A stretch of 64,000 nt of DNA from Linnemannia hyalina (taxonomy: Eukaryota; Mortierellomycota; Mortierellomycetes; Mortierellales; Mortierellaceae). The position numbers were made by a program, and so were the translations under genes. Shown one piece after another: positions 1 to 64,000 of the stretch. The stretch covers positions 3,363,501 through 3,427,500 of the forward strand of contig JAHRHY010000002.1 in NCBI GenBank assembly GCA_019671135.1. Reading direction: 5' to 3'. The notes under the pieces are model-generated. The model did no database searches, had not been told where the DNA came from, and worked only from the letters and a program-made list of their open reading frames with translations. Numbering within the stretch: the first letter of the stretch is position 1; each line of letters opens with the position of its first letter.

Positions 1-2
1 AG

Positions 3-698
3 GCTCAGCACAAGATCAAGAATTTAGAGCAAGCGTTAGAGGAGGAAGCCAAGAAGGCGCGTAGTCTTCCTGGGTATGCCAATCTTGAGCGGCGTAAGGA
101 CGGATCTGTGGTAGATGATGTTGATGTGGACACTCATTTTGCGGTCCCTTCTTCCTCTGTATTATCGGCAGCGAAGGAGGCGGAGACGGAGAACGGAACG
201 ACATCGCCTGCAGAAGAAGCGCCAGTAACAGCAACGACATCGTCAACAACAAAGGAGGTAGAGTTGCAAGAAGAGATTTTGCGATTGAAGGCCCGTATCC
301 ACGCGTATGAGCAGCACTCAAAGGAGTTGTCGAACGAGCTGGTCGAGATTAAGGACAAGTCTCTGGATAAAGAGTTGCAGTGCCGCAAAGTGATTTCGAT
401 CTGCTGCAGCATCCCGCTGGAGAAGGTCGATGAGATGCTTGTGCCGCTGACACTTGCTGTAGAGAGTGATGGTGCTAGTCTGGACCTGTCGCGGGTTGCT
501 GGGTTCATGAGCAAGGTCAAGCAGCAGGATGGCATTGCATCGATCGCTGCAGCCGCTGTAGGCGGTAATGGTATTGGTAACTCCAACGGTGTGGGTGGTA
601 GTGAATCTGCTGCTCCTGTTGCAGAAGCAGCGCCAGCTGCATCTCCAGCCGTCTCGCCCGCATCTACCACCCCTTCCGCTCTCCCGGTCGTCCTTTAA
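3..698 (+). CDS. MBF/Mbp1-type cell-cycle transcription factor, C-terminal part (5' end outside window)
   Basis: The frame is open from base 3 to a TAA at 696-698, so only the last 231 residues are present. It starts in a charged helical stretch (HKIKNLEQALEEEAKKAR), then a Thr/Ser/Glu-rich linker, a second coiled-coil region, and a conserved tail with CRKVISICCSIPLEKVDEML followed by LTLAVESDGASLDLSRVAGF. That tail is characteristic of the C-terminal heterodimerisation region of fungal APSES factors of the MBF/SBF type (Mbp1, Res1/Res2, Swi6), which drive G1/S transcription. The protein ends in an Ala/Ser/Pro-rich low-complexity tail. The APSES DNA-binding domain and ankyrin repeats would lie left of the window. 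Family identity is from the tail only, so Mbp1 and Swi6 cannot be told apart. Confidence 0.72.
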   Translation, partial: AQHKIKNLEQALEEEAKKARSLPGYANLERRKDGSVVDDVDVDTHFAVPSSSVLSAAKEAETENGTTSPAEEAPVTATTSSTTKEVELQEEILRLKARIHAYEQHSKELSNELVEIKDKSLDKELQCRKVISICCSIPLEKVDEMLVPLTLAVESDGASLDLSRVAGFMSKVKQQDGIASIAAAAVGGNGIGNSNGVGGSESAAPVAEAAPAASPAVSPASTTPSALPVVL

Positions 699-1138
699 GA
701 GTCTTTTTTTTTTTTGTTTGTTATTAGTTGTTGTAATCGTTGTTGTCTCTCTTTTTGTTTACTTCTTTGTTCAATTCTGTTCTCTTGTCCTATTTATCAG
801 TTCTTCTTCTGTACTATCATTAGTTCTCCCTTAGCACCTACTTTCAACAAAAACGCACCTATTATCCCACTCATCATATAGTAAAATCTAGTTATGCCTC
901 ACAGAGTTCTTCAACCATGGACGCGCCGGTTCAAATTGCGAAGAAAAAGAAAAAGAAAAAGAAAAGGAAAAAGAAAAAAAAAAAAAGCATTTTTCAAATA
1001 TGTATGTTATTATTCTATGCGTATGAAAATTGGTATGTGTACAAAGGTGGTTGTGGAGAGACATGAAGAGACATGAAAAGACATGAAAGGGGCGTAAAAA
1101 AAATATATGCTACAGAAACATGTTTTCGAAAAAAAGTT
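699..1138. other. Intergenic, convergent 3' regions
   Basis: The 440 bases between two convergent stop codons hold a T-rich stretch after 698 and a purine run of AAAAG/AAAGA type near 940-990. No coding signal was seen. Both 3' UTRs presumably lie here. Confidence 0.6.
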
Positions 1139-4100
1139 CTATTGATAAAGGTTCCAATGGCCAGGATTGTGGTCCTGTTGATGCTTGTAAGGATGTTTCT
1201 CGGGCGGGCGGGAGAGCATGGGGATCAGGGTTCCTTCGATATCCATCATGGGCGACATGGGCCGGGTCATCGGCATTTTCGGCAACATTGTCCCGCCCGG
1301 CAGGACCACTGACGGCATAGATGTCGAGTATGGGAAGTTGGGAGGCTCGAACGTCATGTCCAGACTCCTTCCGTTCCCTTGCGCTTGCACTTCTCTGCGG
1401 TCTCTATCGCCACTACTGCTGCCGTAGTCGAATGACCCGCGTCGTGAACGGGAGCCGCCGCTTCCAGAGCCAGAGGTGAGGTAACCCGAAGAAATAGATT
1501 TGCGACGGGCGACTTCGAACCGCTTGTCTTGGGTTAGGGGGACGTCGGTCTTGTCAGTGTTTTTTGCGTGGCCTCGGGAGGGAACTTGTTTTAAGAAGGG
1601 GAGGACTGGGCGGGCGTCAAAGAGTTTGTCGCCGAGTTTTATCTTGATTTTATCGGAGACAAAGTTGGAGGCCATTTTGCGGATGAATTTTCCTGATAGT
1701 TTCTATTTGGAATAGTTGAAGTAGCAGAAAAAAAAAGGGGGGAAGGATGAGTATATGACTGGAAAGAACAGCAGCATCGCTTAAAACGAAAAAAGGGGGT
1801 GATAAAAAAAACCCCCCGTCTTTAACGGAACAACAACGAAACAAAAAAAAAATGAAACATACTCGGTTGAAGAGGAGCTGATCCTGTTGCTGAGACGCGA
1901 TAACGGCAGCTTTGGCGGCCGGCCCACGACGCTCGAATTGGATGCGAAAGAGGGCCTCGATATCGGTTGCAGAGTTTGAGGGGAGGTCATAGAGGAGCGA
2001 GGCGAGACTGATCGAGTCCAGGACCGCTTGTGTCGTTCCGTGGCCTGATGATGGTAAGAGCTGTTTGTTGTGTAGGAAGGGACGTTGTGGAGTACGGTTA
2101 GTGATGGCGAAGCTTTTTCGTTAGGATAGACAACGGAGAAAGCTAAAAATCTGGCGTCTGGAGATGAAATCATAGAGCACGTACCTTGTGGCAAGCTAAT
2201 TGGTGAAATGGGAAAGAGAAAGGAAAGCGCCAGGAGTTAGAAACGGCTTTACTCATCAACTTTACATTCAAAGACCACGCAGAAAATAAAAAAATAAAAA
2301 AACATACAATCACCAAGGAGGATGGTCCGGCCAAAATGCCAGGTATTATAAAACTTCTCCTCAACAACACACATGGTCACATTCTTTCTCGAAGTCATAT
2401 CGATCATATCCCCAAACGTTCCGCCAAACGGACTAGCCTGCTCCCGGATCGACTCATCAATCCCATATTGGGTATCCAAACTCGACCATGTCCGGTCATT
2501 CGGGAGGTCCTTCAACTTCAGTGGTGGGGTAAGGATGTTGCTGTTGGCGGATACTAGGACTGGAGGGTACTTTTGGAAATTGGTTTGGGAGCTGTTGGAG
2601 CTGGAGGTGGAGATTTTGGAGAGACGGCCGAAGGATTGGCGCTTTTTGAGGTCGAGGTGGTTGTTGGTGCCGACGGCGAGAGCAGAGGTGGTGATGTTGG
2701 AACTGGACGATATGCCATTGTCGCTCCCTCCGCCTCCGTTGTTGTATATATGTACATTACTGCTGTAGCCGCCATGGATCGACGACGAAGAGTTGGACGA
2801 AGGTGGGCTGTACGAAGTTCCTGAAAGGCTTGAGAACTGTCTATGTCCTGGGCTTGCGCTTTCGTGTGTTGATGATAGTGAATGGGTCATGTCAAAGGAT
2901 GATGATGTGGTGGTGTCTGTTGTTGCTTCCCGAAGATGGTTTAGTCCATTTGACTTCGATTCCTCTTTCTTCTTTTTGGTTTTGCTGGGTTGGTTGGCTG
3001 ACGGCATGGGTGATGTGATGCCCCATCCAAACCTCCTTCCTTCCATTGGAATCCACCACGTCTAATAGTCCCATGTACATAAAGACGATTAGCGCATGCT
3101 TTGACAACAAAGATCGACATTCGTGAACATTATTAAGGTTCCTTACCATGCAGTTGGAGTCGCGGGGCATAACTAGGATGAGCTCACACTCCTTAGACGC
3201 GAGGATAGGGTATTCCTTCATCGAGAGCGGCTCTGTAACCCCCACAATACACCTCTGATCCAGCTTTGGCAACGCATAGTCCTGAGGGTGAAACACCTTC
3301 TTTGTCCGTTTCTTGATCTCGGTATACATGGCTTTCCGAATCGGCGATGAACCGCCATCAGCCGCGACCAATATATCGCCATTGTAAGTCGACCCGTCCT
3401 CACACTGGACTTTGACCCCTTCGCTGCTTTGTACTGTCGAGGCGACCCGTTTGGCAAAGAGGATCTTGTAAGCTGGGATGCGGGATAGCAGGACGCTGTA
3501 GAGCTTTGCACGGAATATCGTCAAGGTGTCGTAGCCGTACCTAATAGCACATACAAATGTATCATTCGACACCGAAAAAGAAAGAAAAATGGGTTAGTAT
3601 GTCTGAGGGACGGGGTTCCAACCTATGGCTGTTGTACGTTCTCGTACATATCCAAGAAAAAAAAGAAAAAAAAATACAGCCCCACACACATCGCTTCGAT
3701 GTTTTTTCCTTCTCGTCCTTGTATTTTGGGTTCCTCTCTGCCTCCTTTTTGTTTCTCCAATGGGTATGTATGTACAGTATTGGGAGTTGAGACAGAAAGA
3801 CAGAGGTACATGCATGCATATCCTGCCTGCCACCAATGCAGGCTCATTTTTCATCAATAGGGTAAAGAAAAATGGACCATGCAAGATACATAGATTGGAG
3901 AACGATGTGTGGATGTGGAGGAGGAATGGAGAGCATGCAATTTCAATAATGCCCATGGACCAATCCGACCAACCATTCATTTGACCGTTCGATTGGGTCT
4001 AAAGAAAACAACAATCTCACACGCACCCTTCAAAAAAGGTACGTATCCCCCGTTCAAAAATCAACACAACACAGTGGACCCTCGTCCATTGTCTTTTCCC

Positions 4101-4977
4101 TTGTTGTAAACGTCAATGGGGTGTACATGTGAAGTGGAGAATGAAGAGTGGAGTGGGTAATGTCCAGGGCAGAAGACTCCAGGTACATTTGTGCATGTAT
4201 AATATATGAGGGTGGTGCGAAATAGATATTAATGGTGTGAATGAATGTTGGGAAGTGTAGACGAATCACCCTGCTCTCAATAATTGCTTTAGGTCAATTC
4301 CCTTCTTTGCGAAAACCCACCTTTCTATCCCATGGATACATGGACCTTTTTCACTGTCTGCCAATCGGTTTAAAAGCGAGCACACAAACAAACCCACGCA
4401 AACGTTTTGATTGTAGTTGCTCGCGCTCTCTCTTTTGCCCTTGTTCGTTTTTTCTTACTACAGTCCTCCATCTCCTCAGGCCGCTTATTCCCATACACAC
4501 AGACAATTCAAAACGCTTGTGGTTTCTTGCTCATTTTCCCACTGTTCATTCTCAACATCCTCTTCTTCCCTCCCCCCTTTCCTTCCACACCTTCCTATGG
4601 TTTTTTTCCCATAAGGTCAACGCCCCTACCAACTCCGTCTCAATAAATTAGCGTGAAGAACCATTCGTTGTTTCTGAAAAAAGTTACCTTTCTTTGGCGT
4701 AGTCGACGTTAATACGACAAATCTTGTTGAGTTTGTGGTCCATAAGAGTGACACCCGTCATAAAGTTTGCGTGTCGGATCAAGTCTTCCAGCAAACCCAA
4801 TTGCTCAAACGCTCGTAGGACAGGGGGTCCCAGATAGACGACTGCCCCAAGCGGCCGAACTTCGCCTGCTGCTTCGAGGATGATGTAGTCGATCCCTGCT
4901 CGTTCGAGCATGACTCCTAGCGAGAGACCTGCTATCCCGCCGCCTGCGATTATCACCTTGAACTGCGCTGGTGGCAT
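1139..4977 (-). CDS. FAD-dependent monooxygenase (group A flavoprotein hydroxylase type), six exons
   Basis: Six exons join in phase: 4977-4688, 3540-3147, 3061-2308, 2195-2185, 2060-1863, 1702-1139, giving about 736 residues. Exon 1 carries the FAD-binding GxGxxG region (IIAGGGIAGLSLGVMLERAG) and an acidic strand end (IILEA). Exon 2 has ILVAADGGSSPIR, the NAD(P)H/FAD 'DG' region. Exon 3 ends with HFGRTILLGD. An 11-base exon then supplies S-C-H-K, completing the GD(A/S)xHK flavin motif, and exon 5 continues LLPSSGHGTTQAVLDSI. The last exon has the usual C-terminal RP..FL pattern and a Ser/Gly-rich tail. Exon 3 contains an unusual insertion of roughly 150 Ser/Asn/Gly-rich residues. Intron 1 is 1147 bases, far longer than the others. 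The substrate cannot be read from sequence; the fold resembles zeaxanthin-epoxidase and salicylate-hydroxylase-like enzymes. It is a distant paralogue of the gene at 16254-18440. Confidence 0.85.
2185..2195 (-). other. 11-base micro-exon encoding the flavin motif
   Basis: On the minus strand the exon is CTTGCCACAAG, flanked by AATTAG upstream and GTACGTG downstream. Joined to the T left by the previous exon it gives TCT TGC CAC AAG (S-C-H-K). The next exon starts CTC TTA CCA, continuing the family motif. Without it the protein would lose both the conserved HK and the reading frame. Confidence 0.85.
3541..4687 (-). other. Long first intron of the FAD monooxygenase
   Basis: The donor (GTAACT) follows AAAGAAAG at 4688 and the acceptor TTAG precedes 3540. 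AG+G forms an Arg codon, so phase is kept. The 1147 bases contain several open stretches on both strands, but none shows a conserved pattern. C/T-rich and A-rich tracts occur at 3650-3680 and 4430-4620. No RNA gene was recognised. Confidence 0.6.
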
Positions 4978-7179
4978 TGCTGGTGTTCGTTGGTGATTTT
5001 TTTAGGCTATGTGGTGGTAGGAGTTGGATTGTAGGGAGAGGGTGAGAAGGAGGAAAGGGTAGGGAGGAGAGGGTGAGAGAGTATATTGCCGTGTTTCCTA
5101 TTTAGTGTCGCTTTTGTCGACGAGTGGGTTGGTGAGGGGAGGAAGTATTGAGGAGAAAAAAAGGCAAGGGAGAGGAGGGAGTGTCGACGAGAAGGAAAAA
5201 GGAATGGTCGAGTCGAGGATAATATATAATGATAGATACAAATTAACGGCGGAGAGGGGAACGGGTTATGAAATGAATAGAAATGGGACTAAGAGTTATA
5301 GCTGAGAGTAGAGTATGGACAGTGAAGGGAAGAGTGAATGAAGGAGAGAAGGAGCAATGGTTGAGGATGAAAGCGAAGAGCGGAAAGTGAATGAATGCAA
5401 GTGAACGTGAATGAATGAACGAATGGATGAAGAAAAAAAAAAAAAAAAGAAACAAGAACAGATGAGACGAGCAAGGCTGTTCAGGGGTAACGTAAAGAAA
5501 GAAGAGGGAGAAAGAGAAAAGGAAAGAAAAGAAAGACATACAAAGTTGAAAAGTGGACCTGTTGCTGGAACGGAACTGAAACTGATTCACATACAGTCGT
5601 ACCTCATATCTGATAACAAGTGGATGTCACCATCGCAATCATCATCAGGTGCAAGTGTCCCCTGCAAGCATGGCGTTTGGATTCATCGTTCGTTTTGTCG
5701 TCCTCAGTTGCTGTCGTCAATGCTCTCTCTCTCCCCCTTTTTTTTGTTTTTTTGGTTGTTCATATTCCCTCTCTATTTTTTTGCTCTCTTTCTTTTCCTC
5801 TCATTACTGGCTTTCTTTCCCCTTCCTTTTTCATGTGCTAGTCCCGTAATGAAGGGGGAGAGTACCAGACAAAAGTACCTCTAAACAGCCTTTAGGGTTG
5901 ATGGAACATGTTCTCCATCTCCCCTTCACAACAACAATTGGCATTCCCTTCTTGCCATCTCTCAGAAACCTTGCCCCGCACCGCTGAGCTACAATTTAGA
6001 CCTACATGCAGCTGGGGTAAGCATCTCGTCCCCGTTTATTCTCTCTCACAGCACCGTATTATTACGTCTGTACGTATTGTACCCATTCTGGTACCCATTG
6101 GTGCGACATCATACCCACTTTTTAACACTCAGCTGAACAACGTTGCTCCATACCAAATTCCACGTCTACCTCTTGTCTCCTTTCTATCGGCTGGCTGTTG
6201 TTGGATCGCATTGTTAATTTGTGCAAATTGCATCATTCCTTTCTTTTCCCTTCCCAGTTCTCTGTCTCATAAACATCCGAGCGACCAAAAAAGACCCTTG
6301 CGTCTATCATTGTTTCCCTTGTGTTTGGTTTACTTGATTGCATTGGTGCGGGTACACGCAACGAGTAGAACAACAACAACGTGTTATGCACCCCCTGACA
6401 ACACAACGTCCTACCCCCCCTCCCCCCTTTTGGCTTTGTGTCGTCTTTGTTACTCTGATTGTTTAATGTGGTTTAGTGTGGAGGCGGGCGAATAATTAAG
6501 TCTTTTTTCGCTTTCAAAAAGTAAGTAGTTGACAGGTCCTTCGCTTTCGTTTCCGTACACGTAGGTTGATTATTTTTTCTTGGTTCATGCGCAGCCTTTG
6601 CGAAAATCTTCTTTTGTTAAAGTTTCCCGATAGTTGGTTATTACTATTTTGACCACCATGATGGAGGATGCTGATGGTGAGTGGTTTGTGTGTGCCGCTG
6701 GAATTTAGATTTGGGGGGGGGGGTCGAGGGGAACCGGTTATGCTTTTCGTGGTTTAGTTCAGCTTGGGTTGTGCGGAATTCTTGGGATTTGTTGTTGTTG
6801 CTTGGTTGTGTTGTACTGCGTGCTCGGATGTTTGCTAGAAATGAAAAATCATTTCAGCGAAGAAAATCGAGAGAGAGTTGATAGGCACGGACAAAAGGAA
6901 CAAACCCTCCCCCCCCCCCCCCCCTCCACTAACAGGCTGAAGCATAGCTCAGAAAATATAAAATGATCGAGGCTGGAGAAAAAAAAGAGAATGAGAGTAC
7001 AGGAGCAATTGAACCAAAGGTAACCTTTTTTTTTTGTAAGATGAAGAGTAATATTTTTATTAGGAACTAAAGGATTATGGTTCGCCACAAAGTCAGGCCT
7101 AATGAACATCGAGTGCTATGCGTGGTCGGTGTATACTACAAAGGAGAATAGCATGTGAGCAAAAAAAAATAGAAAAACA
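4978..7179. other. Intergenic region with low-complexity tracts
   Basis: The 5' flank of the FAD monooxygenase is purine-rich on the plus strand (about 5030-5570). Further right are a C/T-rich stretch (5720-5850), a G run near 6710-6722 and a C run near 6910-6926. Open frames such as 5908-6495 have C/T-driven composition and no recognisable domain. No gene is supported. Confidence 0.5.
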
Positions 7180-7770
7180 GACGTCGATTGAACCATCGGA
7201 CTGCTCCAGGGTGGTTGGTGCGCTCTATCTGCCCATTAGTCTGTGGATGAAACGCAGTGGATAGATTTTGGGCGACACCAAGGAACTTCATCATCGATCG
7301 GGTAAAGAGGGCGGTGAAAGTAAGGCTGTAATCGGAGACAATATTGGAGAGACCATGGGTCGAAAAGAATGCTTGGGGAAGAGGGGAACTGAAAAGTACA
7401 GGGAAAAATGGAGACGGGAAAGAACAGTGATTTTATTCAATTTGGCGAAGACAGGATTCTTTTCGTGATCCAGTGGAACCATATTTGATTCTCAGTTCGT
7501 CAATTAAAAATGACTGCTGCTTAATTGCAGTACCTAACCTCAACAAGACAGTACTCTCGGCGTTGACATTATCAGTATTGGAGATGAAGCGTGCCACCTT
7601 GGTCAGGCGGTCAGACGGCGAGAACAGCGATAAGCCCGTTAGACTCAGGCAACTGCACGATAAAGCCCATTGAGATTGGGACCATGGTGTTTGAGGGACC
7701 GGTGGAGACTGTAGCAGACCATTGGGCACACGTGCGGCCGGTTCTATCAAAAAGACGGTCTCGGTGTAGT
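7180..7770 (-). pseudogene. Ty3/gypsy integrase core remnant, frameshifted
   Basis: On the minus strand three pieces in different frames follow the order of a retrotransposon integrase: a stretch with MGFIVQLPESNGLIAVLAV (about 7690-7612), then DRLTKVARFISNTDNVNAES (about 7620-7545), then LGVAQNLSTAFHPQTNGQIE with RTNHPGA after it (about 7290-7195). The FHPQTNGQIER block is a hallmark of Ty3/gypsy integrases. The position usually held by the first catalytic Asp reads Gly (MGFI instead of MDFI), and frameshifts separate the blocks. It is therefore a dead copy, part of the same decayed element as the reverse-transcriptase piece at 10230-10628. Confidence 0.75.
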
Positions 7771-7899
7771 GGACGAGGGTGGATTGTTCCGGAGGGGAGT
7801 CTCTGGAGGGAGGAGAACGAGACTTCGGAGAGGCAGCGGAGGAGGGGAAGGGGCAGACAGGGAGGCTGCCGCAGGTGAGGTGTAGGGAGGCCTTTCAAC

Positions 7900-8533
7900 T
7901 CCAAATTATAATATGGTGTTTGTTACATCTCTGCAGATCAACCATGTCAAACAACCACTGTAACATTCCTCGCGTAATTATCCCATCACATTCTCCAAAC
8001 AACAAAGCCCTCTTAGTTTCGGCAAACCAATATCTTGTAAGTCTCCATCTACTATGCGGCCCCTCCATGTGCAAAGGGTATAAAAAAGCATATAAAAATA
8101 TCCAAAGCCCAAGAAATGCAGTGTAGACTTCCATAGCTAATATATTTCTTCACAGTTGGCAACAGAACATAGGATAAAATAGCAACAGACAGCACAGGAT
8201 TTTTTAAAATGTAATATCTCCTGTATTCACGACAAAGATACAGTTAAGAGTACAAGTACCTCAAATGATCACATACAAGAACCACTCCGGCGAATCTTGC
8301 ATTGAGGGTTACAGTTTAATAGTAGATGGACACATTCAAGAGATTTGTGTGCGAAAAAATAAGAAGACTTGGTTGTTTGGAGAATAGGTTGGTGTTTAGT
8401 AGGATAATTACATAAAGAATGTTACAGTGGTTGTTTTACATGCTTGATACCATACATACATTCTTATCTAATGGTCGCTGTCGATATCAGAAAGATCTGC
8501 AGAGATGTAACAAACACCATATGATAATTTGGA
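7900..8533. mobile_element. Foldback/MITE-like element with long inverted arms
   Basis: The left arm (about 7900-8055) starts TCCAAATTATAATATGGTGT and the right arm (about 8319-8533) ends with its near-complement, ACACCATATGATAATTTGGA. Matching blocks continue inward in order: GTTTGTTACATCTCTGCAGATC, CAACCACTGTAACATTC, TAATTATCC, and CCATCTACTAT against ATAGTAGATGG. The right arm carries an extra block of about 45 bases near 8450-8495. No transposase is encoded. A target-site duplication was not clear. It lies between the integrase and reverse-transcriptase remnants, so it probably inserted into the older retroelement. Confidence 0.75.
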
Positions 8534-10229
8534 CTCCTTACGAACGAACAAGTGCCTCCGGAATAAAGCGTTTCGTGGGAGTAAAGACATTGCCGATGAA
8601 TGCAACTTAGAGGGATATTGAATCGAAAGCCGTTGAAATGGCCCAAGACCCGCTCTTGTCCGTCCCCGGGAAGGCCGTGGAAGATGATGTCCACCAACTT
8701 CTGCCCCATTCCTTCCCGGTAAGAGGATTCTCACCATGCTGAGAAATAGCGTGCCGAGAATCTAGACTAGAACAAGGCAGAGTCGACCTTTTCTTAGGCA
8801 GGATCAGAGAGAGAGGTGGGGGAAGAGAACAAAGGGAATAGGGAGTCGGATATGGGTTTTTTCAAAGTATTATTCAAGTTACTAGGTAAAGATCAAACTA
8901 TTTGGGGTGCTACGGGATATATATATATATATGTGTGTTTGTGAGCAATGCTAATTAATTGTCTTGGGCTCAGTCAACTGCGCCCAAGGATCAACTGATC
9001 GTGCCAAAGGTCGACCGATCATGCCAAGAGTCGACTCATCATAGTGCGGTGAGGAATCCAACATAACGGTTTCTATCTATTAGTCTGAGGCTACAATAGA
9101 ACAAGAACTGAAACGCAGTGAGGGAGAGCTGAAGGATGTTCAGAAGCACTTACCGGCTGGAGAAAGGGGTGACAACTATCCTGAAGGACTAAAGGGACGG
9201 AAAGGGGTGCTGTCTACAGTGTTCTATTACTGATCTGAAGATAGAAAAAGTGGACGAAGGCCAAAGAAAGTGGGGGATCTCTATTAGCCAAATGGACCGC
9301 GAGCTAGGACTATATCCGTGAGGATGAACTGGGAGGGGACCAAGGAGACCTCATATATGAAGCCCTGGAGGGGTTGGAGTGCTGACAGTGAAGTAGAACC
9401 AGTGGTATTGGTGGTGTTGGTGGTGTAGGTGGTGCTACTTCATCCATCGAAAGGGTTGGCTATGTACCTCAGTTCGCCGTTAAACGCTAGATCGGCGAGT
9501 TCCAATGCTGGTGGGCGGATCAGAGACTGGCGAAATCGTGGGCAGGGCGAATAGTAGATCTCTATGAGATCAAGGGTGGCACAACAACGTCAAGAAGTCG
9601 ATGGATTAGGGTCGATCCATTATTGTGGTAGGGGATTGTTGGGAGGACTTTAGGCACAAGGTTAGGGTAGGGCCATCTGAGCGGTACCTGTCGAGGTGTG
9701 GTTAATATCCTGCGCAATCGAACAGAAACACAATGTTGATAGATCAAATAAAACGTAGAAAGAAGCAGAAGGAGCTCGAAAGCCTTTCATTATTTTTATA
9801 GTCCTAAATTGAATCAGACTACCCTTAAAGAAGCTAGACTAAACTACTGTTGCGAAATCTGGGGCTCGATACTGTTACTTAGGGGAGAGGATGGAAGGCC
9901 AGAGTTGTAGGACCGCTGTAAAGTCCTCAGTTGGTACGGGGGAGGGTTGTAGGTTGGAGGGGGGGGAAGTGATAATAGCGTCCTAAAAGAATCACACGAA
10001 ACGATACACTGCAGCGCGCCAGCGAAACTCTTGTCAATACTGCTCTCGTCCAAGAAGTGATGTTTAAAAGGACAAAGAGCAGACAAGAGGGCTCGGCGCA
10101 CTACTAATAAATGTCTACTAAAGAATATGACTGCTAACCTAAGGCATCGCCGCCACTGCCTAGCCACCACATCTTTTTGCAACAACACTACCAAAAATGT
10201 GTTGTTCCAAGCGATCCCCATCTACATCA
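8534..10229. other. Retroelement debris without intact genes
   Basis: No open frame has a recognisable domain. The stretch holds an AT dinucleotide run near 8919-8932, three tandem 20-base units at 8981-9040, and a GGTGGT-type microsatellite near 9410-9436. It sits between two pieces of a Ty3-type pol and is probably decayed element sequence, although the missing reverse-transcriptase and RNase H parts were not found. Confidence 0.4.
8981..9040. repeat. Three tandem degenerate 20-base units
   Basis: The units are CGCCCAAGGATCAACTGATC (8981-9000), GTGCCAAAGGTCGACCGATC (9001-9020) and ATGCCAAGAGTCGACTCATC (9021-9040). They share GCCAARG-TC-AC--ATC. Confidence 0.7.
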
Positions 10230-10628
10230 CTACAATAGGGAACGACACGACAGGCAGCGATTTGGTGTGGCGACCTTGTTTAAGCCGCGATAGTCGACGC
10301 AGAGACGAAGAGAGTCGTCTTTCTTCTTGACAAATAGAATAGGGGCACCGGCGGGAGATTCTGACCGGCGAATAAAGGCTTTAGCAAGGTTCTCTATGAT
10401 ATACTCATGTAAGGCTTTAAGCTCGGTCTGGGACAGGTTGTAAACGGGACCAAAAGGAACTGTTGCTCCTTCAATGATAGGGATAGCATGGTCGTAGGAT
10501 CGATGAGACGGAAGTTGATCGGCTTGCATCTTGGATAACCTCGAGCGGATAGGACTTGGATGGCTTCGGAATCCCGAACCGTAGAATGCCGTTGTCCAAC
10601 GACAGTTTCTTGTCGTCAAGTACCGCAA
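10230..10628 (-). pseudogene. Ty3/gypsy reverse-transcriptase N-terminal remnant
   Basis: The minus-strand frame reads a typical Ty3 start of reverse transcriptase: [20 protein letters not shown], then Y(N)[37 protein letters not shown] and [10 protein letters not shown]. The palm motifs that should follow (the DLR block and Y/F-x-DD) are absent; the frame ends in TAG about ten codons after the RGLNK block. Only some 130 residues survive, so it cannot encode an active enzyme. Orientation and family match the integrase remnant at 7180-7770. Confidence 0.85.
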
Positions 10629-12200
10629 CGGTGGCTACCGCCACGATGGACGAGAACATGACGAGAGCCGATATTCTCGCATGTTTTTCCCCGAGGACGA
10701 TCATCTTTGGCCTGGCGTGAAAAAAGGAAAAGGAGGGGGCTACAGATCCGATCCGTAGGGAGAACGACCTGTAGGATATAGTCCCTGAAAGATGATGTAA
10801 ATATGTCCACAAGGACGGAGGTGAAAAAAAAAGGTGAAGGAAGAGGAGGGGGAGGACGGGGCCGGGGATTTCTTGGTTTGAAGTCATCATAACATGGTAA
10901 TCCATGGTTTCTCAATGTTAAAGGGGGAAAAAAGACAAAAAAAGAAAGGGTAGTTCGAAGCTGAGAAAAGACGTGCCACGGCTACTGCTGACTGAATGTG
11001 CAACGACGATATGAAATGCGAAATTTGAGGGGTTGAAAAGTGTAGGCCTAGGAGTAGTGATGCACCTTGAGAGAGTGGAACAAGAACAGTACTAGAGCAG
11101 TTCCAATGTGAAAGCGGGGTTTCATAGGTAAAAGGGTGATAAGGAAGAACTATTCAGGTGAGAGAGGAGGCTAGTTTAAAAGGAGGGCAGGCGGGACTCC
11201 GGTGCCGAGCAAAAATTCTAGAGAAACGGCCTGAGATGACAGGATCTGACATTTGAAGAAGTAGGAGAGAAAGAAACCCCCCTCCTCGGGTAGCACTTGA
11301 TGAACGGGTGATCAATTGGGTATCGATCTTAAGTTGGAGGATGATGAAGATGCAACCCTAGCAAAAGAGGGAGGAGGAGGGGAAAACAGAATAGGCGCTG
11401 AAACTGTTGGCCAAAGTAGTTGCTGGTGTATAGAAGAATTGGATGTAAGGGGAGTTGGAATGCGCCCGTGTTGCATGGGAGTGAGGAAGATGAAGAGGTG
11501 AGGGAGAGATAGAGAGGAAGGATTTTGGTGAGTACGCTGTAATAATATAGTAGTTCACAAACAGCAAGCTAGAGAGGCAAGAGGGAATTGGGTAAAACGG
11601 ATGTATGTAAAAGAAAAGTGTTGCTCACCATGGTACGATGGAGTAGTTTCAGGGTCAATGGACCTGAGGAGGCAGAGAGGAGTGAAGTTCTCCATCGTGC
11701 ATGTCGCCGATCGCGTTGGTAAATGATTGTGAATGTGATGAACTGATGCGAGTGAATAGAAAGAGAGAGAAGGAGAGAGGGCTCAAAGAAGTAGGGGAGA
11801 CGCCGATGAAGGGAGAGGGGTCTGGAGACAGGCCCCAGGGAGTGGTGAACAGGGCACTACCCTGGGAGCCCGATTGATAGAACTGATGGGAAGAAAGGAA
11901 GTAGAGAACGGGCGAAGTGATAAGGGTCAAACGAAAAAGCGACCAGAGAGTAATTCTCAAACAAGAGAGAGGACGCGCTCCCCACGAATAGGCCAATCAA
12001 ATTCGAAGGACAATCACATTCAGGCACCTTCAGTCCACACGTGATATTTGTAAACAATGTGGCTTATAACGATCGCACCTTCCACCCCAGCTCGACCTTG
12101 TGGCAGCACCCGCTGTTTGGGTGGAAAAGAAGGTCCTACAAAAGACAAGGACACAACTCTCCCCTCACTCCTTTGCATCACACTTACATTACCTGTCGCC
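10629..12200. other. Intergenic, element flank and promoter of the mL57 gene
   Basis: The stretch upstream of the reverse-transcriptase remnant may include decayed gag or protease sequence, but nothing is recognisable. Purine-rich tracts lie at 10920-11560. The last 150 bases are C-rich and lead to the mL57 start codon at 12201. Confidence 0.4.
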
Positions 12201-13302
12201 ATGCTTCAAAGAGTCTCCACCATCAGGCCTGTCCGTCTGGCCAACACCATTGCCCGCTGTAAGACAACACCACAGCTCGGAAGGAATTCAGTACAGAGAA
12301 AGGCGAATACAAGCACTGGAACGGAACTTTACCCTCTATTCTATTTCCGGAGGACATGAACACTTCAAGAGACAGGAAGCTGGACCAAGACGATCAGGAA
12401 TGCATCAACCTCGGACGACGGCACACAAATCCACCACTCTCCTTTCCTTCAATCGCTAGACAGGAGTAGACAGACCTCTGCACGAAAGCGCCACCAAGCT
12501 CACACCCCGACCCTGACTAAACCCGAACCATTTTCTCTACCACCCGACGAATATACCCATTAGGCGCCACATATGAGGTTCGGGCCTACTCGACTTCGGG
12601 AGACGACTCGGCCAAGGTCAGCGCAGTCTACAAGCGTCTCGGCGTCGACATCTCGGACGCCTCTCTCATGACCCAGTCCATCACCCACAAGTCCTTCTCC
12701 CACGGATCCCTCCCCACCAACGAAAAGCTCGGCTACCTCGGTAAGATCCCTTTGCTTCTTTTTTTTACTCACTCAACACCTCGGAAATATAACCGAGATA
12801 TCAGGAGCAGGCTTTGTCATGAGCTGCAGGATCAATTGGACGCCTCACTCTCGATGAAGAAGCTAAACACACGACTTTATTTTGGTTTGAAATAGGACGC
12901 ACATTCTTGCAGATGCATGTGACGGAACAAAAGTGGGATAAAGTAAAGTCGAACAGGACTTTGAGGTCATCGGTCGCACATGCCACCGCCTCCGACAAGT
13001 TGGCCAAGGTTGCTCGCTCCATGGGTGTCGACGAGGTCATGCGCTGGAAGGCTGCCTCCGTAAGTTATCCCTTCTTTTCTCGTACAGTCAAATCAAATGT
13101 AGGAGGATCAGTTTGTGCGGGGTTCACTAATATCCTTTTTTCTTTCTTTGTGCAATTGTGTTAAAAATAGTCAACGGACTCAAAAGTAGGAGAGGACTCG
13201 GTGTTGGCACATACGATGGAGGCCATTGTTGGAGCAGTGTACCACGACAAGGGATCAAAGGCAGCAAGAGAACTTGTCGCCAAGCATATCTACACCTACT
13301 AA
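12201..13302 (+). CDS. MRPL15: Mitochondrial large-subunit ribosomal protein mL57 (RNase III-like fold)
   Basis: Four exons join in phase: 12201-12258, 12564-12740, 12896-13059, 13171-13302, giving 176 residues. The N-terminus (MLQRVSTIRPVRLANTIARC) is basic and lacks acidic residues, as expected for a mitochondrial targeting peptide. The body has the RNase III fold pattern: SLMTQSITHKSFSHG, then NEKLGYLGRTFLQMHVTEQ, and near the end LAHTMEAIVGAVYHDKGSKAA. That last block is the second conserved helix of RNase III domains. The short length, single domain and absence of a dsRNA-binding domain fit the yeast Mrpl15/mL57 family, which is structural rather than catalytic. In the signature, the catalytic Glu/Asp of true RNase III (NERLEFLGD) reads NEKLGYLGR, supporting loss of nuclease activity. 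Introns are 305, 155 and 111 bases. Confidence 0.85.
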
Positions 13303-13559
13303 GCCCTGGCAGGAAAGAAGGAGGATATAGGAAACCATTATTTTGAGTGGAAACAGGAACGAAGGAGGAAGTGAAGTCAACAATCATACAACAATAGATG
13401 CATTTTTCAATTTTTTTTCCCCCATTGTTTTGAACGTGGATTGTGCTTGCATTTTATTCTGCTGAAGTGATCATACAGGACCAGACAGGACAAGACGGAA
13501 AACAAGAAAAACGACGTGCTACACTATAGAAAATATACAATCAAAACAAGCAAGAACGC

Positions 13560-15395
13560 TTAAAGAAGGGGACGGCTCAACTGCCATTCAACCATTTCAC
13601 ACAGGATAGCATGAAACGCCTCATGCCCCGCAAACGACCGCAACAATCTCCCCCCACTTCCACCTTTGGTGTCACCATCAAGAGAACCAAACAAAACTCC
13701 GTCGTCAACCAGATCGTTGTCAATCAGCGCACAGACCAATGCCGTCCGGATCTTGGTGTATCTGTACCCCCAATCAAACAGCACCTGCACCGCCATCTCC
13801 GGCGAGATCCGGCTCTGGGATCTTCCTCTCAAAATCAAGTTACTAGTCCAGCGCACGGAGCCACCTCCCCGTCGTTGTCGTCCCATGCTATTGTAATCGC
13901 GGCTGAAGGTGCCAGAGTCATCGTCACCGCTATCGGTGTCGCGGTGAGTACCAATTACGAGCTGGACACAATAATCCTCCAAGGGCGCGATCTCCAAGTA
14001 AGATGATAAGGCCATCAGGTCCTTGACCGTGTAGCCGCAATAGGGCTCAAGGACTGGTTTCTGGCCCAAGTAGATGTACCGAACAACTGCTCGGACAGCC
14101 TCTGGAGGTACATCCTGGAATCGGACCTCTCGGGTCGGCTGCTGTTGTCTTTGTGAGGGAGAGTGATACCTACGGTGTTGGTTGGATGCGAACAGTGCTG
14201 GGTGATAGAAACCCGCAGGCTCAGGGAACGGTGGTTGTTGACTTATGTTGCTGCTGTCGTTGCTGAATGTACGGGTGTAAGCGAATGCATGCGACGGGGC
14301 GATAGAGGGTGTTGTTGAGGCTGAAGGGAGTGGCGAGGGTGGAGGAGGGTAAGAATTCAAAATGGACTGCATTGCTGGAGAAGTGACTGTGGACATGATG
14401 CACGAATGCACAAAGAGCGTGTCCGTATCTCTACCACCGCCATCTCTTCTTTGGTACTCAACATCCTGCAGAGATGCACGTTGTTGCTGTTGTTGGTGCC
14501 ACTGGCCTGGCACGACAAAAGCTAGCACCGAGTCCGCTGATAATGAAGGGACAAGAGGAATTGAGTACTCCGAGGCGGGTGACGACGGTACGGGTGTCGC
14601 TGTCATTGTTGCTGTGACTGGTTGATGGTTGAACGAGATTTGGAAATCGGATCCTCTGGAGAAGTCAAGAAAGTCTTTCAAGCGCTGCTTGGCTGCCACA
14701 AAGACGTCGCTTAGTCGTAGAGAAGAGATGGGTGGGGCTACTGGCATGGGCGGAGCGGGGGTTCTGTAGTATGGGTTTTGGCGGTGATTGAGTCGTGGCG
14801 GAAGATGTCGTCGACGAGAGTGGGTGTTCCTGTGGGTATGGAGTTGGATGTTGAAGATGTATCGCTGTCTGTATAATACCATGCCTGGCTCCACATAAAC
14901 TGTGTGCGAGAGAGAAAGAAAAACATGTCAAGAGCCCCCTCTCCAACAAAGACAAGAGCGCGCGCGACGGCGATGAATGCACAAAAGGTAAAAGGTGTAT
15001 GTACCTTTCACTCCTTGGAGAAGCATCTCCAGATGTTTGATCGTCACCTCTTGAAGACATTCACCCCGCCCACCGTCTTCCAAGAACCCGCTATCTCCAG
15101 CGCTGACGACCGACAGGTGACTGTACTGAGAGAGCATGCTCAAGTATTCTACCCCTCCTCCTCCCCCTCCACCTGGTTGCTGAATAGCAACAACAACAAC
15201 GACTTCCAGGTCCCTCTCGAAACCAGTCTCATCGTCCATGATAGGCTGCGACTGCTGCTGAGAGATGGTGCAGATCCAGCCCCCCGAGCAGACGGTGATC
15301 GTGTTGTTGTTGTAGTGAGTAGCTTCGATCTGTTGGACAGGGATGTCGATTCGTATGATGGGATCTGTTCCTGTCCCTGTTCTTGCTGTATCCAT
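13560..15395 (-). CDS. BTB/POZ-type domain protein, two exons
   Basis: Exon 1 is 15395-15005 and exon 2 is 14899-13560; the phase-1 join (G|TT) gives 576 residues. The N-terminal 130 residues contain a possible MATH-like beta region (ITVCSGGWICTIS). The middle is Ser/Pro/Gln-rich. The C-terminal third has EVRFQDVPPEAVRAVVRYIY followed by LGQKP and then DLMALSSYLEIAPLEDYCVQ, the usual second half of a BTB fold, which often recruits substrates to cullin-3 ligases. The start chosen is the Met at 15395 (MDTARTG). An in-frame Met at 15584 would add 63 hydrophobic, Ser/Leu/Pro-rich residues that look like translated C/T-rich leader. The first half of the BTB fold is interrupted by low-complexity insertions, so the domain call is moderate. 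Confidence 0.6.
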
Positions 15396-16253
15396 ATTGA
15401 GCGCAAGAGAAGGGGTTGGATATGGATAGATGGATAATAGGGTTGGTGGCGGTTCGTTAGATAGGAGTAAAAGAGAGAACGTAAGAAGAGAAGATAGGAG
15501 AAAAGATAAAGGGAGAAGAGAACTGCGATGAGTGGCAGAAGGTGATGGCACTGAGATTAATATGTAGTGGTCCATTGACACCACCGATCAGTCGCAACTT
15601 GTGCGATTAAACAGTCTTCGACACCCCCAGAATTCTACAAGCGAAGAAGGCGACGCGTCTTGACGCTCGGACGAAACATGGGAAAAGCAACATAGAAAAT
15701 GGCTCAAACGATGGGTACTTGTTTTTTTTCCTTGGGCCTGGAGTGGTGTTCTCTCTCCTCCTGTCCTCTGGTCCAAAGTATTCCTTCGCCTCTGTTATGC
15801 CTTTGTATCACGAAATTAAAGTGAGCATTGACGCTCAGGCGCTCTCCAGCCCATTGAAAAACGAAAATCCTCACAAAGACCTTCCTAATTCGGGCAAACC
15901 ATATGTCCATTTGCATGGCCTCAAAGTGGAAAGAGGCGATGGTTCCTTCATCTCAATGTTGACTTTTTTGTTTCGTCCTTGTTTATGTTCTTTATATGAA
16001 TGAGTTAAGATCCATCTTTTTTTTACCATGAACAGACGATAATGAACGATCTTATTTTTACGACAAGTTATTTTATTTACTCCACTCAATGGTGGAAAGG
16101 ATATCATCAAGGGAGTTGTCGGGTATCCGTACAACTGAAAAGGCATAAACATAAATTAAACTTCATGAAAAAGACGAGAACAAAGAACAAAAAAGAAGGC
16201 ATATGGTATGAGAGGGTGCTGTTTGCGCTTGCAAGAGGGGAAGGAGATGGGGA
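15396..16253. other. Intergenic: BTB-gene promoter and 3' flank of the second FAD monooxygenase
   Basis: The plus strand is purine-rich just upstream of the BTB gene (about 15440-15530). Nothing coding was recognised between 15600 and 16250. Confidence 0.5.
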
Positions 16254-18440
16254 TTAAAAAAACCATCGAAAAAGCGTGAGGAAGACGCCCCATTCACTGC
16301 CAAACATGTTCTTTGCGTCAACACTCACAATCGTACTCAAGCTACGACTCTTACACTTCATCCCCTCTTCATCCCCGCCACCGGCACCACCAGTAGGACT
16401 ACCAACGTCTGACAAGAACGGCAAGACATGTTGAGCCCCAAAATACGAATCTGACACTGCATAGAACAACCTGGTCGGAAGCAACTTGAAGAATGCGAAC
16501 CGGACCAAACTCGCTCCGATCCCTTGACCGCCGAAAACGGTGTCGGCCCACCTAGCGCCCCAGGTCGCTTGGCTTGCGATCGCTGAGCGGGTGATGTAGT
16601 ATTCTTGGAAGACTTGCGCCAATTTTGTGGTTGCGGGGGTGTACCATTTGGTACAAGGTGTGGTGGCGAGAGGGGAAGGGGGTGGGGAGGGAGGAAGGGA
16701 AATGGGAATAAGTGGGAGTTTGGATCTAAGTCTGAGCTTGGACTTGTAGGGCTTTAGGGACAGAGATGCGGGGCGGAGGCGGGTTGGCATGGTATGGTGG
16801 GCCACAGGCGGCATTCTTGGAGCAGCAGCAGCCACTTCGACCGTACCAGGAGCAGGCTTGACGAGTAAGTAAAGCTTACTGACCAACACAACACAATCCA
16901 AAATGGCCTGGTTGGCACCCTGCCCCGCATACGGCAACGACTTGTGAGCGGCATCACCGATCAGAACAGTCCGCCCATGGAACCAACGACGGAAGACCCC
17001 TTGTTCAAGAGTCACCTTCGAGATCTTGTCGACTTCAGTCTTGTCTAGAAGATCACCAAATCGACCCTGGCGGGCGCTGAGTGGATTCGGGACATCGCGG
17101 AGGGTCTCGAGGGCTGCTTGGGCGCGGTCGTGGACGCGTTTGGAGATACTTTGCCAAGACCCGACGTTTTGCTGTTGGGTTTGGGGTTGTTGCCTTGGAG
17201 TGGCAAGGTGGGAAGGGTATTGACCAGGGAAAGTGAACTGGATTCCTCCAGTACCAGACTTGTTTTCGTGGTTTTCAATGGTGGGAGTGGAAGGGCAGGA
17301 CTGAAGGCCCTTGTATTCTTGGAGAAGTTCTTCAGGGAAATGAAAGAAGACGTTCCAGGCGATTCTGTAGTTTGTCAATGGCATCAACCAGATCTATTAA
17401 CATTCAATGATCATTTAAAGTCAACAAAGAGGAAGCATTGAACCAACCAAAAGAATGAACTCTTGTTTTCGTTTACATCGCGATTGAAACAAACAATGCA
17501 ACAAATAACTTACAGAATGCTCATGTTCAGTCCCACGCAACACCTGGAACTCCCCATACTCCCTCCCAAGCGCCTCAAACTCCTCCGGATCCAACGGCTC
17601 TGTAATCCCCACAACACAGTGCTGATGCGGCATCACCCTCCCATCCGCCATCATTATTCCATCCCCTCCCCGCACTTCCTCTTCTCCTTCACCCCCAAGG
17701 ATATCAGGCTCAAAACTAGACAGGGTCTGGTACATATTCTTGCGGACCACACTGTAGGTACCATCGGCACCTACGAGAATCGAACCCTGATACTCGGACC
17801 CGTCATCGCAGTAGCAAGTCATGTGGGAGGAGGATTCTTGTGTGCGGAGGACGCGTTTGCCAAGGAGGATCTTGTGTGGTGGGATGCGGGATAGGAGGAG
17901 GGAGATTAAGACTGAACGCGGGATCGTGCGGATTGCGTTTCCATATCTATTCTTGTTTTTATTCATGATTTATGAAAGTAGAAATGAATGGGTTGAAAAC
18001 CAGCTCTTCAACTCTCGCTCATACACCCCTTTCAACCAAGCAGTAAACAGAACGAAAAAAAAAAGTGCTTACCTCGTCTCGCAGAACAACATATCAGTAA
18101 CCGCATCACTGAGCTCCACACCCACAGCCCCCCGCATCCTATCAAAATACCGGATCTGGCGAATAGGAACACTTTCCTTTCGCAATTCTTCCATCAACCC
18201 CAACTGGTCCATCGCTTGCATCACGTCGGGACACAAGGATATCGCACCGCCAGTGGAGCGGATGGTGGAGGAGCGTTCGAGGATGAGGAAAGGGATTCCT
18301 GCTTGTTCGAGCATGACACCCATCACTAGGCCACCTATCCCAGCGCCAGCGATTAAGATTGAGAATTGGAGGTGGGGTTGACATTGTGGCTGTGGCTCAA
18401 GCGGAGTTGTGTTTTTGTGATTGAAAGTTTGTTGTTTCAT
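16254..18440 (-). CDS. FAD-dependent monooxygenase, second copy, three exons
   Basis: Exons 18440-18073, 17946-17514 and 17393-16254 join in phase to 646 residues. Exon 1 has ILIAGAGIGGLVMGVMLEQA and FLILE, the FAD-binding dinucleotide fold. Exon 2 has ILVGADGTYSVVRKNMY and HCVVGITEPLDPEE. Exon 3 begins IWLMPLTNYRIAWNVFFHF and carries the canonical flavin motif in one piece, RTVLIGDAAHKSLPYAGQGA followed by NQAILD. A Pro-rich insertion follows (about residues 470-520), then a hydrophobic C-terminal region. Unlike the gene at 1139-4977 it needs no micro-exon. The substrate is unknown. Intron positions match the first gene at the end of exon 1 (R|YG) and at the 'W-x-P' exon, so the two are related by an old duplication. 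Confidence 0.88.
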
Positions 18441-19442
18441 GGTTATATGTTTTTGAGGATGGAGGGAGTAAAAGGAAGGAGAAAGTGTGTGAGTGAGAGA
18501 AAGGGGGGAGAGAGAGGGTAGGGGAGGGAGAGATGGAGGCGTGAATCGGGTCGTCAGTCAGTGGTCGTTCAGAAGAATCGTCAAGAGCGTTTGTATTGTT
18601 AAAGAAAAAAAAATGAAGAGAGAACAACAATGAAAACCATCAACCCCTTTTATCTATTTTTTCTACAGTCTCCAACTCGGCCCTCGGCCTCTCCTTTCCA
18701 GTAAACCATCAATTAAAAGCAAGAGCAAAACTGGACTATCTCCTCTGAAGAGTGCCACAAGGGAACAAAGGAACAAAGAACAATGCACAGATAGAAAAAC
18801 TGACCATTGGTAGATAGCTAACCTCGAGATCTACAAAAACAGTAGTCCTTTGTATCTCTTACATTGTATTATTCGCCCCTGTCGTTTAATTTGCGCCGCC
18901 TGCCAGATGCAAGCATGACCTTCATCTCTCTTCAAGGTTTCGAGAGATCGCTTTGTACTTGCATTAAAACCATGCCCAATACGGATTGCAAAGAGAATTA
19001 GGAGTAGATCCTACGAAATGGAGGGAAGGAGGGAGAGACGGAGGGAAGTGATGGAATGGAGGGCGAGTAAGGGGAAAGGAGGTGACATTTGTTGAGCGCG
19101 TCCTTCTGTCCGTCCGTCTGTGCCACGATTGCCGCATGATCCATTATTGTTTTGGCAATATATTTTCTTTACTGTTCATTTTTGGGGATAAATGTAAGTG
19201 TAGTCATACAATCATTCATTACATTGCAGTTCTTGAGAGCACGGATCGCATTGGTACCAAAAAGTAGACAATGGGTCACGCTGCTGAGCCATGGCTACCC
19301 GAAATGTGAACTCAACGAAATGGTCCAGATGGTCCAGATGGCTCAGGTGCATTCTTTTTATTCGAATTCATATTAGCAATTGTTGTTATTGTTGGTACAG
19401 ATACGCCTCCTCCTCCTCCTCCCTATACTCTCTCCAATTCCT
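18441..19442. other. Intergenic: promoter of FAD monooxygenase 2 and 3' flank of condensin gene
   Basis: The first 200 bases are purine-rich on the plus strand, typical of the 5' leaders in this window. The remainder has no supported coding region. Confidence 0.5.
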
Positions 19443-22400
19443 CTATTCAGAGTCCTCCTCCTCTTCCTCTTCCTCGGAGTCGGACTCGATAATGCGACGT
19501 GCTCTGGTCGCGGCTGCCCGTCTGGCTCGCCCAGCAGGTGGAGGTGGAGGCGTCGCCTCTGGTTCCTCGCTCGCATCTCGCACAGCTGTCTTCTTTGTCG
19601 CCTTGGCCGCTGACTTGGTCGCAGGTTTGCGTTTCCGTGTCGACACCTCTTCCTCGCTCTCTTCCTCATCATCATCTTCATCTTCATCTTCATCGCCCGT
19701 GTGAAAGACCTCCTCGTCCTCCCCACTCTCGTCCTCGTCAGACCACGTCTTTCTCGACTTGCCCTTCTTTTGTGACGACATCTTGCTCTTACGACCACCA
19801 GATGCCTTGGGAGCTGGTGCCTTGGCCTTGGCGGCCTTTGCAGGCGGTTTGGTCGCCTTGCGAGCAGGGGCAGGCTCAGCGGACGATTCCCGGTTGGCAC
19901 CCCTTCCGCGTCTACGGACTGGTGGCTGGAGTTCTTCCTCTTCCTCCTCCTTTTCCTCTTCATCTCCCCCTAGATGGAACGCTTTGCGGGTCTCATCCAT
20001 GACCGTGTCACCATCCTCGTCAACGCGATCCTTGGCTCCTACTCTTCCACTTCGACCTTGGTCGCGTCGAGAGTTGGTTTGAGCATTCCGTACAGTCAGT
20101 TTCTCCATACCCTCCTCCATCTCAGCGTCTTCCTCATCGTCAACTTCGTCGTCCTGGTCACCGTCCTTTGCGTTCCTTGTCTTGGGACGGCGGGGTTCAT
20201 TCTCCTCTTCCTCCTTAATGTCATCGCCGTCCTCGTCCTGATCAGCTCCTCGTCTAGATCTGCGTGTCACCCGCTTCTCCTCGGCAACTTCCGCTGTCGC
20301 CACGGAGGCATTCCTGATCTTCAATCCAACAAGAGTGCTAAGAGCCCTGCGGCCTCCCTTACGTGAGCCCTTCTTGACGGCATTAATCGCCTTGAACTCA
20401 GTGTCCTGCACCTCGTCTCCCTTAGCCTTGTACTCCTGCAGCTTGCTCTCAAACTCGTCAATGATAGGCTTGAGCTCAGGCTTGGGTGGTTTGATTTGAC
20501 GTCCCTGTAGTACCAATCAAAGAAAAAAGTAACTAAGTCTCTTTGCTTATAGTCCATTCAATCGCCAAACGAACAGCCTACAAATATTAATTCGTGGATA
20601 CCTTAGTGACAATGTCGGTGAGACACTTGAAGACCTGCTCCTCGTAGACCTTGTCCTGGTAATGAGGGAATCCTTCCAGGAGCCTCTTGAAACTCTTCTC
20701 GGTCTTAAAGGGCAACATCGACAGACAGAACGCGATATCGCGCCATCCACGAGGCTGGTCCGTGTTCTTGAATCGCTGGCACAGCTTCTCGATCATCGAG
20801 TCCATGTTCTTCTCCTTGATTAGCTCAAACAAGAACTTCATAATCTTCCGGTAGGAGTCCTCAGCAATCTGGGTGTTCGACATATGACTGATGATATCCG
20901 GCATGTTGTTGTACACCGCGTTGTCCTTGCTGGTCAACTCTGTAAAGAACAGGCGCGCTAAGTCACTGATACGATTGTCCTCGTCTGTCAGGCAGATCGC
21001 CATCTCTCCCAATTGGCCCTTGACCTTGACCATTCCGTTAAGAATCAAGTGAGTCAGCACCATCAACGTGTTCTTCTTGACGGCCTTGTCCGAGTCCGAG
21101 AGGCGCTTATAGAGGTAGTTGATGTTGGCGTCGATGAGGTTGTTGAAGCAGACGGCCATGTCTCCGAGAGCGATGATGATATTGGAGCGAATGGCAGGCT
21201 GCGTGGATTTCTCCAAGATGGTGAAGAGGAGTTGGAGGTTGTGCTCACAGAACTCTGCCGAAATGCACATCAACTTGCACAGCGCCAACGTAGCTGAGCT
21301 CTGCAGGGTCTTGTCCTGCATTTTCATATGTAATTAATAAAGTCGCGTTAGCATATCTTTTGACCAAGTAGTGCGCATTTGCCACAACGCGTAACAATGG
21401 CCAGTCGAAACTTACGGAGTAGAGGGTGTTGTTACCGCAAATAGTGATGATCAGCGGGCCAAAGACTTGAAGCAAACTGTCCTCGCCAAAGAGCAGCTCC
21501 CTCTCACGAATGTGTGCCATAGCATCGCCAAACTCGTCCTCGGTGGTTCCAACGACCTGATCCAGCTCATCTTCGGCGGCGTCCTTGTCCTTCTTTCCGT
21601 CACTTCCTACTCCCGCCTTCCGTCGCTTGAACTCCTCCTCGATAACCTCCATGTGGACAATATGCTTCATGGCAATATGGCCAACAATGAAGAGGAGCTG
21701 ACTGAGTTGCCACGAGTCAACCTTGAATGCATTCTCTGGGTTTATCGTCGAGTCGTCAGGAAGAGGAGTAGATGGAACATCAATCGACATGGTATCCGGG
21801 GAACTACTGGACTCTTGAAGGTTGAAGATATATTTGCACCGTGTCTTGATGATGTCTCCACACAAAGAGTCTGGATGTTCGCCCAACAAGTAGATGGAAT
21901 TTATCACCTGCTCTGCAACGGAAAACCTATAGAAAGAAGCACCGTAAAAACATTATGTCAACAACTTCTTGTTTTTTACGTGGCATTCTGTACTAAAAAT
22001 AACAGGTCCACCAACTTACCAGTGCTTGGAGGTGGTAGGAGTGTCAATCAGGTTGCGAAGTCGGAGGAAAATGGCGTGGTCCATTGGCAGACGGACGGTA
22101 TCCTGTGCTATCACGCCCTTCTGCTTCTTCTTCTCGCCAGCAATGCGCTGCAAAGCGATACAAGAGTAGCGGGCCAAGGCGAGGTCGGCTCTTCCGTGCT
22201 TGCCTAATCCGATCCTAAGAATAGTTTCAATCTTGTTGGCCACAATGTCGGGCTTGGCCTTGGCAAGCATACCCAAAATGATGATGGCTCCGCGTCGCTG
22301 CTGGTTGGGGATATCCTTGTGATGGCTGTAGACCTGCCAGAGTTTCTCGACAACTTCGTCCGAGATGGAAATATGATCCTCACTGTTGTTGTTGCTATTG

Positions 22401-25201
22401 GCGATCGAATCCGCGACAATAACAGTGAGAAGCTGCTCCAGCGAGGTCAACTCCGCCAATGTGCTGTCATACGTCAAACTATTCATCACGGTAAACAGTA
22501 TAAAGTTAGCATGCATTCATCATTTGTCCCCTAATTTAGGTGTTCTATGAAGCAGTTAACCATCCAAAATTTACCTGACAAGGTTCCTGGCAATGACGGC
22601 AGTGTTCTCCTTCGCTGTCAACGACTCATCGGGTGCGAGGTAAATCTGCCAGTAACACTCAACCAGACGGGTGCGGACACCTTTAGCCTCGTCGTTATTG
22701 TCCTTCATCCAGACAAGATGCACCATCTTGCGAATTCCCTCCTATGAATGAAAATGTCGACCACAGATTAGTATTCGATCTTTTAGGGCTGCAAACTACG
22801 ATTATTTTTGTCAGAACACGTAAGGTGAACTTACAGATGCGGATCGCACTTTGTATCGATGAATGGCCACGAAAAACTCCATGGCTTCGATCACTTCCTG
22901 CTTCATGGTCGAGGCCAACAGCTCGCACATCACTGGTACTCCACGGTGGATCAGATGAATGAAGCGAATGGCATCGGCATAGTAACGCTGCTGGAGTGTC
23001 TTGGTAATGTACTCCTTGGATGCCTGGAGTTCCAACAACTCCTCGTCAGTTGGAACCGCAATATCCTCAGCATCATCCTCTGGCCCTGCCTCTGATTCAG
23101 CCTTGTCAACTTCCATGTCGCCTTCCCCACCAGCGGATGCTCGCAAAGCAGCTCGTCTCCTGGCAGGCTGCGTCACCATAGCCTTCAAATCGTCAGTGAC
23201 CTCTGTGTAACGGATTTCCCACCCTTCCAAGTCCAGCTCCCCTCCATGCATGGAATAAGGATGTTTCTCAATCAAGCGGACCAGGGTCTTGATTGCCTGC
23301 TTGCGGGCAAAGAAACTCTTGTCCGAAAGTCGTCCAATAACCAGCTCTGTCAAACGTTGGCGGCGCTTGGGGAACTTTGAGCGCAAGTCGCACAGAGAAG
23401 CGATGATCAGGAGTAGCTTGTTGCGCACGTATGAGTTGTTGTCCATGATGCGCTCCTCCAGAACGTCAAAGAATCCGTCGATCTGGTTCTTGACCTGCTC
23501 CGTCTGCTCGAGCTCTGACAGGTAGGCAATGAGGTTTCCAATGATCTCCACAATCGCTTGGCGCATCAAGTAGTTCTAATTTGGCCCACAGAAAAAAAAA
23601 CGTCAAGTTAAGCACCATGGGTCAAAGTCATCAGTAATCACCATGCAGTTGTATCGTACCTCTCCATCCAAGTGTTGGATCAAAAGACCCATCTGTTTCA
23701 AGACCAACTTGGGGGCAATTTCGGAAAGCTTCACCAGGAACTTCGAGTAGGCTCGAGGAGCAGTGGGATCCTTGATAGACTCGTCGAACTCTTTTGAGGC
23801 GACGTCTCTCAAGATACTGTCCACCAATTGTGGAAAGTCGTACTCGCTGCTCAACATCTCCAGTAGTTCCGCCATTGGCTCTGGTGTGTGCTCCCAGTAC
23901 TGAAGGTTCTGCAAAATAGTCGTTTTGGCACCTGCGGAGAAAATTAAAACGTTGAAAGAAATTATTAATGATTGGAAAAAAGCGGCGCTGTGGGGCAGGG
24001 GTTAAAGGATGCCATGCTTATGAACATGTTCTTACCGAATTCGTGGTTATGGCGCTTGATGCAAAGGCAAAGGACACGGTAGGTGAGTTTCTTGAGGACC
24101 ACGATTCTGACATTATCCTTGTTCTCCAAGAGTTGGTATGCGGGCTTGTAGAACAAACTGACAAAGGTCTCTTTCTCGTGTGTTGCAGTCCAAATCTTGG
24201 AGAGGTGCAAATCCAAAACGCTAGCCATCAAGACCATTGCTCTCTGCTTCTCTGGAATCCATGCTGTCACTCCTTCTTCTACATCTGCGCCGCCCTTTGT
24301 CCGTGATCCCTTGACGCGCTATGTAGCATAAAAACAAAAGAAAGGTGCATTCACGCATTAGAATGAGACGGAAAACGACGGCGCAAAAGCATATCTCTGC
24401 TGGACAAACATCAACAACAACAACAACCATGAGGACTTACAGTGGCCTTTCCTGCTGCCTTTTCTGACTGTACTGCTCGGGATGTTGCCTTTTGTTCCGT
24501 CAAACTGATAATCCACATAATCAGGAATCCGTATGTCTCCAGTGGAAACCTATGCTCCATATATTCATCTTGGTCATTTGCTTCGAGATCGTGCGCCGTT
24601 GCAACAATCTCCGAGTTGAATCCTAATTGTCATGAAAATAACAATAGCAGACCGTGAGTGAAAAATAGTCGCGGAGGCGAGTTTTTGTAGAGAACGCCGT
24701 ATCTCGGAACAATCAGACCTGACGTGTACCTGAGAGGACAATATCCCAGACTTTGGTCGCTGTGCTCTTTTTTAGCGTGTTAAAGTGCCTGATAAGCAAT
24801 GAAAAAGATGGAAAAGAAGGAAAAGAAAAAAAGCGCGAGTCAGACGATGAATTGGAGCAGTAAACAAAATGCCTTGAAAATGGTGGCGTCAAAGGAAGTG
24901 ACACCTTACTTGATGAAACTTCTGATTTGGTCGAATGTGGTGCCATCAGTGATGCTGTATGATGAGTCTTGGAGAGTGTCAACGATGCCTAGTGGTAAAG
25001 GAAGTAAGCGTTAACGACAAGTTGATGTCAACGCGACAAAAAAGTAACATAGAGGCAAGGATGATGGGGTATGGTTTTACCATTGAGGATTTGGTCGAGT
25101 GTTTTTGGGTTCTCTCCTTCGATGGGAATTTCGTTTGGGATGTGGATCGAGTCTGTCTGGAGGTTGTTGAGCTCCTCGTCCAGAGCGAAGGGTTCTGACA
25201 T
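19443..25201 (-). CDS. cnd1: Condensin complex subunit 1 (Cnd1/Ycs4/CAP-D2), twelve exons
   Basis: Twelve exons join in phase: 25201-25081, 24988-24910, 24788-24730, 24622-24441, 24318-24036, 23931-23660, 23575-22835, 22741-22575, 22478-22020, 21926-21416, 21315-20602, 20504-19443, giving 1549 residues. The body is HEAT-repeat helices. Strong family blocks lie in exon 11: ALCKLMCISAEFCEHNLQLL, then RSNIIIALGDMAVCFNNLID, NTLMVLTHLILNGMVKVKGQ and ARLFFTELTSKDNAVYNNMP. These are the hallmark Cnd1 region of CAP-D2. The protein is the non-SMC HEAT subunit that helps load condensin on mitotic chromosomes. The last exon adds about 350 residues rich in Asp/Glu runs and Lys/Arg, with several Ser-Asp/Glu clusters that look like CK2 sites; this tail makes the protein longer than yeast Ycs4. 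Introns are mostly 70-150 bases. Confidence 0.93.
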
Positions 25202-25958
25202 CCTGTGTTGGCTGCGAGAGGAGGGAAGGGTGAGCCGTTGGAGGGGAGAGGGGTGCCGAGAGGTGTGAAGGAGGAAGAGGGACTCTGAACAGTCTGAACA
25301 AACAAATCGACTGGAAGTCTCGTTCGTACCCCTGCAAAAACAAGAGGCGCGCGAGATTTGGTGGCAACGTACATGTTGGTTGGTTGTTTCTCTGTACGTG
25401 GATTGGTCACGTTCTTATCGTTGAATTTTGAACCCCTTAATACATCATTAATCACATTTGTTTTCATTTCTCGCGCATTTATAAGAAGGAAAAAAATTTG
25501 CTGTTCGTGTTTTTGTTTTCCTTCTCTCCATCCCTTCACACTTCTCTCCTCACCTTCCACCCTTCCACCTTCCCAACACCCTCCCGTTCTCCATCCCCCA
25601 ATCCACCCATATACCCATCCCCCCGTTTGTATCATAATGTCGTCGTTCAAATAAACACACAATTCCCCCCTTCGAGTCCCCTCTTCCTGTTGTGCTGTTT
25701 TTGCGTGTTTTGTCCCAAATTGTATCATGTCTCCTTTGTATCCACCTTCCTCTCCACTGTCCCCTCTCCCCAAAAGCTATGATGATCAAAATAGAGTCAA
25801 GCACTGAATACCCGGCCGCCATCGTGCGACGTCGGATGGATGTACAACTTTATAAATTCTGAGCGCTTTCCCTTTCCCCCTTCTTTTTTTGTTGAAATGA
25901 CTACTCAATTGTAATCGAAAAAAGAAAATAAAAGAAGAAATGTTAGAAATTTTTTGCT
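25202..25958. other. Intergenic between condensin start and the next minus-strand gene
   Basis: This is the 5' flank of condensin subunit 1 plus the 3' flank of the gene ending at 25959. C/T-rich stretches lie at 25500-25640. No conserved open frame was found. Confidence 0.5.
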
Positions 25959-27752
25959 TCAATCTAATGAAGGTGTTTGACGATACTGCGTAATGGCCTG
26001 AATAGCTCGATCCTTGGCGGCCATGAAATCTGAGGTGTAGAGATATGAGGGGTCGATAGGTTCCTCCGGGAACTTGATTTTGAGCTGCTCGATCCAACGG
26101 GATGCTTCGCGGATGTAAAGGTGGATGAGGTGGGGAGCCGCACAAGTGAGCGATATCATGTGTAAAGTATTGATGACCTATACAGGTGCCAATTGAAGAT
26201 AATGGCACAGCTTGAGCGTTAGACGAATGTGCGCCACAGATCGGTCACGAAAAACAACAAAGCAGCTTTCAAAGAGAGGATGATTTGGATGTGGGATCAT
26301 ACCAGACGATGTTGCTCAGATCGGACTTTGTCCGGACTTGAACTGGTCGCCACAATGGCCTGTGAAGCGTAGATTAGAGCTGGAACCTTCTTATTAGTTC
26401 GATGTGTGATTGAACCTACCGTACTTCGATTGATTCGCGAAGGAATGTATGACCTTACCAGCAATGGACGCGTGTTGCATCTCCAGAAACATGGGGCAAG
26501 GCCCTGGCACCACAACCAACGGTGTCACCCGTTGCTCATAGATCCAGAGTGCATACTCCAAATGGGTCTTGGCAATCAGTCCCAGAAACCGGCCAGCCTG
26601 AGCGCGGTTCTCGTACAATGCGCCTTGAAGCAGCTTGAGGGTGTGTCTGTACCATGTCTGACGAGTCGCAAAGTTGTCTGTAAACTGGAGACATGAATCG
26701 GCCAGGTTCGCCATCTTGATCCACTGCCCGTCCTTGAATGGTTCTTCGTTGCTGATAACAGTGACGCTGTTGACATTTGGGTGCCATCTCATCCCTCGGT
26801 GGAAACAACGCAAAGCTCGCGACGCCAGATCGCACACTTGATCCTCCAATTCCTGATTTTGAAGTCCGGTCGACTCTTGCTGCCTTTTGAAAAGAGTGAT
26901 CACCATGTCTGCCTGTGAAGAGGAGGACTGAATGTGAGCGATCTTCGTGCACGCGTAAAGATCAACGGAGAGATGATCAAGTAGATTAATTGAGGTACCT
27001 GATGGTGATAGATGTAACTCATCATGGTCTGATACCGCCAGAACCTGTCAGCTGTATCACCTGGTCCAAGTTTTGTCTTAAGGATCCGTTCCCCTCGCTG
27101 GGCCAGTGTGAGAGCCATGTTCATGTACTTTTGAACCTTCTCGTGGCCGAGAACAGACACTTGGATCGAGATGCCCAGCTCGTAGACACACATCGATTTC
27201 AAGAGATAGTAGTCGGGTTCGAGCGCCACGGGTTCGTTCCAGCTGTTGATGATGTCCGTCAAGTACGCCAAGTCCCAGTTTGGTGCCGGAGTGTAGTCGC
27301 CATCTCGCTGGTCTGGTGGTCTTCCGCAGCTTGCTGTCATAACCAAGGAGTGAAGATGAAAAAATAAATGAGAAAAAAGAGATCTCCTGGTTTCTAGGTT
27401 CTTGTGTACAGGACAACCTTGTTGACTCACAGAGTGTATCTTGCAGAGTCTGCATCTCTCGTTGAACAACACGAGCGACACTCAAAAGGGCCAAACACTC
27501 GTTGGGTACGGGGTTATAGGGCGTGATCTTGATGAGTGGTTGGGAGAGGGAGATTTGGATGTCGGCCCTTGTATCGTAGAGGTGCTCCTGGATGATAGAT
27601 TCCTCGTCTGTGGGTTCGTCGGGCATGTCTGTGGCGTGGTACTGTCTCCAGGTGACGGGGTCAAAGTCCCAGTCTGGGAGTTTGCAGGCAGTGGCCTGTG
27701 GTTGTGGTTGTGGCTGTTGTTGGAGTTTTGTCTCTGGAAGTCTGCCTCTCAT
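25959..27752 (-). CDS. Conserved-looking helical protein of unknown function, five exons
   Basis: Exons 27752-27431, 27333-26999, 26912-26459, 26415-26303 and 26177-25959 join in phase to 480 residues. After a Gln/Pro-rich start the protein is a regular run of amphipathic helices without low complexity, for example EPDYYLLKSMCVYELGISIQ, ALTLAQRGERILKTKLGPGD and SCLQFTDNFATRQTWYRHTL. Clean phase joins and lack of repeats show that it is a real gene. The helical pattern could be a TPR- or BRO1-like solenoid, but no signature motif is clear, so no function is given. The start chosen is the Met at 27752; an in-frame Met at 27875 is possible. It shares a 721-base divergent promoter region with the START-domain gene. 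Confidence 0.75.
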
Positions 27753-28473
27753 AGTTCGTCTGAAGTGTGGATGTGTGTTGTGGATGACGGTTGCTAGACA
27801 AGAGAAAGAGAACGACTGGAGGGTCAAAAGTATGAAGCAAGGAGGGGACCCTCTTGTGAACAAATTGATCAGCATCCTCCAGTTGATCCCTTTGATGATC
27901 TATCAGTCAAAGCATGATCACTCCCTTCTCAAACAAAGACGTTGTCGCATTCATATCCCTTATGTCTTCTCTCTTCTTCTGTTGAAACGTCGCCAAGTTT
28001 GTGACTGTTGTGGAGAGTGCCAACCCCAACGAGACATGACCCTTTTTCTTGGATTGGTCACTGTGGTGCCTCCACCTGTCACTCTCTCCTCAACTCCCAC
28101 TCCTTTGTTTCTTCATCCTCTTCTCTTCTTCCCTTCATACTTTCTTTCTCCCTCTCCTTCTCTTCTCTACCTCTCACACGAATAAAAGAGCTACTCTTCA
28201 CTCACAACGACCAAAAAACAACCCTGAGCCACACCATACAACAATCGAATACATCCATGAACCCACACCCTACTCGAACACAGCAACGACAACCGACTTG
28301 ACAGACCTGGCTCATTCGCCTCTCCTGTCCTTGACAAAGGCATCCCCCCTCCCTCATTTTTTTCTGAATTCTTCAGTGCTCCCGCTATACTTCGCCTCCT
28401 CGCCTAGCTTCGGATTCCACACCCTCCCATACTCACACTAATCGACATTCAATACCTACTCACAACAGCACTT
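27753..28473. promoter_or_regulatory. Divergent promoter region
   Basis: The 721 bases separate the start codons of a minus-strand and a plus-strand gene and must hold both promoters. The half near the plus-strand gene is strongly C/T-rich (28060-28180). No classical TATA box was assigned. Confidence 0.55.
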
Positions 28474-31400
28474 ATGGATCTTAATCATGACAGGTAACCA
28501 AGCAAGCAGCGCCCTCACTCAAGTTGGCACCCTCTTCGCCAAAGAGAAGCAGTTGACCTCGGCTGGATATAATTATGATTATTGACCGACTTGTTGGGGC
28601 CACTGTGTCTCATCCCCATATTACAAAATAGCGCGACAGAGCGGTACACCGAGACGTTGACCTCTGCCCTCACTTACTTCAGTTCGCTCGCCCAGTCAAG
28701 TTCCGGTTGGAAGCGACTTTCTTCCGCCTCTGTCCGACCCAACAGTATGTTGCAACAGTGTGCCTGTATTGAGTAACTGCTTGCTGGAGCACTCGCATTT
28801 GTGTGAATGATCGATCAGGCAGACAGGCTCTTTTTACTGTTGCGGTTCTTTCACAGGAGAAAAGAAATGACGATGTTATTAATAATGAGCTCATCGTTTT
28901 TCTTGTAATATTTTCTATAGAAAACGGGTCATCCGGATCTCCGGGAAGTGCAGGACGAAGCGGGACAGGAGCAACATCATCAACAGCATCATCTCCAGTG
29001 GCAAGTCGACACAACGATGATATCCTTTCTAACTTGCCGGGAGGAGCATCAGCCTCGTCAGCAGCCTCGGCTGCTATCGAATCCCTCCTCCCTGCCATCA
29101 CCGTCTCCAAAAAGAGCGTTCCTGGAAAATCAGCCGAGATTGTCAGGGCGAGCATTGTCCTCCCAGGATTGAACGAGCAAACGGATCTGGAGGACTGGAG
29201 GGCTGTCCTGGAGTGCTCTGGTGCACGCAAGATCTGTAAGGAAACACCAGAAACACATGAGCACCAACGACGACAAAGAATTAAAAGGACCTTTTATTTT
29301 CTTATGAATTGCGTCGCGCCTTCCGCGCCTTTTTTTTGCGTCGTTTTCTTTTGTTTTATCCGCAGACAATCGAGAATTTGTTCTAACCATAGCAATTGGT
29401 CACCCGCGCTGTCATTTATCGCAATAGGGGACCCCATGGTCGAAAGCTCGAATGTCTTGATGACTTTGGACGATTCGACCTGTATCACCAAGACTATTTT
29501 CAAAACGACATGGCCCGCAAGGTAATCACAACGTGGAAGCAACATAACAGTCTGCTGAATATTTTTCTGGAGAAGTGGATGGCGGTACCAGAATCACATG
29601 TGTGTCAGCGACAATAACGGCCAGGAAACACATCATCTGAAGCGGAACACAAGCGCTCATATTTTTTTCGTTAATTTGCGTGGAATTAATATATATCTGT
29701 GCAACTTCCTTGCCATAGCCCGAGAGATGCACTTCTCATTGAGACAACCCTTCTGGACCACAACGCCGTGCTACATATAGCCACGTCCATCAAGCCTTCA
29801 CATGACGACCCCATCTTTCTGCGACCCTCACCACCACATGTGCGCGCATACCTCCCGCTTGTCGCTTGGCATATTCAGCTCGTGCCTGCAGACATGGACG
29901 ACACTGTCTCGTTCACATCCTTCAATTCACTGACAGCATCGCAGAACAAACCCGTCATGCCCCGACATTCAATCCGAGTCAGCTTTTATTATCAAATTGA
30001 CATGCGTGGATGGGCAGTCAATTCTTCGGTTTCTATGCAGTCGCATGTCCCCTCATGCATCGCCAACGTCTATCGCCTACTCCGACGACAGGGAGTACCG
30101 CCGCATGTGAGCCGGCATAGCCCACGGATACAACTGGATCTCAACGAATACGACCCAGCGACTGGCATCTATGAGCTGCGGTACGATGTCATCCCATCCG
30201 ACTCGGAGGATTTACTGTTAGGACAGAGGACCATTTCCAGTGCATTGAAGCGGTTCCGGTTAGGAGGCGCTGCTGTGGAAGAAGGACCAGAGCTGGGCAA
30301 GGTCGCACAGGATTCGTCAAGTATACCACAAGAGCTGGTACTATCGGACGATGAAGGCGACGATCTCGAGAACAATGGAGACGGTAATAACCCCCAGCAT
30401 GGATATGTCGACGTCGAGTTGGATGGCGAAAAGTGGGGCCTTGGCAGCGACATTGTGGTTCACATCTTTATGAATGACATCGAGGACGAGGAGTTTGTGC
30501 AGGAACATGTCGAATGTCTCAAATACATGGGCAGGGATAGGTACATTCTCCGGATGAAGCACACCGAGACTGGACCTCACCATGGCGCGATAAATGTCAA
30601 GTTGCGTATAGAGCGGATACCACAAGAGACGTCTGGAAGCGCCAACCTATTGAGTCATCAACAGCTTCGATTTCAGCGCCAGCAGCAGGAGCGTGAAAAC
30701 GAGCAGCAACAGCAGAATCAACTGGGTCAAGGCCAGTTGCCCACCTCTGACCTCAACAACCTCAGCGTCTCGGTTAACGGACAGGAAAAGAACATTTTAC
30801 CATTCCACCGCTCCTCCATCCCTCCAACCAAGCGTCTCAGTATGTCACTTCAAGAACAGCTGGAGCTCAGTCAACAGATTGTGCAGGAAGTCGATACTGG
30901 CCCGTCTCACTGGCAGGCTGGTTCTGACGGTCTGGATGGTCAGGAAGTCAGGACGACAGCTTCACCTTTGCTGCTCATGTCTTCGTCGATGCCTACAACG
31001 ATGCAAAACCTGAACCGGAGTAACCTAAGTATCATGAGTAACGGCACCAGCACGATGCAGCCCGGGAACACCAACCCCAGCAAAGTCAACAGCAGCTATG
31101 GATACTTCAACTCGCTCGTACAAGAACCTGTGACTTCTTGGAAGCCTATGTCCAAGCAACGAGGCGTTCAAATCTCAAAACTTGAGGTCCAAGGCCACGC
31201 TCCTGGGATTGTCAAGGGCGAGGGTATCTTTGAGGACTATACCATCTGGGACATCAAGGCCGTTCTCGACTGTCCCTCCGCCCGCAAAATTTGTAAGTTC
31301 GCCAGTTTTGTTTGTGAATTCGAGGGCGTTTCAATCATGTAAACATAAACTAAGTTGTTCATTTCTCATTCATAGGGGACAAAATGTTTGATGAGTCGCA

Positions 31401-34400
31401 TATGTTGCAGCATGCTACGCCGAGTTCGATTCTTTCCTATGTACGCTTCAAAGGATTCTGGCCAGCAAGGTAACCCAGTCACATGCATGCCATACCATTC
31501 TGCAGACATTAAAAAAGAGAAGAATACTGACTTTTCAACTTTTATGATATGTAGTCCGAAGGATATGGCGGTGTTGAATACGACATTTATAACCAAGGAC
31601 GCGATTCACTACTTTGCGACATCAGTCGACGACACCAACTTATATCCCGCCATTCCTCCACCAGTATCACCCTTTGTCAGATCGGAACTTGTCGTCTCGG
31701 GCTGGTATCTTCAGACCGTCAAACCCAAGAGCGTCCGGATAGTGTATATCGCCCACGCAGCACCTACGGGATGGATGGTTCCAGGAACGGCCCTTGGCGC
31801 CATGGCAACGGAGATGCCACTCTGCGTCGCAGAGATAATCAAGTACCTCGAGACTTACGGAAGCCCGCCCACGTTGGTCAGCATCCGTAGAGGTCGTGCC
31901 CTGGGTGTTGAATATTCTCACGAAAAATCGTCATTCCGACTGGAGTATGTGCAGGACAGCAACCCCATCTTTTCAGGACACCGACAGCCCCTACAGCAAC
32001 AGCACCAACACCATCAGTCTTTGTCAGCGGATCGGCAACGGAGGAGTACGGTTGATTTAACGGCTGGAGTTGGGTCCGGCGATCCTCAGCAGTTTGGATC
32101 GCCTAAACTTGGCCCGACTGACAAGCTCTTGGCCGAGATTCGTCTGGATGCGCGTGTCTGGGCGAGAAATGGTGACTGCGATATTACCATCGACCCGCCA
32201 CCATCCAAGGTCTCTTGTTCCAGCGTTCCTCATGATGGAACAGGGTATCGACTCAGGATTGAGCACTCCAGTGGGCGAGCGGTACCAGCAGGAGGGAAAG
32301 TGTTACTGATGGCACGGAAGCCTACCAAGCCAGGATGCGGTATTGTCGTCAATGGTGTCCCGATCAACATGCCTTCCATGGAGCACCTCTTGACGTGGAT
32401 GCCCCACCACGCCCTACTCGCAGACAAGGACAAGTCCCAAGCGCCTTCATCTGTGGATGGTGCATTGGCAGAGAAGGAGAGCCAAGCTGGCGAAGAGGAT
32501 GAGTCTGGCGAGAAGGCGGCCAATGGAGCCGGAGAGAATGGTCAGACATCGGAGCCAGGAGTGAAACGGGGTCCGTCGACCCTTATGTCTCCGCTGCAGT
32601 ATGCGCAAGGTGCGATGGACCTACTTTCCAAAATCAACAGCGACCCCGAGGATTCATGGACTGTGGTGTCTGACAGCAAGGGTGGAATGAGAGTCACGAA
32701 ACGGTTCATGCCCTCAGAGATCTCGGATCAGGTCCCTTTGGTTCGAGGGGAGAAGGTCATCGAGGGGTTTTCTCTCGAGGAGATTGCCACCGTCATCGGA
32801 ACCCTTGGAACTCGAGCCAAGCGTAAGTCATTTGTTTTCATATTATGTTGCGACGTTATATTTCAACCGTAGGGGATGCCGACTAATAACCATATCCATA
32901 TCTTAAATTTGAAATTGATAGTGGATGACTTGTACGAGTCAGGAGAAATGCTGGAGTCATTTGGTGCTGGATGTTCAACCTTCCATCATGTCCTCAAGAG
33001 CTTCTTCCCACTTCCTCTCCCGTAAGTCTATTTTGTTATCCCAGCTGGTGATTGTGCATTAATTAAGGATTAGACAGTGAGGTAACCTTGTTGTCTACCA
33101 ATTTAGTGCCCGTGATTTGTACTTTGTAACAGCCACAGCGTTTGCCGAGGCGAGTGCTCGTTGTCCACAGATCGTCATCATCTCAACATCGATCCCTCAC
33201 GGTGGCGCCTCAAAGGCAACGGATGAAGCTTCAACCTCAACATCAACCCCTCCACAGTCTCGCCCAAGAGCACACTTGCATCTGTCAGCATGGATCCTCG
33301 AGGGTATCGACCCATATAGCTCCAACCATCCGATTCCTTCCACGCGAGTGACTTTTATGACCGCCTTGGATCTCGGAGGCTCTGTCCCACAGAGAATCAG
33401 CGGCATGATCCAGACCATGTTCCCAAAGATGATCACCCAAGTAGAGAGCTATCTCCAAGCCCAAGCAGCTCCTCCCATTATCCGCATCCCGGAACAAATG
33501 GTTGTTGGTGAATCCTTATGTAAGTGTTCAACTATTTCTGAAGAGGGGTCGAAGCGGTAAACTTTATTTGACATGTTCTGATATGTACTTATTATTCTAA
33601 TAGTGGTGGAGCCAGCGACAACGGATGAAAATCTGCTACAGCTGCCTCCGATCGTGCCATGGATCAAACCAGCCAACAGGATCGTCAGCTGGGACTTCAA
33701 GATGAAAGAGTACTATTGCGAGCTCATTCTACTCTTTGACCAATTCCGGTTGAATCCTTCTCGACTGGACCTTGCGAAGGAGATTCGAGCCAAGAAGAGC
33801 AAGAAGGCGAGGCGCAAGTCGAAACAGCACATTAAAAAGTCTGGAAGCCCGGAGCAGAATGTATCGGATGAAGACCAGGATGAGCAGACTACCAAGGACG
33901 AGTCCGCAAAAGTCAAGAGTCGAACTGTTATGGAATTGGTTGTTGATCTGAAGCAGTACCCGATGGGCTACAACATCATCACCAACATCAAGGTCGATCC
34001 GGAGCTGCTGTTGCAACACAAGCAGCAACGCGATTCGGGATTGAAGCAGGCCATGTCTAGTTCTGTATCGGCTGTCAAACTCACAGGATCGACTAGCAGC
34101 CCGGGCACGACCGCCGCCAGTTCTGCGGCCAGTAAGCTCATTGGAGGATTTGACGGCAATGGCAAGGGATCATTAGCTGAATTGAATGGACGATCGTCTC
34201 TTGACGGAGATGTTGCGTTCCACAAGAGCATGTCGTCTGAGGCCGCGACAAGTGGAACTGGAATTGCGGCGGTATTGGGCGGTTCGGCTAATGTCCCCCG
34301 GGCTCTTCCTTCATCGACTTCGCTGATCAGAATCTTGCCGCCAGCGATAACGGTCAACATTATCGACATTCCTCCCGCGCCCTCGCACTCGTCCTCGCTC

Positions 34401-36581
34401 TCTGGAGTGTCCAAGAGACGCAAGCACCTGATCGTCATCACGGTTCCCGAGGCTGAGAGCAGTGCGTCCTATCTCCAATCGCTTCAACAGGCGGCAGCGG
34501 CCCCTCTGGCTCTGAAGAGTGCAGCGCCACATGCGATCTCTGGAGCGACCGCCAAACCCGTCGTCACGGCAAGCTCAGTCGCAGGAACGACTTCGACCAT
34601 GTTCCCAGACAGCGATCACATGGAGTACAGGCAGAGCCGACACCTGACAAACTCCTCATCGTCTCAGGAACTGGGATCTACAACAGAGACTACGCGACCT
34701 GCCTTTTCGCCTGGCACTGCCACGCCCGAGCCTAGCGTCAAACAACAGCAGGAGCAGCAACACCCTCAGCAGCTGTCATCATTGTCAGAACCACCAAAAC
34801 TTGAAGTGGAGACGCGCGTCTTTCAGTTTGGAGTCAAGATTGACCGATTGGAACACAAGGACCTCGACCATCAGGCTCTCAAAGAGGCCAAGGAGAACCC
34901 CAAGTCGTCGCCTGATGAGCAGGAATGGCTGGGTCGAGTCATGGTCGATGGAATGCCTGTTAAGGTTGCTACAAGCTGGAGTAGGCATGAACTCGGGTTC
35001 TTGGACGGCATGATGGAGGATCTTGACGACCCCCAGGACGGACGAGGATCGAGACGGAAGAAATTGTCGTCTCGGCGGAAGAGCTATGGCAGTGCTGAGC
35101 AGGACGAAGGGTCGGATCTTAGAAGTGCAGATTCCATGGATGATGAGCGGTCAAGGCGGGATGCTGAGGATGAGACCCCTGAACAGGAGAGACGTGGCAG
35201 CCGGACAGTATCTCGTCGCAGGAAGCATCACCGTCAGCAACTTGGTCTTTTGGCTGATCCTCATGAGCCGGAGTCTGATTCTGCCTTCAAAAACCACAAT
35301 GAACGCATCTCTGATCCAATTCCGGATGGCGCTCGGCCCACGAGTACGTTGACCGGCTTTTCAGGGTTCCTAATGAGCGTTGGTTTGTTGGGTAGTAGTG
35401 GTTCCAAAGGATCGCAAGGTGGTAGTGTGGACGCGGCACTTGATGAGCCCGATGCAGAGTCCAACGAGAATAGCCGTCGCCAGTCTGCGTTGGAGTATGA
35501 TGACCTGGATGACGATAGAACGATCCGTGCAAGTAAAAGTACGAGCCGTGGCGGTATCAGTGGTATCTTGAATGGAACTGGTAGCAGGGGCAAGGCGAAT
35601 GGGCGTGACCGGAAGCATGACGACCACGACCTTGATCTAGAGAGCCTGCATGGGTCGATTGTCTTTCATGACCGTGAGGATGATACTGACCAAGGAGGGT
35701 ATAGCCACCGATCAGGTGATGAGCTACCCCGCTCGACCCAGTACGTGGAGGATGAGAACCGAGGATCGAGAGCTATGGACAAAGATGTTTCCGACTGGGC
35801 ACACGAATCTGGCACGATGCGCAGACGAAAGGGCAGATCTGCTCAACAGCCACAGAACAAGGACCTATCACTCATTCGACCATCTCTGGATACTGTCCGA
35901 TCACCACGCGATCCTTGTGAACCTATCGAATCTGGAGGCCCCGACTCTGAAGTTGACTCGAGATTAGCTCACCGTAGACGAAACAGTCGGTCCTCGGCAT
36001 CAAAGTACCAAAGATCGAGGATTGTTCATGCCAGCAGCACCTCGGCGACGGCTCGTCGGACAGGATCGACCAATGGAGCAGATCATCCTCGGTTCCGAGG
36101 GTCGCTGCTTTATGCGTACACGTTCAGGAACATGGTCTGGTCTGCGATTGCCTTCTTCCTGATCGGTATGCTGTTGAGGGTCTATGTCATTGGCCCTTCG
36201 TTCCTCAAGACTGCCAACTCGAATATTGACGGAAGGGGCGCCAACTCGGGATCCGCGACGACCACGGCGTATTATTACTACTACCGCGCTGCAGCTCCGA
36301 CTGGCCATAGGCCGACCGGAGGAACGTTCAAGTCTACATCGCCTTTAGGGTCTCACTTGCCTATTGGAGGTGGAGGTAGTGGTCGAAAGGAAGATGGTTA
36401 TGAGGACGATCGGGGTGAAGGCGTTACGAGTGGCGAAATGGACAGTTCTGTCTGGCCACAGGGGATCCGGGAAGTGTTTACGGTTCGTCGTATCCTTGGA
36501 TGGGATTTTGTCTTTCTCGCATATCCCTCACAAGACTTGCAACAGCAGCAGTCATCTTCTTCCAAGTCATCTCCTTCGTAG
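28474..36581 (+). CDS. Giant triple START-like domain protein with C-terminal membrane anchor, ten exons
   Basis: Exons 28474-28493, 28632-28744, 28921-29235, 29428-29521, 29719-31292, 31376-31469, 31555-32822, 32922-33021, 33107-33519 and 33604-36581 join in phase to about 2322 residues. Three START-like modules follow each other. The first (about 115-350) has W-DPMVESS and SPRDALLIETT. The second (about 685-900) is the clearest: KMFDESHMLQHATPSSILSY, VRFKGFWPAS, MPLCVAEIIKYLETYGSPP. The third (about 1105-1420) has DDLYESGEMLESFGAG and ARDLYFVTATAF. START folds bind lipids such as sterols. The last exon is a long disordered Ser/Asp/Arg-rich region, then one hydrophobic segment near residues 2172-2192 (NMVWSAIAFFLIGMLLRVYV), suggesting an ER or contact-site tail anchor. 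The first exon (20 bases, MDLNHD) is the weakest part: a frame from 28487 (MTGNQASSALTQVG) also looks protein-like but stops before the next acceptor. Confidence 0.82.
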
Positions 36582-36679
36582 TCGATGTTACACAAACTCG
36601 CATAGCAATAAGAGCACGACTTGTCCCACTTGTACTATCGTCCATGTACACTTTGAATCCTGAGCAGTGAAACCATGGT

Positions 36680-37536
36680 CTACCTCCGTGCAAATATTGG
36701 TGGCAAATCTTTGAGGATTGGAGGGGGGTTTTTTTTACTTACTTTGTCTGGTGAGGAAGACAGGATCACACCCGCACTGTCATCGTCATCTTTGCTGTGC
36801 TTGACGTCTTGGCTGCCGTGGCCGTCATCACGGAACTCGCTTCCAAAGAGGTCGCGCAGCGCGTCCCTCTCGGCATGCAAGTCCCGGCGCTCCTTTTCGA
36901 CTTGGGCTTGGACCTGAGCAAGGAGGACGGCCCACTCGCACTCCTTGACAGCCTCCTTGGCGACGTACCTGTGGTAGGCTTGAGCGCCGAGTGTGGCCGT
37001 CCTCGTGGTCTTCCCAGTCTCCCCCTGGTCCCCGGTGCGAGTGCCGTGGACCTTGGCGGTGGCAGTGGCGGTGGCGGTGGCGTTGGCGGTGGCCTCGGCC
37101 TCGGCAGTGGCGTCGGTGTTGGCGTTGGCACCGGTGATAGCCTCAGTCCTGGACTTGGTATCAACACGGGACCAACGTACAACCTCCTTGCCCTTGGCAG
37201 CCTTCACGGCCCTCTTCTTCTTCCGCTTCCACGTTCCCAAGCCTTCCCCGTTGTTCTCTGAGGTGCGGTCATGCTTTTCAACAGCGCTGTTGTCAAACAC
37301 CGGGGCCTCATCGAACACCGTATCTGGAAGGGTCTTGGGACAGAAGCCACGACAAAGGAAGTCGTGGCTCACAAGCTCTTGGACAGAGATACGACGCCTA
37401 GCATTGATCTCCAGAGTGCAGCCCAGCAAGTCCTTGGCGTCTTCTGAGGGGGCCACACCGTCGAGGTAGTTGGCTGGGGGATAGACGACGACGAATCTAA
37501 TGTTTCAGGATCGGCAAAGTGGAAAATGGTTACTTC

Positions 37537-37567
<31 letters not shown>

Positions 37568-38888
37568 TTTTAAATCGTTCAGTTTGAAACTTATTGAGCT
37601 TTGTTCTCAGAGTGCGTCGCTTACCCGGCGGTGATGTTGGGTATTTCTCTTGCGAACATCATGTAGAAGATGATGCCGACCGAGAAGATGTCAATCTTGT
37701 CGGTATGCACCATCCCCTCCAGGACCTCCGGCGCCCAATATCCTGGCGTACCAACTGTCCGCGTGCTGAAGATATAGTTGAATAAAAATACAAGTTAGTT
37801 GTCAAAAGTACGTTGAGATTGATCATGCATGCATGCATGCAGCAATTGCTACCATAATGCTCATTTGAATTATCATACCTCCTGACGGACGATTCCTCGG
37901 AGAGCCCAAAATCCGAAATCTTGAGCTGCATGCCCTCAGCGACCAAGACATTCTCTGGCTTGAGGTCGCAGTGGCGGATGCCAGCTTCAAGAATGAACTT
38001 CAAACCAGCCACGAGCTGCTTGCCGTAGAACTTGATCTCGGCGACCGGCAAGGGTGCCCGGTTGATCAAGAGTGCGTAAAAGTCTCGTGGCTGGTAGAGG
38101 GGCATCAAGAGACAGGGACCTCGCTTGTCCTCGACGACACCGTGCAGCTTGGCGACGTTATCGTGTCCTCGCAGCCGACCCATGAGCTGGGCCTCTTTCC
38201 GGATCTGTGCATGATATGTAAACAGGAAGGAGAATATCAACAAGAGTTAGCGATTACATTTTGCAAACAACGTATCCTTACGACATGAAATATTCAACCA
38301 TTTGAAGTTTTATCTTACCTTGTCCATCTTAGCCTTGGGCTTAGGAACCTTGAGGGCCATACGCTCCCCCTTGCTGTCGCTGACTTCGTAAACGGCGCCA
38401 AAGCTTCCTTCGGCAATGGGCCCTCCACGAACGTCGACGTACAGGTGTCCTGTGGCCTCATCGCAAAAGACGAGCCCAGACGGCACCTAGGACACAAGAA
38501 TGAGAGGTGAGTCGATGGATCTCGGTGAATGCTCATGGACACAGGATACATTCAACGAATACTACATTTCACCCCAAGAAGGATATTAATTGAACTGTCA
38601 TTGTACCTTTTCAGGGCTAGGGGCGGGGCGATCATTCACCTCAGAGGTGTCATTCTCGTTGGCGTCAGAGCCGAAATCCTCGGGGCAGTAGACGCTGTTG
38701 CTGTCTATGCAGGCATGAGGCGAGTACGAGCCAAGTGGGTAGTAGGGGTTGACAGGGGGGAGTGAGGAGAGTGGGGAATTGGGGACAGGGAAGGGGGGGT
38801 TGGTGAGAGGAGAGTGGGGGGAGTGGGGAGTGGGGGAGTGGGGGTTGGGGAGAGTGGAATTGTTGTGTTGCTCGTTGTCGCTATTCAT
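36680..38888 (-). CDS. Polo-like protein kinase lacking polo boxes, five exons
   Basis: Exons 38888-38607, 38486-38319, 38204-37879, 37765-37625 and 37496-36680 join in phase to 577 residues. The N-terminus is Pro/Ser-rich. The kinase domain has a glycine loop (GGPIAEGSFGAVYEV), the ATP-binding Lys in MALKVPK, the catalytic loop HCDLKPENV (HCD in place of HRD), KISDFGLSE, and the activation segment TVGTPGYWAPEVLEGM. After the kinase comes GFCPKTLPDTVFDEAPVF, a linker typical of polo kinases (Cdc5/Plo1). No polo-box repeats follow. Instead there is an Ala/Thr stretch from a GTGGCG-type repeat (37040-37135) and a charged coiled coil (AQVQAQVEKERRDLHAERDA). The start chosen is the Met at 38888; the frame stays open to 39092, adding a repeated T-N/D-E-x-S-Q peptide and a hydrophobic stretch, probably leader. 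It converges with the START gene, 98 bases apart. Confidence 0.82.
37040..37135. repeat. GTGGCG-type hexanucleotide repeat inside kinase exon 5
   Basis: Imperfect units of GGTGGC/GTTGGC/GCCTCG encode an Ala/Thr/Asn/Glu run on the minus strand, after the kinase linker. Such a repeat is likely to vary in length between isolates. Confidence 0.7.
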
Positions 38889-38974
38889 CTTGAAGAGGAT
38901 TGAGGAGAATTGAGTATAGAGAAGAAAAGAAAAGAAGAATGAGGAGAGAAGAACGAGGGTTATAAGTGATGTTG

Positions 38975-39085
38975 TCCGTTGTGAGTTCTCGTCCGTTGTA
39001 CTTTTTTGTGAGTACTCGTTCGTTGCTGTTTGTTGTGAGTCCTCGTTCATTGTCGTTTGTTGTGAGTCCTCGTTTGTTGTCTGCA
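38975..39085. repeat. Tandem repeat upstream of the kinase gene
   Basis: Several degenerate copies of a unit like TTGTTGTGAGTCCTCGTTCG follow each other. On the minus strand they stay in frame with the kinase start and would encode repeated NEDSQQT-type peptides. Confidence 0.65.
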
Positions 39086-39353
39086 TTAACAAAACTGTTT
39101 TTTAATACAATAATGTTTTTTTTTCAGTTGAATTGACGCGCAAGGAATTAACTTTGCCATACTGATTCAATCTCTTTCATTCATTATTCATTCAGTCAGT
39201 CAGTCATTCATTCATTTTTTTCCTTCTCTTTCACTTTCCCTTTCCCTTTCTCTTACTAGATTCCTTCATCTTGCTGTACAAACAGACATGACAACCACTG
39301 CAACCACTTGGGTAGCTATCTGAACTAACTCCATGTAGCTTTGCCTGCTACGG

Positions 39354-39455
39354 GCTTTGTGAAGAACGTTGTGAGCTGCTGCTGTTTGCATTTGTGCTTT
39401 GCATGCTTTGTGAAGAACGTTGTGAGCTACTGCTGTTTGCTTTTGTGCTTTGCGT
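39354..39455. repeat. 51-base direct tandem repeat, two copies
   Basis: Copies 39354-39404 and 39405-39455 start GCTTTGTGAAGAACGTTGTG and differ at only a few bases. They are followed by three copies of the nonamer GCTTTGCGT and a partial third unit ending ACAACGTTGTTTGCTGCTGT. Confidence 0.85.
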
Positions 39456-40011
39456 GCTTTGCGTGCTTTGCGTACAACGTTGTTTGCTGCTGTTTTCCTC
39501 TGAGCTCCCATTGTTTTGGAGTTGTTGACTTATTGATTTATTTATGCATTCATTCATTCATTCATTCATGCATTTGTTTGTTTGTCTGTTTGTAATGCTT
39601 CTTTCGTATCCATACTCGTCGCCTTGTTATTGTTTCCTTCCTGTCCTTTTTTTTTTGTTTGTTTGCTTCCTTTTTGTTTTGTTTTACCCTCAGTCGTCAT
39701 ACCCTACACCCCCTTGCAGCGTCTTTTCCTCCGCGCCTCCGCGCCTTCGCATCCTTCTTTCCTTTTGCCCTCCCCCTGGCTGTTAAACCTGTAGGGTCCT
39801 CTCGACATGTGATGGCACACGACCAAAGCCAAGGCAAAAGCAAAAAGCATCAACCATTTTTTTTTCGAAGCCATGACTGTCTCAGAATAGTGGCAAAAAT
39901 CCGTATTGTTAGTTCACTTTCCTTCCGTCACCTTCCCTCGCCCTCACTCCCTCCTTTCCTATGCCAACCCTTACTAATCATGATTTTTTTCCTTTGCTGA
40001 CTCGGACTCAC

Positions 40012-40240
40012 CCGCTCTCTCTCTGCCCCTCTGCCTCTCTGCCTCTCTGCCTCTCTGCCTCTCTGTCTTTCTGTCTCTGCCTCTCACCAGTGTCGCTTCT
40101 TGTCATATTCTTTAGGCTCGCCATACTTCTCTTTCCTTCCTTCTCTCCCTCCTTCTCTTTCTCTCCCTCCTTCTCCTTCTCTCCCTCCTTCTCCTTCTCT
40201 CCTTCCTTCTCCTATCCCTCATTACCCTCGTCTACTCTCA
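40012..40240. repeat. Pyrimidine microsatellite tracts
   Basis: CTCTGC-type units repeat at 40014-40085, and CTTCTCTCCCTC-type units repeat at 40135-40210. Confidence 0.75.
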
Positions 40241-41713
40241 CTTCTCTTCCTTCCTTCTTACTCTCTTTATGTCCTTACGCTCTTCCTTCCACCTTGCTTC
40301 TTCCCTCTCGATCTATCTTTCTCGCCATGGAGGAACCTCATACACAATGGTCGCGAGATCGCCAAGGACAAGACACTCAATACCGACATGGCGATGCCAT
40401 ACAAGAACTTGCTCGCTATCGCTAAGGAAAGTGCAATATCATCGACCACACTGTTTTCCCCATCACCCCATTCATTTTTTTAGACTGAATCCATTATCCT
40501 ATTATCGGCCAAGGGACAAGTAGGGGAAACGAGGGCTGTATTACAATCTTTTTGAGGGAATGCTGGTGAAAGGCCATATACCTTTTGTATATCGGCTACG
40601 GCGGGTCTTATGTACGATTCTTCATCCCCATGAGTGTTAATGCCTGTTTAATAACGGAAGGGCGTAACTTCGTCGTTTGAGACTCATCCGCTGGTTTACG
40701 AATTATTGTGGAGCCTGAAAGGTGCAGGTGCTCATGGGGGTTCACCGACCGTGTGAAACAGTTCGAAAAGCTTGTCATTCTGGGATGCATCAAGAGCGGA
40801 TATGGCTTCTTGTTTCTTTTTTGGGGTTACTTGGTCCTCTGGTGACGAGAAGCAGGTGACGATGCGGTGGGTGAGATGGCGGATGACCACTGGCTGAATC
40901 TGCTTCGTGGTATAGTCTGGCAGCTATGCGTTGGAATGGCATGAAAGAAATAAAGAAAAAGAAACACCCTGGGCGACCTGGATGATCGTGCTACTAACAG
41001 ACATGGCTGCTGGAGGGCATAGGACTTGGATAATGATGCGTTCGTCAGAGGGTTGGTTGTGCTACATGATAATCGGTTCACTTTCACTTTCCACTGACAC
41101 TTTTTTTCCTTCCTTTTCTTCCTGCAATTTGCCTAGGGTCGCTCAAGTGCACATCACAGGAGGGATAATCAGGATCTCGATCGACCAAAGCACAGGTGAG
41201 AATAGGACGACTACAGGATCATGTCTCTAGATATGCTAGAAAGAATAGACACTGCAGACTAAAGCGCGATCTTTTTGATCACGGAAAGAGAGAGTGCCCA
41301 TGTAGCTCCCTTTCCTCCTTTTTACTTTTCCTCGACGAATTCCGCGATGAGGTTCCTGAATCTCCTTCACTCTGTAAAACAGTGCAGCAATCCTCCGTGT
41401 TCATTGTGAATCTACTTTTTAGCTGTCAAGTACTACCCACCACTTCATTGCTCTTTGTTTGCTCCCCACTTCTTGTCTTCATTCTCTGTTTAGCCGATAC
41501 TCCCTCGGTAATGTCCTTTGCTGTGTTTGTCATCACCCATCTCTCTTCTCTTATTCCTCCTTATCCCTCCCGCATCAATTTTTTTTAATTCTTCGCCTTG
41601 CCTTAACTCATTCCTCATTGCGTACGCGAATGGTATGTCCATTTTTCTGTCATCTTGTCCGCCATTCTGACCATTCTTACCATTCCTACCATTCTGGCCA
41701 ATATGAATATTCT

Positions 41714-42120
41714 AAACCCATGGTCTACTTCCGTGCAGGTATTGGTGACAGATCTTTGAGGATTAGGGGTTTTTTATTTACTTTGTCTAAGGAAGAAGAC
41801 AGTACCACATCCGCACCGCCATTATCATCCTCGCTGCAGTTGTCAACTTGGCTGCCACGCCCGTCATCGCGGAACTCGCTTCCAAATACATCGTGCAGCG
41901 CGTCCCTCTCGGCATGCAAGTCCCGGCGCTTCTTTTCGACTTGGGCTTGGACCTGAGCAAGGAAGATGGCCCACTCGCGCTCTCTCACAGTCTCCTTGGC
42001 GACGTATCCGTGATAGGCTTGAGCACCGAACATCGCCGTTCCCGTAGTATTCCGAGTCTCTCCCTGGTCCATGGTGCGAGTGCTGTGGCCCTTGGTGGTG
42101 GCGTTGGCCTTCTTGAAGTT
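41714..42120 (-). pseudogene. Partial duplicate of the polo-like kinase 3' end
   Basis: About 400 bases repeat the end of the kinase gene at 36670-37065. The minus-strand translation matches block by block: GAQAYHGYVAKETVREREWA against GAQAYHRYVAKEAVKECEWA, and AQVQAQVEKKRRDLHAERDA against AQVQAQVEKERRDLHAERDA, then FGSEFRDDGRGSQ. The similarity continues past the stop codon (ACCATGGTCTAC on the plus strand near 36673 and 41719). Kinase domain, start and most of exon 5 are missing. Left of the matched block (minus-strand upstream) the sequence becomes unrelated near 42115. It is a truncated duplicate, not an independent gene. Confidence 0.85.
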
Positions 42121-42889
42121 AGGCCAGACAGGTAGCAACTCTGGGAATCCCACGTTCCTTGAGAGCAGAGGGCGAATGAATTGGTTTTTTGACTGAGGTT
42201 GATAGGGATGCTTGTTGATTGAGTTTTCTTTGCTTAACAATGTTTACCTTTGTATCAAGAGAGTTATGTGCAAGGGGAAGATGGAAAGTGAGAGATCTTG
42301 AGCTTAGCTGAAGCAATGAATGAAGGAATCTGGAATGAAGGAAAGCGACAGAGAAAAGATGTATCACCATAAAAATTCTGAACAGAGGATGAACTGCTTT
42401 TTTAGTGGGCCTGCTAAAAAAAAGCTCCCGCTCTGCCAGAAAATGGTGATGCATGTGATCCATTTAATTGATCAAAGCGGATTCAGGCATTTCAGTACCG
42501 GCGATGATCCATTGTCGATCCATGCAAAAAGGCAAGTGGTGATGAATGAGATTACGGATCAGGAGAATGAATGACAGGAATCTGAGGGCCGGTTGGAACA
42601 TTGGTGAATGAGCATTTCAAGAAAAAAAGGTCGAAATCGTAAAAAGAATGATCATTTGTTTGGAGCACCTCATTTAAGCAGCAGTGAAACGCATTGAGTT
42701 ATCAGATTGGTTTTGACCAACAGTGATCATTGGTGCTTTTGTGAATCAAACGGCGCTATTCAGGAACAAGGAGCCCACTCTTTGCCCAGATCAACCAGTA
42801 ACCTCTCAAGCTGCTCTCTGATTTGTTCTTCTCGAATAAGTGACATGATTTCGCACTTGACGACGCTCTAGGATCTCCTCGGGTCTGCA
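42121..42889. other. Intergenic between duplicated kinase tail and F-box/LRR remnant
   Basis: AT-rich sequence without a recognisable gene. The break between kinase-like and unrelated sequence near 42115 marks the duplication edge. Confidence 0.4.
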
Positions 42890-43530
42890 CCAAGCTACGG
42901 ACTCTCATGATCGCCATCAGAGGATGTGAGTTCCCTGTCGAGCGAGGAGTCGTCTCGCCCTACTTTCTGCGCCTACTGCCGATCACTCTTTCCCAGGTTG
43001 AGTCACACCACTTTTCCCGACTGGAAGACATGTACCGGCAAATTGGCAATTTGGTAAGTCTACAGCATCTGGATCTCATCATGGTACCTCTCAAAGCAAG
43101 CGCTCAAGTATATGATAGAAACCTAAGCAACGGACAGGTAATGTCGTTGCCCGCCATGCTGAGCGTCAGAGACACTTATAACGACCGCCCATGATTCCTT
43201 CGTAATTTTCTGAGTTAAAGAAGCTAGAAACCTTCGGGGTTCGTACAGCGTAAAGACATATGAGTCCGAGAAGATGACAGAGTGACCAAAGGTGGTTAAG
43301 ATGACCCAAAATTGGCCATTGCTCTGTTACTTTGAATTCTTGTTTGAGGAGGATGTGATCTCTCAGCAGTTTGAATGGCTTCGGGGGGAAACGAAAGAAT
43401 GGTCGGCCTTTGCTGAATATTGTAGCAGGATACGATCCTTCAATAGAGAGGGATTCAGAAGGAGACGATGGAATTCTGAGAATCAAACAGAAAATAATAA
43501 CTGTCCTTTATCCCTTCGTCCGTCATTAGT
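42890..43530 (+). pseudogene. Leucine-rich (F-box/LRR-type) protein remnant
   Basis: The plus strand reads LEDMYRQIGNLVSLQHLDLI followed by MVPLKASAQVYDRNL, then after stops and a frame change RNLRGSYSVKTYESEKMTE and further on LFEEDVISQQFEWLRGETKE. These pieces follow the order of leucine-rich-repeat proteins of the F-box type that are expanded in Mortierella-like fungi. Stop codons interrupt the frame near 43193 and 43214 and after MTE near 43283. No start, F-box or intact repeat array is present, so this is a decayed fragment. Confidence 0.6.
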
Positions 43531-43576
43531 CATTGACAGACTAGGATAAATAAACTATAGTTTCAATCTATAGAGG

Positions 43577-46500
43577 TTATGAGCTTTGCGGCGACGGTCT
43601 TGCAAGGGAAGGGGGGCATCCGAGATGCTTAAGGTAATGCTTGCCGATGATAGCAATGTTGTGCGCACCCACCAAGTCTCGGTGAATCCACCGCCTGCAT
43701 TTCACACACGCACAGGTTCTCATCGAGGGCTTAGCAAGTCTTGTCGTCTCACCCTTGGAAACGCAGGTTGGGCACATTGTAGATGTAAGATATTCATCCA
43801 CTAACGCTACCTTGTACCCAAGGGCCATGCTCTATCAATTTTAAAAAGGACAAATGAATTAATATACTTGTGTATCCAGATCGCCATGGTATTGAAGGGA
43901 CATACGATACTAGTAGATACGACCACCCGTACATCGTCTTTCTACTCTCTCCTTTCTCATTATTACCTTCTGCTGTAGTCTGCGCAAGAACGTCGTGTGG
44001 ACCGATGTAAGGTTGAACCCTGTCCGAAAAGTCGCGTTTCCCAACGCGAAGAGGACCCTACGCCCTCCCATTGGGTTACTCTTCAATGCTTCTTTCACAA
44101 GTCGGAGCACGCCTGCCACCGCCATGTCCATCTCTGACAACTTTGCCATTCTATGTTGGTATACGGCCTTCTTCCAGTCCGACGATGAGTAGAATCCATG
44201 AATGATCGGTTCCAACTCGAAATACTGCCGTTGCGCGGATTTGAGGGCGTCCTCTGAGTCGTATTTTGTTGAATGGAGCGCATTCTCAAGATCATGCATC
44301 GAAGGTAGAAAAGTTGCCCTGTTCTTGTCATCCGTCTTCCTCGTCCAAAGGCTCGCGTCGACATTATCTGCGGGACCGGCTGCTGGGTGTTGTCGCCTCC
44401 ATTCCTGTTCCCATGCTCTGAAGGCGAGTGTTGGCTGATACAGTGATGCGCGCTTTACCAACAAGTTGACCACAGTTTTGTCATCGAGACGCACACAGAA
44501 CGCACCGCTCACGACTTCGCCTGGATCGATGCCAATCACCGCCACCGACTCCAAGTCTTGACCGAATGCTTCAATTATCGACTGTCGGGTTGGGTACTGG
44601 TTCTCGATACGTCGTAGAAACTCCTTACGACCCGGCGCCTGCCGACTCTTGGTGAGGTCATAGGCCAAAAGTTGCAGCTGATGGCCGTCCGTGCGGATGA
44701 AATTGTTCAATGCATACCGAAAGGAAGACTGTGCGCCTTGGATGTGAGGAGGGGTCGGCAATAGTGGGGGGTTGGAAGGCGGCGGCACTGCAGATGCTGA
44801 AGACGATGACGACGATCCGGCCGAGATGGATGCATTGTGTCGGGTTCGGTAATAGTTAATTCGATCTGTCAGGTGTCGTGCAAGTGGTCCTTGGTCATAG
44901 ATGGTGGGGTGGGCAGCCTTGAGTTCACTCATTGTAGCACTTCGTTTCCCGTATGTTGTTTGTTGTTTGTTTGCGAGCCGAACCGTATTTCGATCTCCAA
45001 TGAAAAGCATCTTGATGAGGTTCCCGAATGACGTATTGACTTGTAGGTTGGCCCAGTCGTGGCTATGAGGGCTGCCGCTCCAAATCAATCCGACTTGACC
45101 TGCATCTCTTCCCCAAAGGATACGCATCAGTCCCTCCTCCCTAATGTCGATAAAGCTGTCTGCCATCTTGGACTGGGTACAGAAACGTGGTCGGTTTGCC
45201 GCTGGAAGTGCCATGAGATAGTTCCAGCATGATCGGATGTGTCCAGGCTGATAGACAATTTTTTTCGACTTTTTCCTGGGGTTCTCATCATCGGCATCAT
45301 CGTCTAGAATAGTACCGTCATCGTCTAGAGTAGTGCCGTCATCACCAGGTTTGTCTTCATCCTCCTGTTCGACTTTTGGAAGTAGGGCGGGATCGAACTC
45401 CAGCTTCTCCATCTATTTTATTGCAAAAAGAAAAAAAGGCACAGTATTAGAATATGCAATACACTCTCTCCAATTATCAATGGCGCTTCATCAACGAATT
45501 GGGCGATTAGTACCTTTGTGCGTATAGTCTGTGGGAGCTTCTTGTAATGCAACTTCATAGCCAAACAGATCTTGGGCGCCAGATCATCGATGACAACACC
45601 GAGGGGTATGCTGGATGGGTTAACAGCCTTGAATCCCGGATGGAACCCCTTGAAGGCCGCAAAAATCGACACTGCCTCCGCCTGTGCTTCCTTCGACTTT
45701 GGCTTGTTGGCTGTAGGTCCTAGTGCTTTTGTCGAATCTCGGAGAACAAACGACAACAGATTCCCAATAACAATCTCTGCCCAGTCTGAATCCAGAATAT
45801 CCTCCAGAAAGGACGTCGGCGGCGAACTAGAGAGTAGCTCTCCAAGGATCCGCATTTCGAGCATCTTGTAGACAAAATGCTTGGCAGTATTGACGATAGA
45901 CACAGCCATATCAAGTCTCTGAGCAACCATGTCGACGTTCGCCGGGGTGAGATCGGTAGCTCGTTTCAGGCACCCCTTGACTGATCCAGTGGTAAGTGTG
46001 ACAGTGGCGAAAACAGACTTGAATGACTTCTTCAGAGCAGCATAACCAGGCCTGTCCTGGTGATAGTCAAGATGCTTCTTCTTCTTCTTTTTCTTGGCTA
46101 CAGGGGCAGTGGCAGCTTGTTCGTTGGTGGTAGCGGGATCCTTTGGCTTGTATGGTCGAGGGGTTGATGGTTTCAGACCAGACAATTCTACGTCCTCGAC
46201 GGGGCTGGCGTTCTCAAGGTTGACCGTTTGGGGTACGTATCGATCTGCTTGATCCGTCCGGGATCGGAATCTAGAAATAAACGCGCCAATGTTATGAAGA
46301 ATAATATTAGTACAGAAGCAATAGAAGTCAATACAAGTGGCTGGATATAACTGAAGATGACGCTAAAAAGTACTTACTTTGTCCTCTGCCATTTCTGCCT
46401 TCTCCTTGACCGGGCGCGTGAGCCATGGCGCATTTCTTGTTTTCTACTCTTTTTGTAGAGTGGAGGTGCCTGGTCGATAATAGGTGTGGGCGCTGATGGT

Positions 46501-48069
46501 CCTGTATGTGATGTTTGGCTCCTTGAGAAACGCTCCCAGTTGGTCTTCGCCTTTTTCATCTCAACTTCCTGAATGATAGTCGTGACAAGGCTGTGGATAT
46601 CGGGTGTGCTGGAAGTCGTTTCGGTCCCACCCATAGGTAAAGGATGCTCGGTGCACATCACGAACGCCTGAAGGGCATGATCGAACTGGCTGTCTTTTAC
46701 GTTCTTCTGGTACTGAGTTATCCCGACCCTGTTCAAGGACCTTTTAGCGTGTTTCTTATACAGTTGCATGTGTTTCCCATATTGGAGGTAGGACTCCTCT
46801 GCGATCTCCTGGAGCTTGTGGGCGCTGTCGTATACAATCTTCAAGTACTGAATGACGTGGTGTTTGAATTGTCCAAGTCGCTCCTGGTCGCTCAATCCGT
46901 CGAGTCCGTCCAATGTAAACGTCCGAACAATGTCAGCGTTCGACACCAAGCCATAGTAAGGAACGCCGTCGGTATAGTCGTTTGTTGTTAAAATACCAAG
47001 AAGAAGAAGGTGGGCTGGAGTGGGGAGCTGGTGTCGATCCATAAGGTCCTGCTTCTGGAATGTTTTCCACTGACTGCCGACAGGAATAGTGATCGATGTA
47101 GAGGCCTCATAGACCAACAGGTCAGAGTCTTTGGTGATGATTCGTACATCCTCCGGCTTGACGGCATTATTGAGACAACGGGCAATACAGCAGTCGGCTT
47201 GGTGGGGGCAGCGACATATTGTCCACCCCAGATTCTGAAGAGCATCCAGCACTTGTCTCGCGGCATCGGGTGGTGCCCGATAAACAGACTTTAGACGCCG
47301 GTATAGCCGTTTCGTCCCTTTGATCTTGTCTTCGTCGTAGTCCTCCATGAGTTTTCTCATCCGCGTTGTTAGATCACGGTCCCGTTTCTGATGGGCGTGC
47401 TCTTTCTCGACCGAACGGGGACCGTCGGCATGGATTGTTGTGCGCCCCTGTGAGACTTTTTTCATGAGGATGTCGTGAATAACCTGGCCTATGTGGCCAT
47501 AGTCCTATTGAAAACACAAAGCGATGAGATAGTATTAGGTATATTTCTTACAGCAGCTTTGTCTTTGCCGGTTGTATTTGAAAATCGAATGTACTTACAA
47601 TGCCTTTGTTTTCGGTACGTGTTGTTGTGAGAGTACCATTGCTGTCGAGAAAGATCTGAGCTGGTCCTCCTTGCAGTAGATGTTGGACCTGTGTCATAAG
47701 GTTTGTCGGAACCGAGCCAGGAGGGATCGCAACAAACGCAGGACCGGTCGATGTACTTGTGCCTGAGGGAGCTCCCAATGTGAGGCGAGCATGTTTGATG
47801 GATGGACTCCCCGACTCGGTCCCCTCAGACCCAGATGGCGAATGTGGATGTTTTTGTTCGCCTGGTACGTTGGTAGCGACAGTTGTTTTTAGTGAGTAGT
47901 GCAGTCGGGCCTGCCTGGCTTCGATGCTGACGGTTCCGTAAAATGCACGCGAGTTCAACAGGGCGAAAAACATCGCCGGAAAGTCCACATGGCATGTTTT
48001 TTGGGTGAGATCTTCCTCGGTTCCGTCGGAGGCCTCCTTGATCCATGAAGGAAGGACACTGATTCCCAT
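43577..48069 (-). CDS. XPG/FEN1-like nuclease joined to a TnpB/Fanzor-like RuvC nuclease, five exons
   Basis: Exons 48069-47599, 47504-46378, 46270-45514, 45412-43967 and 43831-43577 join in phase to 1351 residues. The N-terminal half is XPG-like: MGISVLPSWIKEA, Asp29 in HVDFPAMFFALL, Asp184 in HADGPRS, an XPG-I block (CPHQADCCIA, Asp261), Asp283/Asp285 in TKDSDLLVY and Asp333 in TTNDYTDGVPYYG. A Lys-rich helical middle (exon 3) follows. The C-terminal half (from residue 786) has a RuvC-I block (VIGIDPGEVVSG, Asp1081), helices ending HGFYSSSDWKK, a block VLFALGNATFRTG, then LVDEYLTSTMCPTC, CACVKC and RRWIHRDLVGAHNIAIIG (Asp1319). This is the layout of IS605 OrfB/TnpB and eukaryotic Fanzor. 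The protein may cut DNA under RNA guidance and process flaps, but that is inference. All joins are phase-consistent; an alternative is two adjacent genes, the second starting at Met 45412. Confidence 0.78.
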
Positions 48070-49329
48070 TCTTGAACTATGTTAAGAAAAGTGTGAGAGC
48101 TAGTGTGAGTCTTCTTGCTTGATAAGTTGTGAAAGGGTATAATGAGTACGGTTCGCAATCACATCCAGCATCGGCCTTACAGAATGGCTGTTGTGGGTTG
48201 CTTCGAAAGGGTGTGGCGAAGATATATGTAAAGTAGTATGTAGGTGGATGTGGAGGAATAGGTGGATGTGGAGGAGAGTGTGAGATGTGAGGTGTGCTGA
48301 GGAGAGTGTGGTTAGAGAGGAAGAAAGAAAGAGGGAAGAAGGAAAATGGAAGCGGGATTTTATAGGAAAAGTGGGCAGTGGAAAGGACAAAGGCTTACAT
48401 GTCGAGACCACTATCACTCAACACACACAAGCGATATAATCTATACCATTCAGGAACAAATCGCCAAAACAAAAGCCCAAAAATAACCTGACATTTCCAC
48501 GATAACTTGCTTCATGCATACCGTGGATCCATATCATACAGCAAGAAACCGTTTCCACAATAACCTGCTTCATGCATACCGTGGATGATGGTCACCATCA
48601 CAAACACCTTTTGTCTCTTTCATATCTCTTTCATGTCTCTTTCATGTCTCTTTTTGGTTCTCTCATTGTCCCTTTCTTTTTTCCTTTCGCCTCTCTCTCT
48701 CTCCCTCTTTGTTTCCATATCATACAGCAAGAAACCATTTCCACAATAACCTGCTTCATGCATACCGTGGATGATGGTCACCATCACAAACACCTTTTGT
48801 TCTCTCATTGTCCCTTTCTTTTTTCCTTTTGCCTCTCTCTCTCTCTCTTTGTTTCCACACCATGCAGCATGAAGTCACCAAAACAATAACCCAAGAGTTT
48901 ATTGTGGAAATGGCAGGGCTATGGTTTTGCTTCAAAAAAAACAAAAAAAAAGGCCTGTTTTATTCGTACCTTGGGTGATGGTCAACATCGCAAACCATAT
49001 TCTCGTTTTGCCTCTCTCATTGTATCTCTGCTTCTCTTGTTGGCCCTTTGAGCCCCTATTATCTCTCGCCCATATACAAAAGTACACACAGTAAACAAAT
49101 AACGAACCTTAAGTCAACCACACATTTGCACACTCATCACTCTACACTCTCCTGGAACAATAGCGTCAACCATATCCGCCTTTATCAAGCTGACTGAACT
49201 CGTCACGACGCCAATCTAGGCCAAGTCTGCAACGTCCGCAAATTTCTTTGAGCTCGAAACACTCCCCAACATCAACATCCACCATCAAGATGTCACCATC
49301 ATTAACCAGATTGTGCTGCTCAAACGTGA
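48070..49329. other. 5' flank of the XPG-Fanzor gene with tandem repeats
   Basis: The first 350 bases are purine-rich on the plus strand and probably hold the promoter. Repeats occupy 48494-48870. AT-rich sequence follows to about 49150. No separate gene is supported. Confidence 0.5.
48494..48870. repeat. Tandem/direct repeats with 58- and 186-base spacing
   Basis: The block TTTCCACAATAACCTGCTTC, with ATGCATACCGTGGAT after it, occurs at 48494, 48552 and 48738. The second and third copies share a longer unit that also includes GATGGTCACCATCACAAACA and the CT-rich stretch TCTCATTGTCCCTTTC. ATATCATACAGCAAGAAACC precedes copies two and three. A degenerate end of the unit (CACCATGCAGCATGAAGTCA) follows near 48858. 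Confidence 0.85.
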
Positions 49330-49738
49330 TGGGCGCACTGAGCGGGCGTATTCTGCCCGCCCTAGTCATTACTAACCATCCTTCGTCCCGCGACGCCAAG
49401 TATGCAACCTCTATCCGAACCCAAGGAGCGCGCCTAGAAACTATCGCAGACCTCGAGGACACTTATGGTCGTCGAGCTTGCGAGAGCAATCTTTGCTTCG
49501 TAAGTATATCTGAGAAAGTGTCGAATTCTGTTGGATGGGCTACGAATTCGTACTCACCTACCGTTCACCTCTGCTTTCGGCAATTCTTTGCATCTTTTGC
49601 AGGACCAAGAAAAAGCCTGAGAGGATATTGCTCTACCTCAACAGAGTCTCGGAGGGTCAGTTTGTGCAAGCCCACCAAGTCGAAGTGGATGCCATTCGGT
49701 CGGCTTCCAAGAAGCTACAAGTTATGTATGCTCCCAAG

Positions 49739-50145
49739 TGCCACTTTTGCCCCAAGGCTGCCAGGCCCCAGGTTGTCCAGGTTATGCGAAAATAGGCTTT
49801 GTCCTAGTTCCGTTGAACGCGCCATGGATTTCTGATATCGTCACGTGACTTTCGCCAGCTGACCATTCAAGATCCCAAACCCCAAGCCCCGTCTAATGTC
49901 CTAAGCCTCGGTCCAACATCCAAGCCCCGTCCAATGTCCAAGCGCCGCCTTGGTTCCTTCTGTTCATTCGGCCCTTAGCATAAATAAACCCCTTGTTCCC
50001 CTGTCTTGTTCCCCAGTCTGCAATAACTCACTTACATCTGTCCCCTGCCTTACTTCTGCACACTCTTCTTATTCCTTCCTTTTCCTTCATAATAAAATAT
50101 AACAAAAGCAATACACATTCTTCCAAGTCCTGTCTGACCATTGCA
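49739..50145. mobile_element. Solo LTR inserted in the Argonaute pseudogene
   Basis: The 407-base insert starts TGCCACTTTT, ends GACCATTGCA (TG...CA) and is flanked on both sides by CCAAG (49734-49738 and 50146-50150), a 5-base target duplication. Removing it with one CCAAG restores the Argonaute reading MYAPK-ITSVVVQKRHH without a gap. Inside are degenerate tandem 20-base units (about 49879-49945), a TATA-like ATAAATAAA near 49981 and AATAAAAT near 50091 as a possible polyadenylation signal. No internal element is left, so the copy arose by LTR-LTR recombination. Confidence 0.88.
49879..49945. repeat. Degenerate 20-base tandem units inside the solo LTR
   Basis: Units of the type CCAAGCCCCGTCTAATGTCC repeat three to four times with changes. 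Such repeats are common in the U3 part of LTRs. Confidence 0.6.
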
Positions 50146-50600
50146 CCAAGATCACGTCTGTCGTAGTCCAGAAGCGCCATCACAATCTCTTCTTTCTAAT
50201 GCAGAAGGGCCAGGCCGATCGATCGGGAAACTGTCCACCCGGAACTGTGGTCTACACTGGCATTGTTCATCCATTCCAATTTGATTTTACTTCCAGTAGC
50301 AAGCGGGTCTGACTGGAACTTCGAGACCTGCCCTCCACAACGTTCTCTGCGATGGGAGCTGATTTACATCGGACGGTCTCCAGACTCTAACCTACAGACT
50401 ATGCTACCTGTATGCTCGATGCACTCGATCCGTCTCTATGGTTTCTGCGGAGTACTATGCCCACCTGGTCGCGCAGCGAGCACGTTTCCACCAAGGGCGT
50501 GAATTGGAGCAAGGCCACGCCTTCGGAAGGATTGGGTGAGTCGATTACCTACGCGCCCGTAAAGCAGCAGCTTCAGAAGGGTATGTTATATACGAACCGT

Positions 50601-51125
50601 GCTAAGACGTTGAAGAGATATCTACATGGCAGAAAGCTGACCTTTTCGTATTGCTTTGCTTTTTCTGGTGATGTGGTTTATGTGAGCCCGGCCCTTCAGC
50701 CATTTGCTACCCTTGCTTGTCTGCAACCGCACTCGTGCGACCTCCCTTCCCCATCGCCCACAATACCGATTGGCTTGTTTTGAACTACATTTCGATAAAA
50801 AATAATGCAAGTTAACGATGGGTGTCCGTGAACGTTGGCTGGTTGTGACCACCGCGTCCGTGTATTGATTTTTATTTTTTTGCTTTATGAGGAAGTGAAA
50901 GAATTATAAGATGCTTGTGGAGACAAAGAGCTTTTCAAAAGGCTAAAACCAAAAAAAAAGAATGACTGTCCACAGTGTTTTAAGCGTTGGCGAGTTCAAG
51001 AAAAAAAGAAAAAAAAAAGACGCTCTCTATTCCTCAAGGGGTTGTTGAGATCAATCAGTCCTTATCATAAGCGAGGCCTGGTTCCACTGTTTAGTGCGAT
51101 GGTCCCTCGTGATTGTTCGACTCTA
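50601..51125. other. Intergenic
   Basis: The flank of the Argonaute remnant and the 3' region of the minus-strand membrane-protein gene. A-rich stretches occur near 50950-51020. No gene was seen. Confidence 0.45.
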
Positions 51126-51805
51126 TTAGCCGTTGGCTCGTCGACAGCCCTTATTAGCCCTCTGCTTGGCCTCCCGGATCTGTCGCTTAGCCTTGCGCAA
51201 GTCACCATGTCCCCAGATCATACTTAGGACTGCACAGGAAAGGAGGTACCCGACATAGGCGACCATGCTGACCAACCCGACGCCGCAGGCAACCAGCAGC
51301 GAGACTCCCAAAGCTGGGAGCAGGAAAATCAAGCTGAAAATTGCGAATCCTACCTAAACAGAGATAAGGTGATGATTGGCACATGCAGATGATAATGGGT
51401 TAGGGTAGGGAGTTTCGGATCAGTTTCGTCTATCAGGCTTTGGTATTCGAGTGCGTATTATCATTGTCATTGTGCCAAAGAAACATATCTCACTTCAACA
51501 ATGGTAAATCCAATCCCTCCAACGACCAAGGACCCAAGGGTGACAAACCCCATGAAGCCCATGAAGCAGCCCAAAGGAAAAGCCGACATGGCTCCAAACC
51601 CAACGACCCCAATCTTGACACTGGTGGGAGCTTGGACATATAGATTCTTGAGGTATCCCGCGGGAGGGAAAACATAGTGCTGGACTATACCCATCTGGTT
51701 GACAGACTCCAGTGCCGATTGAGCTTTGCTGGCGACGATCTGGGGGGTTTCATGGGTGGCGTCTCGGGCTTGGTCGACTTGTCGCTCGATGTTCGTTGTG
51801 GCCAT
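51126..51805 (-). CDS. Promethin/LDAF1-like small membrane protein, two exons
   Basis: Exon 1 (51805-51494) and exon 2 (51353-51126) join in phase 0 to 179 residues. A soluble N-terminus (MATTNIERQVDQARDATHET) is followed by two long hydrophobic hairpins: VKIGVVGFGAMSAFPLGCFM and GFVTLGSLVVGGIGFTIVE, then across the splice FAIFSLIFLLPALGVSLLVA and GVGLVSMVAYVGYLL. The C-terminus is basic and coiled (RKAKRQIREAKQRA). This size and hairpin layout, with Gly/Leu-rich segments and a central Pro, resemble the promethin (TMEM159/LDAF1) family, which works with seipin in lipid-droplet formation at the ER. The match is from pattern only; a generic four-helix membrane protein remains possible. Confidence 0.65.
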
Positions 51806-52185
51806 GGTGGGTGTTGGTGGTAACTTGCGATGGTTTTGCTGGGGTGGCAGTGACTGGAGGAGAAGGATGTGTGGGGTGAGGCTAAAGCAGCGGGATTGCG
51901 TTGAAGAGACAGACTCGGGTGGTGATACTGGTGCGTGAAGGGATGTGGATAGAAATAGTCAAAATGGAGGCGATCGTTGACCGTGTTGCAGTTGAAGGGG
52001 TGGAAAGAGCAGAAAGTGGGAAGAGGAAGTGAACATGAGAGCTGAGAAAATTATGGTTACCTACGATATCCAAGTATTACTTGCATTGAGGGAAAGTGAT
52101 GAGAGATCGGAGCATTTCTAAAAATCAAGTGCGATAGAGGCAATAGATGCGTCGTGTTGAGACATTACGCGTTGATTTGTTATCT
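51806..52185. other. Promoter region of the promethin-like gene
   Basis: G-rich leader on the plus strand near 51810-51950. No gene was seen. Confidence 0.5.
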
Positions 52186-52717
52186 TTAGAGCACGATAAA
52201 GAGAAAGGCAAGATAGAATCTTGAGGGCGGAGAGGCAATAAGGAGATCACGAGGACTCTCGTCGAACCTAATCTGGGATGGCTGTGTCGCCAGCAATCGC
52301 TGTATGTCTTCAACGAGAGTCGACGAGCCGGAGCTGGAGGGGTCGGAGGCGTTTGTTAGAGGAAGCAGTGTCGGCGATGTCCTCATCCTCGACGTCAACT
52401 GCTCGTTTTGGACTGCATGAAGCCTGCTGTGTAGATGTTGTTGTGTGAGTAGACATGCCCGCGTCATCGTCGTCGGTTGCTCGCTCTGGGCCGGATGAAG
52501 TCTGCTGTGTCGATGTTGTTGCGTGGTTAGACATATGACGTCGGGCCGACTTTGCAACGAACTGCGCCGTTTCATGGAAACTCAGCGCGTTCACCAACGC
52601 AAAAAACATCGATGATAAGTTGACTTCGCATCTCTTGGTCTGATCTTTCTTCACTCCGTCTGTCGCCTTGATCCAGCGCTCTTCTTTTTTTCCTTTCTGT
52701 CTTGGAGTCAATTTCAT
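52186..52717 (-). pseudogene. Decayed relative of the first exon of the XPG-Fanzor gene
   Basis: The minus-strand frame starting at 52717 reads RWIKATDGVKKDQTKRCEVN followed by LSSMFFALVNALSFHETAQF. It aligns with SWIKEASDGTEEDLTQKTCH and VDFPAMFFALLNSRAFYGTV of the gene at 43577-48069. In another frame near 52310-52210, TLVEDIQRLLATQPSQIRFD matches the exon-1 end LMTQVQHLLQGGPAQIFLDS. The MGI start is changed, the catalytic Asp position reads Asn (EVNLSS), and a frameshift separates the halves. The middle carries an internal duplication (HATTSTQQTSSGPERA and HTTTSTQQASCSPKRA). Nothing like exons 2-5 lies to the left, so it is a truncated relic. Confidence 0.72.
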
Positions 52718-53210
52718 TTATGGAGGTTGATTCAAACTCTCTTATTTTGAGTGAGAGGCGTCTGAATTGTCAGAGGGTTTTGACAACATTATCTTTTATA
52801 AAGGCTCGGCTCTGAGACTATTTTATCCACACTTATTGTTCTGCCTGTCCATCTCGCTGACGTTTAAAAGTGAAGGAAAAGTGATAGGAAGATAAGTTGA
52901 TATGGAAGTTCCTCTCGTGGTGGTTCCTCTTTTTTTATGTGACGGAGTGGGTGCTCTCTGTGTTTTTTTTTGTAAATATGGAGAGGACCCTGCTCGCAGA
53001 ATCAATCGAAGGGATAAATTTCGACCACAAAAAGCGGTCGAAAACAGACGAAGGGATAACTTCCAGCTTGATAACTTTTGGAGTATGTTTTATTAGAGAG
53101 TTATTCGTAATTGTAATGAAGGGATGGGAGTTTTTTTTGTGAGGCTATGAGTATTTTACAATATGTTCTTGTTGGTTTTAGGGGACTTTTTTTGTGCGTT
53201 TTTGTGGGTA
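52718..53210. other. Intergenic
   Basis: T-rich sequence between the XPG relic and the end of the next minus-strand gene. No gene was seen. Confidence 0.45.
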
Positions 53211-54948
53211 TTACATCGGGCGGAAGGGGTGATGATTGCCAGTGTTGGTGTTTGTGCCGCTGCCACTGATGTTGCTGCTTCTGAGGGCTCGAGCTGTTCT
53301 ATCATTGTTCGAGAGGATCAGCGGCACAGATTCAGCGCGCGTCTTGCAGGGGAAGTTGAATATAGGCGCTTTGTATGATGGTGGAGGAATGTTCTCATTG
53401 GTGTCGTAGTGCATGGTGGTGCTGTTCAGGAGGTGGTGAAGGTGGGTTGGGTTGGCAGAGTTATTGTTATTGTTGTGATCACATCCACCGGTTGTGTCGC
53501 TGCTGCTGCTGTGGTGACGAGATTGACGACTTCGTGTGCCTTGGCGAACAAAGGAAGGTGTCGAATTGACTTCTCCCACATGCGCCGTAGTGGAGGGGTG
53601 GTTGCGGCGAGACCAGCTGCTGCTGCTGCTGCACCCGGTGACAAAGCTACCGTTCGGTGAATAGTAGGTGTAGAAATGCAGAGAATAAGTAGGACGCATA
53701 CGGAGGTAGTTGTTCCGCTTCTGGGTACCGCGGATATCCAACTCAAAGTCGAATTCAGCCTCGTCAACCTCCTTGGCCTCGCCGTCGTCACTCGAATAGC
53801 AACTCTTGGGGTTCTTGGTCAAGTTGACGTCTTGGCCCTGGTTTGTGGTCATGCTGACCAAAGGCCCGCTATTCGTATCGCCCCTGTGCTCCTCGGGGGT
53901 ATCAACAATCAGGGTGGTCGCGCTGATGCGCTGCTCGACTTCACGTTTCTGAGCTGACTCGTTGTGCTCCTGACGGGCCTTGCTTAAGACCTTCTTGGCA
54001 CGGGTTTGGATGGTGACGATCATGGTCTCGGCGGTTTCACGAACCTTCACCCAGCTACCATCACCTCCATATGATGATGTATCGACTGATTCGGAGGCTG
54101 CGATAGTAGAGGGCGTCGGGGAGGATGACTGAGGAGTAGAAGATCGGGGAGATCTAGTTGCTGATTGCAAGGTCATCAATGTTTGCTTTGGCGAGGCCTG
54201 CTTGGTATCGACTGGTGCTGGTGGAGGATGTGCGCAGGGTGCAGGCGACGACGATTTAGGCAACTGTGAGGTTGACCAAGCGGAAGAGGAGGAAGAGCGG
54301 CGGCAAGACGAGGGGCGGCGAGAAGAGGTCTGAGACAAGGCGATAGACGAAGAAGACATCAAATTAAACGCTGAGGATGGCGACAATGTCGATGGTGCCC
54401 GGTTCCTGCTCCAAGCCTTGTATCGCTTTCGGGGCTCTTGGTCATGATCCTGGGACTCCTCTTCTTGGTGATCCTCCTCGAGGCGATGTTTCAGTTTGTT
54501 AGAGGTGGTGGCTGGATGGCTCAGAGCGGCATCATGTTCGCGTGCCAAAGTTCGTGTGATCGTAGGGGGCGTGGAAGGGGCGATAGCAGTCTTGTTGGTG
54601 GTGACAGAGCGAGGGCTGTTATAGAAGGAAGAGACAGCAGTAGTCCTGTTCACATCGTCTGAGGTGGTGGAGGTAATGGCTGTGTTGGCTGTGGCGGGGA
54701 CATCGGCTTTGCTCTTCTTGTACCGGGTATCCTGTTTCTCATCGTAATCTCTGTCCTTACGCTTCATTGCTATTGTATCGCAAGGTTAAAAGTGGCAAGT
54801 ACAAAAAGACAATGTTGGTTAAGGGACACTTACTGTTGTTAGGTTCCACCATACAGCATAAAAACAAAGGAAGGACGACAAACTTACAAGCGGCGTCGAT
54901 TTCCATCAATGCATTAGCGGCCTTGATGGCTCCAGTTTTCCTGTTCAT
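53211..54948 (-). CDS. Disordered Ser/Thr-rich protein of unknown function, two exons
   Basis: Exon 1 (54948-54888, MNRKTGAIKAANALMEIDAA) joins exon 2 (54769-53211) with a T|CA Ser codon, giving 539 residues. The protein is basic near the N-terminus (MKRKDRDYDEKQDTRYKKSK) and then mostly Ser/Thr/Pro-rich. Two more ordered blocks stand out: GSWVKVRETAETMIVTIQTR with AKKVLSKARQEH, a likely helix, and EAEFDFELDIRGTQKRNNYL with RMRPTYSLHFYTYYSP. Asn/His/Ser runs follow. A lysine-rich start suggests nuclear location. No family was recognised. Confidence 0.65.
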
Positions 54949-56928
54949 GACGTCGAGGTTCGGAAGGGATGGGATGGGTTGGTTGTTGTTGTTGAGTTAT
55001 GTAATTCAAAGCGTTGGAAGTGGAGAGGAGTGGGCGGGTGAATGAATGAGGGAGGGAGTTGATGTCAAACTAGGAAAGAGTTGAGGTTTGTGGAAAAGAG
55101 AGAGAGAGAGAAACTCGAGGCAGGGACGTTGGCGCAATTTATGGCCTCGGACGGATTGACGAAGTAAACCCTCTGCTAGTGAATTTTGAGCGAGCGTGTG
55201 AACCTCTATTTCCCTATTACGTTCATGAAAAAGAATTCTATTGGTGAGGAGTAAACACTTTCCTTCTTGCCTGGCTATCCCCTTGGCCTTCCGTTTGCCT
55301 CCATTTTTGCCGTCGAGCCGGGGCATCTCTTTTCTCCTCATATCTCCTCTTTTGCTAGTTGTTTCTTTTGTTCCAACAGTCGTCATACCCACTTGCACCC
55401 CTTGCATCCTCTACTTCCACCCCTTCGCGTCCTTTCTTTCTCTTTCCTTCCCCCTGGCTATAAAACCATTCAAAAAGCGTTCGAGACCCTTTTCTTTTTC
55501 CTTCGAGACGTCCTCTTCTTTTTCTTTTCTTTCATCCATCACTCTTCTCTCTTTCTTGCCATCATTTACTGTCTTTTTTTTGCACTTGACTCAGGACATC
55601 CTTTTTGCACACCTCTCTTACTCTCTCGTCTTCTGCAGTTCACCTTTGCTTGACTGGAGGTGTCCTTACTACATCGTCATTTAGGAGAGAGCAAATCGAA
55701 TCGACGCCACCAACTTGCTATAGAAGCGAAGCGTCCTATTTGCCCGACCGCCCATATGGAATGTGTGTACGTGAAAAAGATGACCGAAAAGACAAACATT
55801 GCTTTTCAAGCGTTATCAGTCCCTTGTTGCTCTTGACGAGACGAAGAGGACCACGCGATCCGCTTCTCGATTCCTCTTTTCTTCATCGAGATACGGTCAT
55901 TTACATCGGCCTCATCCTAACTTTGACCCTTTTTTTTCTCGATTCCACGCACACTTTTTTTTCACTGAGGTGGTATTCAGGAAGACTTCCTCTATCCAAC
56001 CAGCTTGTTCTTTCTGCTCTGTTGCACCTCTTTGTCATGGGCATGGAATTTCGTTTTGCATGAATTAGCCATCATCATGCCTTTTCCGACTTTTTGCCAC
56101 CGGGGTGTTATTCAACGACCTCTTTTCTATCAGACTGCACTCAACACCTCTACCTAGCGCCTGTTTCTGTGTTTGCCATTTCCGGTCATTAACATGAAAA
56201 ATGAATGATGGAGAGGGCAAGGGTTTCTACACGGAAAAGAAGGGGAGGCATTGAGATTTTTCAGTCACAACTTCACGTACAACTCCCTCACATCCTAACT
56301 ATGGGTGGGTCGGGCAATAGTAACGCGCTAAAAGAAAATCAAGGATCGCCAATACGAAAAGGAAATCGTCATCAACAGCTGCATGTCTTTTCCTGCCATG
56401 GTTTGAGGGAATGCTTCTGGTTCCACGAGCTAGTTAAGGTCCGCGCGACACATTGGAATGATGAGTCGACCATAACAAAGCGGTATAGGCTGACAAGGAC
56501 CAACGAGCCATTGCGCCCATCACTAGATATCCATACCCTTCGACACATCAGTCAGTCACCATCATGGCACCGATGGGCTTACCGTCGTCTCGATTACATT
56601 TCCAAATCACTCTAATCGTGTGGTCGGGAGAGAGTGTCTTGCTGTCTCCACCCTGAGTTAAACCATCAGCACCAATTTCCTCTTAGTATCGGTATCAGAG
56701 GGCTGGGTTCCTTGATGCGATGATGTACTTTTGCAAACTGACACGCGTAAAGTCACCGCATATGCACATCCACGCCCCACTAGTATGCAATGACCTTAAT
56801 GTCCAGAAGGGTATAAAAGTACCGATTTTCTTCTCCTCTAAAGGTTCTTTTTTCATCCTCACCGTCTCTTTCTTTCACTTCCATCCTCTCCGCAAACGGA
56901 CACACACCTCATTACCTATCAAATCCAA
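54949..56928. other. Long intergenic region with promoter-like block
   Basis: A CT-rich block with TATAAAA at 55459-55465 resembles the one near 39690-39790. Open stretches downstream (55605-56063 and 56205-56615) show no recognisable domain and look like translated C/T-rich sequence. The last 150 bases form the promoter of the secreted-protein gene. Confidence 0.45.
56812..56818 (+). promoter_or_regulatory. TATA box of the secreted-protein gene
   Basis: TATAAAA lies 111 bases before the start codon at 56929 and is followed by C/T-rich leader sequence, a usual strong fungal promoter layout. Confidence 0.65.
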
Positions 56929-57429
56929 ATGGTTCCTCGAAAGGCCATTCTAATGCTGACTGCCGCCCTGCTGGCCACCATGACTCTGAACGCATCTGAC
57001 GCCGTCCCCGTCTCGATCAGGCAATCGCCTACATCCGTCTCCAAGCGCCAGACCGTCTCTCTCAACAAGTCCCAAATCAGATCCCTCTCCAAGCGTCAGC
57101 TCCAGGACATTGTTCTCGCCAAGCGTGGCCATGATGATGATTCCGACTGTGACGACGACGATGATGACTCCGACTCCGACGACTCCGACTCAGACGACGA
57201 CGACGACGACGATGATGTCCACCGCCACCGCCACAAGCACAGAAAGACCAAGATTGTCCGTGTTCCCAAGCCATTCCCAGTCCCTAAGCCCTTCCCCTAC
57301 CCCGTCCCGGCTCCAGTCCCGGCTCCCATCCCTGTGCCTGCACCTGTTCCTATCCCTCTTGGAGGTGGCCCCGGTGGATTTGGAGGATTTGGCGGACCCA
57401 TTGGGCCTGCTGGCTTTGGACCCTTTTAG
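56929..57429 (+). CDS. Small secreted Asp/His/Pro-rich protein with dibasic processing sites
   Basis: A single exon of 166 residues. Residues 1-25 form a signal peptide (basic start, then ILMLTAALLATMTLNASDA). Three Lys-Arg sites follow at 39-40, 55-56 and 65-66 (SKRQ, SKRQ, AKRG), in the usual context for KEX2 cleavage. After the last site comes an Asp/Ser run (about residues 69-96), a His/Arg/Lys block (HRHRHKHRK), a Pro/Val repeat (VPKPFPVPKPFPYPVPAPVP), and a Gly/Phe-rich end. The acidic and His parts could bind metal ions or the wall, but that is inference. A TATA box at 56812 suggests strong expression. No family name can be given. Confidence 0.8.
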   Translation: MVPRKAILMLTAALLATMTLNASDAVPVSIRQSPTSVSKRQTVSLNKSQIRSLSKRQLQDIVLAKRGHDDDSDCDDDDDDSDSDDSDSDDDDDDDDVHRHRHKHRKTKIVRVPKPFPVPKPFPYPVPAPVPAPIPVPAPVPIPLGGGPGGFGGFGGPIGPAGFGPF

Positions 57430-57861
57430 TTTGATTTTCTTTTGTTGGTGATCGGTAGATTCTTGTACTACAGGTATGCTGACCATTTACGTAGTCGAAA
57501 ACAAAAGGAGCGAGAGTTGCACAATACCCCATTGGAAATAAAACAGAAGCAATGCAATGAAACTCGGTGCTTTGTATTGTCAGTACTTGTCTTATCTTTG
57601 TCGAGGATGTATCTACCGTTCACTGACCGGAGTCGGAGCTGTCTCTCATGAAAGATGACCCATTTGGGATACATTGGTGTCTCTGTCTCCATTAGCGCCA
57701 CCAACCAGCCGCAGTCACTTTTTGCTGTGGTCTTCTATGTAATTCTATTGTTGTTTGTACGTGGAATTGCTCTGTACTTAAAAAACATGCTTTTGAATAA
57801 AGTAAAGCTTGTCCGCTCCTTTTTTTTCTCAACACACCTCCTCTTCTTCACTTTCACAACC
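57430..57861. other. Intergenic: 3' UTR and GUS1 promoter
   Basis: AATAAA near 57537 may end the secreted-protein transcript. A C/T-rich leader precedes the GluRS start at 57862. Confidence 0.5.
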
Positions 57862-60800
57862 ATGGCCACTGTTGTCATTGCCCAGAAGGCTTCCACGCTG
57901 GCCTATGGTAATAACAGCAACACAGGAACTCTCTATCACACACACGGAGATCTAACACCAGCAAGCTTACCTTTCTGGCTTCGTCACTGACATGCGGCTT
58001 CAACAAAGGAGGGACGATTGCTCAAAAGACACACTGACCCAGTTCATTCACTTTTGCGTGTGTGTCTTGTTGAATAGCGCCCATCGTCCTCGCCCATGCC
58101 TTGAACAACCCCGCCGTCGTCAAGGTCGAGTACAAGAACGTTCCCACCCTCGCCGAGCACAACAACGCCACCGTCGCATTGACTGCCAACGGGTATGTGC
58201 TTTAGGAATGAGACTGGCTGATCAGCGCACTGGTCTACTTTGACTCGTGAGAACAAACCAGTGCATAGCGAACAGAATCCCAACGCGCCAATATGCTGAC
58301 AACGTGCTCCTTGTGTTTGTCGTAAATAGAACTACTTTGACCTCTGTCAGCGCTATCCTCAGATACATCGTCCGCTCCCACAAGAACACCCTCTACGGAT
58401 CTGATCCCGCCTCCACCAGCGTCGTAGGTGACTCTTCTCGCTCGGTGTACAACAGAGGCGACAGGCAAAGGAAAAAAACCGCCATATACAGCCATCAGGA
58501 GTTCAGCCCCCACTGACCCTACCTCGTTATTATGTTATTTTGTAGATGGACGACTTTATTGACAAGAGCCAGGATATCGTCAACAGCTCAGACTTCAAGA
58601 CCTTGGACGTCATCTTCCAGCAGTTGAACCACCACTTGACCCTTCGCAGCTACTTTGTCGGCCACAAGCCCTCGGTTGCCGATATCGCTATTTGGGGTGC
58701 CCTCAAGGCCAACGCCATTTTCGCCCGCCAGATCAAGACCGGAAAGGACCTTGGTACCTACCTCGGCCGCTGGTTCAACCACATGTCTGCCCAGGCTTTC
58801 GTCGAGGCTGCCCTCGTTGAGGTCGCCAAGGCCAACGACAGTGCCAAAGTCGTACGTTTTGTTTTCTCATCCTACAGGAATTGTTGAGTATCCGCACTGG
58901 ACTTCCTACTTCCTTGACTGCCAATTAACACGGATACTTCTTTTCATGTAAATGAACATAGGCTAAGGCTGATCAGGGATCGTTTGATATCAACTTGATT
59001 GACGCCGAGATGGGCAAGGTTGTGACCCGTTTCCCCCCAGAGCCCTCAGGCTACCTTCACATTGGTCACGCCAAGGCTGCCCTGTTGAACAAGTACTTTG
59101 CCGACCAGTACAATGGTCGTCTTATTATCCGTTTCGACGACACCAACCCCAGCAAGGAGAAGGAGGAGTACGAGCACTCGATCAAGGAGGACTTGTTGAA
59201 GATTGGCATCGACTCTTCGGTCGTGTCGTATACCTCGGACTTTTTTGATACCATCTACAATTATGCCCTTCAGCTGATCAAGGAGGGTAAGGCCTACTGT
59301 GATACCACCGGCCAGGAGCAGATGCGTGCCGAACGCATGGACGGTATTGCCTCCCAGTGCCGTGACTTGTCGGTTGAGGAGAACTTGCGTCGTTTTGAGG
59401 AGATGAAGAACGCTACCGAGTTTGGACAGACTTGCTGTCTTCGTGCCAAGATCTCGGTCGATAACCTGAACAAGGCTCTCCGTGATCCCGTCATCTACCG
59501 CTGCAATCTCATCCCCCACGCCCGCACTGGGTAATTTCACTTTTGCTTGTGTACGTTGTTTGCATATTTACTAGCTTTTGATTTTGCATGATCATTAACG
59601 CTTGTTATTATTTTGTTCCCCAATTGCGATGTAATAGCACCCAGTGGAAGATGTACCCCTTGTACGATCTTGCCTGCCCCGTCGTCGACTCCCTCGAGGG
59701 CGTCACCCATGCCCTCCGCACGGACGAGTACCACGATCGCAACCCCCAGTACCAGTGGTTCCTCGACAACCTCGGACTTCGCCAGGTCCACATCTGGGAG
59801 TACTCTCGTCTCTCCTTCGTCTACACCCTCATGTCGAAGCGTAAGCTCACCTGGTTCGTTGACCAGGGCCGTGTCTCTGGATGGGATGACCCTCGCTTCC
59901 CTACCATCCGTGGTATCCTCCGTCGTGGTCTGACCATGGAGGCGCTTAAGGCTTATATCCTCATGCAGGGTGCCTCAACCAACTATATTACCTTGGAGTG
60001 GGATAAGCTTTGGGCTGTTAACCGCAAGCAGATCGACCCTATTGCTCCCCGTCACACTGCTGTCGATGCTGCCAACAAGGTCAAGGTCAATGTTGCCGGC
60101 GCTGAGGCTTATACCCTCAAGGAGGTGCCCCGTCATAAGAAGAATGAGGCCCTCGGAAACAAGCAGACTGCTTATGGACCCACTATCTGGATGGACCAGG
60201 CTGATTGCAAGGAGCTCGAGGTCAACGAGGAGGTTACTTTGATGGACTGGGGTAACGCTTTCATCCGGTCGATCGAGAAGAACTCAGAGGGAGTTGTCAC
60301 GTCCGTCAACGCCGAGTTGCACTTGGAGGGAGACTTCAAGAAGACCAAGAAGAAGTTGACCTGGTTGGCCGACGGTGCTGAGCTTGTCAAGGTCGACTTG
60401 ATGGATTACGACTACCTCATCACCAAGAAGAAGGTCGAGGAGGAGGACGAGCTCAAGGATCTCTTGACGCCCACGACAGAGTTCAAGACTGAGGCTATTG
60501 CTGATGGAAATGTTGCCGAGTTAAACAAGGGTGATATCATACAGTTTGAGCGCAAGGGATACTACATTGTTGACGCCGTCGCTACCCCTACCACCGTTGC
60601 ACGCTTGATCTTGATCCCTGATGGCAAGGTTGCCTCAATCTCGTCCAAGGCTGCCCCCGTTGCCCAGGCTGAGGTCAGGGACGCCAAGGATGCCAAGAAG
60701 AAGGAGCAGGCGCTTGCCGCCAAGGATGCCCCCGCCGCCAAGAACGGCGCTCCTGCCGTCTCTGGAAAGAAGGCCAAGGCCGCCGCCCACGCCGCTGCCC

Positions 60801-61045
60801 AGAAGGCCGCCCCTGCCTGGACCGGCCCCGGTCCCAAGCCCGAGGAGATTGTTGAGCTCGAGGCCCAGATCGATGCTGCTGGTTTGAAGGTCCGTCAGTT
60901 GAAGACCGACAAGGCTGATGCCGATGCTGTGAAGGTTGCAGTTGATGAGCTTCTGGAGCTCAAGAAGCAGTTGCCTGTTCGGATTGAGGCCCTCCAGGCC
61001 TTGGCTGCTGCTGCCTCTGCTGCCGCTGATAACTTCAGCCTGTAA
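57862..61045 (+). CDS. GUS1: Cytosolic glutamyl-tRNA synthetase, six exons
   Basis: Exons 57862-57907, 58078-58192, 58330-58423, 58546-58851, 58962-59530 and 59638-61045 join in phase to 845 residues. The first four exons encode a GST-like domain (PIVLAHALNNPAVVKVEY; YFVGHKPSVADIAIWGALKA), used in other eukaryotes to join synthetase complexes. The catalytic core has RFPPEPSGYLHIGHAKAALL with the HIGH motif, IIRFDDTNPSKE, YPLYDLACPVVDSLEGVTHA, and the KMSKS counterpart LMSKRKL. The anticodon-binding beta domain follows (YGPTIWMDQADCKELEVNEE onward). The last 85 residues are an Ala/Lys-rich linker and a WHEP-type helical hairpin (AAGLKVRQLKTDKADADAVK with VAVDELLELKKQL), a tRNA-binding add-on better known from animal synthetases and absent from yeast Gus1. 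The enzyme charges tRNA-Glu in the cytosol. Confidence 0.95.
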
Positions 61046-61333
61046 GTAGCTCTTCTTTTGTTCATAGTTATTATTGTTAATACACAACCATTTTTTTTTT
61101 TGGCATATCGACAAAGATGATGGGACTTATTCGAGTTTGCTTTGATTGTGAAGGTGTCGCTTTTTTGGCGATTTTTATTTTTTTGAAAAGAGAAAGAACC
61201 ACAAAGAAGGAAAAAAGAAAAGGGCATGATATGGTACATAGAAAGACAAGGATATTAGCAACACAATTAAAAGAACAGAAAATAATAAAGGAAAAAATAA
61301 GAAAGGAAAAGAAGGGGAAATAGGGAAAAGGGT

Positions 61334-64000
61334 TTAAGACTCTTCCTCCTCCTGAATAGCAGCGGGGGTAGCACCGGCACGTTTCCCCATCGCAGTCGCC
61401 ATACTCTGGCGCCGGTTTGAGTAAGAATCCCTCTTTCCGACACCAGGTCCCGAACCAACACCGTTTCCAGCGGAACCAGCAGAAGTTTCGTAGACGGTCT
61501 CAAATGTTCCGAAACCAGGGCTCTGGCTACCATTGTTATGGTGGCTGATACTACCACCACCAGCAACGATCGACGACGATCCCAAATGGCTAGGGACACC
61601 AGCGCCACCAAGACCCCCCAATCCACCAAGAGCTCCACCACCACCACCACCAAGACCAGAACCCAACTCGCGCTTAGGGAACATACCCGTGCGAGGGCGA
61701 GGTCCATGGATCTTCATCGCCGCCGTAGTCTCATACCCAGCGTTTGGCAGGTTCTGTTGGATCTTGAGCAACTGCTCCTTTTGGAGTTGCTGAAAGGTTT
61801 GCTGCTGCTGTAGGGTCATATTGGCCATAGATCCCGTACTGTTTCGGTATCCACGACGGTTGCGGCCCGCAAAGGCGTTGGGAGGTCCATGGGCGGAGGA
61901 GAAGGACGACGAGAAGCGGTCCATGGCGGAGGGTGGGGGAGGTGAGGCACGGTGGTCGGGCATCAAGGACTCGTTGAGCTGGGGGGTCGACGGTCCCTCT
62001 GCAGTGCTATTATTAGCATTGTTGTTGGCGTTCCAGCCAGGCTTGGAGAGACGTTTGGCAGCGAGGGGTTGGAATCCATTGACGACTTTGCGGGGCGTGG
62101 TCGAGTCGCGGTGTTCCTTAATTCGGGCCTGGTTCGAAAAGTGCTGATCAAATGAGACCAAGGGTCTAGAGGACAAGGGCGAAGGAGGGGACGTCGATTC
62201 CAGCATGGTCGAAGACGAAGTAGAGGAAGCAGTGGCGTTGGCAGCGGCGGCTGCAACGGCAGCAGCAGCACCAGCAGAGTAGGAAAGACTAGCCCTTGGA
62301 GGTGGGTAACTGGTCGACAAAAGACTGGTTCTCGGCTCCTCCAACATCGCCGACCTCCTGTTCATCACCATAGGCGCAGCTGGCGCAGGGGCAGCAGCAG
62401 AAGTCGATTTGTCAGATCCGACGGCGACAGGGATCGCAGAAGCTGCAGCAGCGGAGTTGCGTATAGAATTGGGGCGCAAAGGTGATGGCGAGGGTGGAGG
62501 CGAAGGAATCAGGCTGCGCCCATCCGTGAAATCTAAGCGAGGCTGCGTTGTCGACCCGGATCCAAAGCTCACGTCCGCGGCATCGTCCATAGTCTTGTTG
62601 GCGCCCAAGGCTTCTTCAGCTCCTGCAATAACAGCAGCTGTCGCGGCCTCTGCTTCAGTCTTGGAATCATGGGCAACGCGGCTCAATGACGACGATGCAG
62701 AGATCGAAGGCGAATAGGTGATTGCATCCGTAAGAGTTGCGCGCACAACAGCCATTGGAGTCGAACTATTGTTGGAAACTGTGACCGACGAGACACCACT
62801 ACGAGACTGCATGATGGACGAGGGAGCGCTCATGGGGAACATATCCTTACGACCAGCATCCTTGACATTGTGATTCAATCCAGTGCGCGAGTGCGTTCCA
62901 ATCAACTCCTGCTGATGCGACATATCATCCTGTGTCTCCTCGACAACCGACAGCGCCAATGGGCTGGCACGTCCAGTTCCTGCTGATGCCAAATCCTCCT
63001 GGCCATACCGCTCACGCTCTCCGCGCTCCATCTCAGCACCACGACGGGGCTGGCCAGGTGAGGCAGAAGGCGACTGGAACGTGTTCTTGGACAGCGACGT
63101 CCGCGATAAATTCAATGACGACTTCCGTGATCCAGATCCGCTATCCAGTGTCAGACCAAAGATGTTGCGGTCTCGCATGCTGCTGGTACTGCTCCGACGA
63201 CTGCTCAAACTGCCCAAGCTAGCACGCTTCGAGGGGGACACTGCCGAAGTTGGGCTGGCTGCATGAACCGCTGACGTAGAACCGCCACCGGCAGCGCCGC
63301 CTGTGATCCCTGTAGCTGTAGCGAACGTGGTTGCTGTGATAGGACTCGAGGGCTCTGACCGATCAGCCGCAGAGATGAGAGATCCCGACGACTCATTCGA
63401 ACGTCTGCTAAGCGAAGCAGCTGTAATGCTGGTTCGGCTGGTAGTACGCTTCTTGGGCCGAACCTCGTGCTCCTGGATGACTACCCCATCACCGAAAGTC
63501 TTGAGAGGCGGCAAAGGGGCCACATCTGTATGGCCGTCCTGGTTGCGCAATGGAGGCAGTGGTCTCTCCATTGCGTTCGACATAGCTCTTGATCGACCAC
63601 TGACAATCGACGATGTGGAGCTTTCTTGGCTAGCTCGCGAGGATCTGTTGGTCCTAGTCGCATAGCTAGAATCGACAGACGGTGATGGAGGTAGATGTGC
63701 TGAATCCTGCGGGAGTTGTTGACGAGAGATGCGGGATGGCGAGTTTACGACAGGAGACGACGGTGCAGATTTGGAGGGTTTGAATGACGAGAAGGCGGTC
63801 ATCAATGAGGGCATCGAGGCCTTAGATGCTTTGATCGATGGCTTCCGAGTGACATCCTTGTTAGCTCCAGTGTCCTTGAGAATGCCAAAGGGAGGTCCTG
63901 TTCCATTTACAGATGATGGGATCTGCAGAGAAGGTGCTGAGACCTGTCGCCTAGAGGCATCCGAGACGCGTCGAGAATGGCTTACTATAGTGCTGCCAGA
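61334..64000 (-). CDS. Ser-rich disordered protein, C-terminal part (5' end outside window)
   Basis: One open frame runs from the stop at 61334 to the right edge without a break (889 codons with stop). It begins before the Met at 63814, since the upstream codons also encode Ser/Lys/Arg-rich sequence (GPPFGILKDTGANKDVTRKP). The protein is dominated by Ser, Ala, Pro and Gly, with many SP and RxxS sites that suggest phosphorylation. A Gln-rich helix (LQQQQTFQQLQKEQLLKIQQ) and a small conserved-looking block (KIHGPRPRTGMFPKREL) lie near the C-terminus. Gly-rich repeats follow and the end is acidic (IQEEEES). No domain was recognised. It converges with the GluRS gene, 288 bases apart. Confidence 0.75.
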   Translation of the reverse strand, partial: SGSTIVSHSRRVSDASRRQVSAPSLQIPSSVNGTGPPFGILKDTGANKDVTRKPSIKASKASMPSLMTAFSSFKPSKSAPSSPVVNSPSRISRQQLPQDSAHLPPSPSVDSSYATRTNRSSRASQESSTSSIVSGRSRAMSNAMERPLPPLRNQDGHTDVAPLPPLKTFGDGVVIQEHEVRPKKRTTSRTSITAASLSRRSNESSGSLISAADRSEPSSPITATTFATATGITGGAAGGGSTSAVHAASPTSAVSPSKRASLGSLSSRRSSTSSMRDRNIFGLTLDSGSGSRKSSLNLSRTSLSKNTFQSPSASPGQPRRGAEMERGERERYGQEDLASAGTGRASPLALSVVEETQDDMSHQQELIGTHSRTGLNHNVKDAGRKDMFPMSAPSSIMQSRSGVSSVTVSNNSSTPMAVVRATLTDAITYSPSISASSSLSRVAHDSKTEAEAATAAVIAGAEEALGANKTMDDAADVSFGSGSTTQPRLDFTDGRSLIPSPPPSPSPLRPNSIRNSAAAASAIPVAVGSDKSTSAAAPAPAAPMVMNRRSAMLEEPRTSLLSTSYPPPRASLSYSAGAAAAVAAAAANATASSTSSSTMLESTSPPSPLSSRPLVSFDQHFSNQARIKEHRDSTTPRKVVNGFQPLAAKRLSKPGWNANNNANNSTAEGPSTPQLNESLMPDHRASPPPPSAMDRFSSSFSSAHGPPNAFAGRNRRGYRNSTGSMANMTLQQQQTFQQLQKEQLLKIQQNLPNAGYETTAAMKIHGPRPRTGMFPKRELGSGLGGGGGGALGGLGGLGGAGVPSHLGSSSIVAGGGSISHHNNGSQSPGFGTFETVYETSAGSAGNGVGSGPGVGKRDSYSNRRQSMATAMGKRAGATPAAIQEEEES

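Follow-up and report, generated by a model that had tools for sequence, protein, structure and literature searches.

A gene on the minus strand of the Linnemannia hyalina genome, at positions 43577-48069 of the 64,000-nucleotide stretch of DNA analysed here (the window), raises the question of whether a nuclease of the XPG/Rad2 superfamily and a Fanzor nuclease are really encoded in it as one protein and, if so, what such a protein could do for the element that carries it.

Structure and conservation of the spliced gene

Splicing of the five minus-strand exons was recomputed and yielded 4056 nt and 1351 residues without any internal stop. The four introns are all of the GT-AG type and their phases are 0, 2, 0, 0, in agreement with the first-pass annotation, which had claimed five exons with these phases in a single 1351-residue frame. 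The parts of the gene are as follows:

47599..48069, minus strand: exon 1, residues 1-157, XPG N-region with the MGI start and the acidic D29
46378..47504, minus strand: exon 2, XPG I-region (D184, Q259, D261, D283, D285, D333) and start of the linker
45514..46270, minus strand: exon 3, basic linker and then the Fanzor N-terminal part from about residue 612 (about 46035)
43967..45412, minus strand: exon 4, Fanzor REC/WED region, TDG motif (1026-1028) and RuvC-I DPG (D1081)
43577..43831, minus strand: exon 5, Ealt E1280, C4 zinc finger, RuvC-III D1319 and stop
46656..48069, minus strand: XPG/Rad2 nuclease module, residues 1-440, spanning the intron 47505-47598
43577..46035, minus strand: Fanzor1 module, residues about 612-1351, spanning two introns

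Since the Fanzor module already starts inside exon 3, the intron 45413-45513 is not the border between the two halves, as had been claimed at first pass, and the proposal that transcripts starting at Met 45412 would disprove the fusion was therefore directed at the wrong border. The gene model deposited for L. hyalina (P0001) has a later start and reads into the last intron, with the loss of exon 5.

All five coding exons are free of stops and indels in 9 of the 11 other copies found of the gene, the two broken copies being those on contig C22. The changes pooled among the ten intact copies lean towards synonymous (26 nonsynonymous and 22 synonymous, ratio 0.38, P = 0.00085). When the parts of the protein were considered separately in these ten copies, the nonsynonymous/synonymous ratio was 0.20 for the Fanzor part and 1.09 for the linker; for the XPG part alone it was 0.50, the synonymous excess being non-significant (P = 0.12). 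The intact copies, the synonymous lean and a homologue in Entomortierella parvispora (predicted protein P0003, aligned over 100% of the query with 52% identity) indicate that the frame is beyond chance. The five-exon fused frame is thus confirmed as real.

The Fanzor module

The profile search proposed at first pass for the C-terminal half gave a match to PF07282 (C4 zinc finger followed by RD) with 41.5 bits over a cut-off of 26.3 (E = 1.5e-10). The Fanzor1 fingerprint, which includes DPG in RuvC-I according to the portion covered of PMC10711439, was looked for residue by residue. DPG is present as GIDPG (1079-1083) and the TDG motif of WED as RTDG (1025-1028); six residues lie between the Ealt glutamate E1280 and the zinc-finger C1287, and the RuvC triad D1081, E1280, D1319 is complete. 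The GIDPG, the zinc-finger cysteines and the RD that the first-pass annotation had read in this half are all there. In a structure comparison, the SpuFz entries ranked at the top and the region alignable to SpuFz began at the residue of protein P0004 equivalent to about 612, the predicted Fanzor model itself being poor (pLDDT 45).

The module shares with the Fanzor1 proteins SpuFz1, GtFz1 and PpFz1 the DPG, the TDG, the glutamate six residues before the C4 finger and the RD, and also its location in an element with inverted ends. The difference is one of composition: the window protein has 1351 residues and includes XPG, versus the 600-700 aa of most Fz1 in the part covered of PMC11423790, where the extra domain described is the FRI insertion of PpFz1.

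The XPG/Rad2 module

Concerning the N-terminal half, the positions of interest in the window protein are D29, D184, Q259, D261, D283, D285 and D333, which we take to match D34, D86, E158, E160, D179, D181 and D233 of FEN1 (FEN1 numbering). The order of the acidic motifs given at first pass is correct, but the seven acidic metal ligands are not complete in the window family, as Q259 and D261 occupy the positions of E158 and E160: one of the seven is a Gln, and another is Asp instead of Glu. Judged by these residues, the XPG active site of the window family is non-canonical. The same Gln and Asp are common to the window family (F1) and to two related families, F2 and F3, considered below, and the Gln recurs in proteins P0008, P0011, P0012, P0013 and P0014. 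In three gene models (P0003 and P0006, E. parvispora; P0010, Podila) the stretch around the motif is wholly or mostly absent. Other families of the genome, and protein P0035 of Dissophora globulifera, keep Glu at the E158 position (SEAD, TEAD, GEAD); in the sister families of the genome this Glu goes with Asp at the E160 position. It seems reasonable to interpret that the module may be weak or inactive in F1, F2 and F3, because of the Gln and the Asp, while the XPG-Fanzor fusion as a class looks catalytic, because the other positions are acidic and the sister families and P0035 keep those motifs.

The domain call does not depend on these residues only. The N and I regions are present and collinear: a profile of nine members (A5) matched RAD2 (E = 6.7e-14) and also XPG, FEN1 and EXO1, and the window protein alone scored below cut-off or non-significantly. 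The window XPG exon matched the XPG queries of sister families (E = 6.2e-28 and 9.1e-11), and the module has the XPG/FEN1 fold. The profile matches and the fold bear out the assignment made at first pass. The collinear regions and the fold are shared with the XPG/Rad2 superfamily (EXO1, FEN1, Rad2, XPG), and there is a spacer between the N and I regions, as in XPG; the differences are that the window module is fused to Fanzor, is transposon-encoded and has Gln at one acidic position. The flap trimming suggested at first pass is a putative activity.

Recurrence of the fusion

In the L. hyalina genome (51.5 Mb in 50 contigs), 91 places matched PF07282, the Fanzor zinc finger, 90 of them over cut-off. 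An XPG match was found on the same strand within 7 kb upstream at 62 of the 91, as compared with 4 places with XPG downstream and 2 with XPG on the opposite strand, used as controls; these counts, for which 95 XPG rows were used, are lower bounds, and many of the places are copies of few families. The spacing from XPG to Fanzor was 3.0-3.4 kb in 57 of the 62 pairs, and the other 29 Fanzor places had no XPG match nearby. At C23:1074294, a single intronless open frame of 1398 codons covers the motifs of XPG, the linker, the N-terminal part of Fanzor and the DPG of RuvC-I, with the zinc finger just downstream and outside the frame, so the fusion is not reliant on splice inference alone.

Related proteins, 14 in number, several of them partial or without some parts, were found in Linnemannia, Entomortierella, Dissophora and Podila (four genera, all of the Mortierellaceae). 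P0035, too, has both XPG and Fanzor parts, with 23% identity over the aligned part. Proteins of Mortierella and Haplosporangium were seen for the Fanzor part only; one of Mortierella sp. (P0022, 618 aa) begins within that part and is either a truncated model or a stand-alone Fanzor. The joined architecture, for which a search had been recommended at first pass, thus recurs in other loci and in other species of the family.

The element that carries the gene

The gene lies in a repeated element with inverted ends, with the following features:

43509..53058, minus strand: whole repeated element, family F1, 9550 bp, gene orientation 53058 to 43509
53047..53058, minus strand: left terminal inverted repeat TATCCCTTCGTC, 12 bp
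52256..52717, minus strand: first exon, in relic form, of another XPG-Fanzor gene, similar to those of F2, close to the left end
51126..51805, minus strand: promethin-like cargo gene, 179 aa, two exons by eye (51805-51494, 51353-51126)
49194..49835, plus strand: Argonaute (Piwi-domain) gene fragment, on the strand opposite to the nuclease gene, found in other copies too
43509..43576, minus strand: 3' non-coding tail, candidate end of the omega/reRNA scaffold, with two hairpins predicted; the tail ends at the right terminus
43509..43520, minus strand: right terminal inverted repeat GACGAAGGGATA, 12 bp

The two terminal repeats are identical over their 12 bp. Copies of the window gene cease matching at 43509, on the right; on the left, where three copies were followed far enough, the match extends to 53059-53061 in two of them and ends at 51079 in the third. 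At least 12 F1 copies, including that of the window, were seen. Both ends are present in six copies of 9532-9817 bp, the C18 copy having three mismatches in the left end, and also in a shortened copy of 7261 bp on C22. This contig (277,857 bases; L018, L029, L030, L051, L052) carries two F1 copies that are broken and have diverged by 2.0 and 2.6%, as well as an F3 copy. A subterminal palindrome, TTTCGACC...GGTCGAAA, was observed by eye just inside the left end (window 53058), and short direct repeats upstream of the gene, at 48494-48818, vary in number between element copies.

As to the cargo, the stretch 52256-52675 of the relic exon is 88.8-89.0% identical to three F2 copies, and the presence of this relic near the left end suggests an F2-like element as the material from which that of F1 was rebuilt. 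The cargo gene matched Pfam Promethin with E = 4.2e-4 and 20.5 bits, below the cut-off of 27; promethin-like matches occur at nine places with 87-97% identity, on C14 with 73-76% and, more distantly, on C1 (38%). Within the Argonaute fragment, 49514-49795 matched Pfam Piwi (E = 9e-8, 32.2 bits, cut-off 28.9) and argonaute-2 chains (E = 1e-5). On C14 a host-like pair is found, at 73319-73990 (plus) and 74838-74953 (minus), about 0.85 kb apart, with 76% identity for the promethin-like match and 78% for the Argonaute-fragment match. Because this pair has the same tail-to-tail order as in the element, the promethin-like gene and the Argonaute fragment probably come from a single host stretch captured whole. 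It is a speculation that the captured piece could give rise to RNA directed at the Argonaute of the host itself.

Elsewhere in the window, outside the element, an 83% direct repeat (36670-37063 and 41714-42102) and, by eye, a glutamyl-tRNA synthetase-like host gene (58962-61045) were observed.

Related elements and the piggyBac-type transposase

Family F2 encodes proteins that share with the window protein 58-59% identity in the stretch of exon 4 and 42% in that of exon 2; its ends are TTATCCCC.../...TTAAGGGATA, and it encodes a transposase of the PF13843 type, which looks decayed by eye. In F3, whose ends are TATCCCTTCAACCG/CGGTCGAAGGGATA, four copies hold transposase frames 591-616 codons long. 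Considering all the piggyBac-type loci, 28 of 37 are followed on the same strand by an XPG match within 7 kb, none has such a match upstream and 2 have it on the opposite strand. The window element is different: a 242-aa piece of the F2 transposase, used as a query, gave 55 rows, none of which falls inside this element, and Pfam scans named no transposase in its other frames. The role in element mobility suggested at first pass fits with a gene located in a multicopy element with inverted ends, whose relatives add a piggyBac-type transposase. The likeness to piggyBac is in the PF13843-type transposase of F2 and F3; the differences are the ends TATCCC/GGGATA, the lack of a transposase in the window element and the flanks, since none of those read of F1, F2 and F3 has TTAA at both sides.

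Other observations on these elements were a subterminal palindrome, TGTGGTGCAAATTTGCACCACA, seen by eye just inside the left ends of F2 (L041-L043), a short repeat at 9873-10187 of the window that is also found beside or inside other elements (L036, L041), and an interrupted right end in the F2 copy of L036.

Flanking bases and the right-end RNA candidate

In the left flanks, T is found at -1 in 9/9 distinct F1 and 11/11 distinct F2 flanks, and C at -3 in 9/11 distinct F2; in F3, position -1 is not constant (G in three, A in two and T in two, n = 7). In the right flanks, A at +1 occurs in 4/11 F1 and 2/7 F2, and those of F2 have G at +3 in 1/7 and A at +2 in 5/7. The comparison of T at left -1 with the mirror base on the right (6/18) gave P = 7e-6, and that of C at left -3 of F2 (1/7) gave P = 0.013, both uncorrected. 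The left flanks show a one-sided constraint, as for a TAM, though the constant T at -1 may instead be an element base. SpuFz1 elements have a conserved CA adjoining the left repeat and the TAM CATA, according to the portion covered of PMC10432273, and from that layout the predicted 5' TAMs are TTA for the window family and CNTTA for F2.

The two-hairpin layout of the right end is common to F1 and F2, but the evidence from the hairpins is weak because 8 and 24 of 200 shuffles, respectively, fold as well. The right-end RNA candidate had no match in Rfam.

Interpretation

The fused frame with its ten intact copies, the two domain assignments, the repetition and conservation of the architecture and its location in a mobile element support, as a whole, the domain-fusion interpretation made at first pass. 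The reading that we favour, with a probability of about one half, is that of a bifunctional transposon protein, XPG-Fanzor1, which would combine guided cutting with 5'-end processing in favour of copy-back. In this reading, an XPG/EXO1/FEN1-type module is joined via the basic linker to a Fanzor1 RNA-guided endonuclease, in carrier elements TATCCC...GGGATA related to those encoding a piggyBac-type transposase. The right-end RNA, with its scaffold at about 43509-43600 and flanking DNA as guide, would direct Fanzor to the emptied donor site adjoining the 5' TAM; there, the RuvC would make a double-strand break, the XPG module would process the 5' ends by resection or flap removal, and repair, rather than joining the ends, would restore the element by copying it from the sister or homologue. 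Both the guided donor-site cutting and the 5'-end processing are roles proposed from sequence.

The most serious competitor, unlikely though worth weighing, is that the XPG module does not cut but binds DNA structures (flaps, junctions, R-loops) and positions Fanzor as the sole cutter. The Gln and Asp at the E158 and E160 positions of F1, F2 and F3 agree with it, and so does the fact that the XPG part is less constrained than the Fanzor part; on the other hand, the window family retains acidic residues at the remaining positions, and SEAD, TEAD or GEAD is kept in sister families and in P0035. It is rather improbable that XPG serves the transposase, by trimming piggyBac-type excision or integration intermediates, with Fanzor, in the same polypeptide, acting separately in retention. 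The 28 of 37 piggyBac-type loci lying upstream of a same-strand XPG match would be in favour, but a piggyBac-type neighbour exists for no more than 28 of the 82 XPG loci, and the window family has none. Moreover, the fusion links XPG to Fanzor and not to the transposase, and piggyBac excision, being seamless, needs no flap trimming.

An artefactual joining of two adjacent genes by the splice inference is very improbable. An in-frame Met does open exon 4, and some gene models hold one half only (P0022; short XPG pieces), but the single frame at C23:1074294, the joined proteins of other species and the Fanzor sequence already in exon 3 all argue against two genes.

Comparison with known systems and significance

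The first-pass remark that it knew of no described XPG-Fanzor fusion agrees with the literature searched, in which no paper joining Fanzor and XPG was found. Such a fusion is not described in the portions covered of PMC10432273, PMC10711439, PMC11423790 and PMC3627910. In the same literature, Fanzor and FEN1 were mentioned together as terms unrelated to each other, and TnpB and XPG in a Cas12a paper. The Fanzor1-bearing DNA transposons of Bao and Jurka (2013) likewise have Fanzor beside a transposase, and inverted repeats; within the part covered of that paper (PMC3627910), there are cases with IS4-type transposases and one family flanked by TA, in contrast with the XPG fusion and the PF13843 (piggyBac-type) transposase partner found here. 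With the cut-and-copy of IS200/IS605 TnpB, the system would share the proposed logic of a guided break followed by homologous copying, since a TnpB-guided break at the sister chromosome permits copying of the element by homologous recombination (PMC10432273, part covered); it differs in being eukaryotic and in adding its own 5'-nuclease-type module.

What Fanzor cutting does biologically was described as unknown in 2023 (PMC10432273, same part). The retention, in several families, of a natural fusion with a nuclease of the break-processing type strongly hints that this role involves the repair of the cut, and the fusion makes such a role directly testable. Editors in which repair is biased in favour of homologous copying could also be modelled on the XPG-Fanzor fusion. 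A more far-reaching version of the preferred reading, tentative and somewhat less probable than it, is that of a self-contained cut-and-resect machine, in which the EXO1/FEN1-like domain would resect the guided break and so force homologous copying. If true, evolution would here have solved the problem that end joining poses to guided nucleases, and such a machine would be the prevailing form of Fanzor in the L. hyalina genome.
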